From NCBI GenBank assembly GCA_013215945.1, contig JABSOM010000008.1:1-64000 (forward strand): DNA of 64,000 nucleotides, read 5' to 3'. The notes under the pieces are model-generated. The model saw only the letters and a list, made by a program, of their open reading frames with translations, ran no database searches and had not been told where the DNA came from. Position 1 is the stretch's first letter. Each line of letters opens with the position of its first letter. This document shows positions 1 to 64,000 of this stretch, one piece after another. The position numbers and the translations under genes were made by a program. The stretch comes from Campylobacteraceae bacterium. Lineage in GTDB: Bacteria > Campylobacterota > Campylobacteria > Campylobacterales > Arcobacteraceae.

Positions 1-90
1 GTTAAAGATCATCCAGTCTCTCATCTGTCACTTTAAAGTGTCACACTTGATTTGGACGGGAATTATAGGAGGTTTTACCTTCTTTGTCAA
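1..90 (-). promoter_or_regulatory. Strong sigma-70 promoter and boxA-like leader, probably of an rRNA operon lying left of the window
   Basis: Read on the minus strand, TTGACA (85-90) is separated by exactly 17 bases from TATAAT (62-67), a consensus match at both boxes. The transcript would start near 55 and run out of the window. The leader contains the palindrome CACTTTAAAGTG and ends in TGATCTTTAAC (11-1), which resembles the rrn antitermination boxA (TGCTCTTTAAC in E. coli). A perfect promoter plus boxA is typical of rRNA operons; that the rRNA genes follow is inferred, since they lie outside the window. Confidence 0.65.
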
Positions 91-424
91 GGGATGAAAC
101 ATAAATGTAGCTTAAATGTTTGAATTCATGTTTTACTACACGTAAATCTTACTTTTTCGTTCTTTTTATTGGATTATATGTTCTTTTACAAACAATATAC
201 CTATCCTTTATTAATAAGATATCAATTTATTTGAAATCTTATACTTAATATCACTATGTATATAAAGGCTATAAAGTAAGGCTATAATAATAAAATTACG
301 CAAATATGTGTTAATTTTTCATTTACATATAAAGTATATACTCTATAGTAAGTTGATTTAAAGATAAACTAAAGAGTTTCATAATAGAATATCAACAATT
401 TAATATTATCAAAAAGGATATATA
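91..424. other. Intergenic region, AT-rich, promoter side of the BI-1 gene
   Basis: No open reading frame of note. A possible sigma-70 promoter for the downstream gene is TTTACA (322-327), 16 bases, TATAGT (344-349). A ribosome site AAGGA lies just before the start at 425. Nothing else was recognised. Confidence 0.4.
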
Positions 425-1126
425 ATGTACAACAGAGATTATTTATCAAATAATTCATCTCAAGATCAAGCACAGGATTCTTCAAAAGAAAGAATGATGA
501 GCTTTTTAAAAGCTACCTATCAACTGTTTGCAGGATCACTTTTAGCAGCAACAGCAGGAGCTTATATAGGACTGGATATCGTTCATTTATTAGTTGCTCC
601 AGTATCATGGATTTTATTTGCAGTAGTTATTGGCCTAGTTTGGTTTGTAATTCCCAGAGTTAAACATACTCCAGGTGTCAACTTAGCTGTATTATTTTTA
701 TTTACATTTTTAACAGGTCTAATGATTGCTCCCTTATTAGCTTCAATTTTTGCAATGCCTGCAGGCGCATCAATTGTAGGGCAAGCGTTTTTAATGACAT
801 CGGTTGCATTTGGTGGAATTTCAATGTTTGCAATGACTACTAAAAGAGACTTTTCGTCTATGGGACAAATGTTATTCATTGCTTTAATCATTATGATTGT
901 TGCTGGAATCTCAAATATCTTTATTCAATCATCATTATTACAATTAGGAATTGCTAGTGCAGGTGCTTTATTATTTTCTGCATTCATATTATATGATACT
1001 CAGCAAATTTTAAAAGGAAACTATGATTCTCCAATTGAAGCTGCTTTAGCTTTATACTTAGATTTTTTAAATCTATTTGTTTCTTTATTGCAAATTCTTG
1101 GAATAATGAATTCAAGTGATGACTAA
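425..1126 (+). CDS. Bax inhibitor-1 / YccA family membrane protein
   Basis: A 233-residue protein with a hydrophilic N-terminus of about 28 residues and roughly seven hydrophobic segments (about 31-50, 54-74, 82-105, 112-133, 145-165, 170-188, 205-228). This is the usual size and layout of bacterial BI-1 (UPF0005) proteins. The family comprises inner-membrane proteins, some of which leak calcium in a pH-dependent way or associate with FtsH; the role here is not shown. The ATG is preceded by AAGGATATATA. A hairpin terminator follows the stop. It is probably a single-gene unit, with the next gene starting only 30 bases later. Confidence 0.85.
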   Translation: MYNRDYLSNNSSQDQAQDSSKERMMSFLKATYQLFAGSLLAATAGAYIGLDIVHLLVAPVSWILFAVVIGLVWFVIPRVKHTPGVNLAVLFLFTFLTGLMIAPLLASIFAMPAGASIVGQAFLMTSVAFGGISMFAMTTKRDFSSMGQMLFIALIIMIVAGISNIFIQSSLLQLGIASAGALLFSAFILYDTQQILKGNYDSPIEAALALYLDFLNLFVSLLQILGIMNSSDD

Positions 1127-1127
1127 A

Positions 1128-1151
1128 AAACAGCTCCTCTTGGAGTTGTTT
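1128..1151 (+). terminator. Hairpin after the BI-1 gene
   Basis: Stem CAGCTCC (1131-1137) pairs with GGAGTTG (1142-1148, one G-T pair) around a TCTT loop, extended by AAA/TTT. The GGAG of the 3' arm is also the only purine-rich ribosome-site candidate for the gene starting at 1157, so termination and initiation signals may overlap. Confidence 0.6.
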
Positions 1152-1156
1152 ATTTA

Positions 1157-1552
1157 ATGAGTGAACAAGAACTAAGACTAATAGATGCCAACCTAAATCG
1201 TTTACGTGAGGGCATTCGTGTTGTAGAAGATATATTCAGATACGCATACAATGACAAAAATACAGCAAAACGATTAAAAGAACTGCGCCATCAATCAAGA
1301 ATCAATCTTTATAATGAACTACTAGACGCAAGAGATATCAAAAATGATGTTCTTAAAAAAACCACGTCTTCAGAACAAAAAAGAGAAAACCTTAAAAGTA
1401 TTCTAATAGCCAACTTCAAGCGTGCTCAAGAAAGCGCAAGAGTACTAGAAGAGCTAACAAAACTATTAACTACTAATAAGAGTGAAGTTTTTAAAGCAAT
1501 ACGCTATGAATTATATGACTTAGAAAAAGAAATGAATCATATAACTTTTTAA
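1157..1552 (+). CDS. ThiD2-like (thiamine biosynthesis) protein
   Basis: A 131-residue, all-helical-looking protein. It carries the block IDANLNRLREGIRVVEDIFR (8-27), then LKELRH, LLDARD..DV and a second N-x-x-R-AQESARVLEE segment near 95-108. These match the ThiD2 domain, which in other bacteria is fused to thiamine-phosphate synthase ThiE and is associated with HMP-phosphate kinase activity. Here it stands alone at about the length of the isolated domain. No thi gene is adjacent. The start codon has only a distant GGAG. It ends 4 bases from the convergent methyltransferase gene. Confidence 0.75.
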   Translation: MSEQELRLIDANLNRLREGIRVVEDIFRYAYNDKNTAKRLKELRHQSRINLYNELLDARDIKNDVLKKTTSSEQKRENLKSILIANFKRAQESARVLEELTKLLTTNKSEVFKAIRYELYDLEKEMNHITF

Positions 1553-1556
1553 AGCT

Positions 1557-2255
1557 TTATTTTTTAAATGCTTTAATATAAATCACTTCAAATTCCAAAT
1601 AATTTAAATCATACTCTTTATATAAAGATTTGGCTTCTTTAAAAGTTAGTTTGGTCTCTCCACTAACTCCTGACTTTTTTATATAATTAAATAAATCTTT
1701 TTTTGAAGAAAATTCTAACTTATAAAGTATTGTTTCAAATTCACAAGAAAAATATTTTGAAAAAGCGTCTTTTATTTTCTCTTCGCTTAAAATGGGTGAC
1801 TTTTTTTTACTTATGTTTTGAATATGTTTAAAGGTATTCGAGGTAAACAAGACGGCATGTAATTCATTAGTAATACATGCTAACTTTTGAATTATTCTGC
1901 CTAAATCCTTTGACCACTGTAGTGCGGAGGATGAAAGTACTAAGTCATAATGTTTATCATCTAAATAAGAAAAGAACTCATTCTCATCAAAATTAAGACA
2001 CTTAACTATAGTCTTAGTATTTTTAGGATGTAAGTCACACATAGAAGAAGAAAAGTCTAAAGCAGTATAAGAATCAAAGTTCCAAGCAATATTTTTATAC
2101 ACTTGCCCAGAACCACAGCCCAGCTCTAAAATATTTTTTGCTTTATTTTTTACATCCCTAATCATTGCTTTTGCAGCAATTTGCTGAATAATATTATAGT
2201 TATTGTATTGTTTAGAGTATTTTGAAAACTCTTTATTAACGGATTTTTTAGACAA
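1557..2255 (-). CDS. bioC: SAM-dependent methyltransferase, BioC-like (malonyl-ACP O-methyltransferase)
   Basis: A 232-residue class I methyltransferase. SAM motif I is ILELGCGSGQVYKN (about 42-55). The N-terminus EFSKYSKQYNNYNIIQQ has the pattern of BioC proteins, which methylate malonyl-ACP to prime biotin synthesis. LDFSSSMCDLHP and the later LVLSSSALQW segment fit motifs II and III. The start appears to be TTG after AGGTC; the next Met is at residue 31, inside the conserved region. There are no biotin neighbours, so the exact substrate is inferred. It faces away from secG, sharing a roughly 100-base promoter region. Confidence 0.65.
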   Translation of the reverse strand: MSKKSVNKEFSKYSKQYNNYNIIQQIAAKAMIRDVKNKAKNILELGCGSGQVYKNIAWNFDSYTALDFSSSMCDLHPKNTKTIVKCLNFDENEFFSYLDDKHYDLVLSSSALQWSKDLGRIIQKLACITNELHAVLFTSNTFKHIQNISKKKSPILSEEKIKDAFSKYFSCEFETILYKLEFSSKKDLFNYIKKSGVSGETKLTFKEAKSLYKEYDLNYLEFEVIYIKAFKK

Positions 2256-2356
2256 AAAGACCTACTTTTGTATTATTTAAATATATTTTTGTGATTTTAA
2301 CCTTTTTTTAATAAGTTTTTGATAAAATACACTCCATTTTTACATAAGGATAATAG

Positions 2357-2683
2357 ATGACATCTACTCTATTAATTGTACAATTCGTTTTAGCAGCATT
2401 CGTTGTAATCGCTGTATTATTACAAAAAAGTTCTAGTATAGGCCTAGGTGCGTATAGTGGAAGTAATAACTCACTATTTGGAGCAAAAGGTCCAGGTGGT
2501 TTTTTAACTAAAGTAACAATGGGTTTAGGCCTGTTATTTATTATTAACACCTTAGCACTTGGATACTTTTACAATCAACAGAAACTTGATTCAGTAGTTG
2601 ATGGAGTTAAAGTTGAATCTTTAATTCCATCTAAAGCAGATGCACCAGCTGCACCTGTAATACCAACACTGCCTTCAAAATAA
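2357..2683 (+). CDS. secG: Preprotein translocase subunit SecG
   Basis: A 108-residue protein with two transmembrane helices (about 4-22 and 53-72). Between them is the conserved loop LLQKSSSIGLGAYSGSNNSLFG, whose G-x-G and SLFG patterns are typical of SecG, the small auxiliary subunit of the SecYEG export channel. The C-terminal tail is Ala/Pro-rich and variable. The ribosome site AAGGATAATAG precedes the ATG. Secretion of the lipoproteins and receptors encoded elsewhere in the window would pass through this channel. Confidence 0.9.
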   Translation: MTSTLLIVQFVLAAFVVIAVLLQKSSSIGLGAYSGSNNSLFGAKGPGGFLTKVTMGLGLLFIINTLALGYFYNQQKLDSVVDGVKVESLIPSKADAPAAPVIPTLPSK

Positions 2684-2697
2684 TTTATTTTAAATAT

Positions 2698-2715
2698 AAA
2701 TAGCTTAGGCTATTT
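2698..2715 (+). terminator. Weak hairpin after secG
   Basis: AAATAGC (2698-2704), loop TTAG, GCTATTT (2709-2715), followed by an AT-rich but T-poor tail. It may separate secG from frr, which starts 120 bases later. Confidence 0.45.
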
Positions 2716-2837
2716 GTATTTAATACTTTTATTCATAACTTAAAATAATAACAGCCCATAACTCCCCTTTGCAAGCATAAACATGCTATAATCCAAAAAA
2801 TTAGCTCAAAACTCAAATTTAAAATACAGGAAAAAAT

Positions 2838-3395
2838 ATGTTAAATGAAATCTATTCAGATACAAAAGAACACATGGAAAAATCTCTTGAAGCCTTAAAA
2901 AGAGATTATAAATCACTTAGAACAGGGAAAGTAACTGTTTCAGTATTAGATGGAGTTAAAATTGATTATTATGGAACAATGACTGATTTAAATCAAGTTG
3001 GTTCTGTATTAGCAATTGATGCAACTACAATAGCTGTTAATCCTTGGGAAAAAAATCTTTTAGGTGATATTGAAAAAGCTATTCAAAATGCAAACATTGG
3101 AGTAAACCCAAACAATGACGGTGAAATTATTAAATTGTTTTTTCCTCCAATGACTGTTGATCAAAGAAAAGTAAGTGCTAAAGGCGCTAAAATTATGACT
3201 GATAATGCAAAAATTGCAATCAGAAATATTAGAAAAGCATCTAATGATAAAGTAAAAGTTTTACATAAAGACAAAGAAATTACTGATGATGAACAAAAAC
3301 GAGCACAAGATGAAATTCAAAAAATAACGGATGCGGCTGTATCTTCTGCTGATAGTACGCTAAGAACTAAAGAACAAGAAATTTTGACGGTATAA
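2838..3395 (+). CDS. frr: Ribosome recycling factor
   Basis: A 185-residue protein of exactly the usual RRF length. Recognisable parts are the N-terminal helix [19 protein letters not shown], the domain II segment VDYYG-like [23 protein letters not shown]-like [17 protein letters not shown] and the C-terminal [13 protein letters not shown] and DE(Q)[15 protein letters not shown], with EF-G, splits post-termination ribosomes. AGGAAAAAAT precedes the ATG. The stop overlaps pyrE by one base, so the two are translationally coupled. Confidence 0.96.
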
Positions 3396-4006
3396 TGATG
3401 AACGTAGCAAATATATACAAAGATTCACAAGCCTTATTAGAGGGTCATTTTAAATTAAGTTCGGGTAATCACTCGCAGTTTTATTTACAAAGTGCAAAAG
3501 TTTTAGAAAATCCTAAAACAGCAAAACTATTAGCTGAAGCATTGGCTGAACAAATTATAGCTTCTGGCATTAAAATTGATGCTGTATGTTCTCCTGCTTT
3601 AGGCGGAATCATTGCTGGTTTTGCATTAGCAACTGCTTTAGATGTAAGATTTATTTTTGCGGAACGTGTTGATGGGATTATGACTATTAGACGTGGTTTT
3701 GAAGTTCAAAAAAATGAAAACTATATCATTTGTGAAGATATTATCACAACAGGTGGTTCTGCACTAGAAGCTGCTAAAGAAGTAGAAAAATCAGGTGGAA
3801 ATGTTGTTGCTTATGCTGCACTTGCTAATCGTGGTTTTTGTTCAAGAGAAAACAGTGATTTAGAAGCTACATCTTCTTGTAAACTTCCTTTAGATAAACC
3901 ACTGTTTGCTTTAGAGGATTTTACTTTTGAAATGTACGAAGAAAAAGACTGTCCATTATGTAAAGATGGAAGTACTGCTTATAAACCAGGCTCAAGAGGT
4001 AATTAA
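3395..4006 (+). CDS. pyrE: Orotate phosphoribosyltransferase
   Basis: A 203-residue enzyme making OMP from orotate and PRPP in pyrimidine synthesis. The start region [14 protein letters not shown] binds orotate. [20 protein letters not shown] and the PRPP loop [18 protein letters not shown] (about 108-125) are diagnostic. The C-terminus carries CPLCKDG, common in this lineage. Two in-frame ATGs occur back to back at 3395 and 3398; the first overlaps the frr stop. The gene overlaps the next by one base, so frr, pyrE, the RDD gene and the MFS gene form one operon. Confidence 0.95.
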
Positions 4007-4476
4007 TGCGAAGAAGAGAGATTAATCGCGAAATAAAGCAAAAAGCAAATAAAAAACCCTTAGATATAAGTGTTTTATCTGCACGTCTTTCTTCTCGCTT
4101 TAAATCTTTTTTATTAGACAGCTTTTTATTAACCACTCCTATTGTTTACCTTGTAATGTATGTCATTATGGATGGAGGAGACAGTTTCTCTCAAAACAGA
4201 GCAATGGGATGGTTGACTATTTTAGCGCTTCATCTTCCGTTAATTGTAATCATGTGGATTGCAAAAAAACAAACCCCTGGACTCAAAGCATATGAACTAG
4301 AAGTTTTAGATGATAAAAGCCATTCAAGAATCTCACTATTACAAGCAATCATAAGATATCTTATTACTCTACTTAGTATTATTTCATTCTTTTTACTTTT
4401 TGTACCATTTTTTAGAAAAGACAAAAAAACAATACAGGATATTATTTCTAATACTATTATTTTAGAAAAAAAATAA
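4006..4476 (+). CDS. RDD family membrane protein
   Basis: A 156-residue protein with a basic N-terminus, then LSARLSSRFKSFLLDSFLL, the Arg/Asp-containing first helix that names the RDD family. Three to four hydrophobic segments follow (about 38-56, 68-84, 112-134). TPGLKAYELEVLD is the usual loop of the family. Function is unknown for most members; some have been proposed to transport ions or solutes. It overlaps the pyrE stop by one base and directly abuts the MFS gene, so it is part of the frr operon. Confidence 0.8.
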   Translation: MRRREINREIKQKANKKPLDISVLSARLSSRFKSFLLDSFLLTTPIVYLVMYVIMDGGDSFSQNRAMGWLTILALHLPLIVIMWIAKKQTPGLKAYELEVLDDKSHSRISLLQAIIRYLITLLSIISFFLLFVPFFRKDKKTIQDIISNTIILEKK

Positions 4477-5559
4477 ATGCTTTTTTTTAATATATCTGCA
4501 TTTTACTATTTTTATTTTTCCGCAACTGCTGTTTACGTCATTTTTATGCCTAAAGTTCTTTTAGATGTAGGATACAGCGCAAGTGAAATTGGTATTTTAT
4601 ATGCCCTAGCACCACTTATGAGATTTTTAACTCCCTTTTTATTTTTAAAACTAATTAAACTGGACGCAAAAGTATTTAAAATAGCCCTAGCATGCTCTAC
4701 GATAGCTACATCATCGTTTTATTTTACTCTTGATAACTTTTATGCTTTTATGTTTACAAATGCTCTGCTTGGCGTATCTTTGAGTTTAATACTTCCTTAT
4801 ATTGAAATTATTGCATTAAAAGATCTTGGTAAAGAAAGATATGGTAAATCTCGTTTATTTGGCTCTATTGGTTTTATGGTAATTGCACTTGTACTTGCTA
4901 AGTTTTTATCATCCCCTTTTATTGCTTTACACTTTTTTCTTTTTGCCAATATTGCTACGGTTATATTATCACTAATATTGCTTAAACATGATGTATCACA
5001 TGACGATGCAGGCTCCAAAAAACCTTTTTCATTTTTTAAATACTGGCCTTTTTGGGTAAGTCTGTTTTTTATGCAAATGAGTTTTGGCTCTTTTTATAAC
5101 TTTTTTACGATTTATGAAACAGAACATGGAGTTTCTTTAGAAACAGTATCTTATCTTTGGAGTTTTGGAATTCTTTGTGAAATAGTAATGCTGTATTTTC
5201 AAGGTCCTCTCTTAAAAAGAAATCTTAAAAATATACTGTTATTTTGTTTATCTTTGACTGTTATAAGATGGATGATTTTATTTTTATTCCCAGAATCTTT
5301 ATTTCTTACTTATGTAACACAAGGAATGCATGCTTTCTCTTTTGGATTATACCACTCATCCGTAATTATATTTTTGTATACACTCTATGATAATAAAAAA
5401 CTTGCGCAACAATTTATGTATGGGGTCGCTTATGGTTTAGGTGGTTTTATAGGAGCTTTATTAGCAGGATATTTATACGGAGAGTACTTATTTTTGTCTT
5501 CCGCTTTTTTTGCTGCTTGTTCACTGTTCTTTATGTCAAAAGTGAACAAACAAGTTTAA
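4477..5559 (+). CDS. Major facilitator superfamily transporter, PPP/HcaT-like
   Basis: A 360-residue protein with about 11-12 hydrophobic segments along its length. The motif GKERYGKSRLFGSIGFM (about 116-132) resembles the loop 4-5 region of the 3-phenylpropionate/LacY-like MFS branch (MFS_1_like). It would be an inner-membrane secondary carrier; its substrate cannot be read from sequence. The ATG comes directly after the RDD stop with no good ribosome site of its own, which suggests translational coupling in the frr-pyrE operon. Confidence 0.75.
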   Translation: MLFFNISAFYYFYFSATAVYVIFMPKVLLDVGYSASEIGILYALAPLMRFLTPFLFLKLIKLDAKVFKIALACSTIATSSFYFTLDNFYAFMFTNALLGVSLSLILPYIEIIALKDLGKERYGKSRLFGSIGFMVIALVLAKFLSSPFIALHFFLFANIATVILSLILLKHDVSHDDAGSKKPFSFFKYWPFWVSLFFMQMSFGSFYNFFTIYETEHGVSLETVSYLWSFGILCEIVMLYFQGPLLKRNLKNILLFCLSLTVIRWMILFLFPESLFLTYVTQGMHAFSFGLYHSSVIIFLYTLYDNKKLAQQFMYGVAYGLGGFIGALLAGYLYGEYLFLSSAFFAACSLFFMSKVNKQV

Positions 5560-5586
5560 GTTTATTCTATATTCATAATAAGTAAA

Positions 5587-5720
5587 TCAATACTTGGCCC
5601 CATGAGATACCATTTTTTCCTCTTCCAAAAATTTTAACGTTAATACTTTTTTATTTTTGAATGGAGATTATTTGTTTTTATATTCTGCTATTTTTCTACT
5701 TTAGCTTTCATCTCAGGAGT
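5587..5720 (-). pseudogene. Decayed fragment of a yaaA-like gene
   Basis: Minus-strand translation of 5649-5587 gives KVLTLKFLEEEKMVSHGAKY then stop. The intact YaaA at 7023-7760 has KVLCFKFLKDGKVISHWAKHY at the matching place, so about 15 of 20 positions agree. Just upstream, in a different frame (5720-5688), TPEMKAKVEK precedes a stop and resembles the YaaA region before the IIFSNLFG motif. The two pieces are out of frame and closer together than in a real gene, so this is a remnant. It slightly overlaps the 3' end of the response-regulator gene. Confidence 0.6.
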
Positions 5721-6981
5721 CAAAAAAGTTATTTAGTTTTAAATCTTTGGCTTCTTTTTCTAAGGAATCAATAACATCTCTTAAGTCTCTAATGGTTTTA
5801 TTTTGAGAATCAATACGATTATTTGCAACTCTTAAATCTTTTTTCTTATTTTTTACTTCATCTTTTATGTTTATTAAATTTTCTTCTAGTTTTTTATTTT
5901 CTTTTGTTAGTACAATAGAAAGATCTGAGGTATTTCGAACTTTCACATTAAAAGATTTAATAAATTTTTCATGATTGTTTTTTAATGTAGTAATTATTTT
6001 TTCATAATGGTTGACTTGAGCAACGAGGGTAGCTGATTTCTTTCTCTCAGTTTTTAAAACCACTTCTAAACCAGAGACATTTTCATAACGCTTTAATTTA
6101 TTTTCTAAAATATTAATGTGATTTACTTTTTCTAGGTGAATCTTTTTATTCACTTGTATGTTCGCAAGAACTCTTTTTTTGAATTCTCTTTTTTCTAACT
6201 CATCATTTGTTGTCAAAAATCTAATTGCAATATACTCAATAATATCTTTGCCTAAATCATCATATATAGGTGAAATAGTCGCATTTACATAATAAGTTCT
6301 TCCATACTTACTTCTATTTTTTATCTTACCTTGCCATGTTTTACCACTTTGTAAATCTATCCATAACTTTTTAAACAGCTCACTTGGGGTATCTGGATGT
6401 CTTATAATATTATGAGACTTACCTATAAGTTCTTCTAATTGGTATTGAGCAATATCACAAAAAATATCATTTGCATAAGTGATATTTCCTCTTAAGTCTG
6501 CTTTAGAAACAATTGCTACTTTATTAATTGCATCTAAATATCTTTGACTTTCTTCTTTTTGATGAAAGTTTTTTTGTTTTAAAAAACTTTCTTCATAAAC
6601 AAAAGATACTCTTTCAAAAAGATATTGAATATTAATAGGTTTTGTTAAACATTCTGTTGTTTTGTGTTGAATTGATTCTAATACATGTTTAAGTTCTGTA
6701 TGGGCAGTTGAAAAAATAAAAGGAATATCTTTATGTATTAATCTAATTTCTTTTAAGAGTTCAGAGCCAGATAAGATTGAGCTATGAAGATCACTCACAA
6801 TAACATCTATACTATCTTTATTGGCTTTATAGGTATTTAATCCATCTAAACCATTTGTTTCTGCATAAACTTTTTTAAATAATTTCGCACTTTCATGTAC
6901 AAGGTTTTTCCTTGTTTCATAATCATCTTCTATATATAAAATTGTTATTTTGTTAAGTAATTCCGTATTTATGGCTGTCAT
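5713..6981 (-). CDS. Response regulator with Aer-type PAS domain and C-terminal coiled coil
   Basis: 422 residues. The receiver domain (about 10-125) has acidic ED residues in ILYIEDD, phospho-acceptor D in IVSDLHSSILSG, Ser/Thr in FSTAH and Lys in LTKPIN. The usual M-P after the Asp is replaced. An Aer-like PAS domain follows (about 155-260: VSKADLRGNITYANDIF, IIRHPDTPSELFKKLW, GKTWQGKIKNR). Then comes a long heptad-rich coiled coil (about 270-415). There is no kinase, GGDEF or DNA-binding output domain, so it may signal by protein interaction. The start ATG has a weak ribosome site (TAGGCAT). The adjacent histidine kinase is absent. Confidence 0.75.
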   Translation of the reverse strand: MTAINTELLNKITILYIEDDYETRKNLVHESAKLFKKVYAETNGLDGLNTYKANKDSIDVIVSDLHSSILSGSELLKEIRLIHKDIPFIFSTAHTELKHVLESIQHKTTECLTKPINIQYLFERVSFVYEESFLKQKNFHQKEESQRYLDAINKVAIVSKADLRGNITYANDIFCDIAQYQLEELIGKSHNIIRHPDTPSELFKKLWIDLQSGKTWQGKIKNRSKYGRTYYVNATISPIYDDLGKDIIEYIAIRFLTTNDELEKREFKKRVLANIQVNKKIHLEKVNHINILENKLKRYENVSGLEVVLKTERKKSATLVAQVNHYEKIITTLKNNHEKFIKSFNVKVRNTSDLSIVLTKENKKLEENLINIKDEVKNKKKDLRVANNRIDSQNKTIRDLRDVIDSLEKEAKDLKLNNFFDS

Positions 6982-7022
6982 ATGCCTATATTACAGTAAT
7001 TACTTTTAAAGTACAAAAATTA

Positions 7023-7760
7023 TTAAATTATCCTCATAATCATTGTTTTTACATTCTTTTTTTCTTCTATTTCAATAACTTCTAAACCAGGAATATTTAA
7101 GTGCATGAATTCACTAAATGACTGTATATTGTTTTTTGAAAGGACATTTAAAAGTATACCCCTATAATGTTTTGCCCAATGAGATATAACTTTTCCATCT
7201 TTCAAAAATTTAAAACAAAGTACTTTTTTATTAGTACATTTATAAAACTTCTCATAATAACCTGCTCTTAAATCTATAATTTCATCATCCAAACAAGCAT
7301 CCAAACTTTTGGAAAAATGCTCTAAATAATGTTTCTCAAGATTAAAACTAGGTAACTTTGCACCCTGTTTAAACTTATAATCAGGAATGATATCTTTGGC
7401 TTTGATAGGTCCAAACAAATTTGAGAAGATAATTACATTTTCATCTATATAGTTTTGTGCCTCTTTATTCAAACTCTCATAAGCAATCGCATCAAAAGCA
7501 ACACCGGTATATCTTAGAATCGCTTTTTTACCTACCTTATGAAGTAGGCTTTCTTTATAGCGTACTACTTCGCTCATCTTTTTAAGTGAAAACCAAGAAG
7601 ACAATTCTTCATGGCTTAAATTCTCTACATGAGTTTCATATAAATCCAGAACTTCTTTTCTTTTATCAAAATTAGCTTCTAAAAAAAAATTGTTAATGTT
7701 AAAACTAGCTTCTTCCCCTCCTGTACTTTTACTCTCTGCTGGGGCTAATAATATATTCAT
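7023..7760 (-). CDS. yaaA: Peroxide stress protein YaaA (UPF0246)
   Basis: A 245-residue protein with the family hallmarks: the N-terminal LLAPAESKS, RYTGVAFDAI, IIFSNLFGPIKAKDIIPDYKFK and KVISHWAKHYRG. In E. coli YaaA lowers free iron during peroxide stress and binds DNA; that role is carried over by homology. Its ATG overlaps the stop of ychJ by four bases (ATGA), so the two are co-translated. A degraded second copy lies 1.3 kb downstream at 5587-5720. Confidence 0.88.
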   Translation of the reverse strand: MNILLAPAESKSTGGEEASFNINNFFLEANFDKRKEVLDLYETHVENLSHEELSSWFSLKKMSEVVRYKESLLHKVGKKAILRYTGVAFDAIAYESLNKEAQNYIDENVIIFSNLFGPIKAKDIIPDYKFKQGAKLPSFNLEKHYLEHFSKSLDACLDDEIIDLRAGYYEKFYKCTNKKVLCFKFLKDGKVISHWAKHYRGILLNVLSKNNIQSFSEFMHLNIPGLEVIEIEEKKNVKTMIMRII

Positions 7761-8182
7761 TGTTTTTCCTCATTTAAAAATATTCCATCTTTATATAACC
7801 ACTGTCCATTTATTTTTTCAAAAGTACTTTTTTCTATAAAAGAAACATCTTGATTATCTTGTTTTAAACTTGCTTTGAATGTTACAAAATCATAACTGTC
7901 ATTTGAAAGAGTTTCTATAATCTCAAGTTTTAAAAAGCTGGTTTCTTCACAAAATACTTTTATGTCTTTTTCCCATGTTTTTTTGTCATTAGTGTAATCT
8001 TTATTTTCAAAATGAGTTGTTTTACAAATATACGTTGGAAGATGTAAAACATAAGCACTAAAACGTGAACGCATGAGTTTTAAAGCAGTAGGAGCAGCAC
8101 TTCCTTTATGGAAGGGTAAACAGCATTTTTTGTATTTTAAGTTACTGTTACAAGGACATGAAGCATTGATTGATATTTTCAA
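7757..8182 (-). CDS. ychJ: YchJ family protein with SEC-C type zinc motif
   Basis: A 141-residue protein. The N-terminal CPCNSNLKYKKCC is the SEC-C metal motif (Cys-x-Cys...Cys-Cys). MRSRFSAYVL followed by an NTF2-like fold region (KTTHFE, FVTFKASL, F.K.NGQWLYKDG) is diagnostic of YchJ. Biochemical function is unknown. The start is TTG at 8182, needed because no other initiator lies before the Cys motif. It is the first gene of a two-gene unit with yaaA. Confidence 0.85.
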   Translation of the reverse strand: MKISINASCPCNSNLKYKKCCLPFHKGSAAPTALKLMRSRFSAYVLHLPTYICKTTHFENKDYTNDKKTWEKDIKVFCEETSFLKLEIIETLSNDSYDFVTFKASLKQDNQDVSFIEKSTFEKINGQWLYKDGIFLNEEKQ

Positions 8183-8228
8183 GGATTATCTTTATTTTTT
8201 AAGTATTGTACCTAAGTTGTGAAAAAAC

Positions 8229-8250
8229 AATACTTAGAAAACTAAGTATT
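8229..8250 (-). terminator. Intrinsic terminator of the ComEA-like gene
   Basis: Perfect 9-bp stem AATACTTAG/CTAAGTATT (8229-8237 with 8242-8250), loop of four bases. On the minus strand it is followed by TTGTTTTTT. The stem overlaps the stop codon at 8249-8251. Confidence 0.8.
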
Positions 8251-8536
8251 ATTTTGATTCTTTTTTCATTTTATTTTTCTTTTTCTTTTTAGATTTAGAT
8301 TTTTTCTTCACATCATTTTTTACATTTGATATGATTTTTTTTCCAAAACCTTTTATGTTTTTTAAATCCATTGCATTATTTAGTGAATTTGTTTTTCTGT
8401 ACATAAGGATTTGTTCCGCTTTTTTATTGCCAATACCCTTTATGCTCATTAATTCATCTTTATTTGCTGTATTTAAATTTATTGTTGCCAATAAAAAACT
8501 TACACTTAAAACCAAACTTGCGAATAATTTAATCAT
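8249..8536 (-). CDS. ComEA-like helix-hairpin-helix DNA-binding protein
   Basis: 95 residues. A signal or anchor segment (1-17: MIKLFASLVLSVSFLLA) precedes a double helix-hairpin-helix: INLNTANKDELMSIKGIGNKKAEQIL (20-45) and LKNIKGFGKKIISNV. This is the short ComEA type that binds incoming DNA in the periplasm during natural transformation. The last 22 residues are almost pure Lys/Ser with a few Asn and Met, which is unusual and would add non-specific DNA affinity. AAGGAT precedes the start. Confidence 0.82.
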   Translation of the reverse strand: MIKLFASLVLSVSFLLATINLNTANKDELMSIKGIGNKKAEQILMYRKTNSLNNAMDLKNIKGFGKKIISNVKNDVKKKSKSKKKKKNKMKKESK

Positions 8537-8593
8537 AGAAAGATCCTTTTAAATAATATTAAAAATTATATACTAATATTTCTTAATTTAGTA

Positions 8594-8643
8594 AGTTTAT
8601 AAATTATTTATAAACTTGATTTTATTAATAATAAGTGTATAAT
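8594..8643 (+). promoter_or_regulatory. Promoter and palindrome between divergent genes
   Basis: A perfect palindrome, AGTTTATAAA (8594-8603) and TTTATAAACT (8607-8616), sits directly upstream of a sigma-70-like promoter. That promoter is TTGATT (8616-8621), 16 bases, TATAAT (8638-8643), and it leads to the gene at 8670. The palindrome could be an operator for either divergent gene, or simply AT-rich sequence. Confidence 0.45.
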
Positions 8644-8669
8644 GTTTGAAATAAAATCAAAGGAACGTA

Positions 8670-9059
8670 GTGCAAGATATTCCCCTAGAATTAATCACTA
8701 GCTTTTTGTCAATTATTGGTTTAATAATGATTTTCAGACAGTATTTCGGATATAAAAAAGTCATTGAAGTTGTTAAAGATTTAGGCAAAATCAAAGAAAA
8801 CAATAAGTTAAGTCAAGAAAACAAAGATTATATTACGAATAATCTCAAAGAATATCAGGGTAAACTTACTTATCAAATAGCCTTAAACAAGCTTTTATAT
8901 CCTGTATTCATTATAATTGGAGCCGCTTTTACTATGCTTGTTCCTTTTGATCAAGCAATTATTCATTTTAATGTATTATTTGTAGGCTTTATTTATATTT
9001 CTATTCTAAAAATTCACTTAGGTAATATTGTTAAATTCTTAGAAGAGTTAAACGAATAG
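8670..9059 (+). CDS. Small membrane protein of unknown function
   Basis: 129 residues starting at GTG, with AAAGGAA six bases upstream. Hydrophobic segments lie at about 6-22, 73-93 and 99-118. A charged middle (about 25-70, IKENNKLSQENKDYITNNLKEYQGKL) is predicted helical. I do not recognise a named family. It has its own promoter and ends one base before the stop of the convergent ung gene. Confidence 0.7.
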   Translation: MQDIPLELITSFLSIIGLIMIFRQYFGYKKVIEVVKDLGKIKENNKLSQENKDYITNNLKEYQGKLTYQIALNKLLYPVFIIIGAAFTMLVPFDQAIIHFNVLFVGFIYISILKIHLGNIVKFLEELNE

Positions 9060-9060
9060 T

Positions 9061-9708
9061 TTACCAAGTGATTGGCTCTTTTCCTTCTTTTAATAACAAA
9101 GCATTCGTTTTTGAAAAAACCTTTGAGCCAAAAAAACCTCTGTAAGATGACAAAGGAGAAGGATGTACACCTTTAAGAATATGGTGTTTCCTTTCATCAA
9201 TCAATTTCTCTTTTTTAATAGCATTTGCACCCCATAAAATAAATACTACATTTTTATTATACTGTGATATTTTTTTTATGATTGCATCTGTAAATTGTTC
9301 CCATCCCAGTTTATGATGGGATTTTGCTTTACTTTCTTCTACGGTTAAAATAGTATTTAATAAAAATACGCCTTCTTTTGCCCACGGTATTAAATTACCA
9401 TCAAGACAAGCAGAATCTCTTTTTAAATCGTCTTTTATTTCTTTTAATATATTTTTCATTGAGGGAGGATTTTTAATCTCTTTGGGTGTTGAGAAAGCCA
9501 AACCTTGGGCTTGATTTACACCATGATAAGGATCTTGTCCTAGGATAACCACTTTTATATCATCAAGTTTTGTATAAGAAAATGCAGCATAAATGTCATT
9601 ATATTTGGGGAAAACAACTGTGTTTTTATATTTATTGCGTATTTCTTTTTGAAGCTTAATAAAATATTCTTTTTTTTCTTCGTCTTTAATAATCTTATTC
9701 CAAGTCAT
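9061..9708 (-). CDS. ung: Uracil-DNA glycosylase
   Basis: 215-residue family 1 enzyme removing uracil from DNA. The water-activating loop GQDPYHGVNQAQGLAFS (about 58-74, catalytic Asp in DPYH), NPPSMKNI, FLLNTILTV, VFILWGANA and the minor-groove loop HPSPLSSYRGFFG (about 181-193, catalytic His) are all intact. Length matches bacterial Ung. The ribosome site AAGGAT precedes the ATG. Confidence 0.97.
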   Translation of the reverse strand: MTWNKIIKDEEKKEYFIKLQKEIRNKYKNTVVFPKYNDIYAAFSYTKLDDIKVVILGQDPYHGVNQAQGLAFSTPKEIKNPPSMKNILKEIKDDLKRDSACLDGNLIPWAKEGVFLLNTILTVEESKAKSHHKLGWEQFTDAIIKKISQYNKNVVFILWGANAIKKEKLIDERKHHILKGVHPSPLSSYRGFFGSKVFSKTNALLLKEGKEPITW

Positions 9709-9829
9709 TTTTATCCTTATAAACCTATTATCTCAAAATTTAGAAAAAGATGCGATTAAAAAAGCATAAATATATTATATTTTGCAAAAATCTGTAATAA
9801 TACCTAATATTATATTTTTAGGAACGTTT

Positions 9830-10906
9830 ATGCAAGATTTAAAATCAATCAATACAAGTACACTAGCAAATGCATTTTATTTTCTTGCTTGTGTCTTTTT
9901 AATTGTTTATTCATTAAGTAAATTATCAGGACTATTATCTTCAATTGCCATTGCTTTTTTAATTTGGTTTTTAATCAATGCTTTTGTTTCCAGTCTTGAA
10001 AAACTACGTATATTTCAATACAAATACGCTAAAAAACTGGTTTTACCTTTTGCTGTTATATTTATTTTCTTTTCACTTTTTAAAATCACTACTTTTATTG
10101 CTCTTAATATTGCAGACCTTGGTTCAAGTTTAAGTGGTATTGATGAGAGACTTTCTTTACTTATTGCAAACTTATCTTCTAATTTTAGTATAGATATAAC
10201 ACAAGAACTTAATAAAATAATGCAACAAATATCTATTGCTTCTTTAATTAATAAAGCCTTAGGACTTTTTTCTTCTATCTTTTCTAACAGTTTACAGATA
10301 ATTTTATATGTAATGTTCCTACTATTAGATCAACAATACTTTGATGCAAAACTAAAAGCTTTGTTCCCAAATAAAGATAAAAAAGTAAAAGTAGAAAAAA
10401 TACTTCATGCAATTGCTGGAAATATAAAAACATATATTTATATCACTACTATTATTAGTTTATGTACAGGAATATTAACCTATTTGATTTGCAGCTTTTT
10501 TTCCTTAGAAGGTGCTCCATTATGGGGATTTATTGCTTTTATTCTAAACTTTATTCCTACTATTGGTAGTATCATAGCAGTTTTAATTCCTTCGTTATTT
10601 GCTTTAGTTTCATTAAGTGATATCACTTTGGCATTTGCATTAATTCCTTGTTTGGCATTTATACAGTTTTTACTTGGGAATATAATTCAACCTAAACTAA
10701 TGGGAGATAAACTCAATATTTCTCAGTTTGTTGTGATATTTTCACTGGTTGCTTGGGGCATGATGTGGGGAACCATTGGAATGTTTTTATCTATTCCTTT
10801 AATGGTGATATTATCGATTATTCTCTCCCAATTTGATTCAACCAAAAAACTTGCTATTTTAATATCGGCAAATGGAAAAATAAGTACCGATAAAAATAGT
10901 CTTTAA
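9830..10906 (+). CDS. AI-2E family (PerM/TqsA-like) transporter
   Basis: 358 residues from the ATG at 9830, chosen because TAGGAACGTTT lies directly in front. A longer frame opens with TTG at 9782 but has no ribosome site. About eight membrane segments are present. The central periplasmic-type loop (about 105-150) and the C-terminal block LGNIIQPKLMGDKLNISQFVV, WGTIGMFLSIPL are characteristic of the family. Members export autoinducer-2 or act as sodium/proton antiporters; the substrate here is unknown. Confidence 0.85.
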   Translation: MQDLKSINTSTLANAFYFLACVFLIVYSLSKLSGLLSSIAIAFLIWFLINAFVSSLEKLRIFQYKYAKKLVLPFAVIFIFFSLFKITTFIALNIADLGSSLSGIDERLSLLIANLSSNFSIDITQELNKIMQQISIASLINKALGLFSSIFSNSLQIILYVMFLLLDQQYFDAKLKALFPNKDKKVKVEKILHAIAGNIKTYIYITTIISLCTGILTYLICSFFSLEGAPLWGFIAFILNFIPTIGSIIAVLIPSLFALVSLSDITLAFALIPCLAFIQFLLGNIIQPKLMGDKLNISQFVVIFSLVAWGMMWGTIGMFLSIPLMVILSIILSQFDSTKKLAILISANGKISTDKNSL

Positions 10907-11045
10907 TCCAGATATATAATAATCTCTACTTATATCTTTTAGGCCAAATACAAGCGAATTATGCTATTTTAATATATAACATAAGAATTTAAGCAGATAA
11001 ATAATGTTTTAATTCTTATTTGTCAGATACAATAAAAGGCATTAT

Positions 11046-12917
11046 GTGAATTATAAAAATCTATTAGATATGTTTCTTCAAACCTACAATAAAAACAGTG
11101 AGAAACTGGCTTTTGTCTACAGAGTGGGAAGTTCTGAATATTCTATTTCCTATAAACAAGTTTTACATGATGTAATTACTCTTTCTCTACTTTTTAAAAA
11201 AAATGGAATGAAAAAAGGTGATAAAATAATGTTTGTTTCTGATAACAGATACGAATGGATTATTACCGATTTGGCTGTTATTTCTATTGGAGCAATATTA
11301 GTACCAAGAGGAATTGATACCCCTTGTGATGAACTCTCTTTTATTCTAGAAGATGCATGCTGCTCATATTTGATTTTGGAGCATGAAAAAACCTATGCTG
11401 AATATAAAGAAATGCTAAAAAAGCACACGTTAAAATCTATTTTTGTAATAGAGAGTATTCACAATAAAGAATACTATTCCTACAAAGAAGAAACAGATAA
11501 AATTACAATCTCAAAAGAAAATGAAGAACATTTTTTTAAACAAGTTGATGTTTTAGATGCCCAAGATACTTTTACCATTATTTATACCTCAGGTACCACC
11601 GGGAAACCTAAGGGAGTTATGTTAAGTCATAAAAATATGATTTATAATATTGATACTATTCCACATGCTATTCGTTTAGTATCAGATGATGTTTGGTTAT
11701 CGATCTTACCTTCATGGCATGTATTTGAGAGAGCTGCTGAATACGTCGCTATCTCAAAAGGATGTACGATTATTTATTCTTCTATTAAAACATTTTCTGC
11801 TGATTTAGAAAAATACAAACCAACAATGGTAGCAACTGTTCCTAGGTTATGGGAATCTATGTATACAAAAATCAATGCTAAATTGTCACAAGATCCTAAA
11901 AAAGCAGCTATTTTCTATAAACTGGTTGATATCTCAAAAACATATAAACACAATATGAGAATCTTAAAAGATGAGCTTCCTGTTTTTGAAAAAGAAAGTT
12001 TAACAAGCAGTGTTTTAAAAAAATCACTGGCACTTTCCAAAATTATTTTATTATACCCCTTAAATGTTTTTGCAAAGAAAAAACTTTCTTTGGTACAAAA
12101 AAAATTTGGAGGAAGATTAAAACTTGCAATTTCAGGCGGTGGAGCATTACCTTTATATATTGAAGAGTGGATTGATGCTTTGGACATTAGAATTGTTAAT
12201 TCATACGGTATGACAGAAACTTCTCCTTTAATAGCAGGACGTGGATTAGATTGTAATACCTTTGCAACCTTAGGACCTGCGTTTAAAGGTACGTCTTTAC
12301 GTATTGTAAATGAACAAGGCATAGAAGTTGATCCTGGGATTGTAGGTTCACTTGAAGTTAAAGGCCCTCAAGTAATGCAGGGTTATTTTAATAATGAAGA
12401 AGAAAATAAAAAGAACTTTACAAAAGATGATTACTTAAAAACAGGCGATTTAGGAAAATTTACTATTAAGGGTGAGCTTATTTTAACAGGAAGATTAAAA
12501 GAAATAATTGTTCTAGCAAATGGAGAAAATGTTGATCCTTCCAGAATTGAATCTGCAATTTCTATTATGCCTTTTATTAATGACTCTATGTTAATAGGGC
12601 AAGATAAAAAAGGTCTTGGTTTATTAATTGTTCCAGATGTTGAAAGTTTAAAAGATTTTATTTTTAAAAAATTTGACAAAGTAATTGAATCAGTAGAACA
12701 TCTAAAAGAAGATAAGCATATTCTAAACTCTATTAAAAAAGAATTGAATGAACTCTTACATAAAAAACATGGATTTAAAGCTTTTGAAAAACTGCAAAAC
12801 ATTCACTTTTTAGAAAAAGAGTTTAAAATGGGAGAAGAACTCACCAATACGTTAAAGAAAAAAAGACATATTATTGAAGTAAAATACAAAGAACTTATTG
12901 ATAAGATACTAAAATAA
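11046..12917 (+). CDS. Long-chain acyl-CoA synthetase (AMP-dependent ligase)
   Basis: 623-residue ANL-superfamily enzyme. The ATP-binding motif TIIYTSGTTGKPKGVMLSH (about 177-195), VNSYGMTETSPL and YLKTGDLGKF...ILTGRLKEIIVLANGENVDP are complete. It lacks the C-terminal PxxxGK catalytic Lys motif of acetyl-CoA synthetases but resembles the FadD15/ACSL branch, where Lys lies in a DxxKxxxHKK-like tail (HKKHGFKAFE). The start is GTG at 11046; the ATG two bases earlier is followed at once by TGA in its own frame. The stop overlaps the next gene by one base. Confidence 0.9.
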   Translation: MNYKNLLDMFLQTYNKNSEKLAFVYRVGSSEYSISYKQVLHDVITLSLLFKKNGMKKGDKIMFVSDNRYEWIITDLAVISIGAILVPRGIDTPCDELSFILEDACCSYLILEHEKTYAEYKEMLKKHTLKSIFVIESIHNKEYYSYKEETDKITISKENEEHFFKQVDVLDAQDTFTIIYTSGTTGKPKGVMLSHKNMIYNIDTIPHAIRLVSDDVWLSILPSWHVFERAAEYVAISKGCTIIYSSIKTFSADLEKYKPTMVATVPRLWESMYTKINAKLSQDPKKAAIFYKLVDISKTYKHNMRILKDELPVFEKESLTSSVLKKSLALSKIILLYPLNVFAKKKLSLVQKKFGGRLKLAISGGGALPLYIEEWIDALDIRIVNSYGMTETSPLIAGRGLDCNTFATLGPAFKGTSLRIVNEQGIEVDPGIVGSLEVKGPQVMQGYFNNEEENKKNFTKDDYLKTGDLGKFTIKGELILTGRLKEIIVLANGENVDPSRIESAISIMPFINDSMLIGQDKKGLGLLIVPDVESLKDFIFKKFDKVIESVEHLKEDKHILNSIKKELNELLHKKHGFKAFEKLQNIHFLEKEFKMGEELTNTLKKKRHIIEVKYKELIDKILK

Positions 12918-13105
12918 TGAATATTGAATTCTTATTTTTACGAAAAGCAATAAAAGATAAGAACTATATTTCTTTTAGCCATAAAGATATGCAGTTTAAG
13001 AATGTAAAAGCTATCAAAATTACAGAAGAAACATTGTATACCGATCAAGGCGATTATTGTTTATTAAAAATAAAAAAAGTTAAAATTTTAAAAGAGAGAT
13101 ATTAA
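12917..13105 (+). CDS. Small protein, weakly WYL-like
   Basis: 62 residues. LRKAIKDKNYISFSHKDMQFKNVKAIKI (8-35) has the look of the first strands of a WYL domain, a ligand-sensing module of transcriptional and defence regulators. The protein is far shorter than a whole WYL domain, so this is only a resemblance. Its ATG overlaps the acyl-CoA synthetase stop and its stop overlaps the next ATG, each by one base, so the three are coupled. Confidence 0.7.
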   Translation: MNIEFLFLRKAIKDKNYISFSHKDMQFKNVKAIKITEETLYTDQGDYCLLKIKKVKILKERY

Positions 13106-13347
13106 TGTATAAACCAGTTACATGCGAGTTTTATGATCAATTAAACGTAATAATCCAACGTCAAATTCCCACAACAATCATTTATTTAGAAGAAGAGAAC
13201 AATTCTCTAGAGCTTAAAATAAAAGACTATATATCGTCTATGACCTTGGAGAATAATGAAGAATTCTTAGTACTTAAGTCTAAACAAAAAATACGTCTTG
13301 ATTTAGTAATGTACTTAAACGGTAAACGCTACAAAAAAGACGAATAA
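13105..13347 (+). CDS. Rof-like (Rho-binding antiterminator) small protein
   Basis: 80 residues. The opening YKPVTCEFYDQLNVII resembles E. coli Rof (YQPINCDDYDNLE), an Sm-like fold protein that binds Rho and inhibits termination. The end contains IRLDLVMYL, like ELRLDKI in Rof. The acidic Cys-x-x-Tyr-Asp region is the part of Rof that matters for Rho binding. Assignment is by pattern only. It is co-translated with the 62-residue gene. Confidence 0.6.
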   Translation: MYKPVTCEFYDQLNVIIQRQIPTTIIYLEEENNSLELKIKDYISSMTLENNEEFLVLKSKQKIRLDLVMYLNGKRYKKDE

Positions 13348-13358
13348 TTTATAGTATT

Positions 13359-13742
13359 TTATACTTCAATTTGGAAGAATTTTTCTTCCACTTTCTCGTA
13401 TTTAGCTACTGAACAAGAAATTTTTTGCGCATTTTCATAATCTTTAAATTCATTTATAAAAAGCTTTTGCAATTTTTCAACATTGGTTGTTTTAAATACA
13501 AAATAACCTAAGATGTCTTTTTTTCTAGATCTGGCTTGTTCTATACCAAAACTGTCAAATTTCCAATCAACACCTTTTGCAAATAAAAACACTTCTTCTA
13601 AGCGTGCTTGTAATTCATTTCTAACCTCGTCATTAAACTCTTTTAAATGAATAAAAAAAGCGACATTTGTATTAGAATCGTCTTGTATTAGTTTTTTTTC
13701 TTCTTTTGTGATGGCTTCATTGCTAATGTCTACTATTTTCAT
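13359..13742 (-). CDS. Conserved-looking hypothetical protein
   Basis: 127 residues, soluble, no signal peptide or membrane segment, mixed alpha/beta pattern with many Lys, Glu and Phe. DILGYFVFKTTNVEKLQKLFINEF (about 75-98) suggests a ferredoxin-like or ACT-like strand-helix unit, but I recognise no family. It ends 11 bases after the convergent Rof-like gene's stop and stands alone. Confidence 0.65.
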   Translation of the reverse strand: MKIVDISNEAITKEEKKLIQDDSNTNVAFFIHLKEFNDEVRNELQARLEEVFLFAKGVDWKFDSFGIEQARSRKKDILGYFVFKTTNVEKLQKLFINEFKDYENAQKISCSVAKYEKVEEKFFQIEV

Positions 13743-13795
13743 GCTAACCCTATTATTTTATTGATTGAATAATATCATAAATTATAAAAGAAAAA

Positions 13796-14479
13796 CTATT
13801 TTATATTAAAAATATTTTTATAATTCTGCTCTAATGGTAATTTATTCTTATATTCAATTATCTCACCAATTTCAATTTGAATCTTTAAGTTCTTTGTTCT
13901 TTTATTAATCGCTTCTTTTAATATTTCATTTGCATTGGATTTTATATAAACAGGTAAAATATTAAGCCTATTTTTTAGTGCAATTAAGCGAGAGCCTTCT
14001 TTAAATTCACCTAAAGGATTTTTGCTTTTATTTCTAGTTCCTTCAGGGAATATATATATTGAACTTCCTTCTTTAACTACTTTTTTTGTTTCTTTGAAAA
14101 AAGGACTCATGGAAGCTGCTTCTCTGTCTAATAAAATAGTACAAGCATTTCTAGTAAAAGTTCCAAAGAAAAAAGAATTGTACAGCTCTTTTTTTGAAAT
14201 CCAGTAACCATTAATATCTGTATCTTCTAGGGCAAGTTGTATAATTAAAGGATCAATAATACTTCTATGATTTGAAATCAGCAAAAACTGTCCCTCTTTT
14301 GGTAAGAGTTCTTTGTTAATTATTTCAACAGAAATATTTAATTTGCCCATTAATGTTTTTGCATATTCTAAACGTAAAGACATTTTTTCTTGTGTATCTT
14401 TAGTTCTTTTAAGTAAAAAACCGTATTTATTCGTTAGGTATGTTGCATAAAGTGCTATTGATATTTGTTTAAAGTTCAT
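13796..14479 (-). CDS. plsC: 1-acyl-sn-glycerol-3-phosphate acyltransferase
   Basis: 227 residues from the ATG at 14479, chosen because CTAGGAAAACA lies directly in front. The frame is open back to 14536 without a ribosome site. The acyltransferase blocks are present: block I NHRSIIDP (His71...Asp76), block III FPEGTRNKS and the later IKSNANEIL region (block IV-like). It makes phosphatidic acid from lysophosphatidic acid at the inner membrane. The acyl-CoA synthetase 2 kb away is functionally related, but the genes are on opposite strands. Confidence 0.88.
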   Translation of the reverse strand: MNFKQISIALYATYLTNKYGFLLKRTKDTQEKMSLRLEYAKTLMGKLNISVEIINKELLPKEGQFLLISNHRSIIDPLIIQLALEDTDINGYWISKKELYNSFFFGTFTRNACTILLDREAASMSPFFKETKKVVKEGSSIYIFPEGTRNKSKNPLGEFKEGSRLIALKNRLNILPVYIKSNANEILKEAINKRTKNLKIQIEIGEIIEYKNKLPLEQNYKNIFNIK

Positions 14480-14628
14480 TGTTTTCCTAGTTTTTTCTCT
14501 TATGCTATTGTAGCCAAAATCAAAAAAATTGACCATAATTAATCAGATAAAGATTAGATTATCTTAGGGTCAAAAAAGTGCTAATTAAAAAACAAACTAT
14601 TTGCAAAAAAAGAAGTCTTTTTTAAAAG

Positions 14629-15183
14629 CTAAAATAATTTAATTAATTTTTTCCCAATTTTTAAATAGTTCTCACTTTTTCCTGTTAAATTCATCATCAT
14701 AATAGAACCTTGGGTTAAAGCAACACACTCTTGCGCAAAAGAAAGTGAGGTTTCATCATCATATTCAATTTCAAGTATAGCTACAAGGGCATTTTCCCAA
14801 GCGTTAAAATATGCAAGTATTTCATCTCTAAACATCTTATTTGAGGAACTTGTTTCTAATGCTAAGTTTCCCAAAAGACATCCGCCTTTGCTTTTTAAAA
14901 AATACTCATCCGTTTTTTTTATAAAAAGAGTAATTTTTTCTTTTGAGTTGAGTTTTTTATTATAAGCAACGCTAAATATATTTTTCTCAAAATATTGATG
15001 TATATATCTTAATGCTTCTAGGCCAATATCATCTTTAGATTTAAAATGATGATATAAGCTTCCTTTTATTAAACCACAGTTATCAGCTATGTTAGACATA
15101 GAGGTATTGTGATAACCTTTTATTTTAAATAGTTTTATTGAATTTTTTAGTATTTCTTCTTTAGATGTTTTTTTAAGTGCCAT
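14629..15183 (-). CDS. TetR/AcrR family transcriptional regulator
   Basis: 184 residues. The N-terminal HTH is I-x-x-x-I-x-LF-K-x-KGYHNTSMSNIADNCGLIKGSLYHHFKSKDDI (about 11-45). The C-terminal ligand domain has CLLGNLALE (about 102-110), typical of the TetR_C_6/LmrA-like branch. It follows the LysE exporter gene on the same strand after 65 bases, so it may regulate that exporter. The gap holds only AT-rich repeats. Confidence 0.85.
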   Translation of the reverse strand: MALKKTSKEEILKNSIKLFKIKGYHNTSMSNIADNCGLIKGSLYHHFKSKDDIGLEALRYIHQYFEKNIFSVAYNKKLNSKEKITLFIKKTDEYFLKSKGGCLLGNLALETSSSNKMFRDEILAYFNAWENALVAILEIEYDDETSLSFAQECVALTQGSIMMMNLTGKSENYLKIGKKLIKLF

Positions 15184-15248
15184 AATTCCAACCTATCGTT
15201 TGTCAAATTTTAGCAAAATGTATTTTTTTTGTCAATAATAATTAATTA

Positions 15249-15896
15249 TTAATTATTATTAACGAGTGCCACTTTTATTCCAAACCCAATAAGTACTGTT
15301 CCTACTACTTTTTCTATTATATGTTTGGAAGCTTGAAACTTTTTTAACAAAACAGGATGAGTTAAAGTACAAGAAATGATTCCAAACCAAATAAAATGTG
15401 CCAGTGAAATAATCAAACCATAAATCAACTGTAAAAATATTGGAGTATCAAGTGTAACAATTTGTGTGAAAATACTTAAGAAAAATATGGTTGTTTTTGG
15501 ATTTAGAACATTGGTTATAAATCCAATTTTAAATGCTTTCATATTACTGAGATTAGCTGTTTCATCATTTTTTTCTAAGTCCATCATAGCTTTAGATGTA
15601 AATGTTTTCCACCCAATATAGATTAAATAAGCAGCACCTAAATATTTTAAAATTGAAAATAAAACAACTGAACTTGAAATAATTACAGCCAAACCAGCAA
15701 TTGAATAAGCAACATGAACCCAAATTGCCATGCTAACACCAAGGCTTGAATAAATTCCCGCTTTTCTTGAGTAAAAAATACTGTTTCTTGTTACCATCAC
15801 AAAATCAGCACCAGGACTAATAGCCATAAAAATAGCAACAACAGTTATTGTTGCTATTTCTTGGAAATAAGGCATTTGGGAAAAAAAATCAATCAT
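15249..15896 (-). CDS. LysE/RhtB family amino-acid exporter
   Basis: 215 residues with about six membrane segments. The family signature is SPGADFVMVTRNSIFYSRKAGIYSSLGVS (about 28-56), including the conserved PGP-like SPGAD. NVLNPKTTIFFLSIF (about 130-144) is the second signature. It would export amino acids or similar small metabolites. AAAAGGAATATT precedes the ATG. The TetR gene downstream is a plausible regulator. Confidence 0.88.
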   Translation of the reverse strand: MIDFFSQMPYFQEIATITVVAIFMAISPGADFVMVTRNSIFYSRKAGIYSSLGVSMAIWVHVAYSIAGLAVIISSSVVLFSILKYLGAAYLIYIGWKTFTSKAMMDLEKNDETANLSNMKAFKIGFITNVLNPKTTIFFLSIFTQIVTLDTPIFLQLIYGLIISLAHFIWFGIISCTLTHPVLLKKFQASKHIIEKVVGTVLIGFGIKVALVNNN

Positions 15897-15978
15897 AATA
15901 TTCCTTTTATTTAAGAAGAATAGTATATCACGTATATTTCATATTTTGACTATAATAAGAACTACAAAAAGGAATAAA

Positions 15979-16632
15979 ATGAAAGCAATTATATTTGATT
16001 TAGATGGAACCTTATTAGACTCACTAGAAGAAATAGCCTTAAGTATGAATACAATATTAAAAGAATTTAATTATCCTGTTTATGAAATTAATGAATACAA
16101 AAGATTTGTAGGAGATGGGCCTTTATCTTTAGTAAAAAGGGTACTTCCTGCAAATACGAAAGAAGAAATAATCCAAACAATAACGCAGGCCCTAAGAGAT
16201 AAATACGATAAACAAGTAAATCACAGCTCACGTCCTTATGAAGGTATTTATAATTTATTAGAATCTCTTAAAACTACTCCTATCAAATTGGCTATTTTGT
16301 CCAATAAACCTCATGACTTAACATGCAGATATATCAAAAGTTTATTTTCCCAATATGAGTTCTTAGAAGTTCATGGTCAAAAAATGGACGTTCCTAAAAA
16401 ACCCCACCCCCAAGGCGCTCTACATATTGCAAAAAAACTCAATATTGATCCAGAAGAAATATATTTTATTGGAGATACTCCCACAGATATGAACACAGCA
16501 AAACATGCCAAGATGAAAAGTATAGGAGTTGCTTGGGGCTTTAGACCTAAAGAAGAACTATTAGAAGCAGGCGCAAATTATATAGTAGAAGATTGCGAAG
16601 ACTTGTGGAGATTTATACAAGAAAGAGTCTAG
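15979..16632 (+). CDS. gph: HAD family hydrolase, phosphoglycolate phosphatase type
   Basis: 217 residues from the ATG at 15979, chosen because AAAAAGGAATAAA is in front and the catalytic FDLDGTLLDS starts at residue 5. Motif II is LAILSNKPH, motif III the Lys of PKKPHPQGAL and motif IV FIGDTPTDM. A helical cap follows motif I. This fits Gph, which removes 2-phosphoglycolate arising from DNA repair, but related HAD enzymes share the motifs. Confidence 0.82.
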   Translation: MKAIIFDLDGTLLDSLEEIALSMNTILKEFNYPVYEINEYKRFVGDGPLSLVKRVLPANTKEEIIQTITQALRDKYDKQVNHSSRPYEGIYNLLESLKTTPIKLAILSNKPHDLTCRYIKSLFSQYEFLEVHGQKMDVPKKPHPQGALHIAKKLNIDPEEIYFIGDTPTDMNTAKHAKMKSIGVAWGFRPKEELLEAGANYIVEDCEDLWRFIQERV

Positions 16633-16683
16633 TTTCTCTTCTTGTTACTAATTACTGCTATACTCCTTTAAAAAAAGTAAAAT

Positions 16684-17826
16684 ATGAATAAACAAGCTCT
16701 TGGAATTATTATTTATAATATTATTGTGGTGCTCTCAATTATGTATGCGACACAACCTCTACAGCCGATTTTAGCAGAAGAGTTTCATGTAAGTATGACT
16801 CAGTCATCTTTGTTTACTGCTATTATTTTATTATGTTTGGCGATTGCACCTATTTTTTATGGGTATATACTAGAAAGTATCTCTGCTAAAAAAATGCTCA
16901 TTGTTGCTTCTATTATTTTATTCTTTACGAATCTTGTTTTGGCATTTTCGAGCAGCTATGAAATGTTTTTATTTATGAGATTATGTGAAGGTTTAGTAGT
17001 CCCTGCAATACTTACTTCTTCTATGAGTATTTTGGCCAATATTGATAAAAACAATGTGCAGTTTAATATGTCCGTATATGTAGCTTCAACCGTATTTGGC
17101 GGTTTAATAGGAAGAGTATTATCTGGTTTTATTGCAAGTGAATTTGGATGGAGAGCAGTATTTTTTAGTCTCAGTTTTGCTTTGTTTATTTCCTTGCTTT
17201 TTATTTGGAATCTTAAACTGGATATTTCATCCAAAATGAACAAACCCAAACTAAAAGATATTCTTTTAATTTTAAAAGACAAGCGTTTTGCACTTATTTA
17301 TTTAACAATGTTTACTGTTTTCTTTGTTTTTGCAGGTTTATTAAATCTACTGCCTTTTAGAATGAAAGACTTGTTTCCCAATATGAATGAAAGCAGCATT
17401 GGATTATTGTATTTAGGTTATGGGTCAGGTGTTATTGTTGCTTTATTTTCAAGAAAAATTATTCTTTTCTTTAAATCTTCCATTAGAACTGTACTTGCAG
17501 GAGGAGTGTTTTTTACACTTATTAGCATCTTTTTTATCTCTTCTAATCATACTGTGATTTTTATTTTGATGTTTTTATTATGTATAGGAATGTTCACCAT
17601 TCATACAGTAGCCTCAGGTATGGCAAATTCAATCTTGGAGAAACAAAAAGGCCTTACTTCAGGTATGTACTTAAGTTTTTATTATATTGGAGGCGCTTTA
17701 GGTTCTTCTCTTCCTACTCTTATTTATAAATATTATGGTTGGAATACGGTAATATTAATTTTCATACTTTGTTTATTATTTATTTTTACTGTACTTTATA
17801 GGAACAGAGCTATTTTTAATAAATAA
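16684..17826 (+). CDS. Major facilitator superfamily transporter, YnfM-like
   Basis: 380 residues with about 12 hydrophobic segments. QPLQPILAEEFHVSMTQSSLFTA (about 23-45), with the glutamine-proline start and the loop GYILESISAKKML, fits the YnfM/AraJ-type drug or arabinose efflux MFS group. FGGLIGRVLSGFIASEFGWRAVFF is the TM4-TM5 motif C region (GGxxGRxxxG) of antiporters. The substrate is unknown. The ribosome site is weak (AAAAAAAGTAAAAT). Confidence 0.82.
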   Translation: MNKQALGIIIYNIIVVLSIMYATQPLQPILAEEFHVSMTQSSLFTAIILLCLAIAPIFYGYILESISAKKMLIVASIILFFTNLVLAFSSSYEMFLFMRLCEGLVVPAILTSSMSILANIDKNNVQFNMSVYVASTVFGGLIGRVLSGFIASEFGWRAVFFSLSFALFISLLFIWNLKLDISSKMNKPKLKDILLILKDKRFALIYLTMFTVFFVFAGLLNLLPFRMKDLFPNMNESSIGLLYLGYGSGVIVALFSRKIILFFKSSIRTVLAGGVFFTLISIFFISSNHTVIFILMFLLCIGMFTIHTVASGMANSILEKQKGLTSGMYLSFYYIGGALGSSLPTLIYKYYGWNTVILIFILCLLFIFTVLYRNRAIFNK

Positions 17827-17861
17827 AAAACAAAACCTTATTATTTCATTTAGGATTTATT

Positions 17862-18893
17862 ATGCATATATCTTTTTTAAGCCTTTTTTTGATTCTTTTT
17901 TTCACTGCTTGTTCAAGCAAAATAAATATTAGAAGTATAGAACCCTCAGTTATACAATCTCATAAAATTAAAAATATTCATATTAAACGTTTTTCTAATG
18001 ACAGTATTAATTTAGAAGAAGAAATAAAAGATCAAATGTTTAAGCTTTCTTTTGAAGGAAAAAAATATTTTAATCTTATCAATAATGAAAGACATGCTGA
18101 TATTTTAAAAGAACAAGTGTTACAAGACTCAGGTATTATTCAATTAAAAAAAGAAAATCCAGTTTTTACTTTTCAAGAAGCACAATCCATTTTATGGGGG
18201 AAAATACTCAAAAAAGAAATAGATGAAAATACCTATTATAAAGAAAAAACAAATTATAACAAATGTGTACAATACCTCAAGAATAAAAAAGGGGAAAGAT
18301 ATTGCTCCCAATACTATGAATATGAAATTTCTTGTCTTGAAAAAAAATATCTTCTTCTTGTTCAAATAGAAATAGCAGAAGTTCTTAATGCCCAGACCTT
18401 ATATTTAGGTAACTTTTCTGCAACACATTCAACAACAAAGTGTTCGAATAATCCCTATGGGCAAGATTCTAATAGAAAAGTATTTACAAAACTAAAAAAA
18501 CAAGTTGTTAGTGATTTTATAAAAATAATTGCGCCTTCCTATTCTTATAAATATTTCACGCTCTTAGATTCTCCCTATATTAAATACAGCAGTAAAGAAG
18601 AAGATTTACTAGAAGAGGCACTAAGTCTTATTAAAAACAAACAAATAAAAGAAGCAAGTATTTTATTAAAAGAACTTGTTTTATCAACTAACTATAAGTC
18701 TTATATTGCTTTATACAATCTGGCTTTAAGTCATGAAGCACTCAATGAATTAGAGCGTTCCCTTGCTTATTATTTAAGAGCAAAAGAACTTATGTTTAAT
18801 GAAGATAACAAAGAAGAACTTTCTTCTTCTCTAAAAAGAATTAAAGAAAGTATAAAAAATAAAACCTTAGCTACAAAACAACTAAAGTACTAA
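17862..18893 (+). CDS. Lipoprotein with C-terminal TPR-like repeat region
   Basis: 343 residues. The signal sequence ends in a lipobox FFTAC (Cys17), so it is probably lipid-anchored. The first part (about 35-200) alternates strands and contains several Cys (YNKCVQYL, ERYCSQYY, ISCLEKK, TTKCSNNP), which could form disulfides. About 245-325 is a tetratricopeptide-like helical pair (AALYNLALSHEALNELERSLAYYLRAKEL-like). The N-terminal part resembles CsgG/TolB-type lipoproteins only vaguely. Function is not known. Confidence 0.72.
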   Translation: MHISFLSLFLILFFTACSSKINIRSIEPSVIQSHKIKNIHIKRFSNDSINLEEEIKDQMFKLSFEGKKYFNLINNERHADILKEQVLQDSGIIQLKKENPVFTFQEAQSILWGKILKKEIDENTYYKEKTNYNKCVQYLKNKKGERYCSQYYEYEISCLEKKYLLLVQIEIAEVLNAQTLYLGNFSATHSTTKCSNNPYGQDSNRKVFTKLKKQVVSDFIKIIAPSYSYKYFTLLDSPYIKYSSKEEDLLEEALSLIKNKQIKEASILLKELVLSTNYKSYIALYNLALSHEALNELERSLAYYLRAKELMFNEDNKEELSSSLKRIKESIKNKTLATKQLKY

Positions 18894-18897
18894 AATA

Positions 18898-19923
18898 TTA
18901 AATCCTGTCTTCTTCTTCAAGAATGAATAAATCAGGATTTTGTGTATTTAACGTTTCTATTATATACGTATTATCTTTTTCTTTTAAAGAGACAAAAGTA
19001 TCTTTGTTTTCTTTATGTTCTAATAAAAAAGAAGCTTCTTCGTCTAGCACTTTATTTGTAAAACCTAAACTCTCATATTGAGATTTTAAATCTTCTTTTA
19101 AATTCGAAAAATTTATTTTAGTATTAAAACTTAAAATAATAGGATTAAAGTCGTTTATTTTTAATGTCATTCTTGAAGAAAAATCTTCTATTTCTTCCTT
19201 GTTTTCTTCAAAAATATATTTATAGGTATTAGACAAAGCACTGATTATTAATACATTGGTAAATACTCCTAGTATTGCATTAACACAATAATAAAGAACA
19301 TCATTAAACGACAGTATATTAGAAACAAGGAAATTCAATCCAAAAGCAAAAACAATAGGTACGATAACAATCGTAATAAAACACAAGACTTTATGTTCAC
19401 TTGTTTTATCCCAAGATTCTTTAAAGCCCATACTTTTTTCAAGAGCAATAGAAGGAAAAATTAAAGAAACCCTGCTTAGAATAATACACACATATATTAA
19501 AACTGCAAAAGGAAGAAATATTAGCAGTAAAGAACTGTTTTGTTCTCCCAAAATATATCCTAAAATCCATGTAGGAATACCAAATAATATTAAACCTATA
19601 AAAGCAGAAATTATAACAATTACCATTAACGATAAAGAAGCCTTAAAGTAGTCATACTCTCGTTTTTCAAAAGAAAAAAGACCCCAGGTATTTATCTTTG
19701 AATCTTGCAATAATAAGATTCTATGTGTACTAATTGCAATAGTAATACTAACAATCAGAGATAAAATAAAAAAAGGAACAGCTATATATAAATTATGAAA
19801 ATCCTTGATAAATAAAGCATTTAAAATAATTAATAATAAAGATGGCAATAACAAAGCTCTAAATAAAATGACTCTTTTATTTAAAATAGATGTAATGGTA
19901 TTTAAAAATATTGTTTTATACAT
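18898..19923 (-). CDS. Multi-pass membrane protein of unknown function
   Basis: 341 residues with about six membrane helices between residues 20 and 235, then a soluble C-terminal domain of about 95 residues (DFNPIILSFNTKINFSNLKEDL...). A helix pair with ILGYILGEQ and SWDKTSEHK resembles glycerophosphoryl/DUF975-like membrane domains only in general layout. No ribosome site stronger than AAAGAAT is seen. It is convergent with the lipoprotein gene, 4 bases apart. Confidence 0.65.
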   Translation of the reverse strand: MYKTIFLNTITSILNKRVILFRALLLPSLLLIILNALFIKDFHNLYIAVPFFILSLIVSITIAISTHRILLLQDSKINTWGLFSFEKREYDYFKASLSLMVIVIISAFIGLILFGIPTWILGYILGEQNSSLLLIFLPFAVLIYVCIILSRVSLIFPSIALEKSMGFKESWDKTSEHKVLCFITIVIVPIVFAFGLNFLVSNILSFNDVLYYCVNAILGVFTNVLIISALSNTYKYIFEENKEEIEDFSSRMTLKINDFNPIILSFNTKINFSNLKEDLKSQYESLGFTNKVLDEEASFLLEHKENKDTFVSLKEKDNTYIIETLNTQNPDLFILEEEDRI

Positions 19924-19968
19924 TTGTATTCTTTTTTTTATATTGTTTTTTCTTGTTCATTTTTTTCC

Positions 19969-20463
19969 TTATATTAATGATAAACTCATTTCATTCCATG
20001 TAACACCACCATGAGTTGATGATGATTTCCCTAAATCTTTAAAACCGTACTTTTCGTACATTGTTACCAATTCTTTTTTACAAATAAAGAATATTTCTTC
20101 TTTTTGTAAGTTTTTCATATCTTCAATAAACTTTTTCATTAAAAGTGAAACAAAACCTTGTTTTTGATAATCAGGATGTATCACAACAGACATAACAACA
20201 ATATACTTTCCTTGGCTGTCATGCCCTAACATCTCTTTAAAACTTTCATCAGACAGTTTTACTTCATAGCAGGCCCCAGAATTTATAAAACCAATAATTT
20301 CCTTGTCATTCTCTAAAAGCAAAAAACCTTGAGGAAATTTACTTAATCGTTTTAACATATTATTTTTACTTGCGGCTTCTTCTTTTGAATAAGACAAAAC
20401 CTCAATTTCATAACATCTTTGTAAATCGGGTTCAATAGCATTTCTTAGTTTCACTGTTGACAT
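19969..20463 (-). CDS. GNAT family N-acetyltransferase
   Basis: 164 residues. The acetyl-CoA-binding segment is YIVVMSVVIHPDYQKQGFVSLLMKKFIEDM (about 88-117, with Q-x-Q-G-x in place of Q/RxxGxG/A). The C-terminus KYGFKDLG-SSSTHGGVTWNEMSL resembles arylalkylamine/diamine-type GNATs. It probably acetylates a small amine. A strong ribosome site, GGGGAGGG, precedes the ATG. The M14 peptidase gene lies upstream on the same strand, 26 bases away. Confidence 0.82.
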   Translation of the reverse strand: MSTVKLRNAIEPDLQRCYEIEVLSYSKEEAASKNNMLKRLSKFPQGFLLLENDKEIIGFINSGACYEVKLSDESFKEMLGHDSQGKYIVVMSVVIHPDYQKQGFVSLLMKKFIEDMKNLQKEEIFFICKKELVTMYEKYGFKDLGKSSSTHGGVTWNEMSLSLI

Positions 20464-20489
20464 ATTTTTCCCTCCCCGGAATTTTTATT

Positions 20490-21614
20490 TTATAGTTTAT
20501 CAAGACTTTGATACAAAGCATTTAAACTTGCTTTTCCGAGCTCTTTTGAACGTTTTGCTGACCAACCTACTTTCTCATTAGGCGTTTGCATAGTATCTTT
20601 AAAGGGCATCTCTAGTGTCATTACCAAAGCATTAAAAGCTTCTGCCATATAATTGGTACCTACTGTTGCATTTTCTTTTGCATAAACGTCTTTTTCATAG
20701 CCTACTTTTGTTTGAAAATCAGGGCTTGCTTTGCACAGTGATTCTTGGAAAAAATCAAGAGTTTCTTGTCTTTTTTCATTCCATGAAGGTATTCCTTCTG
20801 AACCATCTATAAAATTATAAGCAAGTTCTTCATCTCCATGAACATCCATACAAAAATCCATTCCTATTTCTTTCATTTTTGCACGTACTAAAAATACCTC
20901 AGGGGATTTTTCCATACTTGCATCCAACCATTCTCTGTTTAAATTTGCTCCCGCTGCATTTGTTCGTAAATTTCCTCTTAAAGAACCATCTGGATTCATA
21001 TTAGGTACTATATAAAAAACGGCATTTTTCAATAATCCTTTTGAAATTGGGTCTTCTTCATCTAAAAGTGCTTCTAACATTCCGTCCATCCACCATTGGG
21101 CCATTGTTTCACCTGGATGCTGTCGTGCAATTAACCAACAAATCTTTTTGTCTTTTCCTTCTGTTCCTATTTTTAGTAAATCCATATCTTGACCATCCAA
21201 CGTGCGGCCTAAATGAATATATTCACAAAGTGGTGACATTTGAGATTTTGAAATAAGCTCATGATGCATTTCCATAGAATAAGGCGTAAAATAAGCATAA
21301 TAAACTACGTCATATAAAGGTTTATGTTCTGTACTTAAGGTTTTTCCATCATAAGAACTCTTTACTCTAAACCAATTTTTTCTATCATAAGAAACAACAA
21401 TATTATAATCACTCCAAGCACTAGAATAAGAAGTCTCACCTGCATTTATTATATTAAGAGTACATGCTTTATTTTTAGCACCACTAAGTTTAAAATAAAA
21501 CCATTGAAAGAAGTCTGAGTTATTGTCTTTTTTAATCTCTAAATTAATTTCACCTGTATCTTTAATATTAATACACTTTATATTTCCTGCGTCAAAATTA
21601 TCACTAATAATCAT
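20490..21614 (-). CDS. M14 family zinc carboxypeptidase, cytosolic CCP-like
   Basis: 374 residues. An N-terminal beta-sandwich (about 1-120) precedes the catalytic domain, as in the bacterial AGBL/CCP subfamily. Zinc ligands are His and Glu of RQHPGETMAQWW (about 166-177) and His of DVHGDEE (about 258-264). Substrate-binding NPDGSLRGNLRTNAAGANLNREW is complete and TLEMPFKD carries the catalytic Glu. There is no signal peptide, so it is cytoplasmic. It probably trims C-terminal residues from peptides; the target is unknown. AAAGGACAGTA precedes the ATG. Confidence 0.88.
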   Translation of the reverse strand: MIISDNFDAGNIKCINIKDTGEINLEIKKDNNSDFFQWFYFKLSGAKNKACTLNIINAGETSYSSAWSDYNIVVSYDRKNWFRVKSSYDGKTLSTEHKPLYDVVYYAYFTPYSMEMHHELISKSQMSPLCEYIHLGRTLDGQDMDLLKIGTEGKDKKICWLIARQHPGETMAQWWMDGMLEALLDEEDPISKGLLKNAVFYIVPNMNPDGSLRGNLRTNAAGANLNREWLDASMEKSPEVFLVRAKMKEIGMDFCMDVHGDEELAYNFIDGSEGIPSWNEKRQETLDFFQESLCKASPDFQTKVGYEKDVYAKENATVGTNYMAEAFNALVMTLEMPFKDTMQTPNEKVGWSAKRSKELGKASLNALYQSLDKL

Positions 21615-21763
21615 TACTGTCCTTTATTCACTTTTAGCTAAAAAACTTCATCCTAAAGATAAAAATAGCTTTCTTATTTTAAAGAATTATTTTAACACAA
21701 TTATATTAATAACTGTAACCCAAGTGTAACTATGAAGCTATAAAATACTAAAAAAGGAATTCA

Positions 21764-23257
21764 ATGAAAAATACTCTTCTTACTAGTCTCGTACTAAGTC
21801 TTAGCGTTTTTACTGGTTGTGCAAATAGTTATACTTCTCAAGGAACACATGAAAGAATTTCTATAAAAAAAATTGCCTCTTATGAATCAAAAATAAAAGG
21901 TGCAAGCGAAATTGTTGCTTATGATATAAAACAACAAAGAGTATTTGTTACCAATGGAAAAAAAAATAGGGTTGATGTTTTAAAATTAACGTTTAAGGAC
22001 AATAAAAGCTCACTTAACAAAATAGCTTCACTTGATTTAAATCCTTATGGTACTGGTGTTAATTCACTCTCTTATAAAAATGGTCTCTTAGCCGTTGCAG
22101 TTGAAAAAACATCTTCTTTTGATTCAAGTAAACACTTACGTGGTTCTGTTGTTATTTTTAATGCACGTTTACAACACCAAAAAACAGTAAGAGCAGGTTA
22201 TTTACCAGATATGGTGACATTTAATGAAGATGCATCTTTAATTATTGTTGCTAATGAAGCAGAACCTAATAAAGATTATTCTTATGATCCTAAAGGTTCA
22301 ATTGGAATTATTGATATAAATAATAATTATGAATACACCGATTTAAACTTTTTTAATATTGACATTCCTAAAGATGTAGTGCTTAAAAAGAATACGCAAG
22401 CAGGACTTGATTTAGAACCTGAATATATTACCGTTAGCAAAAACAAAGCTTACGTTTCTTTACAAGAGAACAATGCTTTAGCTATTGTTAATTTAGATTC
22501 AAAAACAATAGAAAAAATTGTAGCGTTTGGCTTTAAAGATCATTCTTTAGAAGAAAATGCCCTTGATATAGAAGAAGAAGGTAAGATTTTAATTAAAGCC
22601 TATAAAAACTTATATGGCATGTATCAACCTGATTCAATTGCTTCTTATATTGTAAATAACAAAACCTATATAGTAAGCGCAAATGAAGGAGATGGAAGAG
22701 AATATGGGAAATATACAAATGAAACAAAAATTTCTAAACTCAATTTAACCGATGATTTAAAAAGTATTTATAAAAATGAGAATGATTTAAAAATCAATAA
22801 TGAAATGGGAGAAGAAAACAATACGTATACTAAACTCTATACCTTTGGAGCCAGATCATTTTCAATTTGGGATGAAAAAGGAAGTTTAGTTTATGACAGT
22901 AAAAATGAATTAGCACGTTTAACACAAAAGTTTGAAAAAGATCTTTTTAATCAAAGTAAAGGAAAAATGGATAAACGAAGTGGAAACAAAGGAGTAGAAC
23001 CTGAAGCTCTTGCACTTGGAAAGATAAATAACAGATATTATGCATTTATTGGCCTTGAGAGACAAAATGCAATTGTTGTTTATGATATTACTAATCCAAG
23101 AAATGCTAAATTTGTACAATATCTAAATACAAAAAATGCTGATTTAGCACCAGAAGGAATGACTTTTGTAGCTGCAAAAAACTCTCCTAGTAAAAATGCT
23201 CTTTTAATAGTAGGTTTTGAAAACAGTGGTTCAACATCTGTTTTTGAAATAAAATAA
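21764..23257 (+). CDS. Choice-of-anchor I lipoprotein, beta-propeller type
   Basis: 497 residues. The signal sequence ends at FTGC (Cys19), indicating a lipoprotein. A long repeat of propeller-like strands follows: GSVVIFNA, AGYLPDMVTFNEDASLIIVANEAEPN (about 148-172), GLDLEPEYITVS, SANEGDGREYG, GVEPEALALG and APEGMTFVA. These are hallmarks of the choice-of-anchor-I / alkaline-phosphatase-like secreted group. The EGDGRE and EPNKDYSYDPKG segments may bind metal. Role unknown; probably cell-envelope. AAAAAGGAATTC precedes the ATG. Confidence 0.8.
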   Translation: MKNTLLTSLVLSLSVFTGCANSYTSQGTHERISIKKIASYESKIKGASEIVAYDIKQQRVFVTNGKKNRVDVLKLTFKDNKSSLNKIASLDLNPYGTGVNSLSYKNGLLAVAVEKTSSFDSSKHLRGSVVIFNARLQHQKTVRAGYLPDMVTFNEDASLIIVANEAEPNKDYSYDPKGSIGIIDINNNYEYTDLNFFNIDIPKDVVLKKNTQAGLDLEPEYITVSKNKAYVSLQENNALAIVNLDSKTIEKIVAFGFKDHSLEENALDIEEEGKILIKAYKNLYGMYQPDSIASYIVNNKTYIVSANEGDGREYGKYTNETKISKLNLTDDLKSIYKNENDLKINNEMGEENNTYTKLYTFGARSFSIWDEKGSLVYDSKNELARLTQKFEKDLFNQSKGKMDKRSGNKGVEPEALALGKINNRYYAFIGLERQNAIVVYDITNPRNAKFVQYLNTKNADLAPEGMTFVAAKNSPSKNALLIVGFENSGSTSVFEIK

Positions 23258-23263
23258 ATGCCA

Positions 23264-23286
23264 GCCAAAGAAGTTAATTCTTTGGC
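23264..23286 (+). terminator. Terminator after the choice-of-anchor I gene
   Basis: Perfect 9-bp stem GCCAAAGAA (23264-23272) and TTCTTTGGC (23278-23286), loop GTTAA, followed by AAAAGCATATTTTT. Confidence 0.65.
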
Positions 23287-23642
23287 AAAAGCATATTTTT
23301 ACTCTGCTTTATTACTTAATAATGACTTACAAATGACTAATAAAACTTTTCATAAAAATATGTGTAAGAAGGTAACATGATAATATTCTTTTCTTCTCAA
23401 TTAAATGGATTTTCAAAAAAAATAATTTAACAATAATCTTCTTAAAGTAAAATTAAATTGACTGACAGACTCCTATATATCCATCAACACAGGGAATATT
23501 AGGATTCTAGAGCAAAAAAAGGAAATAGGATAATAATTTAAAAAATTTATTAATAATTATTTTACATGAGCTCTTCGCACATTAAGATAAGATTAACATT
23601 TTTTATGGAAGTATTGAAGATAGATACTTTTAAGGAGAAGAA
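23287..23642. other. Intergenic region before the Cache gene, no gene seen
   Basis: AT-rich, with only very short frames (for example ATG at 23369 is closed after six codons). I did not find a convincing sigma-54, sigma-28 or full sigma-70 promoter. The ribosome site AAGGAGAAG ends directly at the Cache gene start. Confidence 0.4.
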
Positions 23643-24092
23643 ATGAATAGATTAATGAAAATTGGTGCAGCACTTATACTAAGTGCTTCTGTATCGTTTG
23701 CAGCGTCGCAAGCAGATTTTGATAACGTTCAAGCGCATATTGAAAAAGCCGTTCAGTTTTGTAAAGATAAAGGTGTAAGCACGTGTGTTGCTGAGTTCAA
23801 CAAAAAAGAAAGTCAATGGGTTACGGGAGATTTATATATCTGGGCAAATGACTTTGAAGGTGTAATTACAGCACATCCAAAAAAACCACTTAAAGGTAAA
23901 AATTTATATAAATATAAAGATTTAGCTGGAACACAATTATTCAAAGCTTTTATTGATAAAGTTAAAGCAGATGGAAAAGGTTGGGTTGATTACGTATGGT
24001 CTCATCCAAAAACAAACAAACAAACTCCAAAAACATCTTATGTACAAGGAATTGGTGAAAATCAATTAATTGGCGCAGGAATTTACAAATAA
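23643..24092 (+). CDS. Secreted single-Cache-domain protein
   Basis: 149 residues. A cleavable signal peptide ends at SVSFA-AS (about 1-20). The rest is a single sCache_2-type sensor domain: DLYIWANDFEGVITAHPKKPLKGKNLYKYKD (about 60-90) and the C-terminal SYVQGIGENQLIGAGIYK. It has no membrane helix beyond the signal, so it would be a free periplasmic ligand-binding protein. A chemoreceptor gene follows after a terminator-like hairpin. A role as periplasmic binding partner of that receptor is inferred. The ribosome site is strong (AAGGAGAAGAA). Confidence 0.85.
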   Translation: MNRLMKIGAALILSASVSFAASQADFDNVQAHIEKAVQFCKDKGVSTCVAEFNKKESQWVTGDLYIWANDFEGVITAHPKKPLKGKNLYKYKDLAGTQLFKAFIDKVKADGKGWVDYVWSHPKTNKQTPKTSYVQGIGENQLIGAGIYK

Positions 24093-24103
24093 TCTCACAT
24101 TTC

Positions 24104-24132
24104 ATGCAAGTTTTGATTTTCAAAACTTGCAT
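24104..24132 (+). terminator. Strong hairpin between the Cache gene and the chemoreceptor
   Basis: Perfect 13-bp stem, ATGCAAGTTTTGA (24104-24116) with TCAAAACTTGCAT (24120-24132), loop TTT, followed by TTAAATTTATTTAACTTT. It could act as partial terminator or RNA stabiliser, making the Cache protein more abundant than the receptor. Confidence 0.75.
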
Positions 24133-24199
24133 TTAAATTTATTTAACTTTAAAATACCAAGTATTTTTAATTTAAGTAAATGGCAAAGAAGGACAGATC

Positions 24200-26074
24200 A
24201 TGTTAGGCATCAAAAATTTAAAAATTGGAATAAAAGTAGTTATTGCACCTGCAATTGCAACTATATTTATGGTAGTTATTGCAGTATTTGCAAACAATGC
24301 TCTTAGAAGCGACAAAGAAACACTAAAAGAAATCGTAGAAGTAAAATTTGAAACCTATAAAATGAGTTCAAATTTATTAACTGATATTGATATGTATCAT
24401 AGTATCTTGTATAAATTGTTTTCTTATGCATCCGGAGGATATGCTCAAAGCCAGATTGATGAACAACTGAATATTTTAAGTAAATTACAAAAAACTATAA
24501 AAAAAGAAGCTCTTTATATATCTAAATCAAAAATTTTAGATAAAAAATCAAAAAAAGCCTTCGCGGCGGCATTAGATGATTTAAGTAATTATGATACTGC
24601 TGTTATAGGCGCATTAGATATGTTAAGTATTGATGTGGGTATGGCTACCCCCATGCTTTCAATTACTGATGAGTTTTTTTTAGCTATTAATATTAAATTA
24701 GATGCCATCAAAAAAGCAGCAATGGATGCAAATAAAACCAGTTTTATTAATGCCTTAGAAAAAATTGATAATACCTTGTTAAGTTTAAATACACTGATTA
24801 TTGTAGCTCTTATTTTATCAATATTTTTTATTATTATAGTTACAAATTCTATTAAAAAACCTCTCTTAGAATTTCAAGAAGGTTTATTGGACTTCTTTAA
24901 ATACATTAATAAAGAAACACAAGATGCTAAACTCATTGATATTTCCTCAAATGATGAAATAGGAATGATGGCAAAAGCAGTAAATGACAATATTTCTAAA
25001 ATTAAAGTAGGAATTGAAGAAGACAATGCAATGGTTCAAAGTGCTATTGAAGGTGCAAACAGAGCTAAATTAGGATTTATGGATGCTAGAATAACAGGAG
25101 ATACTTCCAATCCTTCACTTACTCAATTAAAAGATGTTATTAATGAAATGTTAGAATCAGTTGAAAGTAATATCAACAAAGCAATGGAGGTATTATCGTC
25201 TTATTCAAAATACGATTACTGTTCAAGTATTGATTTAAAGGACATGGATGGAGATATTAAAAATCTTTGTTCTGATATTAATTCCTTAGGTAATGCGGTA
25301 ACAGCGATGTTAGTAGATAATAAAAAGATTGGTTTGGTACTTGCTTCTAGTGCAGAGAACTTATCTACAAATGTTGATACTTTAACCAACTCTGCAAATG
25401 AACAAGCAGCTAACTTAGAAGAAACAGCAGCAGCAGTTGAAGAGATTACAGGAAATATGCAAAGCAATGCAAATCATATTGCTCAAATGGATTCTTATGC
25501 AAATGAAGTTTCAGCTTCTGTTTCACAAGGGCAAGATTTAGCAAGCAGAACTGTTAAATCAATGGAAGAAATCAATGTACAAACAAATGCTATTGCAGAT
25601 GCGATTACTGTAATTGATCAAATTGCTTTTCAAACCAATATTTTATCTTTAAATGCAGCAGTTGAAGCAGCAACAGCAGGAGAAGCTGGGAAAGGTTTCG
25701 CCGTTGTTGCACAAGAAGTAAGAAACTTAGCAGCAAGATCAGCAGAAGCAGCAAAAGAGATTAAAGACTTAGTTGAAAAAGCAACATCAAAAGCAAATGA
25801 TGGAAAAAGTATTTCCGCTGATATGATTGAAGGTTATGAAAAATTAAATTCAAATATTCATAATACCCTGGAATTAATTACTACGGTGTCAACATCATCA
25901 AAAGAACAATTAACAGCAATGGAACAAATAAACGATGCTATTAATGCACTAGATCAAGCAACACAAAGAAATGCAGCAACTGCTAGTTCTACGAATAAAG
26001 TAGCACAAGAAGTAAGTCAAATTTCTGAAAAAGTAGTAGCAAATACCAATGAAAAAGAATTTATTGGTAAATAA
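24200..26074 (+). CDS. Methyl-accepting chemotaxis protein
   Basis: 624 residues. TM1 about 11-32 and TM2 about 193-216 flank a periplasmic helical region of roughly 160 residues without a Cache domain. A HAMP-like stretch (about 217-270) and a second helical linker follow. The signalling hairpin is in the last 240 residues, with the tip DQIAFQTNILSLNAAVEAATAGEAGKGFAVVAQEVRNLA (written here in parts: IAFQTNILSLNAAVEAA, GKGFAVVAQEVRNLA). It signals to CheA/CheW. AAGGACAG precedes the ATG. Its lack of a ligand domain fits the idea that it reads the Cache protein encoded upstream. Confidence 0.93.
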   Translation: MLGIKNLKIGIKVVIAPAIATIFMVVIAVFANNALRSDKETLKEIVEVKFETYKMSSNLLTDIDMYHSILYKLFSYASGGYAQSQIDEQLNILSKLQKTIKKEALYISKSKILDKKSKKAFAAALDDLSNYDTAVIGALDMLSIDVGMATPMLSITDEFFLAINIKLDAIKKAAMDANKTSFINALEKIDNTLLSLNTLIIVALILSIFFIIIVTNSIKKPLLEFQEGLLDFFKYINKETQDAKLIDISSNDEIGMMAKAVNDNISKIKVGIEEDNAMVQSAIEGANRAKLGFMDARITGDTSNPSLTQLKDVINEMLESVESNINKAMEVLSSYSKYDYCSSIDLKDMDGDIKNLCSDINSLGNAVTAMLVDNKKIGLVLASSAENLSTNVDTLTNSANEQAANLEETAAAVEEITGNMQSNANHIAQMDSYANEVSASVSQGQDLASRTVKSMEEINVQTNAIADAITVIDQIAFQTNILSLNAAVEAATAGEAGKGFAVVAQEVRNLAARSAEAAKEIKDLVEKATSKANDGKSISADMIEGYEKLNSNIHNTLELITTVSTSSKEQLTAMEQINDAINALDQATQRNAATASSTNKVAQEVSQISEKVVANTNEKEFIGK

Positions 26075-26098
26075 ATAAAAACCTTCGGGTTTTTATTT
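26073..26098. terminator. Bidirectional terminator with TTCG loop
   Basis: Stem AATAAAAACC (26074-26083) and GGTTTTTATT (26088-26097) around a TTCG tetraloop, flanked by A-rich and T-rich tails. It serves both the chemoreceptor and the convergent 82-residue gene, whose stop codon it overlaps. Confidence 0.85.
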
Positions 26099-26346
26099 TA
26101 AGCTACCTCATAAACGCAATAAACTTTTTCTTTTTTATTAATAAAATCAACAAAAACAAACTCTTCTAAACCACACTCAAACGCTACTTCATTGATATAA
26201 TCAGAATCATTACAATCATCAATAAAAATAAGCTCATAGTCTTTCGAAAAAGGTAAAACAACGCCTTCAAAACCGCATTGTTTTGCAAAAGCAAGTTCTG
26301 TGTAATTTAAATTGCTTAGTTCATTGATTTTATGTGAGTAATTCAT
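26098..26346 (-). CDS. Small acidic hypothetical protein
   Basis: 82 residues, rich in Asp, Glu and Cys (KQCGFEGVV, DDCNDSDYIN, AFECGLEEFVFVDF). No signal peptide or membrane segment. I recognise no family. A short hairpin, CTCTTTTAT/ATAAAAGAG (26353-26375), overlaps its upstream ribosome-site region. The gene may be transcribed with the TetR gene upstream on the same strand. Confidence 0.6.
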   Translation of the reverse strand: MNYSHKINELSNLNYTELAFAKQCGFEGVVLPFSKDYELIFIDDCNDSDYINEVAFECGLEEFVFVDFINKKEKVYCVYEVA

Positions 26347-26431
26347 ATTCGACTCTTTTATATAAGATAAAAGAGAATATCAAATGTAAGTAACAAGAGG
26401 GTTACAAATAGAAGTATAAAATAAGTAGGGT

Positions 26432-27010
26432 TTAATCCAGTAAGGTAAGTACCACATTTGATAACTTATGTAAGCGTTGATTGTCTTTTTCTAAACGTGC
26501 TACTACTCTTATTCCAGAGAACAAAACATAAATCATATAACTCAAACTTTTAATGTCTTTGTTTTGAGATATCTCCCCTGATTTTTGTCCTTTTTTTAAG
26601 CACTCTAAAAACATAGCTTCAAAATTATCTTTATTCATTAAAAGGGCTGTATTTATACTGTCATCTTCACATGATAATTCAGTAGTTGTATTAACAACAA
26701 AACAACCATTATTATTATCATTAAAAGAATCATCAATAAAAACTTGAAAAAGTTTTTTTAAAGCTGTTTTGACACTTTTTTCGCTTTGAAGAAATTCACG
26801 TGTTATTTTAATATTTTGATTGCAGTATAAAGCAAGAGCTTGTTCAAAAAGATTCTTTTTACCACCAAAAGTATCGTACAAACTTCCTCTATTAATCCCA
26901 AGAGCATTTACTAAGTCTTGAATAGAAGTTGCATGATACCCTTTATTCCAAAATAAAAGCATGGCTTTTTCTAAAACATCATCTTTGTCAAACAATTTAA
27001 CTCTTGGCAT
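26432..27010 (-). CDS. TetR/AcrR family transcriptional regulator
   Basis: 192 residues from the ATG at 27010. This start is chosen because GGAGAAAATA precedes it and MPRVKLFDKDDVL is the usual family opening; the frame extends five codons further. The HTH is KGYHATSIQDLVNALGINRGSLYDTFGGKKNLF (about 22-54). NNGCFVVNTTTEL (about 100-112) fits the TetR_C_11/NemR-like branch. It lies 62 bases behind the SDR gene on the same strand and is probably co-transcribed with it. Two palindromes upstream of the SDR gene are likely its operators. Confidence 0.85.
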   Translation of the reverse strand: MPRVKLFDKDDVLEKAMLLFWNKGYHATSIQDLVNALGINRGSLYDTFGGKKNLFEQALALYCNQNIKITREFLQSEKSVKTALKKLFQVFIDDSFNDNNNGCFVVNTTTELSCEDDSINTALLMNKDNFEAMFLECLKKGQKSGEISQNKDIKSLSYMIYVLFSGIRVVARLEKDNQRLHKLSNVVLTLLD

Positions 27011-27072
27011 TATTTTCTCCATCATTATCTTTGCTTATTATAGCAAAGATACAATTATCCCCGAATATTTTT

Positions 27073-27828
27073 TTAAGATAAAAGAGGATTAATATTCATT
27101 CCACCATCAATATTAATTTCAGAACCTGTAATAAATGAAGCATTATCAGAAGCTAGAAAAGTAACTAAATGTGCGATATCTTCTACTTGTCCAAAACGTT
27201 TTAAGGGAATTCTATTCATCATTGCTCCAGCTAATGCATTTAAATCTGCTTCTGCTAAACCTGTTTTACCAAAAATAGGAGTTTGGGTAGGCCCTGGATT
27301 AATAGCATTTACTCTGATTTTTCTAGGTGCTAGTTCTGTTGCTGCTGTTCTTGTATAAGAATTCATTGCAGCTTTTGAAGCTCCATAAATAGCAGTATTA
27401 GGCATTCCAGTGTAAGCATTAATGGAAGACAGATTAATAACAGATGCGCCATCATTTAAAATTGGAATAAACTTCTCTACTGTAAAAACAGCTCCCTTAA
27501 AATTAATATCCATAAGATCATCATAAACCCCTTCAGAAATACTTCCAACAGCTTCAGGAGTGAAAATTCCCGCATTTACAAACAAGATATCAATCTTTCC
27601 AACTTCAGCTTCTACTTGGCTTACTAAAGCATCAATAGATTTCAAATCTCTTACATCTGAAACTATTCCCTTAACACCCAATTCTTTAGCTGCATCATTT
27701 ACTCTTTGTTCATCACGCCCTGTAATTATTACCTTAGCACCATTTGCTAATAAATCTTTTGCCGCCGCATATCCAATTCCACTATTACCACCTGTTACTA
27801 CTGCTACTTTTCCTAATACTTTATTCAT
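27073..27828 (-). CDS. Short-chain dehydrogenase/reductase
   Basis: 251-residue classical SDR. The NAD(P) motif is VTGGNSGIGYAAAK (about 12-25), then NAGIF, a catalytic Ser in VINLSSINAYTG, YGASK (Tyr and Lys) and the C-terminal ITGSEINIDGGMNINP. Length and motifs are complete. The substrate is unknown; SDRs paired with TetR repressors often act on reactive carbonyls or quinones. AAGGAATTAAA precedes the ATG. Confidence 0.9.
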   Translation of the reverse strand: MNKVLGKVAVVTGGNSGIGYAAAKDLLANGAKVIITGRDEQRVNDAAKELGVKGIVSDVRDLKSIDALVSQVEAEVGKIDILFVNAGIFTPEAVGSISEGVYDDLMDINFKGAVFTVEKFIPILNDGASVINLSSINAYTGMPNTAIYGASKAAMNSYTRTAATELAPRKIRVNAINPGPTQTPIFGKTGLAEADLNALAGAMMNRIPLKRFGQVEDIAHLVTFLASDNASFITGSEINIDGGMNINPLLS

Positions 27829-27844
27829 TTTAATTCCTTTTTAT

Positions 27845-27895
27845 TTGGAATGTTCGTTCCAATAAAGAATTCTATCATAAAAGAACGTACATTCC
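27845..27895 (-). promoter_or_regulatory. Two near-identical operator-like palindromes upstream of the SDR gene
   Basis: Site 1, GGAATGTTCGTTCC (27847-27860), lies in an 18-base palindrome TTGGAA-N6-TTCCAA. Site 2 on the opposite strand is GGAATGTACGTTCT (27895-27882). They differ at two of 14 positions and their centres are 35 bases apart. Their position 19-67 bases before the SDR start fits repression by the adjacent TetR protein, whose operators in this family are such palindromes. Binding is inferred. Confidence 0.6.
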
Positions 27896-28017
27896 AAATA
27901 GATTTAAAGTAATTATTTAAAATATTCGCTTTATAATTAAAAATTAACTCTTCTTTTCCTATAAAATAGGAGGATAATCAAAATAAAAGAATTTGATAAT
28001 TTATAATTCTTTGTTTT

Positions 28018-28527
28018 TTAATACCAAGATACAGGATAAGACTTCTTTTTATGAAGATTGATATAAAACAAAGCTACAAAAACTAAGATAAGAGAACCAA
28101 AGAAAGAAGGAAAAAACAAATAATCCCAAGAAGAGCCTAAGAGAAATACAATAATGGGGTTAGAACCAGCAGGAGGATGAACTGTTCTTGTTAGAAGCAT
28201 TAAAAAAATAGCTGTACAAAGAGCTAAAGACATAACCCACCACATATCACCTAAAAAGTGTAAAAACAATAAAGCAGTTAAGGTAGAAATAAAATGTCCG
28301 CCTATTACATTCCTAGGTTGAGAGAAAGGACTTTTTTCATAAGCAAAAATTAAAACACAAGAGGCGCCAAAAGAACCCATAACAAGTAAACTCTCATAAG
28401 ACTTAGTAAGATAAGACAAAAACAACATAGCTATTAATGCCCCAAGAGATGAAAACAAAACATCAAATAAATCAATTTTACTTTTAATGGAAGGTCCCTT
28501 CCCTCCTAACTTAGATAAATAATTCAT
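28018..28527 (-). CDS. HPP family membrane protein
   Basis: 169 residues with about four to five membrane helices. The family motif HPPAGSNPIIVF (about 117-128) and QPRNVIGGHFIST (about 75-87) are intact. Some plant and cyanobacterial HPP proteins transport nitrite across membranes; the bacterial role is not settled. The palindrome AAACGTACGTTT lies 16 bases before the start. It has no operon partner. Confidence 0.85.
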   Translation of the reverse strand: MNYLSKLGGKGPSIKSKIDLFDVLFSSLGALIAMLFLSYLTKSYESLLVMGSFGASCVLIFAYEKSPFSQPRNVIGGHFISTLTALLFLHFLGDMWWVMSLALCTAIFLMLLTRTVHPPAGSNPIIVFLLGSSWDYLFFPSFFGSLILVFVALFYINLHKKKSYPVSWY

Positions 28528-28542
28528 AATACTCCTTTTTTA

Positions 28543-28554
28543 AAACGTACGTTT
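28543..28554. promoter_or_regulatory. 12-base palindrome upstream of the HPP gene
   Basis: AAACGTACGTTT is perfectly symmetric and shares ACGTAC with the second operator-like site at 27882-27895. It may be a TetR-type operator, possibly for the same regulator, but this is only a similarity in a short sequence. Confidence 0.35.
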
Positions 28555-28648
28555 GGTTAAGTATATATTATTTTAGGCATTAAGTCAACTTGTTTATATG
28601 GATAAGTGAAATATAGGAAGTTTAATACTTTTGAAATAAAATTAGATA

Positions 28649-28678
28649 TTGTGAAATTGTGTAAAATTCTTGTATAAT
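28649..28678 (+). promoter_or_regulatory. Sigma-70-like promoter of the MntA/HepT pair
   Basis: TTGTGA (28649-28654), 18-base spacer, TATAAT (28673-28678), 27 bases before the first start codon. GTGAAAGGATAAAG provides the ribosome site. Confidence 0.55.
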
Positions 28679-28704
28679 AAAATAAATAAGTGAAAGGATA
28701 AAGT

Positions 28705-29019
28705 ATGAATAATCAGGTTTTAGAAAAATTAAAACAATTAAAACCAAGAATTAAAAATGAAGGTTTTGAACTAATAGGTGTTTTTGGATCTTTCGCTAGA
28801 AATGAAGAAAAACCTACAAGTGATATAGACATACTTTATCAAATAAAAGATACTAAAGAGTATTTAAAAAAATACTCAGGATGGAATAGTATCACCCATA
28901 TTATAGAAATCAAAGAACTCTTAAAAAAAGAATTAAACAGAAATATTGATTTTGTAGACAAGTCTTCTTTAGACTCTATTGCAAGAAAATATATTAAAAA
29001 AGATTTGATATATGTCTAA
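28705..29019 (+). CDS. mntA: MntA-type nucleotidyltransferase antitoxin
   Basis: 104 residues. The minimal nucleotidyltransferase motif GVFGSFARNEEKPTSDIDIL (25-44) has the GSFAR-x(10)-DxD arrangement (Asp40 and Asp42). In MntA/HepT pairs this enzyme adds AMP groups to a Tyr in HepT and so neutralises the RNase. It overlaps the downstream HEPN gene by eight bases, the usual pair layout. Confidence 0.88.
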   Translation: MNNQVLEKLKQLKPRIKNEGFELIGVFGSFARNEEKPTSDIDILYQIKDTKEYLKKYSGWNSITHIIEIKELLKKELNRNIDFVDKSSLDSIARKYIKKDLIYV

Positions 29020-29332
29020 AGCTAGAATAGAGACTATTTTAAAATACATAGATGATATAGAATATATTGTTTCAAACTATGACGGTGTGGTAAATACCTT
29101 AGATGATCGAATTGGTAAACATTCCCTTTTAATGTGTCTTATGCAAATTGGAGAAAATTTAAACAAATTAGACTCTTCAAATAAAATTATACAAGAAGCA
29201 ACACAAGGTGCTTATGCTGTTAGAAACTTTATCACACATGATTATGAGGGAATTAATTTAGCACTGATTGAAAATATCGTTAGAAACCTACTTAAACCTC
29301 TAAGCGTTGAACTTTTGAAAGAATTTAAATAA
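29012..29332 (+). CDS. hepT: HepT-type HEPN RNase toxin (DUF86)
   Basis: 106 residues, all-helical HEPN fold. The catalytic motif RNFITHDY (Arg71, His76, Tyr78) is the Rx4HxY form of HepT, where Arg/His cut RNA and Tyr is the AMPylation target. It pairs with the overlapping MntA gene. Both proteins look intact, so the module is probably active. It opens a stretch of toxin-antitoxin genes reaching 32.6 kb. Confidence 0.88.
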   Translation: MSKARIETILKYIDDIEYIVSNYDGVVNTLDDRIGKHSLLMCLMQIGENLNKLDSSNKIIQEATQGAYAVRNFITHDYEGINLALIENIVRNLLKPLSVELLKEFK

Positions 29333-29341
29333 AAAGTAATC

Positions 29342-29548
29342 TTATATGACAGGATTATTTAAAATAAGCTCAGCCGTTAAATTCTCTAAAGATGAAACAG
29401 ATTTATTTTTTTGTAAAACATCTTTCAATTCTATTGCAGAGTTTTTAAATTCCCCATAAAAAATATTTTCTTTCTTCTTTTTAAAATGTAGATTAATCGA
29501 TTCAAGAATATCTTTATTCTTTTTATTAGTAGGAAATAAAGTCTTCAT
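29342..29548 (-). CDS. Small hypothetical protein behind a CcdA-tail-like gene
   Basis: 68 residues, basic N-terminal half (PTNKKNKDILESINLHFKKKKENIF) and a more hydrophobic C-terminus (SSLENLTAELILNNPVI). It is not CcdB-like and I recognise no family. It follows the 48-codon CcdA-tail-like gene by 15 bases and has its own ribosome site (GAGAGGC). Position suggests the second member of a toxin-antitoxin-like pair; this is inference. It ends 10 bases from the convergent hepT stop. Confidence 0.6.
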   Translation of the reverse strand: MKTLFPTNKKNKDILESINLHFKKKKENIFYGEFKNSAIELKDVLQKNKSVSSLENLTAELILNNPVI

Positions 29549-29563
29549 TATTTGCCTCTCACT

Positions 29564-29710
29564 TTAAAACATTCTACTGTCTTGTAAAATAAGACCATAT
29601 TTTTCAATGTTCTCATTATACTTTTCAATAGCTTTTTTATTGGCTTCTTCCCAAGACTTTATTTTAATTCTTTTATCTTTTATAGAAATAAAAGTAGCTT
29701 TCTTTTTCAT
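29564..29710 (-). CDS. 48-residue protein with CcdA-type antitoxin C-terminus
   Basis: Translated by hand from the minus strand: ATG at 29710, TAA at 29564-29566. Residues 19-48 include SWEEANKKAIEKYN and end in YGLILQDSRMF. That is the pattern of CcdA antitoxin tails (W-x-E-x-N-x-x-AI-x-x-YN-x-x-x-E-x-x-G-...-R-x-F), the part that wraps around the toxin. Only 18 residues (MKKKATFISIKDKRIKIK) precede it, too few for a normal ribbon-helix-helix domain. AAGGATAG lies in front. It is 16 bases behind the ABM gene. Confidence 0.65.
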   Translation of the reverse strand: MKKKATFISIKDKRIKIKSWEEANKKAIEKYNENIEKYGLILQDSRMF

Positions 29711-29719
29711 AGCTATCCT

Positions 29720-29755
29720 TAATAAGCTAAACAGAAGTAAGAAATATTACTTCTG
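29720..29755. repeat. 36-base direct repeat, copy 1 (with internal hairpin)
   Basis: Matches 30784-30819 with one mismatch (C/T at 29727 versus 30791). It contains the perfect inverted repeat CAGAAGTAA/TTACTTCTG. Copy 1 encodes the last residues and stop of the ABM gene on the minus strand. Confidence 0.8.
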
Positions 29756-30020
29756 CCCCTTTGGCTCTAAAGAGTACATTCTTTTTATCCGCTTCAATCA
29801 TAAAGTCCTGTTTTTCATGAAGCAATAATGCTTCTTTTGAAGCCCACTTTTCAAGAATAACAAACTTATTCTCAGCACCTTTCACAGCTTTGAGTTCATA
29901 CTGTAAACACCCAACTTCTTCCAATACCAAAGAAGAAATAGAAGAAAAAGCATCAATCTGTTCTTGCCTACGTCCAGCTTTGACTTCGATGTTTATGATT
30001 AGCGATATTATTTCATTCAT
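29727..30020 (-). CDS. ABM-family monooxygenase-like protein (YgiN type)
   Basis: 97 residues from the ATG at 30020, chosen because AAAGGGTTTTAT lies in front; the frame extends 11 codons further. The ferredoxin-like ABM domain is complete: IINIEVKAGRRQEQIDAF (6-23), LEEVGCLQYEL, FVILEKWASKEALLLHEK. YgiN-like proteins oxidise quinols or small aromatics without cofactor. Its last ten codons lie within a 36-base repeat that recurs at 30784. Confidence 0.82.
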   Translation of the reverse strand: MNEIISLIINIEVKAGRRQEQIDAFSSISSLVLEEVGCLQYELKAVKGAENKFVILEKWASKEALLLHEKQDFMIEADKKNVLFRAKGAEVIFLTSV

Positions 30021-30204
30021 ATAAAACCCTTTAAAAAGTGTAATGTTATACATTATTATAGAAAAAAGAAACTTAAATGTAAAAGTAGTTTTAGACAGAT
30101 AGTTATTCTTTTAATATTCCCAATGGATATTTATTAAGAAAACTCTAGGTATTTTGCTTATCTAGAATATTTATGTTAAAATTAAAAGAAGAAAAGAGGT
30201 TAAG

Positions 30205-30438
30205 ATGCATACAATTACTCTAAATATAGAAGATAATGCTTTCAAAAAATTTATGAATACTATGAAGCAGTTTAGTAAAGATGAAATACATATTGAAGAT
30301 TTAGATAATGCTATTACTCAATATCCTAATATTTCTTTTGAAGATGCAGAAAAAAAAGTCCTTAATGCAGTAAAAAACATATCAAGAAATGAAGGTCTTT
30401 CAGAAGAAGAAGTATTTAACAACATTCTAGGTAAATGA
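30205..30438 (+). CDS. Antitoxin of a ParE-type pair
   Basis: 77 residues. An N-terminal strand and helix (HTITLNIEDNAFKKFMNTMKQF) fit a short DNA-binding/antitoxin fold. The C-terminus is acidic and probably flexible (ISFEDAEKKVLNAVKNISRNEGLSEEEVF). There is no strict RHH family match. It overlaps the toxin gene by four bases (ATGA), the standard antitoxin-first layout. AAAAGAGGTTAAG precedes the ATG. Confidence 0.78.
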   Translation: MHTITLNIEDNAFKKFMNTMKQFSKDEIHIEDLDNAITQYPNISFEDAEKKVLNAVKNISRNEGLSEEEVFNNILGK

Positions 30439-30716
30439 AATATAAAATTTTAATTGAACCAAGTGCAGTCAAAGACTTAAATTCAATTTATAATTTTATA
30501 GAAAAAAATGATTCAAAAACAAAAGCTAAAAACTTTCTTTCAAAACTACAAAAACAAATCAAAACACTAAATCAAATGCCACAAATATATAGAGATTCTT
30601 ATTATTTAAAAGATGGGAAAACAAAAGACCTAATTTATAAGGGTTATACTATTTGTTATCATATAAACAGCAATAGGGTACATATTCTTTCAGTATTTAG
30701 ACAAAAAAATTATTAA
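30435..30716 (+). CDS. RelE/ParE family toxin
   Basis: 93 residues. KILIEPSAVKDLNSIYNFIEKND (4-26), a helix pair, YRDSYYLKDGKTKDLIYKGYTICYHI and a C-terminal VHILSVFRQKNY fit the ParE/RelE fold. The C-terminal VFRQ.. arrangement is ParE/YoeB-like. Members either block gyrase or cut mRNA; which applies here cannot be told. Start overlaps the antitoxin gene by four bases. Confidence 0.85.
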   Translation: MKYKILIEPSAVKDLNSIYNFIEKNDSKTKAKNFLSKLQKQIKTLNQMPQIYRDSYYLKDGKTKDLIYKGYTICYHINSNRVHILSVFRQKNY

Positions 30717-30783
30717 GAAATATTTTATCTCACTCTTTAACATACCGTCAAAGTGGAGATTCATACTCTGCGGTTTTAAGTTA

Positions 30784-30819
30784 TAATAAGTTAAACAGAA
30801 GTAAGAAATATTACTTCTG
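30784..30819. repeat. 36-base direct repeat, copy 2
   Basis: Second copy of the sequence at 29720-29755, 1,064 bases away and in the same orientation. The minus-strand reading still encodes TEVIFLTSV then stop, the last residues of the ABM protein, but no ABM gene precedes it. The internal hairpin could terminate the ParE pair (stem followed by TCCTCCTTTTCTTT). Confidence 0.75.
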
Positions 30820-30915
30820 TCCTCCTTTTCTTTAATTCAATTGCATCAGATAAAAGGATAAGAAAGATATTTAGAAAATAAGAAAAAAATTTTTCTTAAA
30901 GAATAATATATCTTT

Positions 30916-31647
30916 TTACAGAATTTTTTTGAATTCATCATTTTCAAATGGCTCAAAGTTTTTAGGCCATCTAGTTTTTAGTTTGCATAATAATTTCATT
31001 TGTACAGGCGCATCAAAATTAACTTTTTCTACAGAAATATTAACTTCTGTTGCTCCATTTAATTCAAGTAACTTATTGAAATCGCTAACGAAAAAAGAAG
31101 GGCAATATCCCAATAACTCAACAGGATCTTCATTTGTTCTTAATCCCAGAGCCAAAGAGTCAGATTCATTTTGAATATCTTTAAATATTAGTAATTTATC
31201 ATTAACTTTTAATTCTAGTAGTCTTTTAACGTAATGTTTTGCAATATGACTAACTCCATGTGAAAAGAAAAGAACTTCATAGTTACCATATAGATCTTTT
31301 TCAGGATATGGAAAAAGTTGTAAGTTATCAGTAGCACGAATTCCTCTGCTTCGAGATAACTCTTTTAAGTCATGTGAATCATTTTTATCTATATTAAGCC
31401 AACTAATAAAGTCCTCATATTCTGGTCTAGTTTTTGAAAGTAACCTGTTTTTAAAAAGTGGAAATAATTCTTCAGACACGTAAGTTTTATTTAATTCATT
31501 CATTTGACTAAAAGCTATAAAATCATTATCCTTAGCTCCATTTGTATAGTTAAAATAAAATTTTTCATCTTTATGTTCTAATATACCAACCGAAACCCAT
31601 GTTCTATTCACAGGATTTCTCCATGATAAAACTAGTTTATTTTCCAT
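30916..31647 (-). CDS. HipA-N-like plus HIRAN domain protein
   Basis: 243 residues from the ATG at 31647 (GAGGAATCTAAAA in front); a TTG start 15 bases earlier is less likely. The first half (about 5-85: LSWRNPVNRTWVSVGIL, YTNGAKD, LFPLFKNRLLSKTRPEYEDFISWL) resembles the N-terminal subdomain of HipA kinases. The second half (about 105-190: VLFFSHGVSHI, LKVNDKLLIFKDIQNESDSLALGL, LLGYCPSFFVSDFNKLL) has the HIRAN pattern, a domain that in HLTF binds DNA 3' ends. The start overlaps the kinase gene by 11 bases. Confidence 0.72.
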   Translation of the reverse strand: MENKLVLSWRNPVNRTWVSVGILEHKDEKFYFNYTNGAKDNDFIAFSQMNELNKTYVSEELFPLFKNRLLSKTRPEYEDFISWLNIDKNDSHDLKELSRSRGIRATDNLQLFPYPEKDLYGNYEVLFFSHGVSHIAKHYVKRLLELKVNDKLLIFKDIQNESDSLALGLRTNEDPVELLGYCPSFFVSDFNKLLELNGATEVNISVEKVNFDAPVQMKLLCKLKTRWPKNFEPFENDEFKKIL

Positions 31648-32557
31648 TTTTAGATTCCTCAATTAATTTTATTAATCTTTTTTTATTAACTCTAAGCATT
31701 TCCATTGCAAATTTGACCGATATTTCACTTATTAATTCATTTGGTACTTTAGAAAATATTTCTTCCATTTCACAAATATTAAAATTACTCAATTTTTTCA
31801 ACCAATATAATGCAGCTTTTTTATTATGTAAAGAGCAAAAAATAAATGCATCATATGTACTAAGTTTTTTCCCAGTTTTCTTGAGGTAAAAAGGTGTTTT
31901 TGCTCTATTTACAAAATTATCAACTTTAAACCCATTATCTGAAGATATAAGTCTATTCTTTTTTCGTTCTTCGGGTTCTCTACATCCTAATCCAGATGCA
32001 TGATCATAAGTAGGTGTCAAATATACTTTTTTATTATCTACAACTAATCCCCAGTTTTCATGGTGCCTATCTGGATTAGATATTAGACAATCTAACATTA
32101 TATAACCAACAAAAACATCAAAGGCAGAGTTCATTTCTGAACTCTCGTAATTAATTGGTACATCTATAATATCAGTTTTCAATACTGCCAAAACTGTACT
32201 TAAATTATACTCTTTTAACCCATATTTCTTGTGGCTATCATAATCAATATCTTTTAACACACCCGCTAATAATTCATTTCCTAAAACTAATCTTCCTGAT
32301 GAAGGAACAAAATTCTCTGTAATTGTTCCTTTCATTTCTTCATATTCTGAAAATTCATATTTTGCATGAGGAATATCAAGTTTTATACAAAGTTCGCTAA
32401 CTACTACCTCTACCCAGTTTTCGCCGGTATTTTTCCTTCCTTCTTTAAATAACTTTTTAATTTTGTTATCATAAAACCAGAATTTTGCTTTTGTACCTAA
32501 TTGCTCGAGAGAATCTTTTTCTCCAGTTAGAATTCTTTTAATTTTGAATTTTTTCAT
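31637..32557 (-). CDS. HipA-like serine/threonine kinase core
   Basis: 306 residues lacking the N-terminal HipA subdomain. GTKAKFWFYD (21-30) is the P-loop-like ATP region, Lys38 in LFKEG and Glu55 in VVSELC fit the ATP-anchoring pair, NPDRHHENWG (161-170) is the catalytic loop (Asp163, Asn168) and TPTYDHASGLG (181-191) holds the metal-binding Asp. HipA-type kinases phosphorylate tRNA synthetases or other targets to arrest growth. The missing N-subdomain appears to be supplied by the overlapping downstream gene. No HipB-like HTH gene is adjacent. Confidence 0.82.
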   Translation of the reverse strand: MKKFKIKRILTGEKDSLEQLGTKAKFWFYDNKIKKLFKEGRKNTGENWVEVVVSELCIKLDIPHAKYEFSEYEEMKGTITENFVPSSGRLVLGNELLAGVLKDIDYDSHKKYGLKEYNLSTVLAVLKTDIIDVPINYESSEMNSAFDVFVGYIMLDCLISNPDRHHENWGLVVDNKKVYLTPTYDHASGLGCREPEERKKNRLISSDNGFKVDNFVNRAKTPFYLKKTGKKLSTYDAFIFCSLHNKKAALYWLKKLSNFNICEMEEIFSKVPNELISEISVKFAMEMLRVNKKRLIKLIEESKNGK

Positions 32558-32642
32558 TAAATATTAGTCCATTGTTTAATGAACTTATATTAGCATAAAA
32601 TCGCAAAATAATTATACACTTTCTACTTTAACCCTAATTTTC

Positions 32643-32787
32643 AAATAATGCTTAGAAATTAGACAATTTTGTTCAAGTTCAAGGCGGAGCGAAAATTAGC
32701 CTAGGAGCTTACGTCCGTAAGTGACTAGGTTAATTTTTGTGACAACGCAGAAATTGGGCAAAAGTGGCTGATTTATGAGCGTTATTT
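32643..32787. repeat. 145-nt imperfect palindromic element
   Basis: The whole stretch folds on itself. The tip is CTTACG (32708-32713), TC, CGTAAG (32716-32721). Further out are CCTAG/CTAGG, AAAATTA/TAATTTTT, GTTCAA/TTGGGC-type matches, CAATTTTG/CAAAAGTGG and at the ends AAATAATGCT (32643-32652) with AGCGTTATTT (32778-32787). Base composition is clearly more GC-rich than its surroundings. It overlaps the stop codon of the downstream-encoded flavoprotein gene. It resembles a non-coding mobile or REP-like element; no copy number is known from this window. Confidence 0.72.
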
Positions 32788-34008
32788 AGAGATACTAACT
32801 CCAGCGGCATAACCACTGGCCCACGCAAACTGTAAATTAAACCCACCCCTATTTCCTACAATATCTAACACTTCTCCTGCAAAATACAAACCTTTTACTT
32901 TTTTACTCTCATATGTTTTATTATCTACCTCAGCAGTGCGAACGCCTCCACCACTAACCTCAGCATGTTTAAAACCTTGAGTGTCGGTAATTTTTAATTT
33001 CCATGAGTTCAATTGATAAGCTAAAGACTTTATTTGTTTGTTATTAATATCTGCGGCTTTTGCTTCGTGGGATATTTTGCATATATCTAATAATACTGTT
33101 GGTATTTTATTGCTTAACATTCCTATTAATAAATCACTTACTTTTTGTTCTGGAAGGGCTTTAAATAAGTTTTGTATTTGATTGGCTAAATCGTTTCTGT
33201 TAATTTTTGAAAAAAAGTTAATTGATATTTTTACATCTTGGTATAAACTAAGAGCTTGAGCTGCTAATTGAGAGATATCCAATATTGCAAAACCTGATAC
33301 TCCATACTTAGTAAATAACACATCTCCATATATCTCTTGTTCAAGCTGTCCATCTATATACAAAGATACCAAACATTCTTTTTTAACGCCTTGCATTCTA
33401 TTGTGATAATCTACTTGGCTTTGTAAACCTACTAATGAAGGATAGGTAATATTACAAGAGTGATCAAAAGCATTTGCAAAGTCTATTCCACTTTCATTGG
33501 CTTGTAACTGAGGGGCTGCTCCTAGTCCATTACATACTAAGACTTTATCATAGTTCTTATATTCATTGTTTTCACATTTTAGGGTAAATGTATTATTGTT
33601 TTTTTGAATGCTTGTAATTAGTGTTGATGTATATACATTAATACCTAAGGATTCAACACTTAGTATTAATAAATTAACAACAGACTTTGCTTCATTGGAT
33701 AAAGGATAGACTTTATTCGTTTCTTTGATATCTAATAATAAACCAATACTCTTACAAAAGTTCTCAAAAGCTTTAAAATCAAATACTTTAAGCGCATGCT
33801 CTACAAAAGAGGTATCTTCTCCTATATAGTTAGAAGCACTTACTTGTGTATTGGATATATTACAACGCCCATTCCCACTTGCTAAAATCTTTTTGCCTAT
33901 GGCTTTGTTTGCATCAAATATATCTATATGCAAGTCTTTGTTTAATCTTTTAGAAGTAATAGCAGCAACAATACCAGCTGCGCCTCCCCCTACAATAGCT
34001 ATTCTCAA
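32782..34008 (-). CDS. NAD(P)/FAD-dependent oxidoreductase, HI0933/YhiN family
   Basis: 408 residues. The FAD-binding GGGAAGIVAAI (about 7-17) and IGKKILASGNGRCNISN (about 38-54) are diagnostic of the HI0933/YhiN (BaiN-like) flavoproteins. GVRTAEVD (about 355) and the C-terminal GLYFAGEVLDIVGNRGGFNLQFAWASGYAAG complete the fold. Family members are flavin-dependent reductases; the substrate is unknown. Its last codons lie in the 145-nt palindrome. A cupin gene precedes it by 9 bases. Confidence 0.9.
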   Translation of the reverse strand: MRIAIVGGGAAGIVAAITSKRLNKDLHIDIFDANKAIGKKILASGNGRCNISNTQVSASNYIGEDTSFVEHALKVFDFKAFENFCKSIGLLLDIKETNKVYPLSNEAKSVVNLLILSVESLGINVYTSTLITSIQKNNNTFTLKCENNEYKNYDKVLVCNGLGAAPQLQANESGIDFANAFDHSCNITYPSLVGLQSQVDYHNRMQGVKKECLVSLYIDGQLEQEIYGDVLFTKYGVSGFAILDISQLAAQALSLYQDVKISINFFSKINRNDLANQIQNLFKALPEQKVSDLLIGMLSNKIPTVLLDICKISHEAKAADINNKQIKSLAYQLNSWKLKITDTQGFKHAEVSGGGVRTAEVDNKTYESKKVKGLYFAGEVLDIVGNRGGFNLQFAWASGYAAGVSISK

Positions 34009-34017
34009 ATATACCCT

Positions 34018-34332
34018 TTAATCTTTATAAAATACAGCCAAACAAATTGTTGATTCGCTTGTACTTGTATACTTCACTCTGTGTTTTTCTTTTGTTTTTA
34101 TATTATAGTAATCGCCTGTATTTAATAATACTTCTTTATTCTCAAACTCTAATACCATATTACCTTCTAAAATAATAATAAATTCATTTTCTTCTTGCTC
34201 ATACCAAAAGCCTTCAACAGATACTTGTCCATTGGAAACAATTCGCTCAATTCTCACAGAATCATGTTTTAGGATGTTTAAAAATTCTTCATTTTTTACA
34301 TCAATTTTAATATTTGCAAATATATTATTCAT
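34018..34332 (-). CDS. Small cupin-domain protein
   Basis: 104 residues, single conserved-barrel cupin. Motif 1 is WYEQEENEFIIILEGNMVLEF (about 43-63) with an incomplete metal set, and motif 2 GDYYNIKTKEKHRVKYTS with one His. The usual two His of motif 1 are replaced, so metal binding is uncertain. It is probably co-transcribed with the flavoprotein gene, which follows after 9 bases. Function unknown. Confidence 0.8.
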   Translation of the reverse strand: MNNIFANIKIDVKNEEFLNILKHDSVRIERIVSNGQVSVEGFWYEQEENEFIIILEGNMVLEFENKEVLLNTGDYYNIKTKEKHRVKYTSTSESTICLAVFYKD

Positions 34333-34637
34333 TTTATGCCCTTATACTCTCTTATTATAACATTTTACTTTTTAGAAAAAATGTTATATACTTTATTCTT
34401 CTATCTTTTTATCTATAAAAGACAATATCTATATCATACCTAATTACTATAGTATGTAAATTTAACAATTTAAATCCTCCTATTATTTTATAAAAAATAG
34501 TTTTGCGTAAAAAATAAATACCCCTTTATATGCCTCATTAAGGCGATAAAAGAAAGAAAATCTCATTATTATTTTAAATAATAGTTTTAAAGAATATTAA
34601 ATATTAGAACTTAATTATTCAATCATGATTAAAATAC
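34333..34637. other. Intergenic region between the cupin gene and metY
   Basis: AT-rich, divergent promoter region. A small hairpin GCCT-CATTA-AGGC lies near 34532-34544. No open reading frame looks real and no known riboswitch was recognised. Confidence 0.4.
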
Positions 34638-34666
34638 TTGACTTACTTTTAAAAATACTCTATACT
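34638..34666 (+). promoter_or_regulatory. Sigma-70 promoter of the metY-cys operon
   Basis: TTGACT (34638-34643), 17-base spacer, TATACT (34661-34666), 32 bases before the metY start, with AAAAAAAGGAGATAC as ribosome site. Close to consensus at both boxes. Confidence 0.7.
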
Positions 34667-34698
34667 TCTTTCATAAAATTAAAAAAAGGAGATACAAT

Positions 34699-35967
34699 AT
34701 GCAAAAAGAAACTATTGCATTACATGCTGGATATGATAAAAAAGAAGGTTATGGTTCAATGTCTGTACCTATTGCACAAACTACGGCTTATGCATTTAGA
34801 GATGCGGAACATGCGGCAAATTTATTTGCGCTAAAAGAACTAGGACCTATTTATACACGATTAAATAATCCAACTACTGATGTACTAGAGCAAAGATATG
34901 CACAACTAGAAGGTGGTGCTGGTGCTTTATGTGTTTCATCTGGTCAAAGTGCAATTTTTTATGCCATTATTAATGTGGCTGTTGCTGGTGACAATATTGT
35001 TATCTCTGATAAATTATATGGTGGTGCGGTTACTTTATTAACACATACTATTAAACGTTTTGGAATAGAAGCTCGAATTTTTAGCAGTGATGATGCAAGT
35101 GATTTAGAAGCATTAATTGATGATAAAACAAAAGCTATCTTTTTTGAATCCTTATCAAATCCTCAAATTGCTGTTGCTGATATTGAAAAGATTGTAAGTA
35201 TTGCACAAAAAAAAGGTGTTCTATCTATTTGTGATAATACCGTTGCAACGGCTGCTTTATTTAATCCTCTAGCATGGGGAGTAGATGTAGTTGTTCACTC
35301 AACGTCTAAATATACATCTGGCGCTGGAACAGTTATTGGTGGAATTATTATTGAAAGAGACAACTTAGCACAGTTTTTTAAAGACAATGCAAGCAGATAT
35401 CCTGATTTCACACAACCTGATCCTTCTTATCATGGTTTGGTTTATGTAGATGTTCCTTTACCTAACTTCACGTTAAGAGCAAGATTAGCACTTGCACGAG
35501 ATATAGGGGCCGTTCAATCTCCACATAATTCTTGGTTGTTAATTCAAAGTTTAGAAACACTTTTATTAAGAGTAGAGAAACACTCTTCAAATGCACTTGA
35601 AGTAGCACAATTTTTAGAAACACATGAAAAAGTTTTAAAAGTATCTTACCCAGGATTAAAATCAAATGCTTATCATGCGAAAGCAAACAAATACTTTAAA
35701 GATGGACAATCTTCTGGTTTGATTTCTTTTGAAGTTTCTTCTTTTGAAGAAGCAAAAAGAGTTATTGATGCAGCTAAATTGTTTTCAGTAGTAGTAAACA
35801 TTGGAGACAGTAAATCGTTAATTGTTCACCCAGCTTCAACAACTCACTCACAAATGAGTGAAGAAGAATTATTAAAAGCAGGAATCAATCCTGTAACAGT
35901 AAGACTTTCTATTGGTTTAGAAAATACTATTGATTTAATTGCTGATTTAGATCAAGCATTAAGTTAG
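34699..35967 (+). CDS. metY: O-acetylhomoserine sulfhydrylase (MetY-type)
   Basis: 422-residue PLP enzyme of the Cys/Met metabolism family. YTRLNNPTTDVLEQRYAQLEGG (about 52-73), the cofactor site SGQSAIFYA and the PLP-lysine motif VVHSTSKYTSGAGTVIGG (Lys about 208) are clear. It joins sulfide with O-acetylhomoserine (or -serine) to give homocysteine. It is the first gene of the sulfur operon; the ribosome site AAGGAG is strong. The gene assignment (metY rather than metB/metZ) rests on length and the QTTAYAFRDAEHAANLFAL start. Confidence 0.9.
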   Translation: MQKETIALHAGYDKKEGYGSMSVPIAQTTAYAFRDAEHAANLFALKELGPIYTRLNNPTTDVLEQRYAQLEGGAGALCVSSGQSAIFYAIINVAVAGDNIVISDKLYGGAVTLLTHTIKRFGIEARIFSSDDASDLEALIDDKTKAIFFESLSNPQIAVADIEKIVSIAQKKGVLSICDNTVATAALFNPLAWGVDVVVHSTSKYTSGAGTVIGGIIIERDNLAQFFKDNASRYPDFTQPDPSYHGLVYVDVPLPNFTLRARLALARDIGAVQSPHNSWLLIQSLETLLLRVEKHSSNALEVAQFLETHEKVLKVSYPGLKSNAYHAKANKYFKDGQSSGLISFEVSSFEEAKRVIDAAKLFSVVVNIGDSKSLIVHPASTTHSQMSEEELLKAGINPVTVRLSIGLENTIDLIADLDQALS

Positions 35968-35976
35968 GATTATAAG

Positions 35977-36390
35977 ATGCCATTAATTTCATCAAAAGGA
36001 GTGTATGGTTTAACCGCCATGCATGAATTGTCAAAAAATAAAAAAGATACACCTATGCAAATTAGAGAAATATCTGCAAATGCAAGTATTCCTCAAAATT
36101 ATCTTGAGCAACTTTTAAGTAAGTTACGAAGAGCAGAATTAGTAAGCTCAGTAAGAGGATCAAAAGGTGGTTATCGTTTGGCAAAAAAAGCAAATGAGAT
36201 TAAAGTATTGGATATTCTGTTAGTATTAGAAGATGATTTAAGAATAGCAGATAATAAATGCAGTAATCCCGCGCTTGATATTTTCTTTACAGAAGTAAAA
36301 GAAAAAACACAAAGCTTGTTTTCTCTGAGTTTAGATGAGTTAGATCAATATTTAGATAAATATAATGAAAATCTTCATTATTCAATATAA
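35977..36390 (+). CDS. Rrf2 family regulator (CymR/IscR-like)
   Basis: 137 residues. N-terminal winged helix: KGVYGLTAMHELSKNKKDTPMQIREISANASIPQNYLEQLLSKLRRAELVSSVRGSKGGYRLAK (described in parts: YGLTAMHELS, IPQNYLEQLLSKLRRAELVSS, RGSKGGYRLA). The single Cys in ADNKCSNPALD does not give the three-Cys cluster site of IscR, so it is more like CymR, which represses cysteine synthesis genes with CysK as partner. It sits between metY and cysK, so it probably regulates this operon. Confidence 0.88.
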   Translation: MPLISSKGVYGLTAMHELSKNKKDTPMQIREISANASIPQNYLEQLLSKLRRAELVSSVRGSKGGYRLAKKANEIKVLDILLVLEDDLRIADNKCSNPALDIFFTEVKEKTQSLFSLSLDELDQYLDKYNENLHYSI

Positions 36391-36410
36391 AAACACACAA
36401 AGGTAATAAA

Positions 36411-37340
36411 ATGAAATATGCAAATAATGTTACAGGTTTAATTGGAAATACACCTCTTGTTAAGTTACAAAAAGCAAGTACAAATGGTACAACTGTTTTA
36501 GGAAAATGTGAATTTATGAATCCTACTCATTCTGTTAAAGATAGAATTGGTTTGAATATGATTCAAACAGCTCTTGATAATGGTGATATTCAAAAAGATA
36601 CCACTATTATTGAACCAACATCTGGAAATACTGGAATCGCTTTAGCATCAGTTTGTGCTGCATTTGGTCTTAAATTAATTCTTACTATGCCTTCATCAAT
36701 GAGTATTGAGAGAAGAAAATTATTAAAAGCCTTAGGTGCTGAACTTGTATTAACTGAACCTGCAAAAGGAATGAAAGGTGCGGTTGATGCTGCTAAAGAA
36801 TTAGCAAACGAAACTCCTAACTCTTTTGTACCACAACAATTTGCAAATCCTGCAAATCCAGAAATTCATAGACTTACAACTGCAAAAGAAATTTTAGCAG
36901 ATACAGATGGGAAAATTGATATTTTAATTTCTGCTATTGGTACAGGTGGTTCTATTACAGGAATTGCGGAAGTATTAAAAGCACACAATAAAGATATTAA
37001 AATTATTGCTATTGAACCAGAAGCTTCTCCTATATTATCAGGTGGAAAACCAGGTCCTCATAAAATTCAAGGAATTGGAGCAGGTTTCATTCCAGAAGTT
37101 TTAGATACAAAAATTTATGATGAAGTAATTCAAGTTTCAAATGAAGATTCAATTTTAACTTCAAGAGCCCTAGCAAAAGAAGAAGGTTTATTAGTAGGTA
37201 TTTCTTCAGGAGCAAATGCTTTTGTTGCACAACAAGTAGCTGCAAGAAGTGAAAATGCTGGAAAAGTTATTGTAACTATTTTATGTGATACAGGTGAGCG
37301 TTACTTAACTACAGGTTTATATGATGTTGATGAGGAATAA
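36411..37340 (+). CDS. cysK: Cysteine synthase A
   Basis: 309-residue O-acetylserine sulfhydrylase. The PLP-lysine is in NPTHSVKDR (Lys about 43). TSGNTGIALASV, SSMSIERRKLL, IGTGGSITGI and VGISSGANAF are intact. It makes cysteine from O-acetylserine and sulfide and in Gram-positives also partners with CymR. Its adjacency to the Rrf2 gene is suggestive here. AAAGGTAATAAA precedes the ATG. Confidence 0.95.
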   Translation: MKYANNVTGLIGNTPLVKLQKASTNGTTVLGKCEFMNPTHSVKDRIGLNMIQTALDNGDIQKDTTIIEPTSGNTGIALASVCAAFGLKLILTMPSSMSIERRKLLKALGAELVLTEPAKGMKGAVDAAKELANETPNSFVPQQFANPANPEIHRLTTAKEILADTDGKIDILISAIGTGGSITGIAEVLKAHNKDIKIIAIEPEASPILSGGKPGPHKIQGIGAGFIPEVLDTKIYDEVIQVSNEDSILTSRALAKEEGLLVGISSGANAFVAQQVAARSENAGKVIVTILCDTGERYLTTGLYDVDEE

Positions 37341-37369
37341 TCCTTATCAACATATAAGAAGGGTAATGA

Positions 37370-37597
37370 ATGCAAGACAAAGCGTATAGATCTATAGTTA
37401 AAACTATCTCTTGGCGAACCGTAGGAACACTTGATACTGTCATCATCTCATATTTTATAACAGGGGATTTAAAAATGGCAGCATCTATTGGTTCTATTGA
37501 GCTTTTTACAAAAATGATTTTATATTATTACCATGAGAGGTTATGGAATAAAATTTCTTTTGGAAAAAAACCAACAAACAACGATTATCAGATTTAG
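37370..37597 (+). CDS. DUF2061 membrane protein
   Basis: 75 residues. The family pattern AYRSIVKTISWRTVGTLDTVIISYFITG (about 5-32) and ELFTKMILYYYHERLWNKI is complete, with two membrane helices. DUF2061 genes often lie in sulfate assimilation operons; the role is unknown but probably in sulfate or sulfite handling at the membrane. It follows cysK and ends 7 bases before the cysH start. Confidence 0.85.
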   Translation: MQDKAYRSIVKTISWRTVGTLDTVIISYFITGDLKMAASIGSIELFTKMILYYYHERLWNKISFGKKPTNNDYQI

Positions 37598-37604
37598 GAA
37601 TACT

Positions 37605-38300
37605 ATGAATATTGCACAATTAAATAAAAAATTTAGCACTTCGACTCCACAAGAAGTATTAGAATATTTTTTAAAAGAGTATGAACAAGATGCCGCTTTG
37701 TCTTCAAGTTTTGGAGCAGAAGACCAAGTACTTACCCATATGATGTTAGATATAAATAAAGAAGCCAATATCTTTACTTTAGATACAGGGCGTTTACATC
37801 CAGAGACTTATGCAGTTATGGATGCAACAAACCTAAAATATGGAACAAAAGTACATGTGTTTTTTCCAAAACACGAAGAAGTTCAAGAACTGTATTCCTC
37901 TCAAGGAATTAATGGTTTTTATGAATCCATTGAGAAAAGAAAAAGCTGCTGTTTTACAAGAAAAATTGAACCCTTACAAAGAGCACTTAAACCTCTTAAG
38001 GTTTGGATTACAGGATTAAGAGCCTCTCAAAGTGTTACTAGAGAGAGTTTAAATATTATTGAGTTTGATGAAACAAATGATGTTATAAAAGTAAATCCTT
38101 TATTATTATGGGATGAAGAACAAGTATGGAATTATATTAAAGAAAATAAAGTTCCATATAATAAATTACACGATAAAGGTTTTCCTTCTATTGGTTGTGC
38201 TCCTTGTACAAGAGCTGTAGCAAAAGGCGCAGATGTACGAAGTGGAAGATGGTGGTGGGAAAACCCCGAACACAAAGAGTGTGGTTTACATGTTAAATAA
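37605..38300 (+). CDS. cysH: Adenylyl-sulfate (APS) reductase, CysH family
   Basis: 231 residues from the ATG at 37605 (TTTAGGAATACT in front); the frame opens earlier at 37533 without a ribosome site. SSSFGAEDQVL is the nucleotide loop. Cys115-Cys116 (KSCCFTRK), Cys198 and Cys201 (GCAPC) supply the four [4Fe-4S] ligands of APS-specific reductases, and Cys226 (ECGLHV) is the catalytic thiol. It reduces APS to sulfite. The iron-sulfur ligands fit the lack of an APS kinase in this operon. Confidence 0.92.
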   Translation: MNIAQLNKKFSTSTPQEVLEYFLKEYEQDAALSSSFGAEDQVLTHMMLDINKEANIFTLDTGRLHPETYAVMDATNLKYGTKVHVFFPKHEEVQELYSSQGINGFYESIEKRKSCCFTRKIEPLQRALKPLKVWITGLRASQSVTRESLNIIEFDETNDVIKVNPLLLWDEEQVWNYIKENKVPYNKLHDKGFPSIGCAPCTRAVAKGADVRSGRWWWENPEHKECGLHVK

Positions 38301-38333
38301 AAATACTACAAGTTAAAAGTTAGGAAAATAAGA

Positions 38334-39245
38334 ATGATAAATACCGAAAGATTAACACATTTAAAACAATTAGAAGCAGAATCTTTACATATTATGAGAG
38401 AAGTAGTAGCAGAATTTGATAACCCTGCAATGCTTTACTCAGTTGGAAAAGATTCAGCAGTAATGTTGCATTTAGCTCAAAAAGCATTTTATCCTGCAAA
38501 ACTTCCTTTTCCTTTAGTGCATGTTGATACTACATGGAAATTCAAAGAAATGATTGAATTTAGAGATCAAATGCAGAAAAAACTTGGGTTTGAACTATTG
38601 GTTCATAAAAATCAAGATGGAATAGATCAAGGAATTGGCCCTTTTACTCATGGCTCTGCTGTACATACAGATATTATGAAAACAGCCGGTTTAAAACAAG
38701 CTTTAAACAAATGGAAATTTGATGCTGTTTTTGGAGGCGCTAGAAGAGACGAAGAAAAATCTCGTGCAAAAGAGAGAATTTATTCGTTCAGAGATGAAAA
38801 ACACAGATGGGATCCTAAAAACCAAAGACCTGAATTATGGAATATTTATAATTCACGTGTTAAAAAAGGGGAGTCTATTCGAGTTTTTCCATTATCTAAC
38901 TGGACAGAATTAGATATCTGGCAATATATTTACTTAGAAGGTATTCCTATTGTTCCTTTATATTTTGCAAAAAAACGTCCGGTTGTTATGCGTGATGGTG
39001 TGAAAATAATGGTTGATGATGACAGATTACCTCTAAAAGAGGGTGAAGTTCCAAAAATGGAATCGGTACGATTTAGAACACTTGGATGTTATCCTTTAAC
39101 AGGGGCTGTTGAGTCAACTGCATCAACTTTGCCAGAGATTATTCAAGAAATGTTATTAACAAAAACGAGCGAGCGCCAAGGAAGAGTTATTGATAATGAT
39201 TCTGCTGGTTCGATGGAGAAGAAAAAAATAGAGGGGTACTTTTAA
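38334..39245 (+). CDS. cysD: Sulfate adenylyltransferase small subunit
   Basis: 303-residue PP-loop ATP pyrophosphatase. [14 protein letters not shown] (about 36-49) is the PP-loop. [41 protein letters not shown]-like [24 protein letters not shown] and ERQGRVID are typical. With CysN it activates sulfate to APS. AGGAAAATAAGA precedes the ATG. It is one base from the cysN start. Confidence 0.96.
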
Positions 39246-39246
39246 G

Positions 39247-40659
39247 ATGTCAATTCAAGAAGATAAAATAGCAAAAGATATAGAAAGTTATTTAAAAGAA
39301 CACGAAAACAAACAATTATTGAGGTTCATAACTTGTGGAAGTGTTGATGATGGAAAATCTACTTTAATTGGAAGATTATTACACGATTCAAAAATGATTT
39401 TTGAAGATCAATTAGCAGCTATTAAAAAAGATTCTATTAAATCAGGGACTACTGATGGTGAATTTGATTTGGCTTTATTGGTTGATGGTTTACAAAGCGA
39501 GCGTGAGCAAGGTATTACTATTGATGTAGCTTATAGATATTTTGCAACCGATAAAAGAAAATTTATCATAGCAGATACCCCAGGTCATGAACAATATACT
39601 AGAAATATGGCAACAGGTGCTTCAACAGCAGATCTTGCAATTATTTTAATTGATGCAAGATATGGGGTTCAAACACAAACAAGACGTCATAGTTTTATTA
39701 CTAAACTTTTAGGAATCAAACATTTAATTATTGCAATTAATAAAATGGATTTGGTTGATTTTAAAGAAGACAGATACAATGAAATTGTTGCAGATTATGA
39801 AGAGTTTGCCGATGAAATTGGATTAACTTCTGATATTACTATGATTCCATTATCTGCTTTAAACGGCGATAATGTTGTAAATGTAAGTGAAAAATCTCCT
39901 TGGTACAAGGGTGATACTTTAATGCATACGCTTGAACATTTAGAGATTTCAAGTGACAGAGATTTAACACACTTTAGAATGCCTGTTCAATATGTAAACA
40001 GACCGAATCTAAACTTTAGAGGTTTTTGTGGAACTATTGCTGCTGGTATTATTTCTGTTGGTGATGCAATTACTGTTTTACCTTCAGGAAAAAGCTCAAC
40101 AGTTAAAGAAATTGTTACTTATGATGGCAACCTTCCTTATGCTTATGCACAACAAGCTATTACGATTACATTAAACGATGAAATAGATATTTCACGTGGT
40201 GATATTTTAGTAAAAAGTGATGAACAAGCAGATATGGGAACAGACTTTGATGTTAATCTTGTTTGGATGGATGATAAACCTTTAATTAAAGGAACCTCTT
40301 ATTATATTAAAAGAGCTGCAACTGTAACAACAGGAACTATTGACTCTTTTTATCATAAAACCAATGTTAATACAATGGAGCAAGAACCATGCAATACATT
40401 AAATTTAAATGAAATAGCACATGCAAAACTATCTTTAAATCAAACCATTGCATATGATGCATACGATCATATTAAAGCAATGGGTTCTTTTGTTATTATT
40501 GATAGAATTACTAATAATACTGTAGGTGCTGGGATGATTGTTAAAAAATCAGAAGAAACTACAAAAACAAGTATTAATGAGCACTCAGAATTTGAGATTG
40601 AATTTAATGCCCTAGTTCGAAAACACTTTCCTCATTGGGAAGCTAAAGAAGTTTTATAA
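39247..40659 (+). CDS. cysN: Sulfate adenylyltransferase GTPase subunit
   Basis: 470 residues. G1 [14 protein letters not shown] (about 30-43), G3 [12 protein letters not shown] and G4 NKMDLV (about 170) are intact, followed by EF-Tu-like domains II and III. Length is that of CysN alone; there is no fused CysC kinase. It couples GTP hydrolysis to APS formation by CysD. It is the last gene of the operon, followed by a hairpin at 40677. Confidence 0.95.
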
Positions 40660-40676
40660 TTTCAAAAAATAACTTT

Positions 40677-40701
40677 TTACTCTCATAACTAATGAGAGTA
40701 A
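40677..40701 (+). terminator. Hairpin ending the cys operon
   Basis: Perfect 10-bp stem TTACTCTCAT (40677-40686) and ATGAGAGTAA (40692-40701), loop AACTA. The following tail is only moderately T-rich (TAAGTCCTTAATAAT). Confidence 0.7.
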
Positions 40702-41001
40702 TAAGTCCTTAATAATAAATTCCACTCTTTTCCAATATCTATAAAAACTTTTTATTTTCTTGTATAATATAATTAAATTATCTTATCTTTATTGATTAAA
40801 TATACGGTCATGCACAATAAAATATTTAGCTTATCTTTATATTAAGAAAAAGAAATTTTTACTAAATATTATTTATTTCAAGATAAAATTATAAAGTGAA
40901 AAATTATCCAAATACTTTGACAAATAAATAGAAGTTCATAAGTTCTAGAAGAGATTTATTGTACAATGTCAAAAATACATTTCTAGAAATAAGAAGATTA
41001 A
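40702..41001. other. Intergenic region with two TTCTAGAA palindromes
   Basis: About 300 AT-rich bases without a gene. TTCTAGAA occurs at 40943-40950 and, as TTTCTAGAAA, at 40980-40989, 38 bases apart. A TACAAT (-10-like, 40962-40967) lies between them; no well-spaced -35 was found (TTGACA at 40917 is too far). The pair may be operator sites for the gene at 41002. Confidence 0.4.
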
Positions 41002-42315
41002 ATGGAAAAACTTTATCGACCCTTTATACATGAAAATACAAAAACACTTGATTTTGTAAGATACAATACTATTGGGAAACATAAAAAACTGTATTTCGAT
41101 TACACCGCTTCTGGTTTAGGTTTTAGACAAATTGAAAACAGAATGCATGATGTACTTGAAACCTATGCAAATACTCATTCAAAAGAAGCATCCATGGCTT
41201 CAAGAACCAATGATTATTATTTAGAAGCCCTAGAATCTTTGCATCGATCTCTTGGCGTATCTAAGGATTTTTCTATTATTCCAACAGGAAATGGGGCAAC
41301 AGCTGCTATTAAAAAATTTCAAGAATTACTTGGGATTTATATTCCTCCAGCAACAACAAAAAGATTTAAAATCACTGTTAATAAATCTAAACTTCCTTTG
41401 GTTCTTGTAGGACCTTATGAACATCATTCAAATGAAGTTACCTACAGAGAAGCCTTATGTGAAGTACAAAGAATACCCTTAAGTAAAGATGGTTTAATCA
41501 ACTTGGTTTTATTAGAAGATATTTTAAAAGACAATAGAAACAGAGAAATAATTGGGGCTTTTTGTACCGCTTCTAATGTAACAGGTATTATTACTCCTTA
41601 CGAAGAAATATCTAAAATTTTGAGAAGATACAAAGCCCTTGTAGTTTTTGATGCAGCTGCATCCTCTTCTTATATGAATATCCCTTGTGAACTTTATGAT
41701 GTAATGTTCTTATCTCCTCATAAATTATTAGGGGGGCCTGGTTCTTGTGGTTTGTTAATTGCGCGAAATACAATTATTGATACAGAGATTCCTCCTACTT
41801 TTGCAGGGGGAGGAACAGTTACTTATGTTAATAAAAAAAATCAATGGTTTGATCAAGATATTGTCACAAGAGAAACAGCTGGAACACCTGGGATTCTTCA
41901 ATTAATTAAAGCTTCTTTATCCTATCAACTAAGAAATGAAATTGGTTTTGATTTTATTTCTTTAAAAAAAGAAAAACTGTACTCGTATTTTATAACTGAA
42001 CTTCAAAAAATCCCTATGTGTACTATTTATGGAAACTTAGAGACTAAAAATATTGGGATTGTATCTTTTAATATAGGTATTATTGATCCTTATGAACTCT
42101 GCGATGCTTTGTCCACTCACTCAGGAGTACAAACAAGAGCAGGATGTTCTTGCGCAGGGCCTTATGGTCATGATCTGCTTGGATTAAAAGATCAAATTGA
42201 ATTAGGGGAGAGACCGGGATGGTTAAGAATATCTCTTCATTATTCGCAAAAAATAGAAGAAATTGATACCCTTCTAGCTTCACTTACAACGTGTATAAAG
42301 AATTTTAGAGAATAA
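41002..42315 (+). CDS. Class V aminotransferase, cysteine-desulfurase-like
   Basis: 437 residues. FDYTASGLGFRQIENRM (about 29-45), the substrate region PYEHHSNEVTYREA, VFDAAASSSYM, PLP-lysine SPHKLLGGPGSCG (Lys about 241) and the C-terminal QTRAGCSCAGPYGHDLLG (Cys about 376/378) are clear. The RAGC-x-C site matches SufS-like enzymes that take sulfur from cysteine, though close relatives act on other substrates. It stands alone beside the sulfur operon, with its own promoter region. No suf scaffold gene is adjacent. Confidence 0.82.
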   Translation: MEKLYRPFIHENTKTLDFVRYNTIGKHKKLYFDYTASGLGFRQIENRMHDVLETYANTHSKEASMASRTNDYYLEALESLHRSLGVSKDFSIIPTGNGATAAIKKFQELLGIYIPPATTKRFKITVNKSKLPLVLVGPYEHHSNEVTYREALCEVQRIPLSKDGLINLVLLEDILKDNRNREIIGAFCTASNVTGIITPYEEISKILRRYKALVVFDAAASSSYMNIPCELYDVMFLSPHKLLGGPGSCGLLIARNTIIDTEIPPTFAGGGTVTYVNKKNQWFDQDIVTRETAGTPGILQLIKASLSYQLRNEIGFDFISLKKEKLYSYFITELQKIPMCTIYGNLETKNIGIVSFNIGIIDPYELCDALSTHSGVQTRAGCSCAGPYGHDLLGLKDQIELGERPGWLRISLHYSQKIEEIDTLLASLTTCIKNFRE

Positions 42316-42361
42316 ATTCTTTTGTTAATCAATGATTAAAGAAGCTAGTTTATAATTACGT

Positions 42362-43480
42362 ATGCATTTTTTAATATTTATAAGCGTTTTTTTAAGCGCA
42401 CAAGCTTTATTTTCTTATTACATTCAAAAACGTTTGGTTAATAAACTAGACCTACATTCAAAATACAAAAAAATCTTTCGCTATTTTTTAATACTTAACT
42501 TTTTTTCTATAGTCTTTTATATGGGTGCAAGATATTATCCTATGATACCTAACTGGTTATACTTCATATTATCCCTAAGCATAGGTCTTACTTTTGTTCT
42601 GTTTTCTTTGACTTTTATTTATGATCTGCTTTCTTTTGCTCTTAAAAAAACACCTATGCAAACAAGCAGAAGAAACTTTTTCAAAAAATCTTTAGATGTT
42701 TCTACCATTGTTATAGGAACCACTTTGACTGCTAAATCTATGTACAATGCAAAACATTATATTGTAGAAGAAATAGATGTAAAAATTAAAGACCTAAAAA
42801 AAGAATATACAATAGTACAATTAAGTGATGTACATATTGGGGGTTTAATTGATCAAGCTTTTATTAAAACTTTGGTTAAAAAAGTCAATAGTTTAAATGC
42901 TGATATTGTTGTTATTACGGGAGATTTAGTAGATACATCCTTAAAATATGCTCAAAGTTCTTTGGATGAATTGCAATATTTAAAAAGTAAATACGGTGTA
43001 TATTTCATCTCTGGAAACCATGAGTTTTATCACAATATTGATGCTATCTTATTTTCACTTGAAAATCTAGGAATAAAAGTACTAGACAATGAACATGTTT
43101 ATATTGGAGAAAAAAATCAAGGTTTTAATCTGGCTGGAGTTCATGATGTTTATGGCTATAAATATGGAGCCTATCAACCCGATATCAAAAAAGCTCTCCA
43201 AGGGAAGAAAAACTCTCCCACTGTTCTTTTGGCACATCAACCCAGATTTATAGAAGAAGTTCCTTCAAGTGTAGATTTGGTACTCTCAGGCCATACACAT
43301 GGAGGACAAATTATACCTTTTAATTTTTTGGTTTCATTGGTGCAACCTTATGTAAGAGGTCTTCATCAACATAATCTTAGTACTCAAATTTATGTAAACA
43401 AAGGTACAGGATTTTGGGGACCTCCTATGCGTTTAGGGGCAAGCTCAGAAATCACACATTTTCATCTTAAAAAAGCCTAA
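42362..43480 (+). CDS. Membrane-anchored metallophosphoesterase
   Basis: 372 residues. About three N-terminal membrane helices (4-22, 37-56, 62-88), then a twin-arginine-like SRRNFFKKS (about 103-111) and the catalytic domain. Metal ligands are in LSDVHIGG, ITGDLVD, SGNHEFY (about 218-224) and SGHTHGGQI (about 310-318). This is the YaeI/YkuE-like group, which hydrolyses lipid-linked phosphates such as UDP-diacylglucosamine or acts on other phosphodiesters. The substrate is unknown. Start ATG follows TATAATTACGT, with no strong ribosome site. Confidence 0.85.
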   Translation: MHFLIFISVFLSAQALFSYYIQKRLVNKLDLHSKYKKIFRYFLILNFFSIVFYMGARYYPMIPNWLYFILSLSIGLTFVLFSLTFIYDLLSFALKKTPMQTSRRNFFKKSLDVSTIVIGTTLTAKSMYNAKHYIVEEIDVKIKDLKKEYTIVQLSDVHIGGLIDQAFIKTLVKKVNSLNADIVVITGDLVDTSLKYAQSSLDELQYLKSKYGVYFISGNHEFYHNIDAILFSLENLGIKVLDNEHVYIGEKNQGFNLAGVHDVYGYKYGAYQPDIKKALQGKKNSPTVLLAHQPRFIEEVPSSVDLVLSGHTHGGQIIPFNFLVSLVQPYVRGLHQHNLSTQIYVNKGTGFWGPPMRLGASSEITHFHLKKA

Positions 43481-43544
43481 GTCCTTGATTTAACTCAAGG
43501 TAAAATATCCAAAAAACTGTAATACTTAATAAAAAGAATAAAGT

Positions 43545-43898
43545 ATGGAAAACACTAAATTTGACAGTGAAATACAAACCTTAAGTAAATTTGTTCATAT
43601 GTACTGCCAAGGCAATAAACATAAAAACCGCTTTTCTAGAGAAGTGGAATTAGATTATAAAAATAAAAGCTATTTTTATAACCTTAATTTATGTGAAGAC
43701 TGTTATAAAACAATCTCTTACTCTTTTGTGAAACTTCAAAAATGCCCTCATGAGATTAAACCACGATGCAGACACTGTTCCAAACCTTGTTATAATACGC
43801 TTAAGTGGAATGAACTTAGCACTATTATGCGCTATTCTGGAATCAGACTGGGACTTACAAAATTAAAAAATAAAGTTAGGAATTTTTTTAGCTCTTAA
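43545..43898 (+). CDS. ygbA: YgbA-like protein (nitrous-oxide-stimulated promoter family)
   Basis: 117 residues with many Cys: MYCQGNKHK, LCEDCYKTISY, KCPH, RCRHCSKPCY (about 78-87). These match the PF11756-type YgbA family, induced by nitric oxide in E. coli under NsrR. The Cys/His pattern suggests zinc or iron-sulfur binding. It stands alone and its 3' end overlaps that of the convergent Ada-like gene by four bases. AAAAAGAATAAAGT precedes the ATG. Confidence 0.85.
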   Translation: MENTKFDSEIQTLSKFVHMYCQGNKHKNRFSREVELDYKNKSYFYNLNLCEDCYKTISYSFVKLQKCPHEIKPRCRHCSKPCYNTLKWNELSTIMRYSGIRLGLTKLKNKVRNFFSS

Positions 43899-44728
43899 GT
43901 TTTACTTTGTTCATAAGCAAGAATAATTCTTTTTCTATTCTCTCCCCATTTGTATCCACCAAGAGCTGCGCTTTTAGTAAGAACTCTGTGGCAAGGAATT
44001 AATAAAGCAATATGATTAGAAGCAATAGCTGAAGCAACCGCTCGTACGGCTTTTGTTTTTCCAATATTTAAAGCAATATCACTATAAGAAAGAATACATG
44101 AACTTGGAATACTAAGCAAGGCTTTCCAGACATTTATTTGAAAATTTGTTCCTTGAACATAAACATCCATTTTTTCTTTTTTTAAAAAAATCTTCTCTAA
44201 ATAAACTTGTGCTTCTTCATTATTCAAAATAAGTTTTGCATTTTTCCATGTTTTTTCTAATCTTATTAACAATTCATTCTCATTATTATCACAAAATTCT
44301 AAAGCACAGATTCCTTTTTTTGTATACGCTAAAAGAGCTTTACCATAAGAACAATAAGCATATCCATAATATACATCTAAGTTTTCACCTGCTTGTTTAT
44401 ATTCATTAGGCGTAACGCCTACAAAATTAACAAAGAGTTCATGTAATCGACTAGAGCTTGATAAACCAAGCTCCAAACTTGTTTCGAATAAAGATTTAGA
44501 TTCTAATAATTGCACTTTTGCATATTCCAAAGTAGTACTTTGCAAAAATTGCTTAGGAGTAATGCCTGCATATTCTTTAAAAAGTCTGGCAAAATGAAAC
44601 TTACTCAAACCTATATTTGAAGCTACATCTTCTATTAAAGGTTGGTATTTATAATTTTTTTCATAATAATCAATAGCTTTTTTTATTTGCTCGTAATGTT
44701 CATAGTTTTTTATTTCACTCTTAGCCAT
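43895..44728 (-). CDS. AraC-type regulator fused to methylated-DNA-cysteine methyltransferase (Ada-like)
   Basis: 277 residues from the ATG at 44728 (AAGGATGATT in front); the frame opens 8 codons earlier. N-terminal AraC HTH pair: IEDVASNIGLSKFHFARLFKEYAGITPKQFL and SLELGLSSSSRLHELFVNFVGVTPNEY (described in part). C-terminal O6-methylguanine transferase with the acceptor motif IPCHRVL (Cys about 253) and the SYSDIALNIGKTKAVRAVASA DNA-binding helix. The N-terminal zinc-cysteine domain of E. coli Ada is absent, so phosphotriester-triggered activation is unlikely. Confidence 0.88.
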   Translation of the reverse strand: MAKSEIKNYEHYEQIKKAIDYYEKNYKYQPLIEDVASNIGLSKFHFARLFKEYAGITPKQFLQSTTLEYAKVQLLESKSLFETSLELGLSSSSRLHELFVNFVGVTPNEYKQAGENLDVYYGYAYCSYGKALLAYTKKGICALEFCDNNENELLIRLEKTWKNAKLILNNEEAQVYLEKIFLKKEKMDVYVQGTNFQINVWKALLSIPSSCILSYSDIALNIGKTKAVRAVASAIASNHIALLIPCHRVLTKSAALGGYKWGENRKRIILAYEQSKT

Positions 44729-44857
44729 AATCATCCTTATCAGTTGTCCCATACAAATTATATATTAACTTATCTGGATATATTTTAGTATAAATACCTA
44801 ATTTGAGCAATCCGTTTCTTGCTAAATAAACTTAGTAGATAGGTTCATAAGAATTTT

Positions 44858-44932
44858 TTATAAACTTACTGCGTAAAATGAAGCTAAAACTGTTGTTATT
44901 TCTATTGTTATTACTATGATGTAATCTTTCAT
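44858..44932 (-). CDS. Possible 24-residue membrane peptide
   Basis: Hand translation from ATG at 44932 to TAA at 44858 gives a peptide with hydrophobic core YIIVITIEITTVLASFYAV and few charges, enough for one short membrane helix. AAGGAGAAAAT lies directly before the ATG. The Shine-Dalgarno lies in one of two alternative hairpins (44933-44966). The size and structure resemble type I toxin peptides such as Ibs or Ldr, but no antisense RNA is evident and this is only a prediction. Confidence 0.45.
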   Translation of the reverse strand: MKDYIIVITIEITTVLASFYAVSL

Positions 44933-44966
44933 ATTTTCTCCTTATTATAGGAGAAAATATTCTCCT
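44933..44966 (-). promoter_or_regulatory. Two mutually exclusive hairpins at the ribosome site of the 24-residue frame
   Basis: On the minus strand, TTTTCTCC can pair with the ribosome site GGAGAAAA (44950-44958 with 44933-44941). Alternatively, AGGAGAA upstream can pair with the same TTCTCCT (44960-44966 with 44949-44955). The second structure would free the ribosome site. This is the layout of a translational switch; function is inferred. Confidence 0.5.
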
Positions 44967-45030
44967 ATTTATTTTTTATTTTAATTTTTATTATTTGTTT
45001 TAAAGTAATATTCTTCATCATAAGTCTTTT

Positions 45031-45480
45031 TTAAAGACTCAAATAATATGAATAATATTCCTCATCTCTCTCATACTCTAAACTTTCATATAAAGCTTGT
45101 GCATTCTTATTGTTCTTATGTGTTTGTAAAAATATACCTTTTGAAGCATCTTCTTGTACCATCTCTTTTGCTTTTTGCATCAGTGCTTTGGCATATCCCC
45201 TTTTCCTATAATTTTCATCTACAAATAAATCATTGAGAATCCAGGACCTTTTTGCGGATACTGAAGAAAAACTGGGGTAAAGCTGTGTAAAAGCCAAGGC
45301 TTTATTCTCTTCATCAAAAATACAGAAGATTACAGACTCATTGTTTTGTACTCTTTGTTTTAAAAATTCTTCCGCTAAAGGTAAATCACTCTTTTGTCCA
45401 TAAAAAACTCTGTAGGCATTAAAAACTTTTGCGACTTCTTTAACTTCGTTCAAACTTACTTTTTTAATATTAATTGACAT
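45031..45480 (-). CDS. GNAT family N-acetyltransferase
   Basis: 149 residues. Acetyl-CoA motif A is LNDLFVDENYRKRGYAKALMQKAKEM (about 85-110, R-x-x-G-x-A). Motif B is LQTHKNNKNAQALYESLEYERDEEY. The N-terminus KKVSLNEVKEVAKVFNAYRVFYGQ fits the family's N-terminal helix. The substrate is unknown. It shares a strand with typA but lies downstream of a strong terminator and starts after a weak AAATCCTAGG sequence read in reverse. Confidence 0.85.
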   Translation of the reverse strand: MSINIKKVSLNEVKEVAKVFNAYRVFYGQKSDLPLAEEFLKQRVQNNESVIFCIFDEENKALAFTQLYPSFSSVSAKRSWILNDLFVDENYRKRGYAKALMQKAKEMVQEDASKGIFLQTHKNNKNAQALYESLEYERDEEYYSYYLSL

Positions 45481-45513
45481 TTTAAATCCTAGGTTTTAAT
45501 TTTTTGGCATAAA

Positions 45514-45545
45514 AAAAAGGATGTGCTAAGAAGCACATCCTTTTT
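45514..45545. terminator. Strong terminator between typA and the GNAT gene
   Basis: Stem GGATGTGCT (45519-45527) and AGCACATCC (45532-45540), loop AAGA, extended by A-T pairs to 45514/45545, with T-rich tails in both directions. It ends typA on the minus strand. Confidence 0.9.
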
Positions 45546-45562
45546 AAAATTATTAAATAATT

Positions 45563-47380
45563 TTAGTTAGAGAACTTCTTCGTTTTAGCTGTTCTTTTTC
45601 TCATATTAGCATCTAATTCTCTTTTTCTAACTCTAATAGAAATAGGAGTAACTTCAACTAATTCATCATCTTCAATCCACTCTAGTGCATTTTCTAGACC
45701 CATAACTTTTGGTGGAACTAACTTAATAGCTTCATCAGCACCTGATGATCTAACATTTGATTGTTGTTTGGCTTTAATAGGGTTAATATCTAAATCATTC
45801 CCTTTAGCATGTTGACCAACAACCATACCTGAGTAAACTTTATCTTGAGGTTTAATAAACATAACCCCTCTGTCTTGTAAGTTAAAGATTGAATACCCAA
45901 CAGCTTCTCCAGCTTCCATAGAAACTAAAGCACCGTATTTTCTAGATTCAACAAAACCTGAATGAGGTCTGAAATCTAAGAAAGAGTGATTCATTACACC
46001 TTCACCTTTAGTATCAGTTAAGAACTCAGTTCTAATACCAATAAGTCCACGTGCAGGAATTTCGAATTCTAATCGTGTATAACCAGATCCCATTGGAACC
46101 ATGTTTGTCATATTCGCTTTTCTTTTACCTAGTTTTTCAATAATTGTTCCTGTAAATTCATCAGGTGTATCAATTACTAAATGCTCAAATGGCTCCATTT
46201 TAACGCCATCTACAACTTTAATAATAACTTCTGGTCGTCCAATACAAAATTCGAAACCTTCTCTTCTCATATTTTCAGCTAAGATACAAATTTGTAACTC
46301 ACCTCTACCATTTACTTTAAATTTACCCTCACCAATTTGCTCATAATTCATAGCAATATTAGTATTCATTTCAGAAGCTAATCTCTCATCAATTTTATTA
46401 GATGTAATAAATTTACCTTCAGTTCCAGCTAGTGGAGAATCATTTACTTGGAAAGTAATAGATAAAGTAGGCTCTTCAATATGCATAGGGTCTAAAGGCA
46501 TTGGGTTTAAAGGATCACAAAGTGAATCTCCAACATCAATTGTTTCAAAACCAGCAACAGCGATAATATCACCCGTACCAGCTTTATCAATATCAAATCT
46601 CTCAATACCTTTAAATCCGATAAGTTTAGAAACTCTACCTTTAACTTTTTCACCATCAGCTTTAACTAAAAGAATAGTTTCACCCATAGAAATTGTTCCA
46701 TTAAAGATTCTAGCAATTCCGATTTTTCCAATAAAGTTATCATAATCAAGTGTAAATACTTGTAATTGAAGACCATTATCATCAGATCCTGTTGGTTTTG
46801 GAACTTCTTTTAAAATCATGTCAAATAAAGGAGTTAAATCTTTATTTTCATCTTCTAAAGCAATTTTCGCATAACCATCTCTTGCAGCTGCATAAATAAC
46901 TGGGAATTCTAACTGTTCTTCAGTAGCACCCATTTGGTCAAACAGGTCAAATACTTCATCAACAACTTTATCAGCATCAGAACCTGGTTTATCAATTTTA
47001 TTTACAACTAAAATTGGTCTGTGTCCTAAAGATAAGGCTTTTTTAACAACAAACTTAGTTTGAGGCATAACACCTTCTTGAGCATCTACTAATAAAAGTA
47101 CACAGTCAACCATTTTAAGAACACGTTCAACTTCTCCACCAAAGTCAGCATGGCCTGGAGTATCAATAATGTTAATTCTTACACCTTTGTAATCAACAGC
47201 AGTATTTTTAGAAAGAATAGTAATTCCTCTTTCTTTTTCAATATCATTACTATCCATTACTCGTTCACCTACGTCTTGGTGAGCCGTAAACGTCCCTGAT
47301 TGTTTTAATAATTCATCTACTAATGTAGTTTTACCGTGATCAACGTGTGCAATTACAGCAATATTTCTAATATCTCTCAT
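45563..47380 (-). CDS. typA: GTP-binding protein TypA/BipA
   Basis: 605-residue translational GTPase, full length. G1 [15 protein letters not shown] (about 10-24), G2 [10 protein letters not shown]3 [12 protein letters not shown] and G4 NKIDKPGSD are intact. The C-terminal region includes [18 protein letters not shown], the BipA-specific domain. It binds ribosomes, helps 50S assembly and is needed under stress such as cold. AAGAGTTTAA precedes the ATG. It is a single-gene unit with a strong terminator. Confidence 0.97.
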
Positions 47381-47575
47381 TTAAACTCTTTATGGTAATA
47401 TTTTGCGCGAGTATACTAAATACAAGCTTAAATTAAGCATAATTTTATAATTATTCCTATTAATTTGTCATTAATCATGTAAATTATTATTAATTATCAA
47501 AATAAACCTTATTTGTTAATACAATATTTAGGAAAGTAAAATTAAAATATGTTTATAAAAACAAAGGAGGATAAA

Positions 47576-48493
47576 ATGAATTACGATTTAATCTTAAAAG
47601 AAATACAAGAAGAAATACAGCCCTTATATAATAAAGGTAAAGTAGCATCTTATATTCCTGCTCTTAAAAATATAAATCCAAAACAGTTTGCTATGAGTAT
47701 TCAGCTTTTTGATGGAACAAGTTTTCATATTGGAAATTACAATCAAAAATTTTCTATTCAAAGTATCTCAAAAGTATTTACTTTTACCCTTGCTTTGCAT
47801 TTGTACGGAAAAGAGCTTTATAAAAATGTAGGACACGAGCCTTCAGGAGATCCTTTTAACTCTCTGGTTCAACTAGAATATGAAAATGGAATTCCAAGAA
47901 ACCCTTTTATTAATGCAGGGGCATTGGTAACTACTGATTTATTAATTAATAAATACAAGGAAAAAACTTTTACCAAAGTCCTAGCTTTTATTCAAGAAAT
48001 ATCAAATAATAAAAATATTGTTTATGATAAAGAAGTAGCTGCTTCAGAAGAACAAACAGGGTATATGAATTTTGCACTTTTAAATATGATGAAAAGTTAT
48101 AAAAATATTTCAAACGATATTAAGGAAGTAGCCCAAACCTATTTTAAACACTGCTCTATTTCAATGAGTACAAATGAACTCAGTCGCGCTATGCTTTTTT
48201 TAGCAAATCACGGAACAGACCCTCTTTCAAAAAAAGAATTTGTTACCCAATCCCAAGCCAAAAGAATTAATTCTTTGATGTTAACTTGTGGTCATTATGA
48301 TGCTTCAGGGGATTTTGCTTTTAAAGTAGGACTTCCAGGAAAAAGTGGGGTAGGAGGAGGAATAGTTGCAATCATTCCAAATCTTATGGCTATTTCTGTG
48401 TATTCTCCAGAGCTTAATAAAAATGGAAACTCTTTAATAGGAACAAAAGCCCTAGAGTTGTTTACAACAAAAACGGGTCTATCGATTTTTTAA
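47576..48493 (+). CDS. glsA: Glutaminase A
   Basis: 305 residues from the ATG at 47576, chosen because AAAGGAGGATAAA is in front; the frame opens at 47549. The serine-dependent beta-lactamase-like fold is complete: IQSISKVFTF (catalytic Ser-x-x-Lys about 65-68), GNEPSG-like GHEPSGDPFN, NPFINAGALVT, GLPGKSGVGGGIVAIIP and SLIGTKALE. It converts glutamine to glutamate and ammonia. AAGGAGG is a near-perfect ribosome site. Confidence 0.95.
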   Translation: MNYDLILKEIQEEIQPLYNKGKVASYIPALKNINPKQFAMSIQLFDGTSFHIGNYNQKFSIQSISKVFTFTLALHLYGKELYKNVGHEPSGDPFNSLVQLEYENGIPRNPFINAGALVTTDLLINKYKEKTFTKVLAFIQEISNNKNIVYDKEVAASEEQTGYMNFALLNMMKSYKNISNDIKEVAQTYFKHCSISMSTNELSRAMLFLANHGTDPLSKKEFVTQSQAKRINSLMLTCGHYDASGDFAFKVGLPGKSGVGGGIVAIIPNLMAISVYSPELNKNGNSLIGTKALELFTTKTGLSIF

Positions 48494-48502
48494 AGGCAAA
48501 AA

Positions 48503-49156
48503 ATGAAAACATATATCTGGTCTCTTCCCACAAGAGTATTTCACTCTTGTTTGGTTCTTTTTATTGTAATCACTTATATAAGTGGAGACGATGATTATTT
48601 AAAAATTCATTCGGTGTTTGGTTATGGTATTGGGGTATTAATATTATTTAGATTATTATGGGGGAAAATTGGCCCTAAGTATTCAAACTTTAAAGATTTT
48701 AATCTTTCATTCAAAGAAGCACTTAATTATTCAAAAGATATTTTATTAAAAAAAGATACAAAGATTTATGCAGGTCATAATCCAGCAGCGTCTTTTGTTT
48801 TGTATTTTTTATTAATAACAATTGGTATTGTGGTATTAACAGGCCTTTTAGCTCTTGGAGAAGAACCCAATAAAGGTTATTTCAAATTCTTAAACACTTC
48901 TATTTTTGAAGATATTCACGAAATAATAGCAAACTTAATGCTTATCCTTATAGCTGTTCATATATCTGGCGTATTATTAGACAGATTCTTACATAAAGAA
49001 CATGGTACTTTACAATCCATTGTTTTTGGGTATAAAAATATAAGTGGTGAAAGTGTAGTCTTAAGTTTTAAACAAAAGATTGTTTCATTTCTATTTTTTT
49101 GTTTGATGCTCTTTATTATGTATTTAACTGCAACAGATTTTGATCATTTGTTTTGA
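48503..49156 (+). CDS. Cytochrome b561 family protein
   Basis: 217 residues with about four membrane helices. WSLPTRVFHSCLVLFIV (about 5-21, heme His14) and KIHSVFGYGIG (His36), IFEDIHEIIANLMLILIAVHISG (about 136-158, two His) supply the heme ligands of a Ni,Fe-hydrogenase cytochrome b subunit-like / cytochrome b561 protein. It would pass electrons between a membrane donor and the quinone pool or a periplasmic cytochrome. It follows glsA by nine bases and a bidirectional terminator follows. Confidence 0.85.
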   Translation: MKTYIWSLPTRVFHSCLVLFIVITYISGDDDYLKIHSVFGYGIGVLILFRLLWGKIGPKYSNFKDFNLSFKEALNYSKDILLKKDTKIYAGHNPAASFVLYFLLITIGIVVLTGLLALGEEPNKGYFKFLNTSIFEDIHEIIANLMLILIAVHISGVLLDRFLHKEHGTLQSIVFGYKNISGESVVLSFKQKIVSFLFFCLMLFIMYLTATDFDHLF

Positions 49157-49194
49157 TAGAGTTTTGGACGTTTATTTAGGGCTTAAAATTAAAA

Positions 49195-49221
49195 AATAAA
49201 GAGCAAAAAAAGCTCTTTATT
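49195..49221. terminator. Bidirectional terminator between cytochrome b561 and the first TonB receptor
   Basis: Stem AATAAAGAGC (49195-49204) and GCTCTTTATT (49212-49221), seven-A loop, T-rich tail on the plus strand and A/T-rich on the minus strand. Confidence 0.85.
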
Positions 49222-49241
49222 TTAAAGTAAAAATTCTGTTC

Positions 49242-51593
49242 TTAGAATTTCATTGTAACAGAAGCATGTATTGTTCTTCTATCCCCTAAAAATTGTTTAT
49301 TAACCCAATATTCTTTATCCGCAACATTATTAATATTTACTCTAAAAGTCAATGGTTTTTTCGTATCTTTAGTAGTATATTTGGCACCTATATTAACTAA
49401 GGTATATGAAGGCATTTTATCTGTATTCTCTTTATTCCCATAAAAACTTCCTGTGTAATTTATTCCTGTATTTAAAGAAATATCTTTTCTGGTAAAAGGA
49501 GTATATTCTAAATATACTTTGGCAAATTCATTAGCTACATCATCAGGGCGTTTTCCTTCATATTCTGGGTTTTGTTTATTTTCTTTTATTTTTGCATCTA
49601 GAAGCGTAAATCCACCTACTGCAGTTAAATTATCAGTAACTTTGCCTGTAAATGTAAACTCTAGACCTTGATGTACTTGTCTTCCATCTTGAACAAAAAC
49701 AGGTGCATTGGCATTTGTAGAATCATAATACTCTAAACCTTTATCAATTTGAAATAATGCCAAGGTATAAAACATATTATTATTCGAATACTTTGCCCCC
49801 AGCTCAATTTGATTGCTTTTTAAGGGATCCATTGAATCTCCAGCATTTACAACTGCTGCTGAATTATGCGTATCCTTAGCAATTCCTCCTAGTTCTACAC
49901 CTTCCATATAACTAGTATATAAACTTAAGTCCTCAAAAGGTTTATATACAAAAGAGATTGAAGGAGTTAAAGTACTCTCTTCATAGTTTTTGTCTTTGTA
50001 TTGAAGATTTAAATAACTAACACCCACAAGCATAGACCATTTAGAATTAAACGTAATACTATCCCCAAAAGTAAGATTCTTACTTTTCATAAAATACTGC
50101 TTAGTATCCACAGATAATACTTTTGACGCAACAGGTACAGCAACATTTGTAGGTGAAGATAAAGATAACCCGCTTAAGTTCACAGTAGAGTTTGTATCAT
50201 CCATATTATGAGTTGTCCAATGACTCTGGCTTGCTTGAACTCCTATGGTAGCCTGATGATTAACACTTCCTATATCAAAATCAACATCTACATACGCGTA
50301 AGCTCCTTTTCCATAAAGGTCATCTTCACTTGTATCATTTATTACTTCTTGCGAATACGTTCCGTTTGTTTGAATTGTATTGTCAGCAGAAAAACCACTT
50401 CTTGTTACTTTTTCTTGCATATATGCCGCTCTAAATTTGACAGAATCAGAGATATCCCACAATAAATTTGTACTATATCGTCTTACTTCGCTTTCTTGAT
50501 AAGACCATTCTTGGCCCCAAATTTTATTAGAATCAATAGAAGATGCATCTGGTCTCGTAGCTCCACTTGCAATATTCCAATACGCTTGCCTTCCATCTAA
50601 TCTATAATAACTATCAGATATAAGCCCTTGTAACAATACATTATCCGTAAGCTGATAATCTAATGTAAGATTAAATATGTTCTTTTTTAAGTTTTGATTT
50701 TTGACATGGGTTTCTCCATCTTGAGTAACAATATTTAATCTGTATGCAAATCTTCCTGCCTCATCTATAGGTGAGCTTAAATCTACGTGAGCATAAGGAC
50801 CTTTTCCTCCCGCATTACCAAGTTTTACACTATATTGAGCAGTAGAACTTGGTCTTTTAGCTATAAAGTTTCTAATTCCACCTACAGGAGAGGGTCCATA
50901 TAAAAACCCAGATGAGCCAGTAATTGTTTCTAATCTTTCATACTCTTCTACATTAGTATTATGTGTCCATTGCCATTTCTCTCTTCTCATTCCATCAAAT
51001 GCCGAAGCAGAAGAAGAAAAACCTCGTAAAAAAACATATCCATTATTATTTTGTTGTTCACTCCAATTCATCTGCATAACTGGATTTATGCTATACAATT
51101 GATCTATTGATGTCGCATTCAAATTTTCCATATAATCTTTTGACATGACATTTAAGGAATAGGGAGTATCTTGTAAACTTTTTCCTTTCCATAAACCTAC
51201 ATCTGAACTTTTATATACTAAATACCCATCTTTACTTGTACCTAAATCAGAACTTTCTACAACTTCTACATCCTCTAAAGTAGAACTAGAAGAATTATTT
51301 ATTTTCATCTTTTTGATGATTATAAGATCATTTTTAATTTCTGCTTTTAAATTAAAATCTTTTAGTATTTTATTTAAGGCTTTTAATCCACCTTCAATAT
51401 TTTCTATACTTTTGCTTCTTTTTCCTTCTACAAACTTACTATCAACAACATAAGGTAAGTTTAAATCAGAAGTGATTAGTTTAATCACTTCTTTTAGAGG
51501 CATTGCCTCAAGTGTATAGTTTTTCGCAAGAAGATTAGATGAGATGAGCAATACTAAACTTGGTGCTATTAAGAAATTTTTTAATAATTTCAT
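49242..51593 (-). CDS. TonB-dependent receptor with STN signalling domain (module 1)
   Basis: 783 residues from the ATG at 51593 (AAAGGAAATGAAAG in front); the frame extends 16 codons earlier without a ribosome site. Signal peptide (about 1-22), STN/secretin-like domain (about 24-95: MPLKEVIKLITSDLNLPYVV, ALNKILKDFNL), TonB box LEDVEVV, plug (about 140-270: LQDTPYSLNVMSKDYMENL, FLRGFSSSASAFDG) and a beta barrel ending in F. Such receptors import ferric siderophores and signal through FecR. It is clearly distinct from the other two receptors here. A GTCC-N17-CGTC promoter motif lies at 51644-51668. Confidence 0.92.
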   Translation of the reverse strand: MKLLKNFLIAPSLVLLISSNLLAKNYTLEAMPLKEVIKLITSDLNLPYVVDSKFVEGKRSKSIENIEGGLKALNKILKDFNLKAEIKNDLIIIKKMKINNSSSSTLEDVEVVESSDLGTSKDGYLVYKSSDVGLWKGKSLQDTPYSLNVMSKDYMENLNATSIDQLYSINPVMQMNWSEQQNNNGYVFLRGFSSSASAFDGMRREKWQWTHNTNVEEYERLETITGSSGFLYGPSPVGGIRNFIAKRPSSTAQYSVKLGNAGGKGPYAHVDLSSPIDEAGRFAYRLNIVTQDGETHVKNQNLKKNIFNLTLDYQLTDNVLLQGLISDSYYRLDGRQAYWNIASGATRPDASSIDSNKIWGQEWSYQESEVRRYSTNLLWDISDSVKFRAAYMQEKVTRSGFSADNTIQTNGTYSQEVINDTSEDDLYGKGAYAYVDVDFDIGSVNHQATIGVQASQSHWTTHNMDDTNSTVNLSGLSLSSPTNVAVPVASKVLSVDTKQYFMKSKNLTFGDSITFNSKWSMLVGVSYLNLQYKDKNYEESTLTPSISFVYKPFEDLSLYTSYMEGVELGGIAKDTHNSAAVVNAGDSMDPLKSNQIELGAKYSNNNMFYTLALFQIDKGLEYYDSTNANAPVFVQDGRQVHQGLEFTFTGKVTDNLTAVGGFTLLDAKIKENKQNPEYEGKRPDDVANEFAKVYLEYTPFTRKDISLNTGINYTGSFYGNKENTDKMPSYTLVNIGAKYTTKDTKKPLTFRVNINNVADKEYWVNKQFLGDRRTIHASVTMKF

Positions 51594-51643
51594 TCTTTCA
51601 TTTCCTTTTAATAATGATTTTGAGAATTGTTCTCTACACATAG

Positions 51644-51668
51644 GACGTAAAAATTATACGAATAGGAC
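51644..51668 (-). promoter_or_regulatory. Candidate ECF promoter of receptor 1
   Basis: Minus-strand GTCCTATTC (51668-51660) is followed after 12 bases by CGTC (51647-51644). Exactly the same spacing occurs in four other places in this cluster (53264, 55821, 58344, 62256). It lies 50-75 bases before the receptor start. Confidence 0.7.
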
Positions 51669-51701
51669 CTAAAATGAAAAAGAATTTTACTATTTAATAA
51701 A

Positions 51702-52679
51702 TTATTTCTTTTTATTAATACTAATAATATTCTTTTCTTCATTGATAATAAGGGGATGAATAGAAGAGATTGCTTCAAAAAACTTATTGGGTTTATCAAG
51801 GAAAAACTTTCCTGTAATAGCTAAAGAAGCTATTTTATCATCCACTTCTATTTTTTTTGTAATATATCTTGACAGTTCATTTACTGCCTCTTTTATACTT
51901 ATATTATCAAAGAATATTTTATTATTTCTCCATAAAGCGATGTTATCTAAAGCTACTTTTTTAAGCGCTGTAACTTTTCCTAAAGAATTAACCGTAATTT
52001 CATCGCCTTTTGTCAAAAGAGAGAGTATACGTGGCGCTTTATTTTCATTGTAAACATAAGATACTTTTACTTTTCCAGAAGAAACACGAACTATGGTGCG
52101 TTTATCTAACTTTTTAACTTCAAAACTTGTACCCAATACCTGTATTTGCGTTGATCCTGATGTAATAATAAAAGGTCTCTTTACATCTCTATTTATATTA
52201 AAAAATACTTGTCCTTGCAGAAGTTCAACTCTTCGCTCGCTTACATAAAAACTAATATTTATTTTAGTTTTAGCATCAAGGGAGAGAAGAGAATCATCTG
52301 GTAAAAGTACTTCTTTAATGGGTTTTGTTTCACTTATTAAAGTATTAATATAAGAAGGAGAATAATACTCATTTACTTTAAAAGCCCCTACACAAATAGC
52401 CAAAATAAAAACAGCTGCACTTGCATAATATTTTAAGTTTCCAAAGATTTTTGATCTTTTTGCTGTTAGTAGAACCTCTTGTTCTAAATTGTTAAGGTAT
52501 TCATCGTCAAAAGAAGCACAAATATTTTCAATTTTAGTGATTGAATCATAGTTTTTTTTATGTTCAATATCAGCGTTTATCCATCTTAAGAAAAGTTTTT
52601 CTTGGCTTAGAGATAAACCTTCTTTATTACATGAGTACCAATATGATGCTTCATTCTCTAGTTTTTCATTTTTAATCAT
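51702..52679 (-). CDS. FecR-type anti-sigma/sensor protein (module 1)
   Basis: 325 residues from the ATG at 52679 (GTGGGAATTGT in front), inside the end of the sigma gene; an upstream in-frame ATG at 52694 lacks a ribosome site. N-terminal DUF4880-like cytoplasmic region (about 6-45: EASYWYSCNKEGLS, LFLRWINAD), one membrane helix (about 86-106), periplasmic FecR domain (about 118-220: LPDDSLLSLDAKTKINISFY, GQVFFNINRDVKRPFIITSGSTQIQVLGTSFEV) and a C-terminal STN-like region. It would pass the receptor signal to the sigma factor. Confidence 0.9.
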   Translation of the reverse strand: MIKNEKLENEASYWYSCNKEGLSLSQEKLFLRWINADIEHKKNYDSITKIENICASFDDEYLNNLEQEVLLTAKRSKIFGNLKYYASAAVFILAICVGAFKVNEYYSPSYINTLISETKPIKEVLLPDDSLLSLDAKTKINISFYVSERRVELLQGQVFFNINRDVKRPFIITSGSTQIQVLGTSFEVKKLDKRTIVRVSSGKVKVSYVYNENKAPRILSLLTKGDEITVNSLGKVTALKKVALDNIALWRNNKIFFDNISIKEAVNELSRYITKKIEVDDKIASLAITGKFFLDKPNKFFEAISSIHPLIINEEKNIISINKKK

Positions 52680-53157
52680 ACAATTCCCACTCATCTAAAT
52701 CTATTTGTTCTTTCACTTTTGTTATGCCTCTTGTTATATGTTTTTGAACAGCATTAACACTAATTCCCATGATTTCTGATATTTTTTTTCGTGAGTAACC
52801 TTTCATTATATGTAAAACAAAAGCTTGTTTACTTCGTAGAGGTAGGTTTTCTATTATGGTTTTGATATCATCTTCTCTTGAATTAATTAAAGCTATTTCT
52901 TCAGGCTGTTCTTTTTTGGGGATAAAGTGTTCTGCTTCTTCGAAGATTACTTTTGGAAGTTTTTCTCTTTTTCGTACCTTATCAACAACAAGATTTCTAG
53001 CTACTTTATACAAAAAAGCCCGCTCGTTTTTTATCTGCATTGTTTTAGACTTTTCAAGAGTCTTCAAATAGGTTTCTTGTATGATGTCTGTTGATTTTTC
53101 CTTGTCACCTATCATTCTTTGAACATAGTAAACAAGTTCATTATAGTACTTTGTCAT
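52672..53157 (-). CDS. ECF sigma factor, FecI-like (module 1)
   Basis: 161 residues from the ATG at 53157 (TTGGGAGCT in front); the frame extends 17 codons upstream. Sigma region 2 has ELVYYVQRMIGDKEKSTDIIQETYLKTLE and FLYKVARNLVVDKVRKR; region 4 is LPLRSKQAFVLHIMKGYSRKKISEIMGISVNAVQKHITRGITKVKEQ (described in parts: FVLHIMKGYSRKKI, MGISVNAVQKHI). It overlaps fecR by eight bases. A GTCC-N17-CGTC motif at 53264 suggests that it is autoregulated. Confidence 0.92.
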   Translation of the reverse strand: MTKYYNELVYYVQRMIGDKEKSTDIIQETYLKTLEKSKTMQIKNERAFLYKVARNLVVDKVRKREKLPKVIFEEAEHFIPKKEQPEEIALINSREDDIKTIIENLPLRSKQAFVLHIMKGYSRKKISEIMGISVNAVQKHITRGITKVKEQIDLDEWELYD

Positions 53158-53263
53158 AGCTCCCAATTCTTTTTTGATAGATATTATCAAAAAGAAACTT
53201 AGAAACATCTATAGTAAAATAATTTAAAAAATAACTTATTTTATGTCATATTCCTACTAATAA

Positions 53264-53288
53264 GACGCAAGAATATCATGAATAGGAC
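53264..53288 (-). promoter_or_regulatory. Candidate ECF promoter of sigma gene 1
   Basis: GTCCTATTC (53288-53280), 12 bases, CGTC (53267-53264), then TTAT. The first nine bases are identical to those of the receptor 1 motif. It lies about 107 bases before the sigma start and 44 bases beyond the stop of the preceding membrane-anchored gene. Confidence 0.68.
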
Positions 53289-53331
53289 AAAGAAAAAAAA
53301 GAATTCATAAATTTAGTAAAAAAGTCTTTTT

Positions 53332-53871
53332 TTATTCGATATTGGCATTACTTTTTCTTATTTCATTGATTATTTTTTCTGTATTTTTAAAAGAGAAATA
53401 AATTGCAAGTAAAAATAAAATCAAACATATTGTAAAAAGAAATATTGTTAGATTACCCCAAATATTCGTATTATTCTTAGCTTGTGACAATTGTGTTGTC
53501 AAAGTCATTGAAGATGTTTGCATTGTTTCCATACCATTAACTTGACTCTCTTGGTTTTTTGAAAAACCTTCTTTAGGACTAATTCCTACTTGGATAAGTA
53601 CATGATCAGGCCCACCATCCAAAACAATTTGGTAAGCTTCATTAGGAATACTTATTGTAAGTTCACTCTCATAAGGCAATCTTTTTTTATATAATATTTC
53701 TCCTGTACTAAGAGATTCAAACCTTATCATAGCTCCTGCTGCTTTATCACCTGTATTATAAGCCCCTACAATTGTAAGTGTATTGTCTTCATTATCGAGT
53801 ACTTCCATTATTAAGTTATGTGAAAAGCCAAGTGTGCAAAATAAACTTAAAACTATTAATATTTTCTTCAT
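53332..53871 (-). CDS. Periplasmic membrane-anchored protein, NikL/DUF4198-like
   Basis: 179 residues. Signal peptide (about 1-17), a beta-rich domain (about 20-100: LIMEVLDNEDNTLTIVGAYNTGDKAAGAMIRFES, LDGGPDHVLIQVGI) of the type seen in NikL/DUF4198-like metal-transport accessory proteins, a linker with Met and Gln, one membrane helix (about 138-160) and a short cytoplasmic tail. It is the third gene of the PepSY cassette (10 bases after it), so it probably works in iron or siderophore handling in the periplasm. Confidence 0.68.
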   Translation of the reverse strand: MKKILIVLSLFCTLGFSHNLIMEVLDNEDNTLTIVGAYNTGDKAAGAMIRFESLSTGEILYKKRLPYESELTISIPNEAYQIVLDGGPDHVLIQVGISPKEGFSKNQESQVNGMETMQTSSMTLTTQLSQAKNNTNIWGNLTIFLFTICLILFLLAIYFSFKNTEKIINEIRKSNANIE

Positions 53872-53880
53872 TTTTTTCCT

Positions 53881-55458
53881 TTATAGTATTCTAGTCCAAA
53901 ATTTTTGGGCCTCTTCTCTCGAGCTTGGTAGTTTTACACTTACATAAAATAAGATAAGAGCAAAAATAAAAAGTCCTATATCCACTCCTAAAATATTCCC
54001 CATGTTTTCATTCCATAATCTTACAGGTGAAAAACCACTAGAATAAAAATGAAGAAAAGGAGAAATAACAAAAAAAACTGCTGCTATTTTTAAAAACTGT
54101 TTCGCTGTTTCATAAGAATTTATCTTATAACACGCCCAAGTATAAGTAGCTATCCAAAAAACAGCAAACATTCCTTTTTGTAAAAGAAACCTGTCTTGCA
54201 TATCAAAAGGTAAGATCCATTGAAGAACAAAGAGTAAACCCGTTGCAGGAATAACTCCTATCATAACAGCTAGGGATAATTTTCCCATACCTTGATAAAC
54301 AGGAATATCTTTAGGAAAAACTTTGGCTTTTTTCTCTAACCACAATAACACGCCAAAACCTAAAGCAAAAGCAGAAATAAGCATTATAAAAACAACAAAA
54401 AACCTTGTAAAAGTATCCACTCCAAATAATTTATGAAGAAACATCATACTGTCATAAATAAGTCCAGACCAATGTTTATCCATTACTTTATTTTGAGATA
54501 TTAAACTTCCATCAATCCCTTTTAGTGTGACACTAGGATCATTTGATATTCCGTTTAAAAAAGGCATATAAGGATTATAACCTTCGAGTTTAGCTTGGGC
54601 ACTTGAATCTTTCCAGTTAATCAAAATTATTTTATTAAAATTAATATCAGGATTAATCTCTTGTGCTCTTTTTATAAGTTCATTCATTTTTAACATAGGC
54701 ACAATATCGTTCTTTTTTTCAATTCTAGGCAAAGCAGGAAATAAAACAGGATCAGTTAATTTCCACTCTTGAAAAGTCTCACCTTTGGAAACAACGTAAG
54801 TCATAGGCATAGACATAGTCCAACCTATATTCATCAATGCCCCAGTTAAAGTAATAATAATAAAAGGAGGGAAAACCCAAGTAAATATTTTTCTGTGCCA
54901 TTTTGAAAATCTACTTTGGGCATTTTTACCTGTATTATTAAACTTTTTTACAATAACAAGAACAAGCCCACCTACAACTAAAAATAATCCAGCAACCGCA
55001 ACAAAACCAAAAAGCCAATAGCCAAAGTCTTTTAAAGGTCGTCCATAATGCATATGATTTAAAAACCTTGCAAGTTGAGACTGTTTGCCTTCGTTTTTCA
55101 CTTCTTCATTGGTATTGGGATTAAAGATTCTTCTTTGTGTAAAAGGAGCATATATTGTAAGTGAGGGGTTTCCTCTGTAACCAGGAAGCCTTATTTGAAC
55201 CCCATTTATCATAGGATAGTCAGGATCAGCCAAAACAGGGTCAATCATAGCCGAGTAGTTTATATTTCTAATATCTGGCATTGCATAATGTTTTGAAGGT
55301 TTTTCCCAAGCTGATATATATGGAAGTACAATAGCAAATATTCCAAAAAAAACAGATATATACATAAATAAAGAGAAAGTAATCCCTACAACTACATGTA
55401 CTCTTAAAAGTCTTTGATTATTTTGTCTGCTTGCTTCTTTTTGTATTGATTGATTCAT
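53881..55458 (-). CDS. PepSY-associated membrane protein (PiuB/iron-regulated type)
   Basis: 525 residues. N-terminal helix (about 22-48) with HVVVGITFSLFMYISVFFG, a large periplasmic region with LARFLNHMHYGRPLKDFGYWLFGFVAVAGLFLVVGGLVL, a second domain after KWHRKIFTWVFPPFIIITLTGALMN and a total of about 9-10 helices, with the heme/metal-type His in HMHYG, KWHRK and FLHKLFG. This is the PiuB/PepSY_TM family, which in other bacteria reduces or releases iron from siderophores in the periplasm. It lies nine bases behind the small membrane gene. Confidence 0.85.
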   Translation of the reverse strand: MNQSIQKEASRQNNQRLLRVHVVVGITFSLFMYISVFFGIFAIVLPYISAWEKPSKHYAMPDIRNINYSAMIDPVLADPDYPMINGVQIRLPGYRGNPSLTIYAPFTQRRIFNPNTNEEVKNEGKQSQLARFLNHMHYGRPLKDFGYWLFGFVAVAGLFLVVGGLVLVIVKKFNNTGKNAQSRFSKWHRKIFTWVFPPFIIITLTGALMNIGWTMSMPMTYVVSKGETFQEWKLTDPVLFPALPRIEKKNDIVPMLKMNELIKRAQEINPDINFNKIILINWKDSSAQAKLEGYNPYMPFLNGISNDPSVTLKGIDGSLISQNKVMDKHWSGLIYDSMMFLHKLFGVDTFTRFFVVFIMLISAFALGFGVLLWLEKKAKVFPKDIPVYQGMGKLSLAVMIGVIPATGLLFVLQWILPFDMQDRFLLQKGMFAVFWIATYTWACYKINSYETAKQFLKIAAVFFVISPFLHFYSSGFSPVRLWNENMGNILGVDIGLFIFALILFYVSVKLPSSREEAQKFWTRIL

Positions 55459-55467
55459 TCAAAAGCC

Positions 55468-55782
55468 TTAAAGATTATAAAAAATAACTAATAATATTGA
55501 AAATATAAAAGAGGGAACAAAAACTCTCATCAAAGCAATCCATTTAGTAAGAGCTATGCTTATCCATAAAGAACACATAGCCCAAACAATAGTATGAAAA
55601 ACTATTGGTACAGTTAGACTTTCACCAACCGTTCCAGGAAGTAAAAAAACCAATAAAGTCATAGCCAAATAAGAAAGAAAGCAGCCACCAAAAATAGAAC
55701 ATATTGTTCTAAATAAACCTATTTTACGGCCATTATTTTCTATTTTTGATAGTTCTTTATATAAAGCATAATATTTATTCAC
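55468..55782 (-). CDS. Small four-helix membrane protein of the PepSY cassette (DUF3649-like)
   Basis: 104 residues with about three to four membrane helices (about 26-48, 58-80, 88-103). KIGLFRTICSIFGGCFLSYLAM and FHTIVWAMCSLWI fit the small iron-uptake-associated membrane proteins found next to PiuB-like genes. It is the first gene of the cassette, with its own GTCC-N17-CGTC promoter motif at 55821-55845. AAAGGAAAAA precedes the ATG. Confidence 0.72.
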   Translation of the reverse strand: MNKYYALYKELSKIENNGRKIGLFRTICSIFGGCFLSYLAMTLLVFLLPGTVGESLTVPIVFHTIVWAMCSLWISIALTKWIALMRVFVPSFIFSILLVIFYNL

Positions 55783-55820
55783 GTTTTTCCTTTAAAAAGT
55801 AATGAACTTCCATAATATAA

Positions 55821-55845
55821 GACGGATTAGGTGATAAAAACGGAC
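55821..55845 (-). promoter_or_regulatory. Candidate ECF promoter of the PepSY cassette
   Basis: GTCCGTTTT (55845-55837), 12 bases, CGTC (55824-55821), then TTAT, about 39 bases before the start at 55782. Spacing is identical to the other four motifs. Confidence 0.7.
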
Positions 55846-55860
55846 AGGTTTTCAAAAAAA

Positions 55861-55906
55861 CTTTGAGATTTTTTGTTTTCTAAATAAAAAATAAGAATTC
55901 TCAAAG
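55861..55906 (-). terminator. Terminator-like hairpin downstream of receptor 2
   Basis: CTTTGAGA (55906-55899 on the minus strand) pairs with TCTCAAAG (55868-55861), with a long AT-rich loop, followed on the minus strand by TTTTTTT. It would end receptor 2 transcription before the ECF promoter of the cassette. Confidence 0.55.
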
Positions 55907-55913
55907 TCTTTTT

Positions 55914-55942
55914 AAATAACGCTCATTTATGTAGCGTTATTT
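55914..55942. repeat. Hairpin AAATAACGCT/AGCGTTATTT
   Basis: Perfect 10-bp stem (55914-55923 with 55933-55942), loop nine bases. The arm is identical to the outer arm of the 145-nt palindrome at 32643-32787 (13 matching bases, AAATAACGCTCAT). It could be a relic of the same element or just the 3' hairpin of receptor 2. Confidence 0.6.
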
Positions 55943-55955
55943 ATATAAAATTTTA

Positions 55956-58292
55956 TTAGAACGTATAGTTTAGTTTCATAGTTATATTTCTAGGGTCACC
56001 ATATCGGTATCTTGCACCATAAAAAATATTAGAATAATATTCTTTATCAAATAAATTGTTTACATTTACTTGAAGTGATAAATCATCTTTTAAGTCATAT
56101 TTTCCCATGATATTTACTAAGTAATATGATTCTTGATAGATTCTTTCATTTTTACTCGTTGAAGGATTTTTAGCTGTTTCATAAAATTTACTTTGCCAGT
56201 TTATTCCAGCACCTAAACTTAATTTATTTACAGTATATTTAGTAGAAAGTGTTATTTGCGTTTTTGCTTCATTTGTAACTATAACTTTACCCTCTTCATC
56301 TTTTGCAGAATAATGTGATAAACCAAAATCTACATTCCAGTTATCATTTATTTCTCCGGATACTTCAATTTCAATACCTTTAGAAACAACCCCCTCAGCT
56401 AATTTATAGGCTTGATCACTTGTACTTAAGACAACATTTGAACCATCTTTAACAGCTAATTTATCTTGCTCAATTCTGAATAAACTTATAGCACTGTTTA
56501 ATGAGTCATCAAAAAATGAACTTTTTAATCCTACTTCATAAGAATTTCCTTCTTTAGGATCTAAAGCGTCACCATTTACATCCTTGTTCTTTGTTTGAGG
56601 TTTAAAAATATTTGTATAACTTGTATAAACAGAGTGCTGTTCATTTAAATCATATACTAGGCCTGCAAAAGGAGTTATATTATTTTGAAAAGTAAAATAT
56701 TCATTATCTTCATTGTATTTCCAAGTAGATACTCTTGTTCCTAAAATTAACTTTAAATCATCTGCTAAAGAAAATTTAGCAACCGAATAAATACCTAATT
56801 GTTCTGTTTCATTAGCGTACGTACCATCAGGAGTGTATGTGGGAGTAGTTGTGGTACTGTTCCAATTGTATACACTGCTAGTTAAAGGATTTCCACCTAT
56901 ATACCACTCTCCTTTTGTTTTATCTCTGCTATACATCAAACCTGCCACAAGTTCATGATCCCTGTTTCCTAAAGTAAAGGGAAGGGATGAATATATATCT
57001 ACCGCATGTGTTTCTCTTTCTTCTAAGTCATTCCAAGCTTCAGAAAGTGTTAAGTTTCCTGTTGTTATATTAGGAAAAGAAGATCTCTCCCAAAATCTAA
57101 CTTCATCAATGTCATTTTTGATATAAGAATAATTTGCTGTTACTTTAGCCTCGTTATTAAAAACATGTTCAAGTTTGGCAGAAGCAGAAATTGTTTCAAA
57201 ATAGTGATACGCATCATCTCCCCCAAAATTAGAAGACTTATCAAAATTAGCTCTACTTCCATCTGAGAAATATATAGGAAGCCCAGCCCCTGTAAAATTT
57301 TCATTATTAAACTCTTGTTTACTAAAAGTAAGTGATAATAATGTGTTATCCCCTAAATCAGCTTCAAAAGCAGTATAAATTGTATTTTCATCTTCATTAT
57401 AATTATCTATAAAAGAATCATTTTGTTTATACGAAGCAATAATTCTTCCTCTTATACTTCCCTCTTCATTAAGGCCTGATGATAAATCAACACTTGTTCC
57501 ATATGCATTCCAAGAACCTACTTCTACTTCAAGAGAGCCTTTAAAGTCCTTACTTGTGGCTCTCTTTTTTACATAATTTATACTTGCCGCTGGATTTCCA
57601 GCTCCACTAGTTAAACCATTTGCACCTCTTACAATTTCAACTCTATCATATATTATTAAACTTTCTTGTCCTTGATTATTATACGTCGTAGGAATTCCAT
57701 CAACTTGATAATAATCTACTTTAAAGCCTCTGCTATAGATTTTATTATTTGTCATATAATATTTTTGCATATTGATTCCAGCTGTTGCTGCTGCTACATC
57801 TTCAAAAGAATTTATATTATTATCTTTAATTTTTTGATTGGTTAGTACTTTAATACTTTGAGGCGTTTCTTTTAGTGATAAGTTAAGTTTTGTAGCTGTG
57901 CTCATTGAAGCTATTGTATAAGAACTGCTATTTTCTGTGTTATTATCTGCATGTTCAATAACTTCAACATCCTCTAATGTAGAAGAAGAATTATTCGCTT
58001 TAATTTTTACAATTACAATCGTATTATTTGAGATTACTGCTTTTAAACCACTACCTTTTAGAAGCGCTTTTAAAGCTTGTTCTAAACCTTCTATATTTTT
58101 AATAGGATTTGCTTTTTTTCCTTTTAAAATATTTTTATCTACTGCGAATGGTAGTTTTGCTATTTTTGATATTTTTGTGATAGCTTCACTTAAAGAGTCT
58201 GTTTTTATACTGTAGGTTTCTAGTGAGTATAAACTACTTGATAGGAGCAGTACCAAGCTTGGAGCGACTAATATTTTACTTAATAGTGTCAT
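55956..58292 (-). CDS. TonB-dependent siderophore receptor with STN domain (module 2)
   Basis: 778 residues. Signal peptide (about 1-22), STN domain (about 28-95: SLSEAITKISKIAKLPFAVDKNIL, LKALLKGSGLKAVI), TonB box LEDVEVIE, plug (about 145-250: LSLKETPQSIKVLTNQKIKD, QVDGIPTTYNNQG, YDRVEIVRGANGLTSG) and barrel ending YRYGDPRNITMKLNYTF. FpvA/FoxA-like ferric-siderophore receptor with trans-signalling. Much of the plug and C-terminus matches receptor 3 residue for residue, so the two are close paralogues. Ribosome site AAAGGAAAGAAA. Confidence 0.93.
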   Translation of the reverse strand: MTLLSKILVAPSLVLLLSSSLYSLETYSIKTDSLSEAITKISKIAKLPFAVDKNILKGKKANPIKNIEGLEQALKALLKGSGLKAVISNNTIVIVKIKANNSSSTLEDVEVIEHADNNTENSSSYTIASMSTATKLNLSLKETPQSIKVLTNQKIKDNNINSFEDVAAATAGINMQKYYMTNNKIYSRGFKVDYYQVDGIPTTYNNQGQESLIIYDRVEIVRGANGLTSGAGNPAASINYVKKRATSKDFKGSLEVEVGSWNAYGTSVDLSSGLNEEGSIRGRIIASYKQNDSFIDNYNEDENTIYTAFEADLGDNTLLSLTFSKQEFNNENFTGAGLPIYFSDGSRANFDKSSNFGGDDAYHYFETISASAKLEHVFNNEAKVTANYSYIKNDIDEVRFWERSSFPNITTGNLTLSEAWNDLEERETHAVDIYSSLPFTLGNRDHELVAGLMYSRDKTKGEWYIGGNPLTSSVYNWNSTTTTPTYTPDGTYANETEQLGIYSVAKFSLADDLKLILGTRVSTWKYNEDNEYFTFQNNITPFAGLVYDLNEQHSVYTSYTNIFKPQTKNKDVNGDALDPKEGNSYEVGLKSSFFDDSLNSAISLFRIEQDKLAVKDGSNVVLSTSDQAYKLAEGVVSKGIEIEVSGEINDNWNVDFGLSHYSAKDEEGKVIVTNEAKTQITLSTKYTVNKLSLGAGINWQSKFYETAKNPSTSKNERIYQESYYLVNIMGKYDLKDDLSLQVNVNNLFDKEYYSNIFYGARYRYGDPRNITMKLNYTF

Positions 58293-58343
58293 TTTCTTTC
58301 CTTTTGATAATAACGACTTTGATAATTGTTATCTGCTAAAGAA

Positions 58344-58368
58344 GACGAGAGAGATGAATATTCGTGAC
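58344..58368 (-). promoter_or_regulatory. Candidate ECF promoter of receptor 2
   Basis: GTCACGAAT (58368-58360), 12 bases, CGTC (58347-58344). One base deviates from the GTCC core (A for C). It lies about 52-76 bases before the receptor start. Confidence 0.62.
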
Positions 58369-58377
58369 AGTAAATTC

Positions 58378-59220
58378 TTAAATCTTTTTTTTGATTATAA
58401 ATTTATTGCCTGTTTCTTCGATTTTTACGGGGTGCATAATAGTAAGTATTTTTAAGAAGTCTTTAAAATGATAAGCGTCAAAGTTTCCACTAATAGGATA
58501 AGAAGCAATTATTTCATCCTCAATTTTTACATTTATATCAATATATTTTTGAAACTCCTTGATAATATCTAGCAAAGTACTTTGATCAAAATTAATTTCT
58601 CCACGTTTCCATTTTGCGATATTCTCGCTTTTCATTTTTCCTAAGCTTTTAATTTCACGATATTCATTCAAAATCAAACTTTGTTCTTTTGTAAGTAATG
58701 CAAGCAGTTTATTGTTTTTAAAAGGATTAAATACGCGTACTATCCCTTCACTCACATTAACTGAAAAATCCATCTTTTTATTGATTACTTCAAACTTGGT
58801 TCCCAAAACTTCAATATTTACTCTTTGTGTTTTTACAATAAAAGCACGATTTTTGTTTTTAGCAATATTAAATAAAGCTCTCCCTTGTGATAAGGTGACT
58901 TCTCTTTTGTTTTCATAATACTTAACAGTGATTTTTGTATTTACATCCAATGATATTTTACTATTATCAGGCAAAACGATATCATTAATTATTTTATTTT
59001 CAGCCATATAAACCTGTGAAAAACTTGCTTCTTCTGGAGAAAAACTCATATATAAAACAGCCAAGATACAGGCAGCACTTAAAGCTGGGGCTATTTTATA
59101 AAAAAGGTTTTTTCGTTTATTTGTACGCTCTCGTTTTACTTTAACCTCAGCACGCAAATTACTTAAAAAAGAAGAAGGAAGCGCATTTATTTCATCAAAT
59201 AATTTTTTGTTTTCTTGCAT
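58378..59220 (-). CDS. FecR-type protein with shortened N-terminus (module 2)
   Basis: 280 residues. The membrane helix (about 45-63) is preceded by only about 44 residues, and the W-x(n)-W DUF4880-like sigma-binding segment seen in the other two FecR proteins is missing. The periplasmic FecR domain is intact (LPDNSKISLDVNTKITVKYY, QGRALFNIAKNKNRAFIVKTQRVNIEVLGTKFEV) and a C-terminal STN-like tail follows. The ATG overlaps the sigma stop (TAATG), and a stop codon precedes it in frame, so the short start is real, not misread. Confidence 0.88.
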   Translation of the reverse strand: MQENKKLFDEINALPSSFLSNLRAEVKVKRERTNKRKNLFYKIAPALSAACILAVLYMSFSPEEASFSQVYMAENKIINDIVLPDNSKISLDVNTKITVKYYENKREVTLSQGRALFNIAKNKNRAFIVKTQRVNIEVLGTKFEVINKKMDFSVNVSEGIVRVFNPFKNNKLLALLTKEQSLILNEYREIKSLGKMKSENIAKWKRGEINFDQSTLLDIIKEFQKYIDINVKIEDEIIASYPISGNFDAYHFKDFLKILTIMHPVKIEETGNKFIIKKKI

Positions 59221-59693
59221 TAAATTTCATTCTCCTTTTTTCTCATTTTCTCTTTTAAATCTATACTTGCTCTTGAAATATGTTTAGCTACTGCACTATT
59301 AGAAATCCCCATAATAGAAGCAATTTTATCTTTAGAATATCCTTCTATTACATACAATACAAAAGCTTCTTTTCTTTTCTCAGGTAGTTTATTAAGCTCA
59401 AGCATCAGAACTTTTTCTCTGTTCTCTGCAAGTACTATATCTTCTACTTCATTTGTAATATTAACAATGTTTTCATTATATGAAACTTCATTTATAATTT
59501 TGTTTTTTCTAGCTTTATCAATGATCAGGTTTTTAGCGACTTTGTATAAAAAGGCTCTTTTATTAGTAATATCATTTTGGTTTGGTAAAGAGATAACTTT
59601 AGTATAGGTTTCTTGTACAATATCTTGAGCATAATCTTTGCTAGAAACTTTTTTCATAATATAAAATAATAACTCTTTATAATGCTCTACCAT
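59220..59693 (-). CDS. ECF sigma factor, FecI-like (module 2)
   Basis: 157 residues. Region 2: ELLFYIMKKVSSKDYAQDIVQETYTKVIS, NKRAFLYKVAKNLIIDKARKNK. Region 4: LPEKRKEAFVLYVIEGYSKDKIASIMGISNSAVAKHISRASIDLKEK, complete helix-turn-helix. No GTCC-N17-CGTC motif lies upstream; the gap to receptor 3 has a sigma-70-like TTGATTATAAT region. It overlaps fecR by three bases. Confidence 0.92.
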   Translation of the reverse strand: MVEHYKELLFYIMKKVSSKDYAQDIVQETYTKVISLPNQNDITNKRAFLYKVAKNLIIDKARKNKIINEVSYNENIVNITNEVEDIVLAENREKVLMLELNKLPEKRKEAFVLYVIEGYSKDKIASIMGISNSAVAKHISRASIDLKEKMRKKENEI

Positions 59694-59797
59694 TCCATCC
59701 TAGCTCTCAAATAATTTTAATAGTAAGAATTATAATCAATTATTTATTAAAGTTTCTAAATTTAAATAAATACATATTTCTAAGCTAAGATATTTTA

Positions 59798-59825
59798 TAT
59801 AAAGAGGAGACCTATCCTCTTTATA
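59798..59825 (-). terminator. Terminator of receptor 3
   Basis: 11-bp stem TATAAAGAGGA (59798-59808) and TCCTCTTTATA (59815-59825), loop GACCTA. On the minus strand it lies directly after the receptor 3 stop and is followed by an AT-rich tail. Confidence 0.75.
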
Positions 59826-59828
59826 TTT

Positions 59829-62207
59829 TTAAAATGTATAGTTTAATTTAATCGTTACATTTCGAGGATCTCCATATCTGTATCTTGCTCCATAAAAAAT
59901 AGCAGAATAATATTTTTTATCAAATAAGTTATTAACATTTAATTGAAGGGATAAATTATCTTTAATGTCATATTTTGCCATCGTATTTACTAAATAGTAT
60001 GCTTTTTGATAAATCTTTTCATCTTTATTTGTAGCAGGATTTGTAGTATTTTCATAAAATTTACTTTGCCAGTTTAAACCTACACCAACACTTAGTTTAT
60101 TTATTTTGTATTTAGAAAAAAGTGTTATTTGTGTTTTAGGATCAGTACTATTTATTTTTTCACCATTTTGATCTTTCGCACTATAATGAGATAAACCAAA
60201 ATTTACAGTTAAGTTATCATTAACTTCTCCTGATAAATCAATCTCAATACCTTTAGAAACAACCCCTTCTGCAAGTTTGTATGCTTGGTCTGTAGTACCT
60301 ATAATTACATTTGAACTATCTTTAACTGCTAAATTATCTTGCTCTATTCTAAATAATGTTATTCCAGAATTTATAGAGTCATTAAATAAAGTACTTTTTA
60401 ATCCTAGCTCATAAGAGTTTCCTTCTTTAGGATCTAAATGTTTTCCACTTATATTTCTTTTATCCGTTTGTGGTTTAAAAATACTTGTATAACTAGCATA
60501 TATAGAGTGTTGATCAGTAATATCATAAACTATACCTAGAAAGGGAGTTATATTATTATTGTATGTAAAATTCTTTTTTGTGGGATCACTCCCCGGCCAA
60601 TAGTCTTCCTCATTATACTTCCAATTAGATACTCTTGCTCCTAACATTAATTTAACGTCATCTGATATAGAAAATCTAGATATTGCATAAGCTCCTAATT
60701 GTTTATATTCTTTATTTGTATAACCATCATATATGTATGTTTGTTTTGGACTCGTACTATTCCAATTATAGACATTACTGAGGTGATCAGCTCCTGTTGA
60801 CTTGTAATATGAGGTATCATTGTTATTCTTACTATACGTTATTCCTGTAAGAAACTCATGTTTTTGAGTTCCCAAAGTAAAAGGCACAGAAGCATAAATA
60901 TCTAAACTATTGATTTTTGATTTATTAACATAATTAAATCCATTACCTATATTTAATTGTCCCGTTTGTTTATCAGGGAAAGTAGTTCTGTTCCAAAATC
61001 TAATTTGATTTAAATCTGTCTTTTTATGTGAATAATGTGCACTTAGTTTTACATCATTATTAAATGTATGTTCTATTTTTGCAGAAGCAGATGTAGTTTT
61101 ATTATTAACAGAGTTCTGATTTGAGCGAAAAGAAGTTGATCTTGAAAAATCAGTTCTTGTGCCATCAGTAAAATATATTGGATTGGCTGTTTCAGCTAAA
61201 TTATCATCATTATGTTCTATTTTTGCCACAGTAAAAGATAATAAAGTATTATCACTTAAATCTGCTTCAAATGCCGCATATAATGTTTTTTTGTCTACTT
61301 CATATTCATCTAAAAAAGAATTACTCCTACTTTTACTAGCAATAACCCTTCCTCTTATACTTCCTTCTTTATTTAAGGAAGATGCTAAATCAACACTTGC
61401 TCCATACTCATCCCAAGATCCTGTTTTTACTTCGATAGAGCCTTTAAAAGCCTTACTTTTAGCATTTTTTCTTACATAATTAATACTAGCAGATGGATTT
61501 CCAGCTCCTGTCATTAGTCCATTAGCTCCCTTTACAATTTCTACTCTATCATATATTGTTAAATCTTCTTGATTCTCTCCATCATAAGAAGTAGGAATAC
61601 CATCAATTTGATAATAATCTATTGAAAACCCCCTACTTTTAAGTTCTCGTGCAAGAGAATAGTTATTTTGACTAGTAATACCTGCGATAGAAGATACTAC
61701 ATCATCAAATGACTGAATGTTTAAATCATTCATTTGATCATTTGTGATAACAGATACACTTTGTGGTGTTTCTTTAATTGATAGATTCATTTTTGTAGAT
61801 GTGTTCATGGAAGATATTGTATAAGAGTCACTACCTTCTGTAGTATTAGAAGAATTTTCAATAACCTCTACATCATCCAAACTTGTTGAGTCTGAAGCAA
61901 TCTTATTTTTCGCTTCTACTTTTACAATAACAATTGCATCATTTTTTATAATAGCTTTTAGGCCTGTACCTTTTAACAGTATTTTTAGTGTTTCTTCTAA
62001 ACCCTCGATATTTTGAACATTTTTTGTTTTTTGAGATTCTAACAACTTATCATTTGCAATATATGACAAGTGAGATTTTTTTGATATAATTTCTAGAGCT
62101 TCTTTTAGAGTTTTGTTTTGTATAGTATAGACATCTTGGGCAAACAAGTTGACACTAAACAGTAAAACTAAACTAGAGGCCGCTAGCATATTCTTTCGCA
62201 ATTTCAT
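59829..62207 (-). CDS. TonB-dependent siderophore receptor with STN domain (module 3)
   Basis: 792 residues. Same layout as receptor 2: signal peptide, STN (TLKEALEIISKKSHLSYIAND, LKILLKGTGLKAII), TonB box DDVEVIE, plug (LSIKETPQSVSVITNDQMND, IDGIPTSYDGENQ, YDRVEIVKGANGLMTG) and barrel ending in the same YRYGDPRN-x-T-x-KLNYTF. Likely a second ferric-siderophore receptor derived from the same gene. Ribosome site AAGGAAAAATAA. Confidence 0.93.
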   Translation of the reverse strand: MKLRKNMLAASSLVLLFSVNLFAQDVYTIQNKTLKEALEIISKKSHLSYIANDKLLESQKTKNVQNIEGLEETLKILLKGTGLKAIIKNDAIVIVKVEAKNKIASDSTSLDDVEVIENSSNTTEGSDSYTISSMNTSTKMNLSIKETPQSVSVITNDQMNDLNIQSFDDVVSSIAGITSQNNYSLARELKSRGFSIDYYQIDGIPTSYDGENQEDLTIYDRVEIVKGANGLMTGAGNPSASINYVRKNAKSKAFKGSIEVKTGSWDEYGASVDLASSLNKEGSIRGRVIASKSRSNSFLDEYEVDKKTLYAAFEADLSDNTLLSFTVAKIEHNDDNLAETANPIYFTDGTRTDFSRSTSFRSNQNSVNNKTTSASAKIEHTFNNDVKLSAHYSHKKTDLNQIRFWNRTTFPDKQTGQLNIGNGFNYVNKSKINSLDIYASVPFTLGTQKHEFLTGITYSKNNNDTSYYKSTGADHLSNVYNWNSTSPKQTYIYDGYTNKEYKQLGAYAISRFSISDDVKLMLGARVSNWKYNEEDYWPGSDPTKKNFTYNNNITPFLGIVYDITDQHSIYASYTSIFKPQTDKRNISGKHLDPKEGNSYELGLKSTLFNDSINSGITLFRIEQDNLAVKDSSNVIIGTTDQAYKLAEGVVSKGIEIDLSGEVNDNLTVNFGLSHYSAKDQNGEKINSTDPKTQITLFSKYKINKLSVGVGLNWQSKFYENTTNPATNKDEKIYQKAYYLVNTMAKYDIKDNLSLQLNVNNLFDKKYYSAIFYGARYRYGDPRNVTIKLNYTF

Positions 62208-62255
62208 TTATTTTTCCTTGTTTTGATTATGAGAACTAATATCTCTTATAAATTA

Positions 62256-62280
62256 AACGAAACAACGTACAAAAGCGGAC
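62256..62280 (-). promoter_or_regulatory. Candidate ECF promoter of receptor 3
   Basis: GTCCGCTTT (62280-62272), 12 bases, CGTT (62259-62256). One base deviates from the CGTC box. About 49-73 bases before the receptor start. Confidence 0.62.
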
Positions 62281-62289
62281 AAGATTTTT

Positions 62290-63255
62290 TTATTTTTTTG
62301 AAATATTAATTAAAGAAGCGTTTTTTGTGTATTTTATTGGATAAATAAGCGAAATAGCTTCTAGAAAAGAATCATAATGCAAGGTTGAGAACTTACCAGA
62401 TATTTTAAGTTGAGATAATTCATACGTAGAAAAGTTCATTTTTTGATTGCTATAACGCTCAAAAATCAAAGAAGCATCAGCAAGGGTCATTTTATCAAAT
62501 ACAATAATGTCATTCTTCCATGAAGCAATCTTTTTTATATCAATATTTCCATAGTTTAAAACTTTTCCTTCATTATTTATACTTAAGGTTTGTGATCTTT
62601 TTAATTGTGAAAGTGTTTTTTTGTCGCCTTTTTTATTATAAATATAGTCTACTTTTACAAGTCCTTCGATAACATTTATTTCACTTTTATTTTTTAGATG
62701 TACTACTTCAAATTTTGTTCCTATGACTTCTATTAAGGTATTTCCAGATCTTACATAAAAAGGTTTATCAGGATTTTTGGATACGTTAAAGATAACTTTT
62801 CCCTGCTCTAAAATCACAGTTCTTTTATTTAGGTAATAGGTAATTTTTATTTGTGATTTTACATCTAAATCTATTATTGTTTTATCAGGCAAAACAATAT
62901 TTAATATTTTTTCATTAGAACTAAGATAGTCTTGTGTATAAGTAGTAGAATAATAACTATCAATTTCATAAGCTGAAAAGATTAAGATACAGGCAACTGC
63001 TATTGAAGCAGCAATATATTTAGAGCGCGTAAAAATATTTTCTTTTTGTAAAACTTCATTTTGCATTTCACTAATAAAATCTTCATCCAAATTCAAAAAT
63101 TCTGAAATAAGTTCTTTATTTTCTGCATAGGCTTTTGCATGCGTTTTATTTTTTATCCACAAAGAAAATTCATCTTTTTCTTTCTCAGTTAAACCTTCTT
63201 TTTTTCTTTGTAGCCAAGAATTTGCTATTTTATTAATTTCATTTTCTAAATTCAT
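62290..63255 (-). CDS. FecR-type anti-sigma/sensor protein (module 3)
   Basis: 321 residues. DUF4880-like N-terminus (about 10-45: ANSWLQRKKEGLTEKEKDEFSLWIKNKT), membrane helix (about 82-99), FecR domain (about 115-215: LPDKTIIDLDVKSQIKITYY, GKVIFNVSKNPDKPFYVRSGNTLIEVIGTKFEV) and STN-like C-terminus (about 250-321). It overlaps the sigma gene by four bases (ATGA). Residues near the N-terminus fit sigma binding; both anti- and pro-sigma activity are known in the family. Confidence 0.9.
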   Translation of the reverse strand: MNLENEINKIANSWLQRKKEGLTEKEKDEFSLWIKNKTHAKAYAENKELISEFLNLDEDFISEMQNEVLQKENIFTRSKYIAASIAVACILIFSAYEIDSYYSTTYTQDYLSSNEKILNIVLPDKTIIDLDVKSQIKITYYLNKRTVILEQGKVIFNVSKNPDKPFYVRSGNTLIEVIGTKFEVVHLKNKSEINVIEGLVKVDYIYNKKGDKKTLSQLKRSQTLSINNEGKVLNYGNIDIKKIASWKNDIIVFDKMTLADASLIFERYSNQKMNFSTYELSQLKISGKFSTLHYDSFLEAISLIYPIKYTKNASLINISKK

Positions 63256-63725
63256 GACTCGTCTTTCTTCATTTGTTCTTTTATTTTTAATGTAGCTCTG
63301 GTGATATTCTTTTCAACTGCATTTCTGCTTATGTTCATCAGTTCTGCTATTTCTGTTCTTGTATAACCCTTGTAATAATACAATACAAAGGCTTTTTTAT
63401 TTTGAGCTGAAAGATTTTGTATGCATTCTTTTAGTTTTTCTTTTCTATTTTCTTGAGTCACTATTTCATCTGGCATGTCTTTGAGAGGAATACTGCACTT
63501 ATCTTCTTCATAATGAACCTGTGTTAGTAATTTGTCTCTTCTTACTTTATCAATAACAAGATTTCTGGCAATCTTATAAAGGTAAGCTTTTGGAAGTGCA
63601 TCATCTAGTTTACTATTATTTTGCAAGACTTTGACATAAGTATCTTGTGTTAAGTCTTTTGCTAGGTTTTTATCACCAGTAAGTTTTTGAATAAAATATG
63701 ATATTTCATCATAATATTTTAACAT
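63252..63725 (-). CDS. ECF sigma factor, FecI-like (module 3)
   Basis: 157 residues from the ATG at 63725, chosen because AAGGTGAAAG is in front; the frame opens 13 codons earlier. Region 2: EISYFIQKLTGDKNLAKDLTQDTYVKVLQ, AYLYKIARNLVIDKVRRDK. Region 4: NLSAQNKKAFVLYYYKGYTRTEIAELMNISRNAVEKNITRATLKIKEQ, complete. Its upstream region has an AT-rich, possibly Fur-like TTGATAATTAAAATCAT stretch but no GTCC-N17-CGTC motif. Confidence 0.92.
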   Translation of the reverse strand: MLKYYDEISYFIQKLTGDKNLAKDLTQDTYVKVLQNNSKLDDALPKAYLYKIARNLVIDKVRRDKLLTQVHYEEDKCSIPLKDMPDEIVTQENRKEKLKECIQNLSAQNKKAFVLYYYKGYTRTEIAELMNISRNAVEKNITRATLKIKEQMKKDES

Positions 63726-63888
63726 ATGAACTTTCACCTTAATGAATATGATTTTAATTATCAATTTTATATAATACTTATACTTTATTTAAGATTAATT
63801 TGCCTTTTATTCTTTGTTTTAAGTATACTAATTTAAGTATATTTAAGATTTTTTGTTATAATTCCTAAAAATGAAGGATAAAACTAAG

Positions 63889-64000
63889 ATGAGTATATTG
63901 GAACTTGCTGATTATATTGGAATTATTTCTTTTGCATTAAGTGGATTTTTAATTGCAGTGCATAAAAAGTTTGATATCTTAGGAATCATTGTTATTGCTT
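63889..64000 (+). CDS. TRIC/UPF0126 (YadS-like) membrane protein, truncated by the window end
   Basis: The ATG at 63889 follows AAGGATAAAACTAAG; an in-frame ATG at 63871 is also possible. The 37 visible codons give MSILELADYIGIISFALSGFLIAVHKKFDILGIIVIA, shown in parts: IGIISFALSGFL and KKFDILGIIV. This is the first repeat of the TRIC-type channel family (UPF0126), which has a GxxxFALSG helix. Function is inferred from the family; the gene continues past the right edge. Confidence 0.75.
   Translation, partial: MSILELADYIGIISFALSGFLIAVHKKFDILGIIVIA

Follow-up and report, generated by a model that had tools for sequence, protein, structure and literature searches.

A recently acquired hipIN kinase-HIRAN pair with a reduced end-binding pocket in a Campylobacteraceae bacterium, and its relatives in the P2 gpA-gpQ hotspot

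The window analysed here, a stretch of 64,000 nucleotides from a Campylobacteraceae bacterium (bases 1-64000 of contig C8, in a genome of 3.24 Mb and 28 contigs), contains a two-gene hipIN locus that we interpret as a horizontally acquired toxin-antitoxin module, probably used against phages. Both the arrangement and the accompanying hypothesis are already published: Gerdes, Baerentsen and Brodersen (2021) described hipIN together with HipL and proposed an abortive infection triggered by DNA ends (PMC8262856), and the window locus is another hipIN. What is new is the pairing of the two genes in all of the loci surveyed for it, an asymmetry in the interruptions that they suffer, the absence of the pair from a congener, the relatives situated in the P2 hotspot and a clade-specific loss of the HIRAN end pocket; among these, the P2-hotspot placement is the most informative new result. 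The features of the locus are the following.

30783..32664, no strand assigned: acquired segment, delimited by BLAST of the flanks; congener G001 lacks it and has an unrelated gene at this place
31637..32557, minus strand: hipI, HipA-type Ser/Thr kinase core and predicted toxin (306-aa ORF, HipA_C, PDC-M03A, profile match to CtkA)
32477..32500, minus strand: Gly-rich loop region of hipI, residues 20-27 (LGTKAKFW); G21 and W27 invariant, K25 near-invariant
32051..32077, minus strand: catalytic loop of hipI, residues 161-169 (NPDRHHENW); D163, R164, H165, N168 and W169 invariant in 96 homologues
32003..32005, minus strand: Mg-binding Asp codon of hipI (D185), invariant
30916..31647, minus strand: hipN, HipS-like plus HIRAN protein of 243 aa and predicted antitoxin (ORF, PDC-M03B, AlphaFold pLDDT 95.7)
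31303..31644, minus strand: HipS / HipA N-subdomain-1 fold, HipN residues 2-115 (VIA Z 12.0 to 7vkb_B, 11.3 to 7ab3_B)
30931..31296, minus strand: HIRAN domain, HipN residues 118-239 (VIA Z 13.8 to 3k2y, 10.5 to HLTF); end-pocket positions 133, 162 and 184 all Ser

The hipI reading frame (32557..31637, minus strand) starts with ATG and runs uninterrupted for 306 aa, within the short-core range of 279-321 aa of the hipIN definition, and places the Gly-rich loop near the N terminus of the product. HipI carries the canonical Hip kinase motifs, comprising the Gly-rich loop, the catalytic loop DRHHEN and the Mg-binding Asp, and the positions aligning with Hip catalytic residues (G21, K38, E50, D163, R164, H165, N168 and D185) are invariant across 96 homologues. 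The PADLOC model PDC-M03A matches HipI with E=4.6e-107, and the Pfam HipA_C family matches residues 44-190 with E=6e-7 and a score marginally under the curated cut-off (29.7 against 30.5 bits). Among solved structures, CtkA is closest to the kinase family by profile (E 1.5e-19), and the kinase part of the related HipL superposes on the HipT and HipA kinase cores. An earlier note on this DNA had described a split kinase core without the HipA N-subdomain and with its catalytic motifs complete, a description that these matches bear out: hipI is an intact Hip-type kinase gene without N-subdomain 1.

The partner gene overlaps hipI by 11 bp and is read on the minus strand from an ATG at 31647 to a stop at 30916, yielding 243 aa (a TTG at 31662 would give a 248-aa reading). 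PADLOC PDC-M03B matches HipN with E=5e-83; the Pfam HIRAN (E=6.6e-4) and Couple_hipA (HipA-N, E=0.038) families each fall under their curated cut-offs. The profile searches that the earlier note had suggested as a check on both proteins are thus strongly positive with the PADLOC models, whereas HipA_C, HIRAN and HipA-N all stay below threshold in Pfam. The weak sequence matches of HipN were resolved by structure comparison. An AlphaFold model computed from an alignment of 95 homologues (pLDDT 95.7, pTM 0.90) was compared with solved structures using VIA-align, in which residues 2-115 superpose on the HipS proteins of Legionella (7vkb_B; Z 12.0, rmsd 2.1, 100 aa) and E. coli (7ab3_B; Z 11.3), as well as on the HipA N-subdomain (2wiu; Z 11.0), and residues 118-239 superpose on the HIRAN domains of 3k2y (Z 13.8), HLTF (4xzg; Z 10.5 over 107 residues) and Rad5 (6l8n; Z 8.8). 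Comparison of HipN with solved structures by sequence alone recovered HIRAN and did not recover HipS. The proposed composition of the overlapping gene, a HipA-N-like half joined to a HIRAN half, is therefore upheld by the fold of both halves, and the analogy with HipBST is structurally sound. HipN has no evident counterpart of HipS Trp65; the matching loop, in a register that is uncertain, has an invariant Arg (R74).

With a kinase alignment as query, GTDB genomes and IMG/VR each gave 80 loci; a lone kinase sequence as query had matched nothing in viral contigs, where the alignment did find loci. In each of these 160 loci HipN is encoded immediately 3' of the kinase and on the same strand, with one instance of fusion (L178), and overlaps of 4 or 8 bp between the two genes are common, so that the arrangement seen in the window is not a chance one. 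Pairwise distances among HipI and among HipN sequences are closely correlated over 95 pairs (Mantel r 0.90; best of 999 permutations 0.19), indicating that the pair moves as a unit. HipI and HipN hence constitute a tightly linked, co-inherited pair across bacteria, sometimes present as one polypeptide (HipL).

Interruptions were counted in 171 loci, which correspond to 102 clusters at 80% HipN identity with one fusion counted. The kinase frame is clearly interrupted in six of them (L010, L011, L039, L069, L160 and L164) and probably in a seventh (L073), and the partner frame in none of the 171. If lesions fall on each gene in proportion to its length, the kinase would take all six with probability 0.030 and all seven with probability 0.017, in a sample that is biased against broken kinases, most loci having been found via the kinase. 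This asymmetry fits a partner that restrains a harmful kinase and, resting on few cases of which several are metagenome assemblies, amounts to support and not to proof. Phase variation was considered as the cause of the broken kinases and rejected, since two interrupted kinases that were examined contain no long homopolymer tracts.

The hipIN segment is recent and dispensable in this genome. Congener G001, whose flanks are 91-93% identical, shares the HPP gene, the MntA-HepT pair, the ParE region and the HI0933 gene with the window and is missing hipIN, holding an unrelated 374-aa gene where the window has 30783-32664; in two further genomes (G002 and G003) the two outer genes are conserved and enclose different content, and the kinase is present in only one (G024) among 59 relatives searched. 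The 374-aa gene of G001 (L216 1435-2559) has zero Pfam or PADLOC matches and, as swap partner at a variable site, may be an unrecognised defence gene. The nearest HipN homologues belong to Campylobacterota such as Sulfurospirillum and Sulfurimonas, and a HipN tree groups the window copy with Campylobacterota and the gammaproteobacterium Parabeggiatoa in a five-member clade (support 100/98). The Parabeggiatoa HipN nests within the campylobacterotal clade, a placement that suggests horizontal transfer. Relatives of the same class also have four short HIRAN genes that stand alone, in other neighbourhoods lacking a Hip kinase, and these were set aside.

The genes adjoining hipIN encode a ParE-type pair and an HI0933-family oxidoreductase. 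As the earlier note had stated, no HTH or HipB gene is found among them, and the three-gene composition of HipBST is not present. The window copy lies outside any recognised prophage or known defence island, which counts against a defence reading. Directly adjoining hipIN at 28705-30716 are two pairs of toxin-antitoxin type, MntA-HepT and a ParE toxin preceded by a small ORF that has no match. An element of ~110-120 nt with a palindromic core (CCTAGGAGCTTACG...CGTAAGTGACTAGG) occupies 32655-32775, and diverged copies of it (68-80% identity) occur in 8 of the 31 genomes searched, with at most 9 per genome; no Rfam families were identified in the window, and this element is likewise without an Rfam match. 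A second pair in the same genome, on contig C3 (L004 709-2274), looks classical, with an HTH gene and after it a 420-aa HipA that includes an N-terminal part of its own.

Elsewhere, hipIN is carried by plasmids and neighbours integrase genes, both in Vibrio PM2-like prophages and in a C. difficile phage. The 148 ORFs near hipIN loci, analysed with PADLOC and Pfam, include type I and IIG restriction-modification and AriA matches, for which no enrichment is claimed. On a Rhodococcus plasmid (L019 3962-5561), hipIN is inserted into a restriction-modification operon, where it separates the specificity subunit from the methyltransferase. The HipN of a Dehalococcoidia MAG (L057 10928-12172) has ~170 additional C-terminal residues in a 416-aa frame.

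Among 94 distinct viral loci (L178 and L184 being a single contig), 37 have the P2 replication gene gpA upstream and the portal gene gpQ downstream, and 13 more show one of these. The P2 gpA-gpQ site is the old/tin locus, an experimentally shown anti-phage hotspot (PMC9122126, PMC9519451), and HipA and HIRAN are absent from the main text of both of these papers. Loci at the hotspot include bicistronic hipIN as well as HipL and fall at 80% identity into ~2 hipIN and 5 HipL clusters. The gpA-gpQ position is also occupied in two annotated E. coli genomes, one with hipIN and one with HipL, and likewise in Escherichia phage 899. Of 5426 complete E. coli genomes, 61 have HipL, which also occurs in 15 viral loci, and 21 have an intact hipIN of this E. 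coli type. A model of HipL (L190; pLDDT 91.7, pTM 0.81), obtained from an alignment that mixes fusions with HipI rows and HipN rows (eight fusions, landmark columns correct), has the same domain order as hipI-hipN, and its kinase is closest by fold to CtkA (Z 28.3), followed by HipT (19.1) and HipA (18.7).

Two further observations concern these P2-like elements. In all HipL loci examined in P2-like prophages (L183 7440-7991; L184-L198), a gene for a DEDD-type exonuclease (Pfam Rv2179c-like, 6.8e-57) lies just upstream of HipL, and it is missing beside bicistronic hipIN loci. In Gram-positive bacteria, a 2025 paper found HIRAN-HipA pairs to have deoxydinucleotide nucleases as neighbours and noted a predicted defence function (PMC11706625); the exonuclease neighbour of HipL would carry this nuclease link over to Gram-negative phages. 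In E. coli SW071614 (L225) and H2 (L226), the P2 remnant has decayed, with truncation or a frameshift in its portal gene, yet hipIN or HipL is intact, as if retained past the death of the prophage.

An anti-phage defence role for hipIN is likely, and a working mechanism can be outlined by analogy with characterised systems. Inhibition of HipT by HipS relies on a residue that HipS inserts next to the Gly-rich loop (PMC10627512), and HipN would bind HipI through its HipS-like domain and block the Gly-rich loop in the same manner, with HIRAN as the likely sensor or anchor. Upon infection, a trigger seen by HIRAN would cause HipN to let HipI go, and the freed kinase would phosphorylate an essential host factor, which by analogy with HipA and HipT may be an aminoacyl-tRNA synthetase, stopping growth and aborting the infection. 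For HipAD, a HipA kinase with a non-HipB partner, phage defence has been validated and the kinase residue is needed (PMC13092281). No experiments on hipIN or HipL were found in the literature searched, and the presence of intact hipIN and HipL in E. coli, with the loci examined located in the P2 hotspot, makes the DNA-sensing-kinase hypothesis directly testable in E. coli.

The HipN equivalents of HLTF R71, Y72, Y93, D94 and K113, of which we take D94 and K113 to be further end-pocket positions, are residues 133, 134, 162, 163 and 184, in a register supported by structural alignment for 133 = 71 (model 119 = HLTF 57) and by profile alignment for 162 = 93. The HIRAN domain of HLTF binds 3' DNA ends (PMC8262856, PMC11366124), its Y72 and Y93 make stacking contacts with the bound dinucleotide (PMC4666394), and the R71E substitution abolishes binding of 3'-OH DNA ends (PMC11366124). 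All five residue classes are kept in 42 of 100 HipN sequences, and nearly all of the 100 have an aromatic residue at 134 and an Asp at 163. The window HipN has S133, H134, S162, D163 and S184, so that three of the five, the equivalents of R71, Y93 and K113, are lost, and positions 133, 162 and 184 are lost in its four clade mates too; Gerdes et al. reported pocket loss in actinobacterial HipN (PMC8262856). The end-binding pocket thus looks usable in many HipN relatives and not in the window clade.

These residues bear directly on the proposal, made by the earlier note and by Gerdes et al., that the HIRAN domain of this very copy binds the ends of invading or damaged DNA and thereby frees the kinase. 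The fold is present and its HLTF counterpart does bind 3' ends, most relatives keep the pocket wholly or largely, and Asp163 and the aromatic at 134 are retained in the window copy; yet the copy and its four clade mates have no equivalents of R71, Y93 and K113, and R71E alone is enough to eliminate end binding by HLTF (PMC11366124). Their loss weakens the proposal for the window copy, in which DNA-end sensing is doubtful as judged from its pocket residues and the full proposal is unlikely, whereas for the HipN family the DNA-end hypothesis stands. The window HipN probably senses something besides a free 3' DNA end, or its HIRAN is a scaffold only. We tentatively raise the possibility that in the clade of Campylobacterota and Parabeggiatoa HIRAN no longer reads 3' ends and now senses another trigger, such as a phage protein or other nucleic-acid form; in that case hipIN would be a modular kinase alarm, in which sensor specificity evolves and the kinase and HipS lock stay fixed. 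Comparison of the pocket-intact with the pocket-lost HIRAN clades offers a natural control on whether the trigger is the binding of DNA ends.

Other readings dispense with phage sensing or place it second. An ordinary stabilising or addictive toxin-antitoxin module of mobile elements, with no specific phage sensing, would account for the toxin-antitoxin anatomy, for mobile contexts that include plasmids, for the clustering here with MntA-HepT and ParE-type pairs, and for a patchy distribution with retention in decayed P2 remnants. We nevertheless hold it to be unlikely, considering that relatives occur repeatedly in the gpA-gpQ anti-phage hotspot and beside prophage integrases, that PADLOC lists the pair as a defence candidate, and that a sensor-type domain stands where a DNA-binding repressor would be expected. 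The known roles of HIRAN in fork remodelling and repair (PMC11366124, PMC4666394, PMC8262856) would agree with a checkpoint for DNA damage or replication stress, in which HIRAN reads stalled host forks and the kinase slows growth until repair, phage defence being secondary; such a function is improbable for an accessory, horizontally mobile pair that is missing from nearly all relatives, travels as prophage and plasmid cargo and has lost the pocket in the window clade. Even less credible is a decayed or repurposed kinase without toxicity, for although some relatives have a broken kinase beside an intact partner, the frame and every catalytic residue of the window kinase are intact. Beyond what the sequence alone offered the earlier note, the defence role is supported by the PADLOC candidate listing and by enterobacterial relatives in the validated P2 hotspot.

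Compared with known systems, the closest solved kinase relative both by profile (E 1.5e-19) and by HipL fold (Z 28.3) is CtkA of Helicobacter pylori (3akj/3akk), deposited as a pro-inflammatory kinase. The A and B models of the PADLOC phage-defence candidate PDC-M03 strongly match both window proteins; PDC-M03 is a computational candidate whose name was not found in the literature searched. HipBST of E. coli O127 and Legionella likewise has a separate kinase core and a HipA-N piece of the same fold as a separate protein, but it includes an HTH protein (HipB), has no HIRAN and places the kinase gene last, whereas the window pair starts with the kinase gene and joins HIRAN to its HipS part in one protein. 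HipAD (DS-6) shares a HipA-type kinase with a non-HipB partner and has been shown to defend against phage, its partner carrying DUF3037 and DUF1829 and not HipS and HIRAN (PMC13092281). HipL has the same three domains in identical order (PMC8262856), in a single polypeptide of ~550 aa instead of two genes and, in P2-like prophages, preceded by the DEDD-type exonuclease gene. With hipIN as published (PMC8262856), the window locus shares a short HipI without N-subdomain 1, the Hip motifs, a downstream HipN composed of HipS-like and HIRAN parts, and the lack of HipB; no difference in architecture was found, and the window copy is set apart by a HIRAN domain that misses three of the five end-pocket residues.
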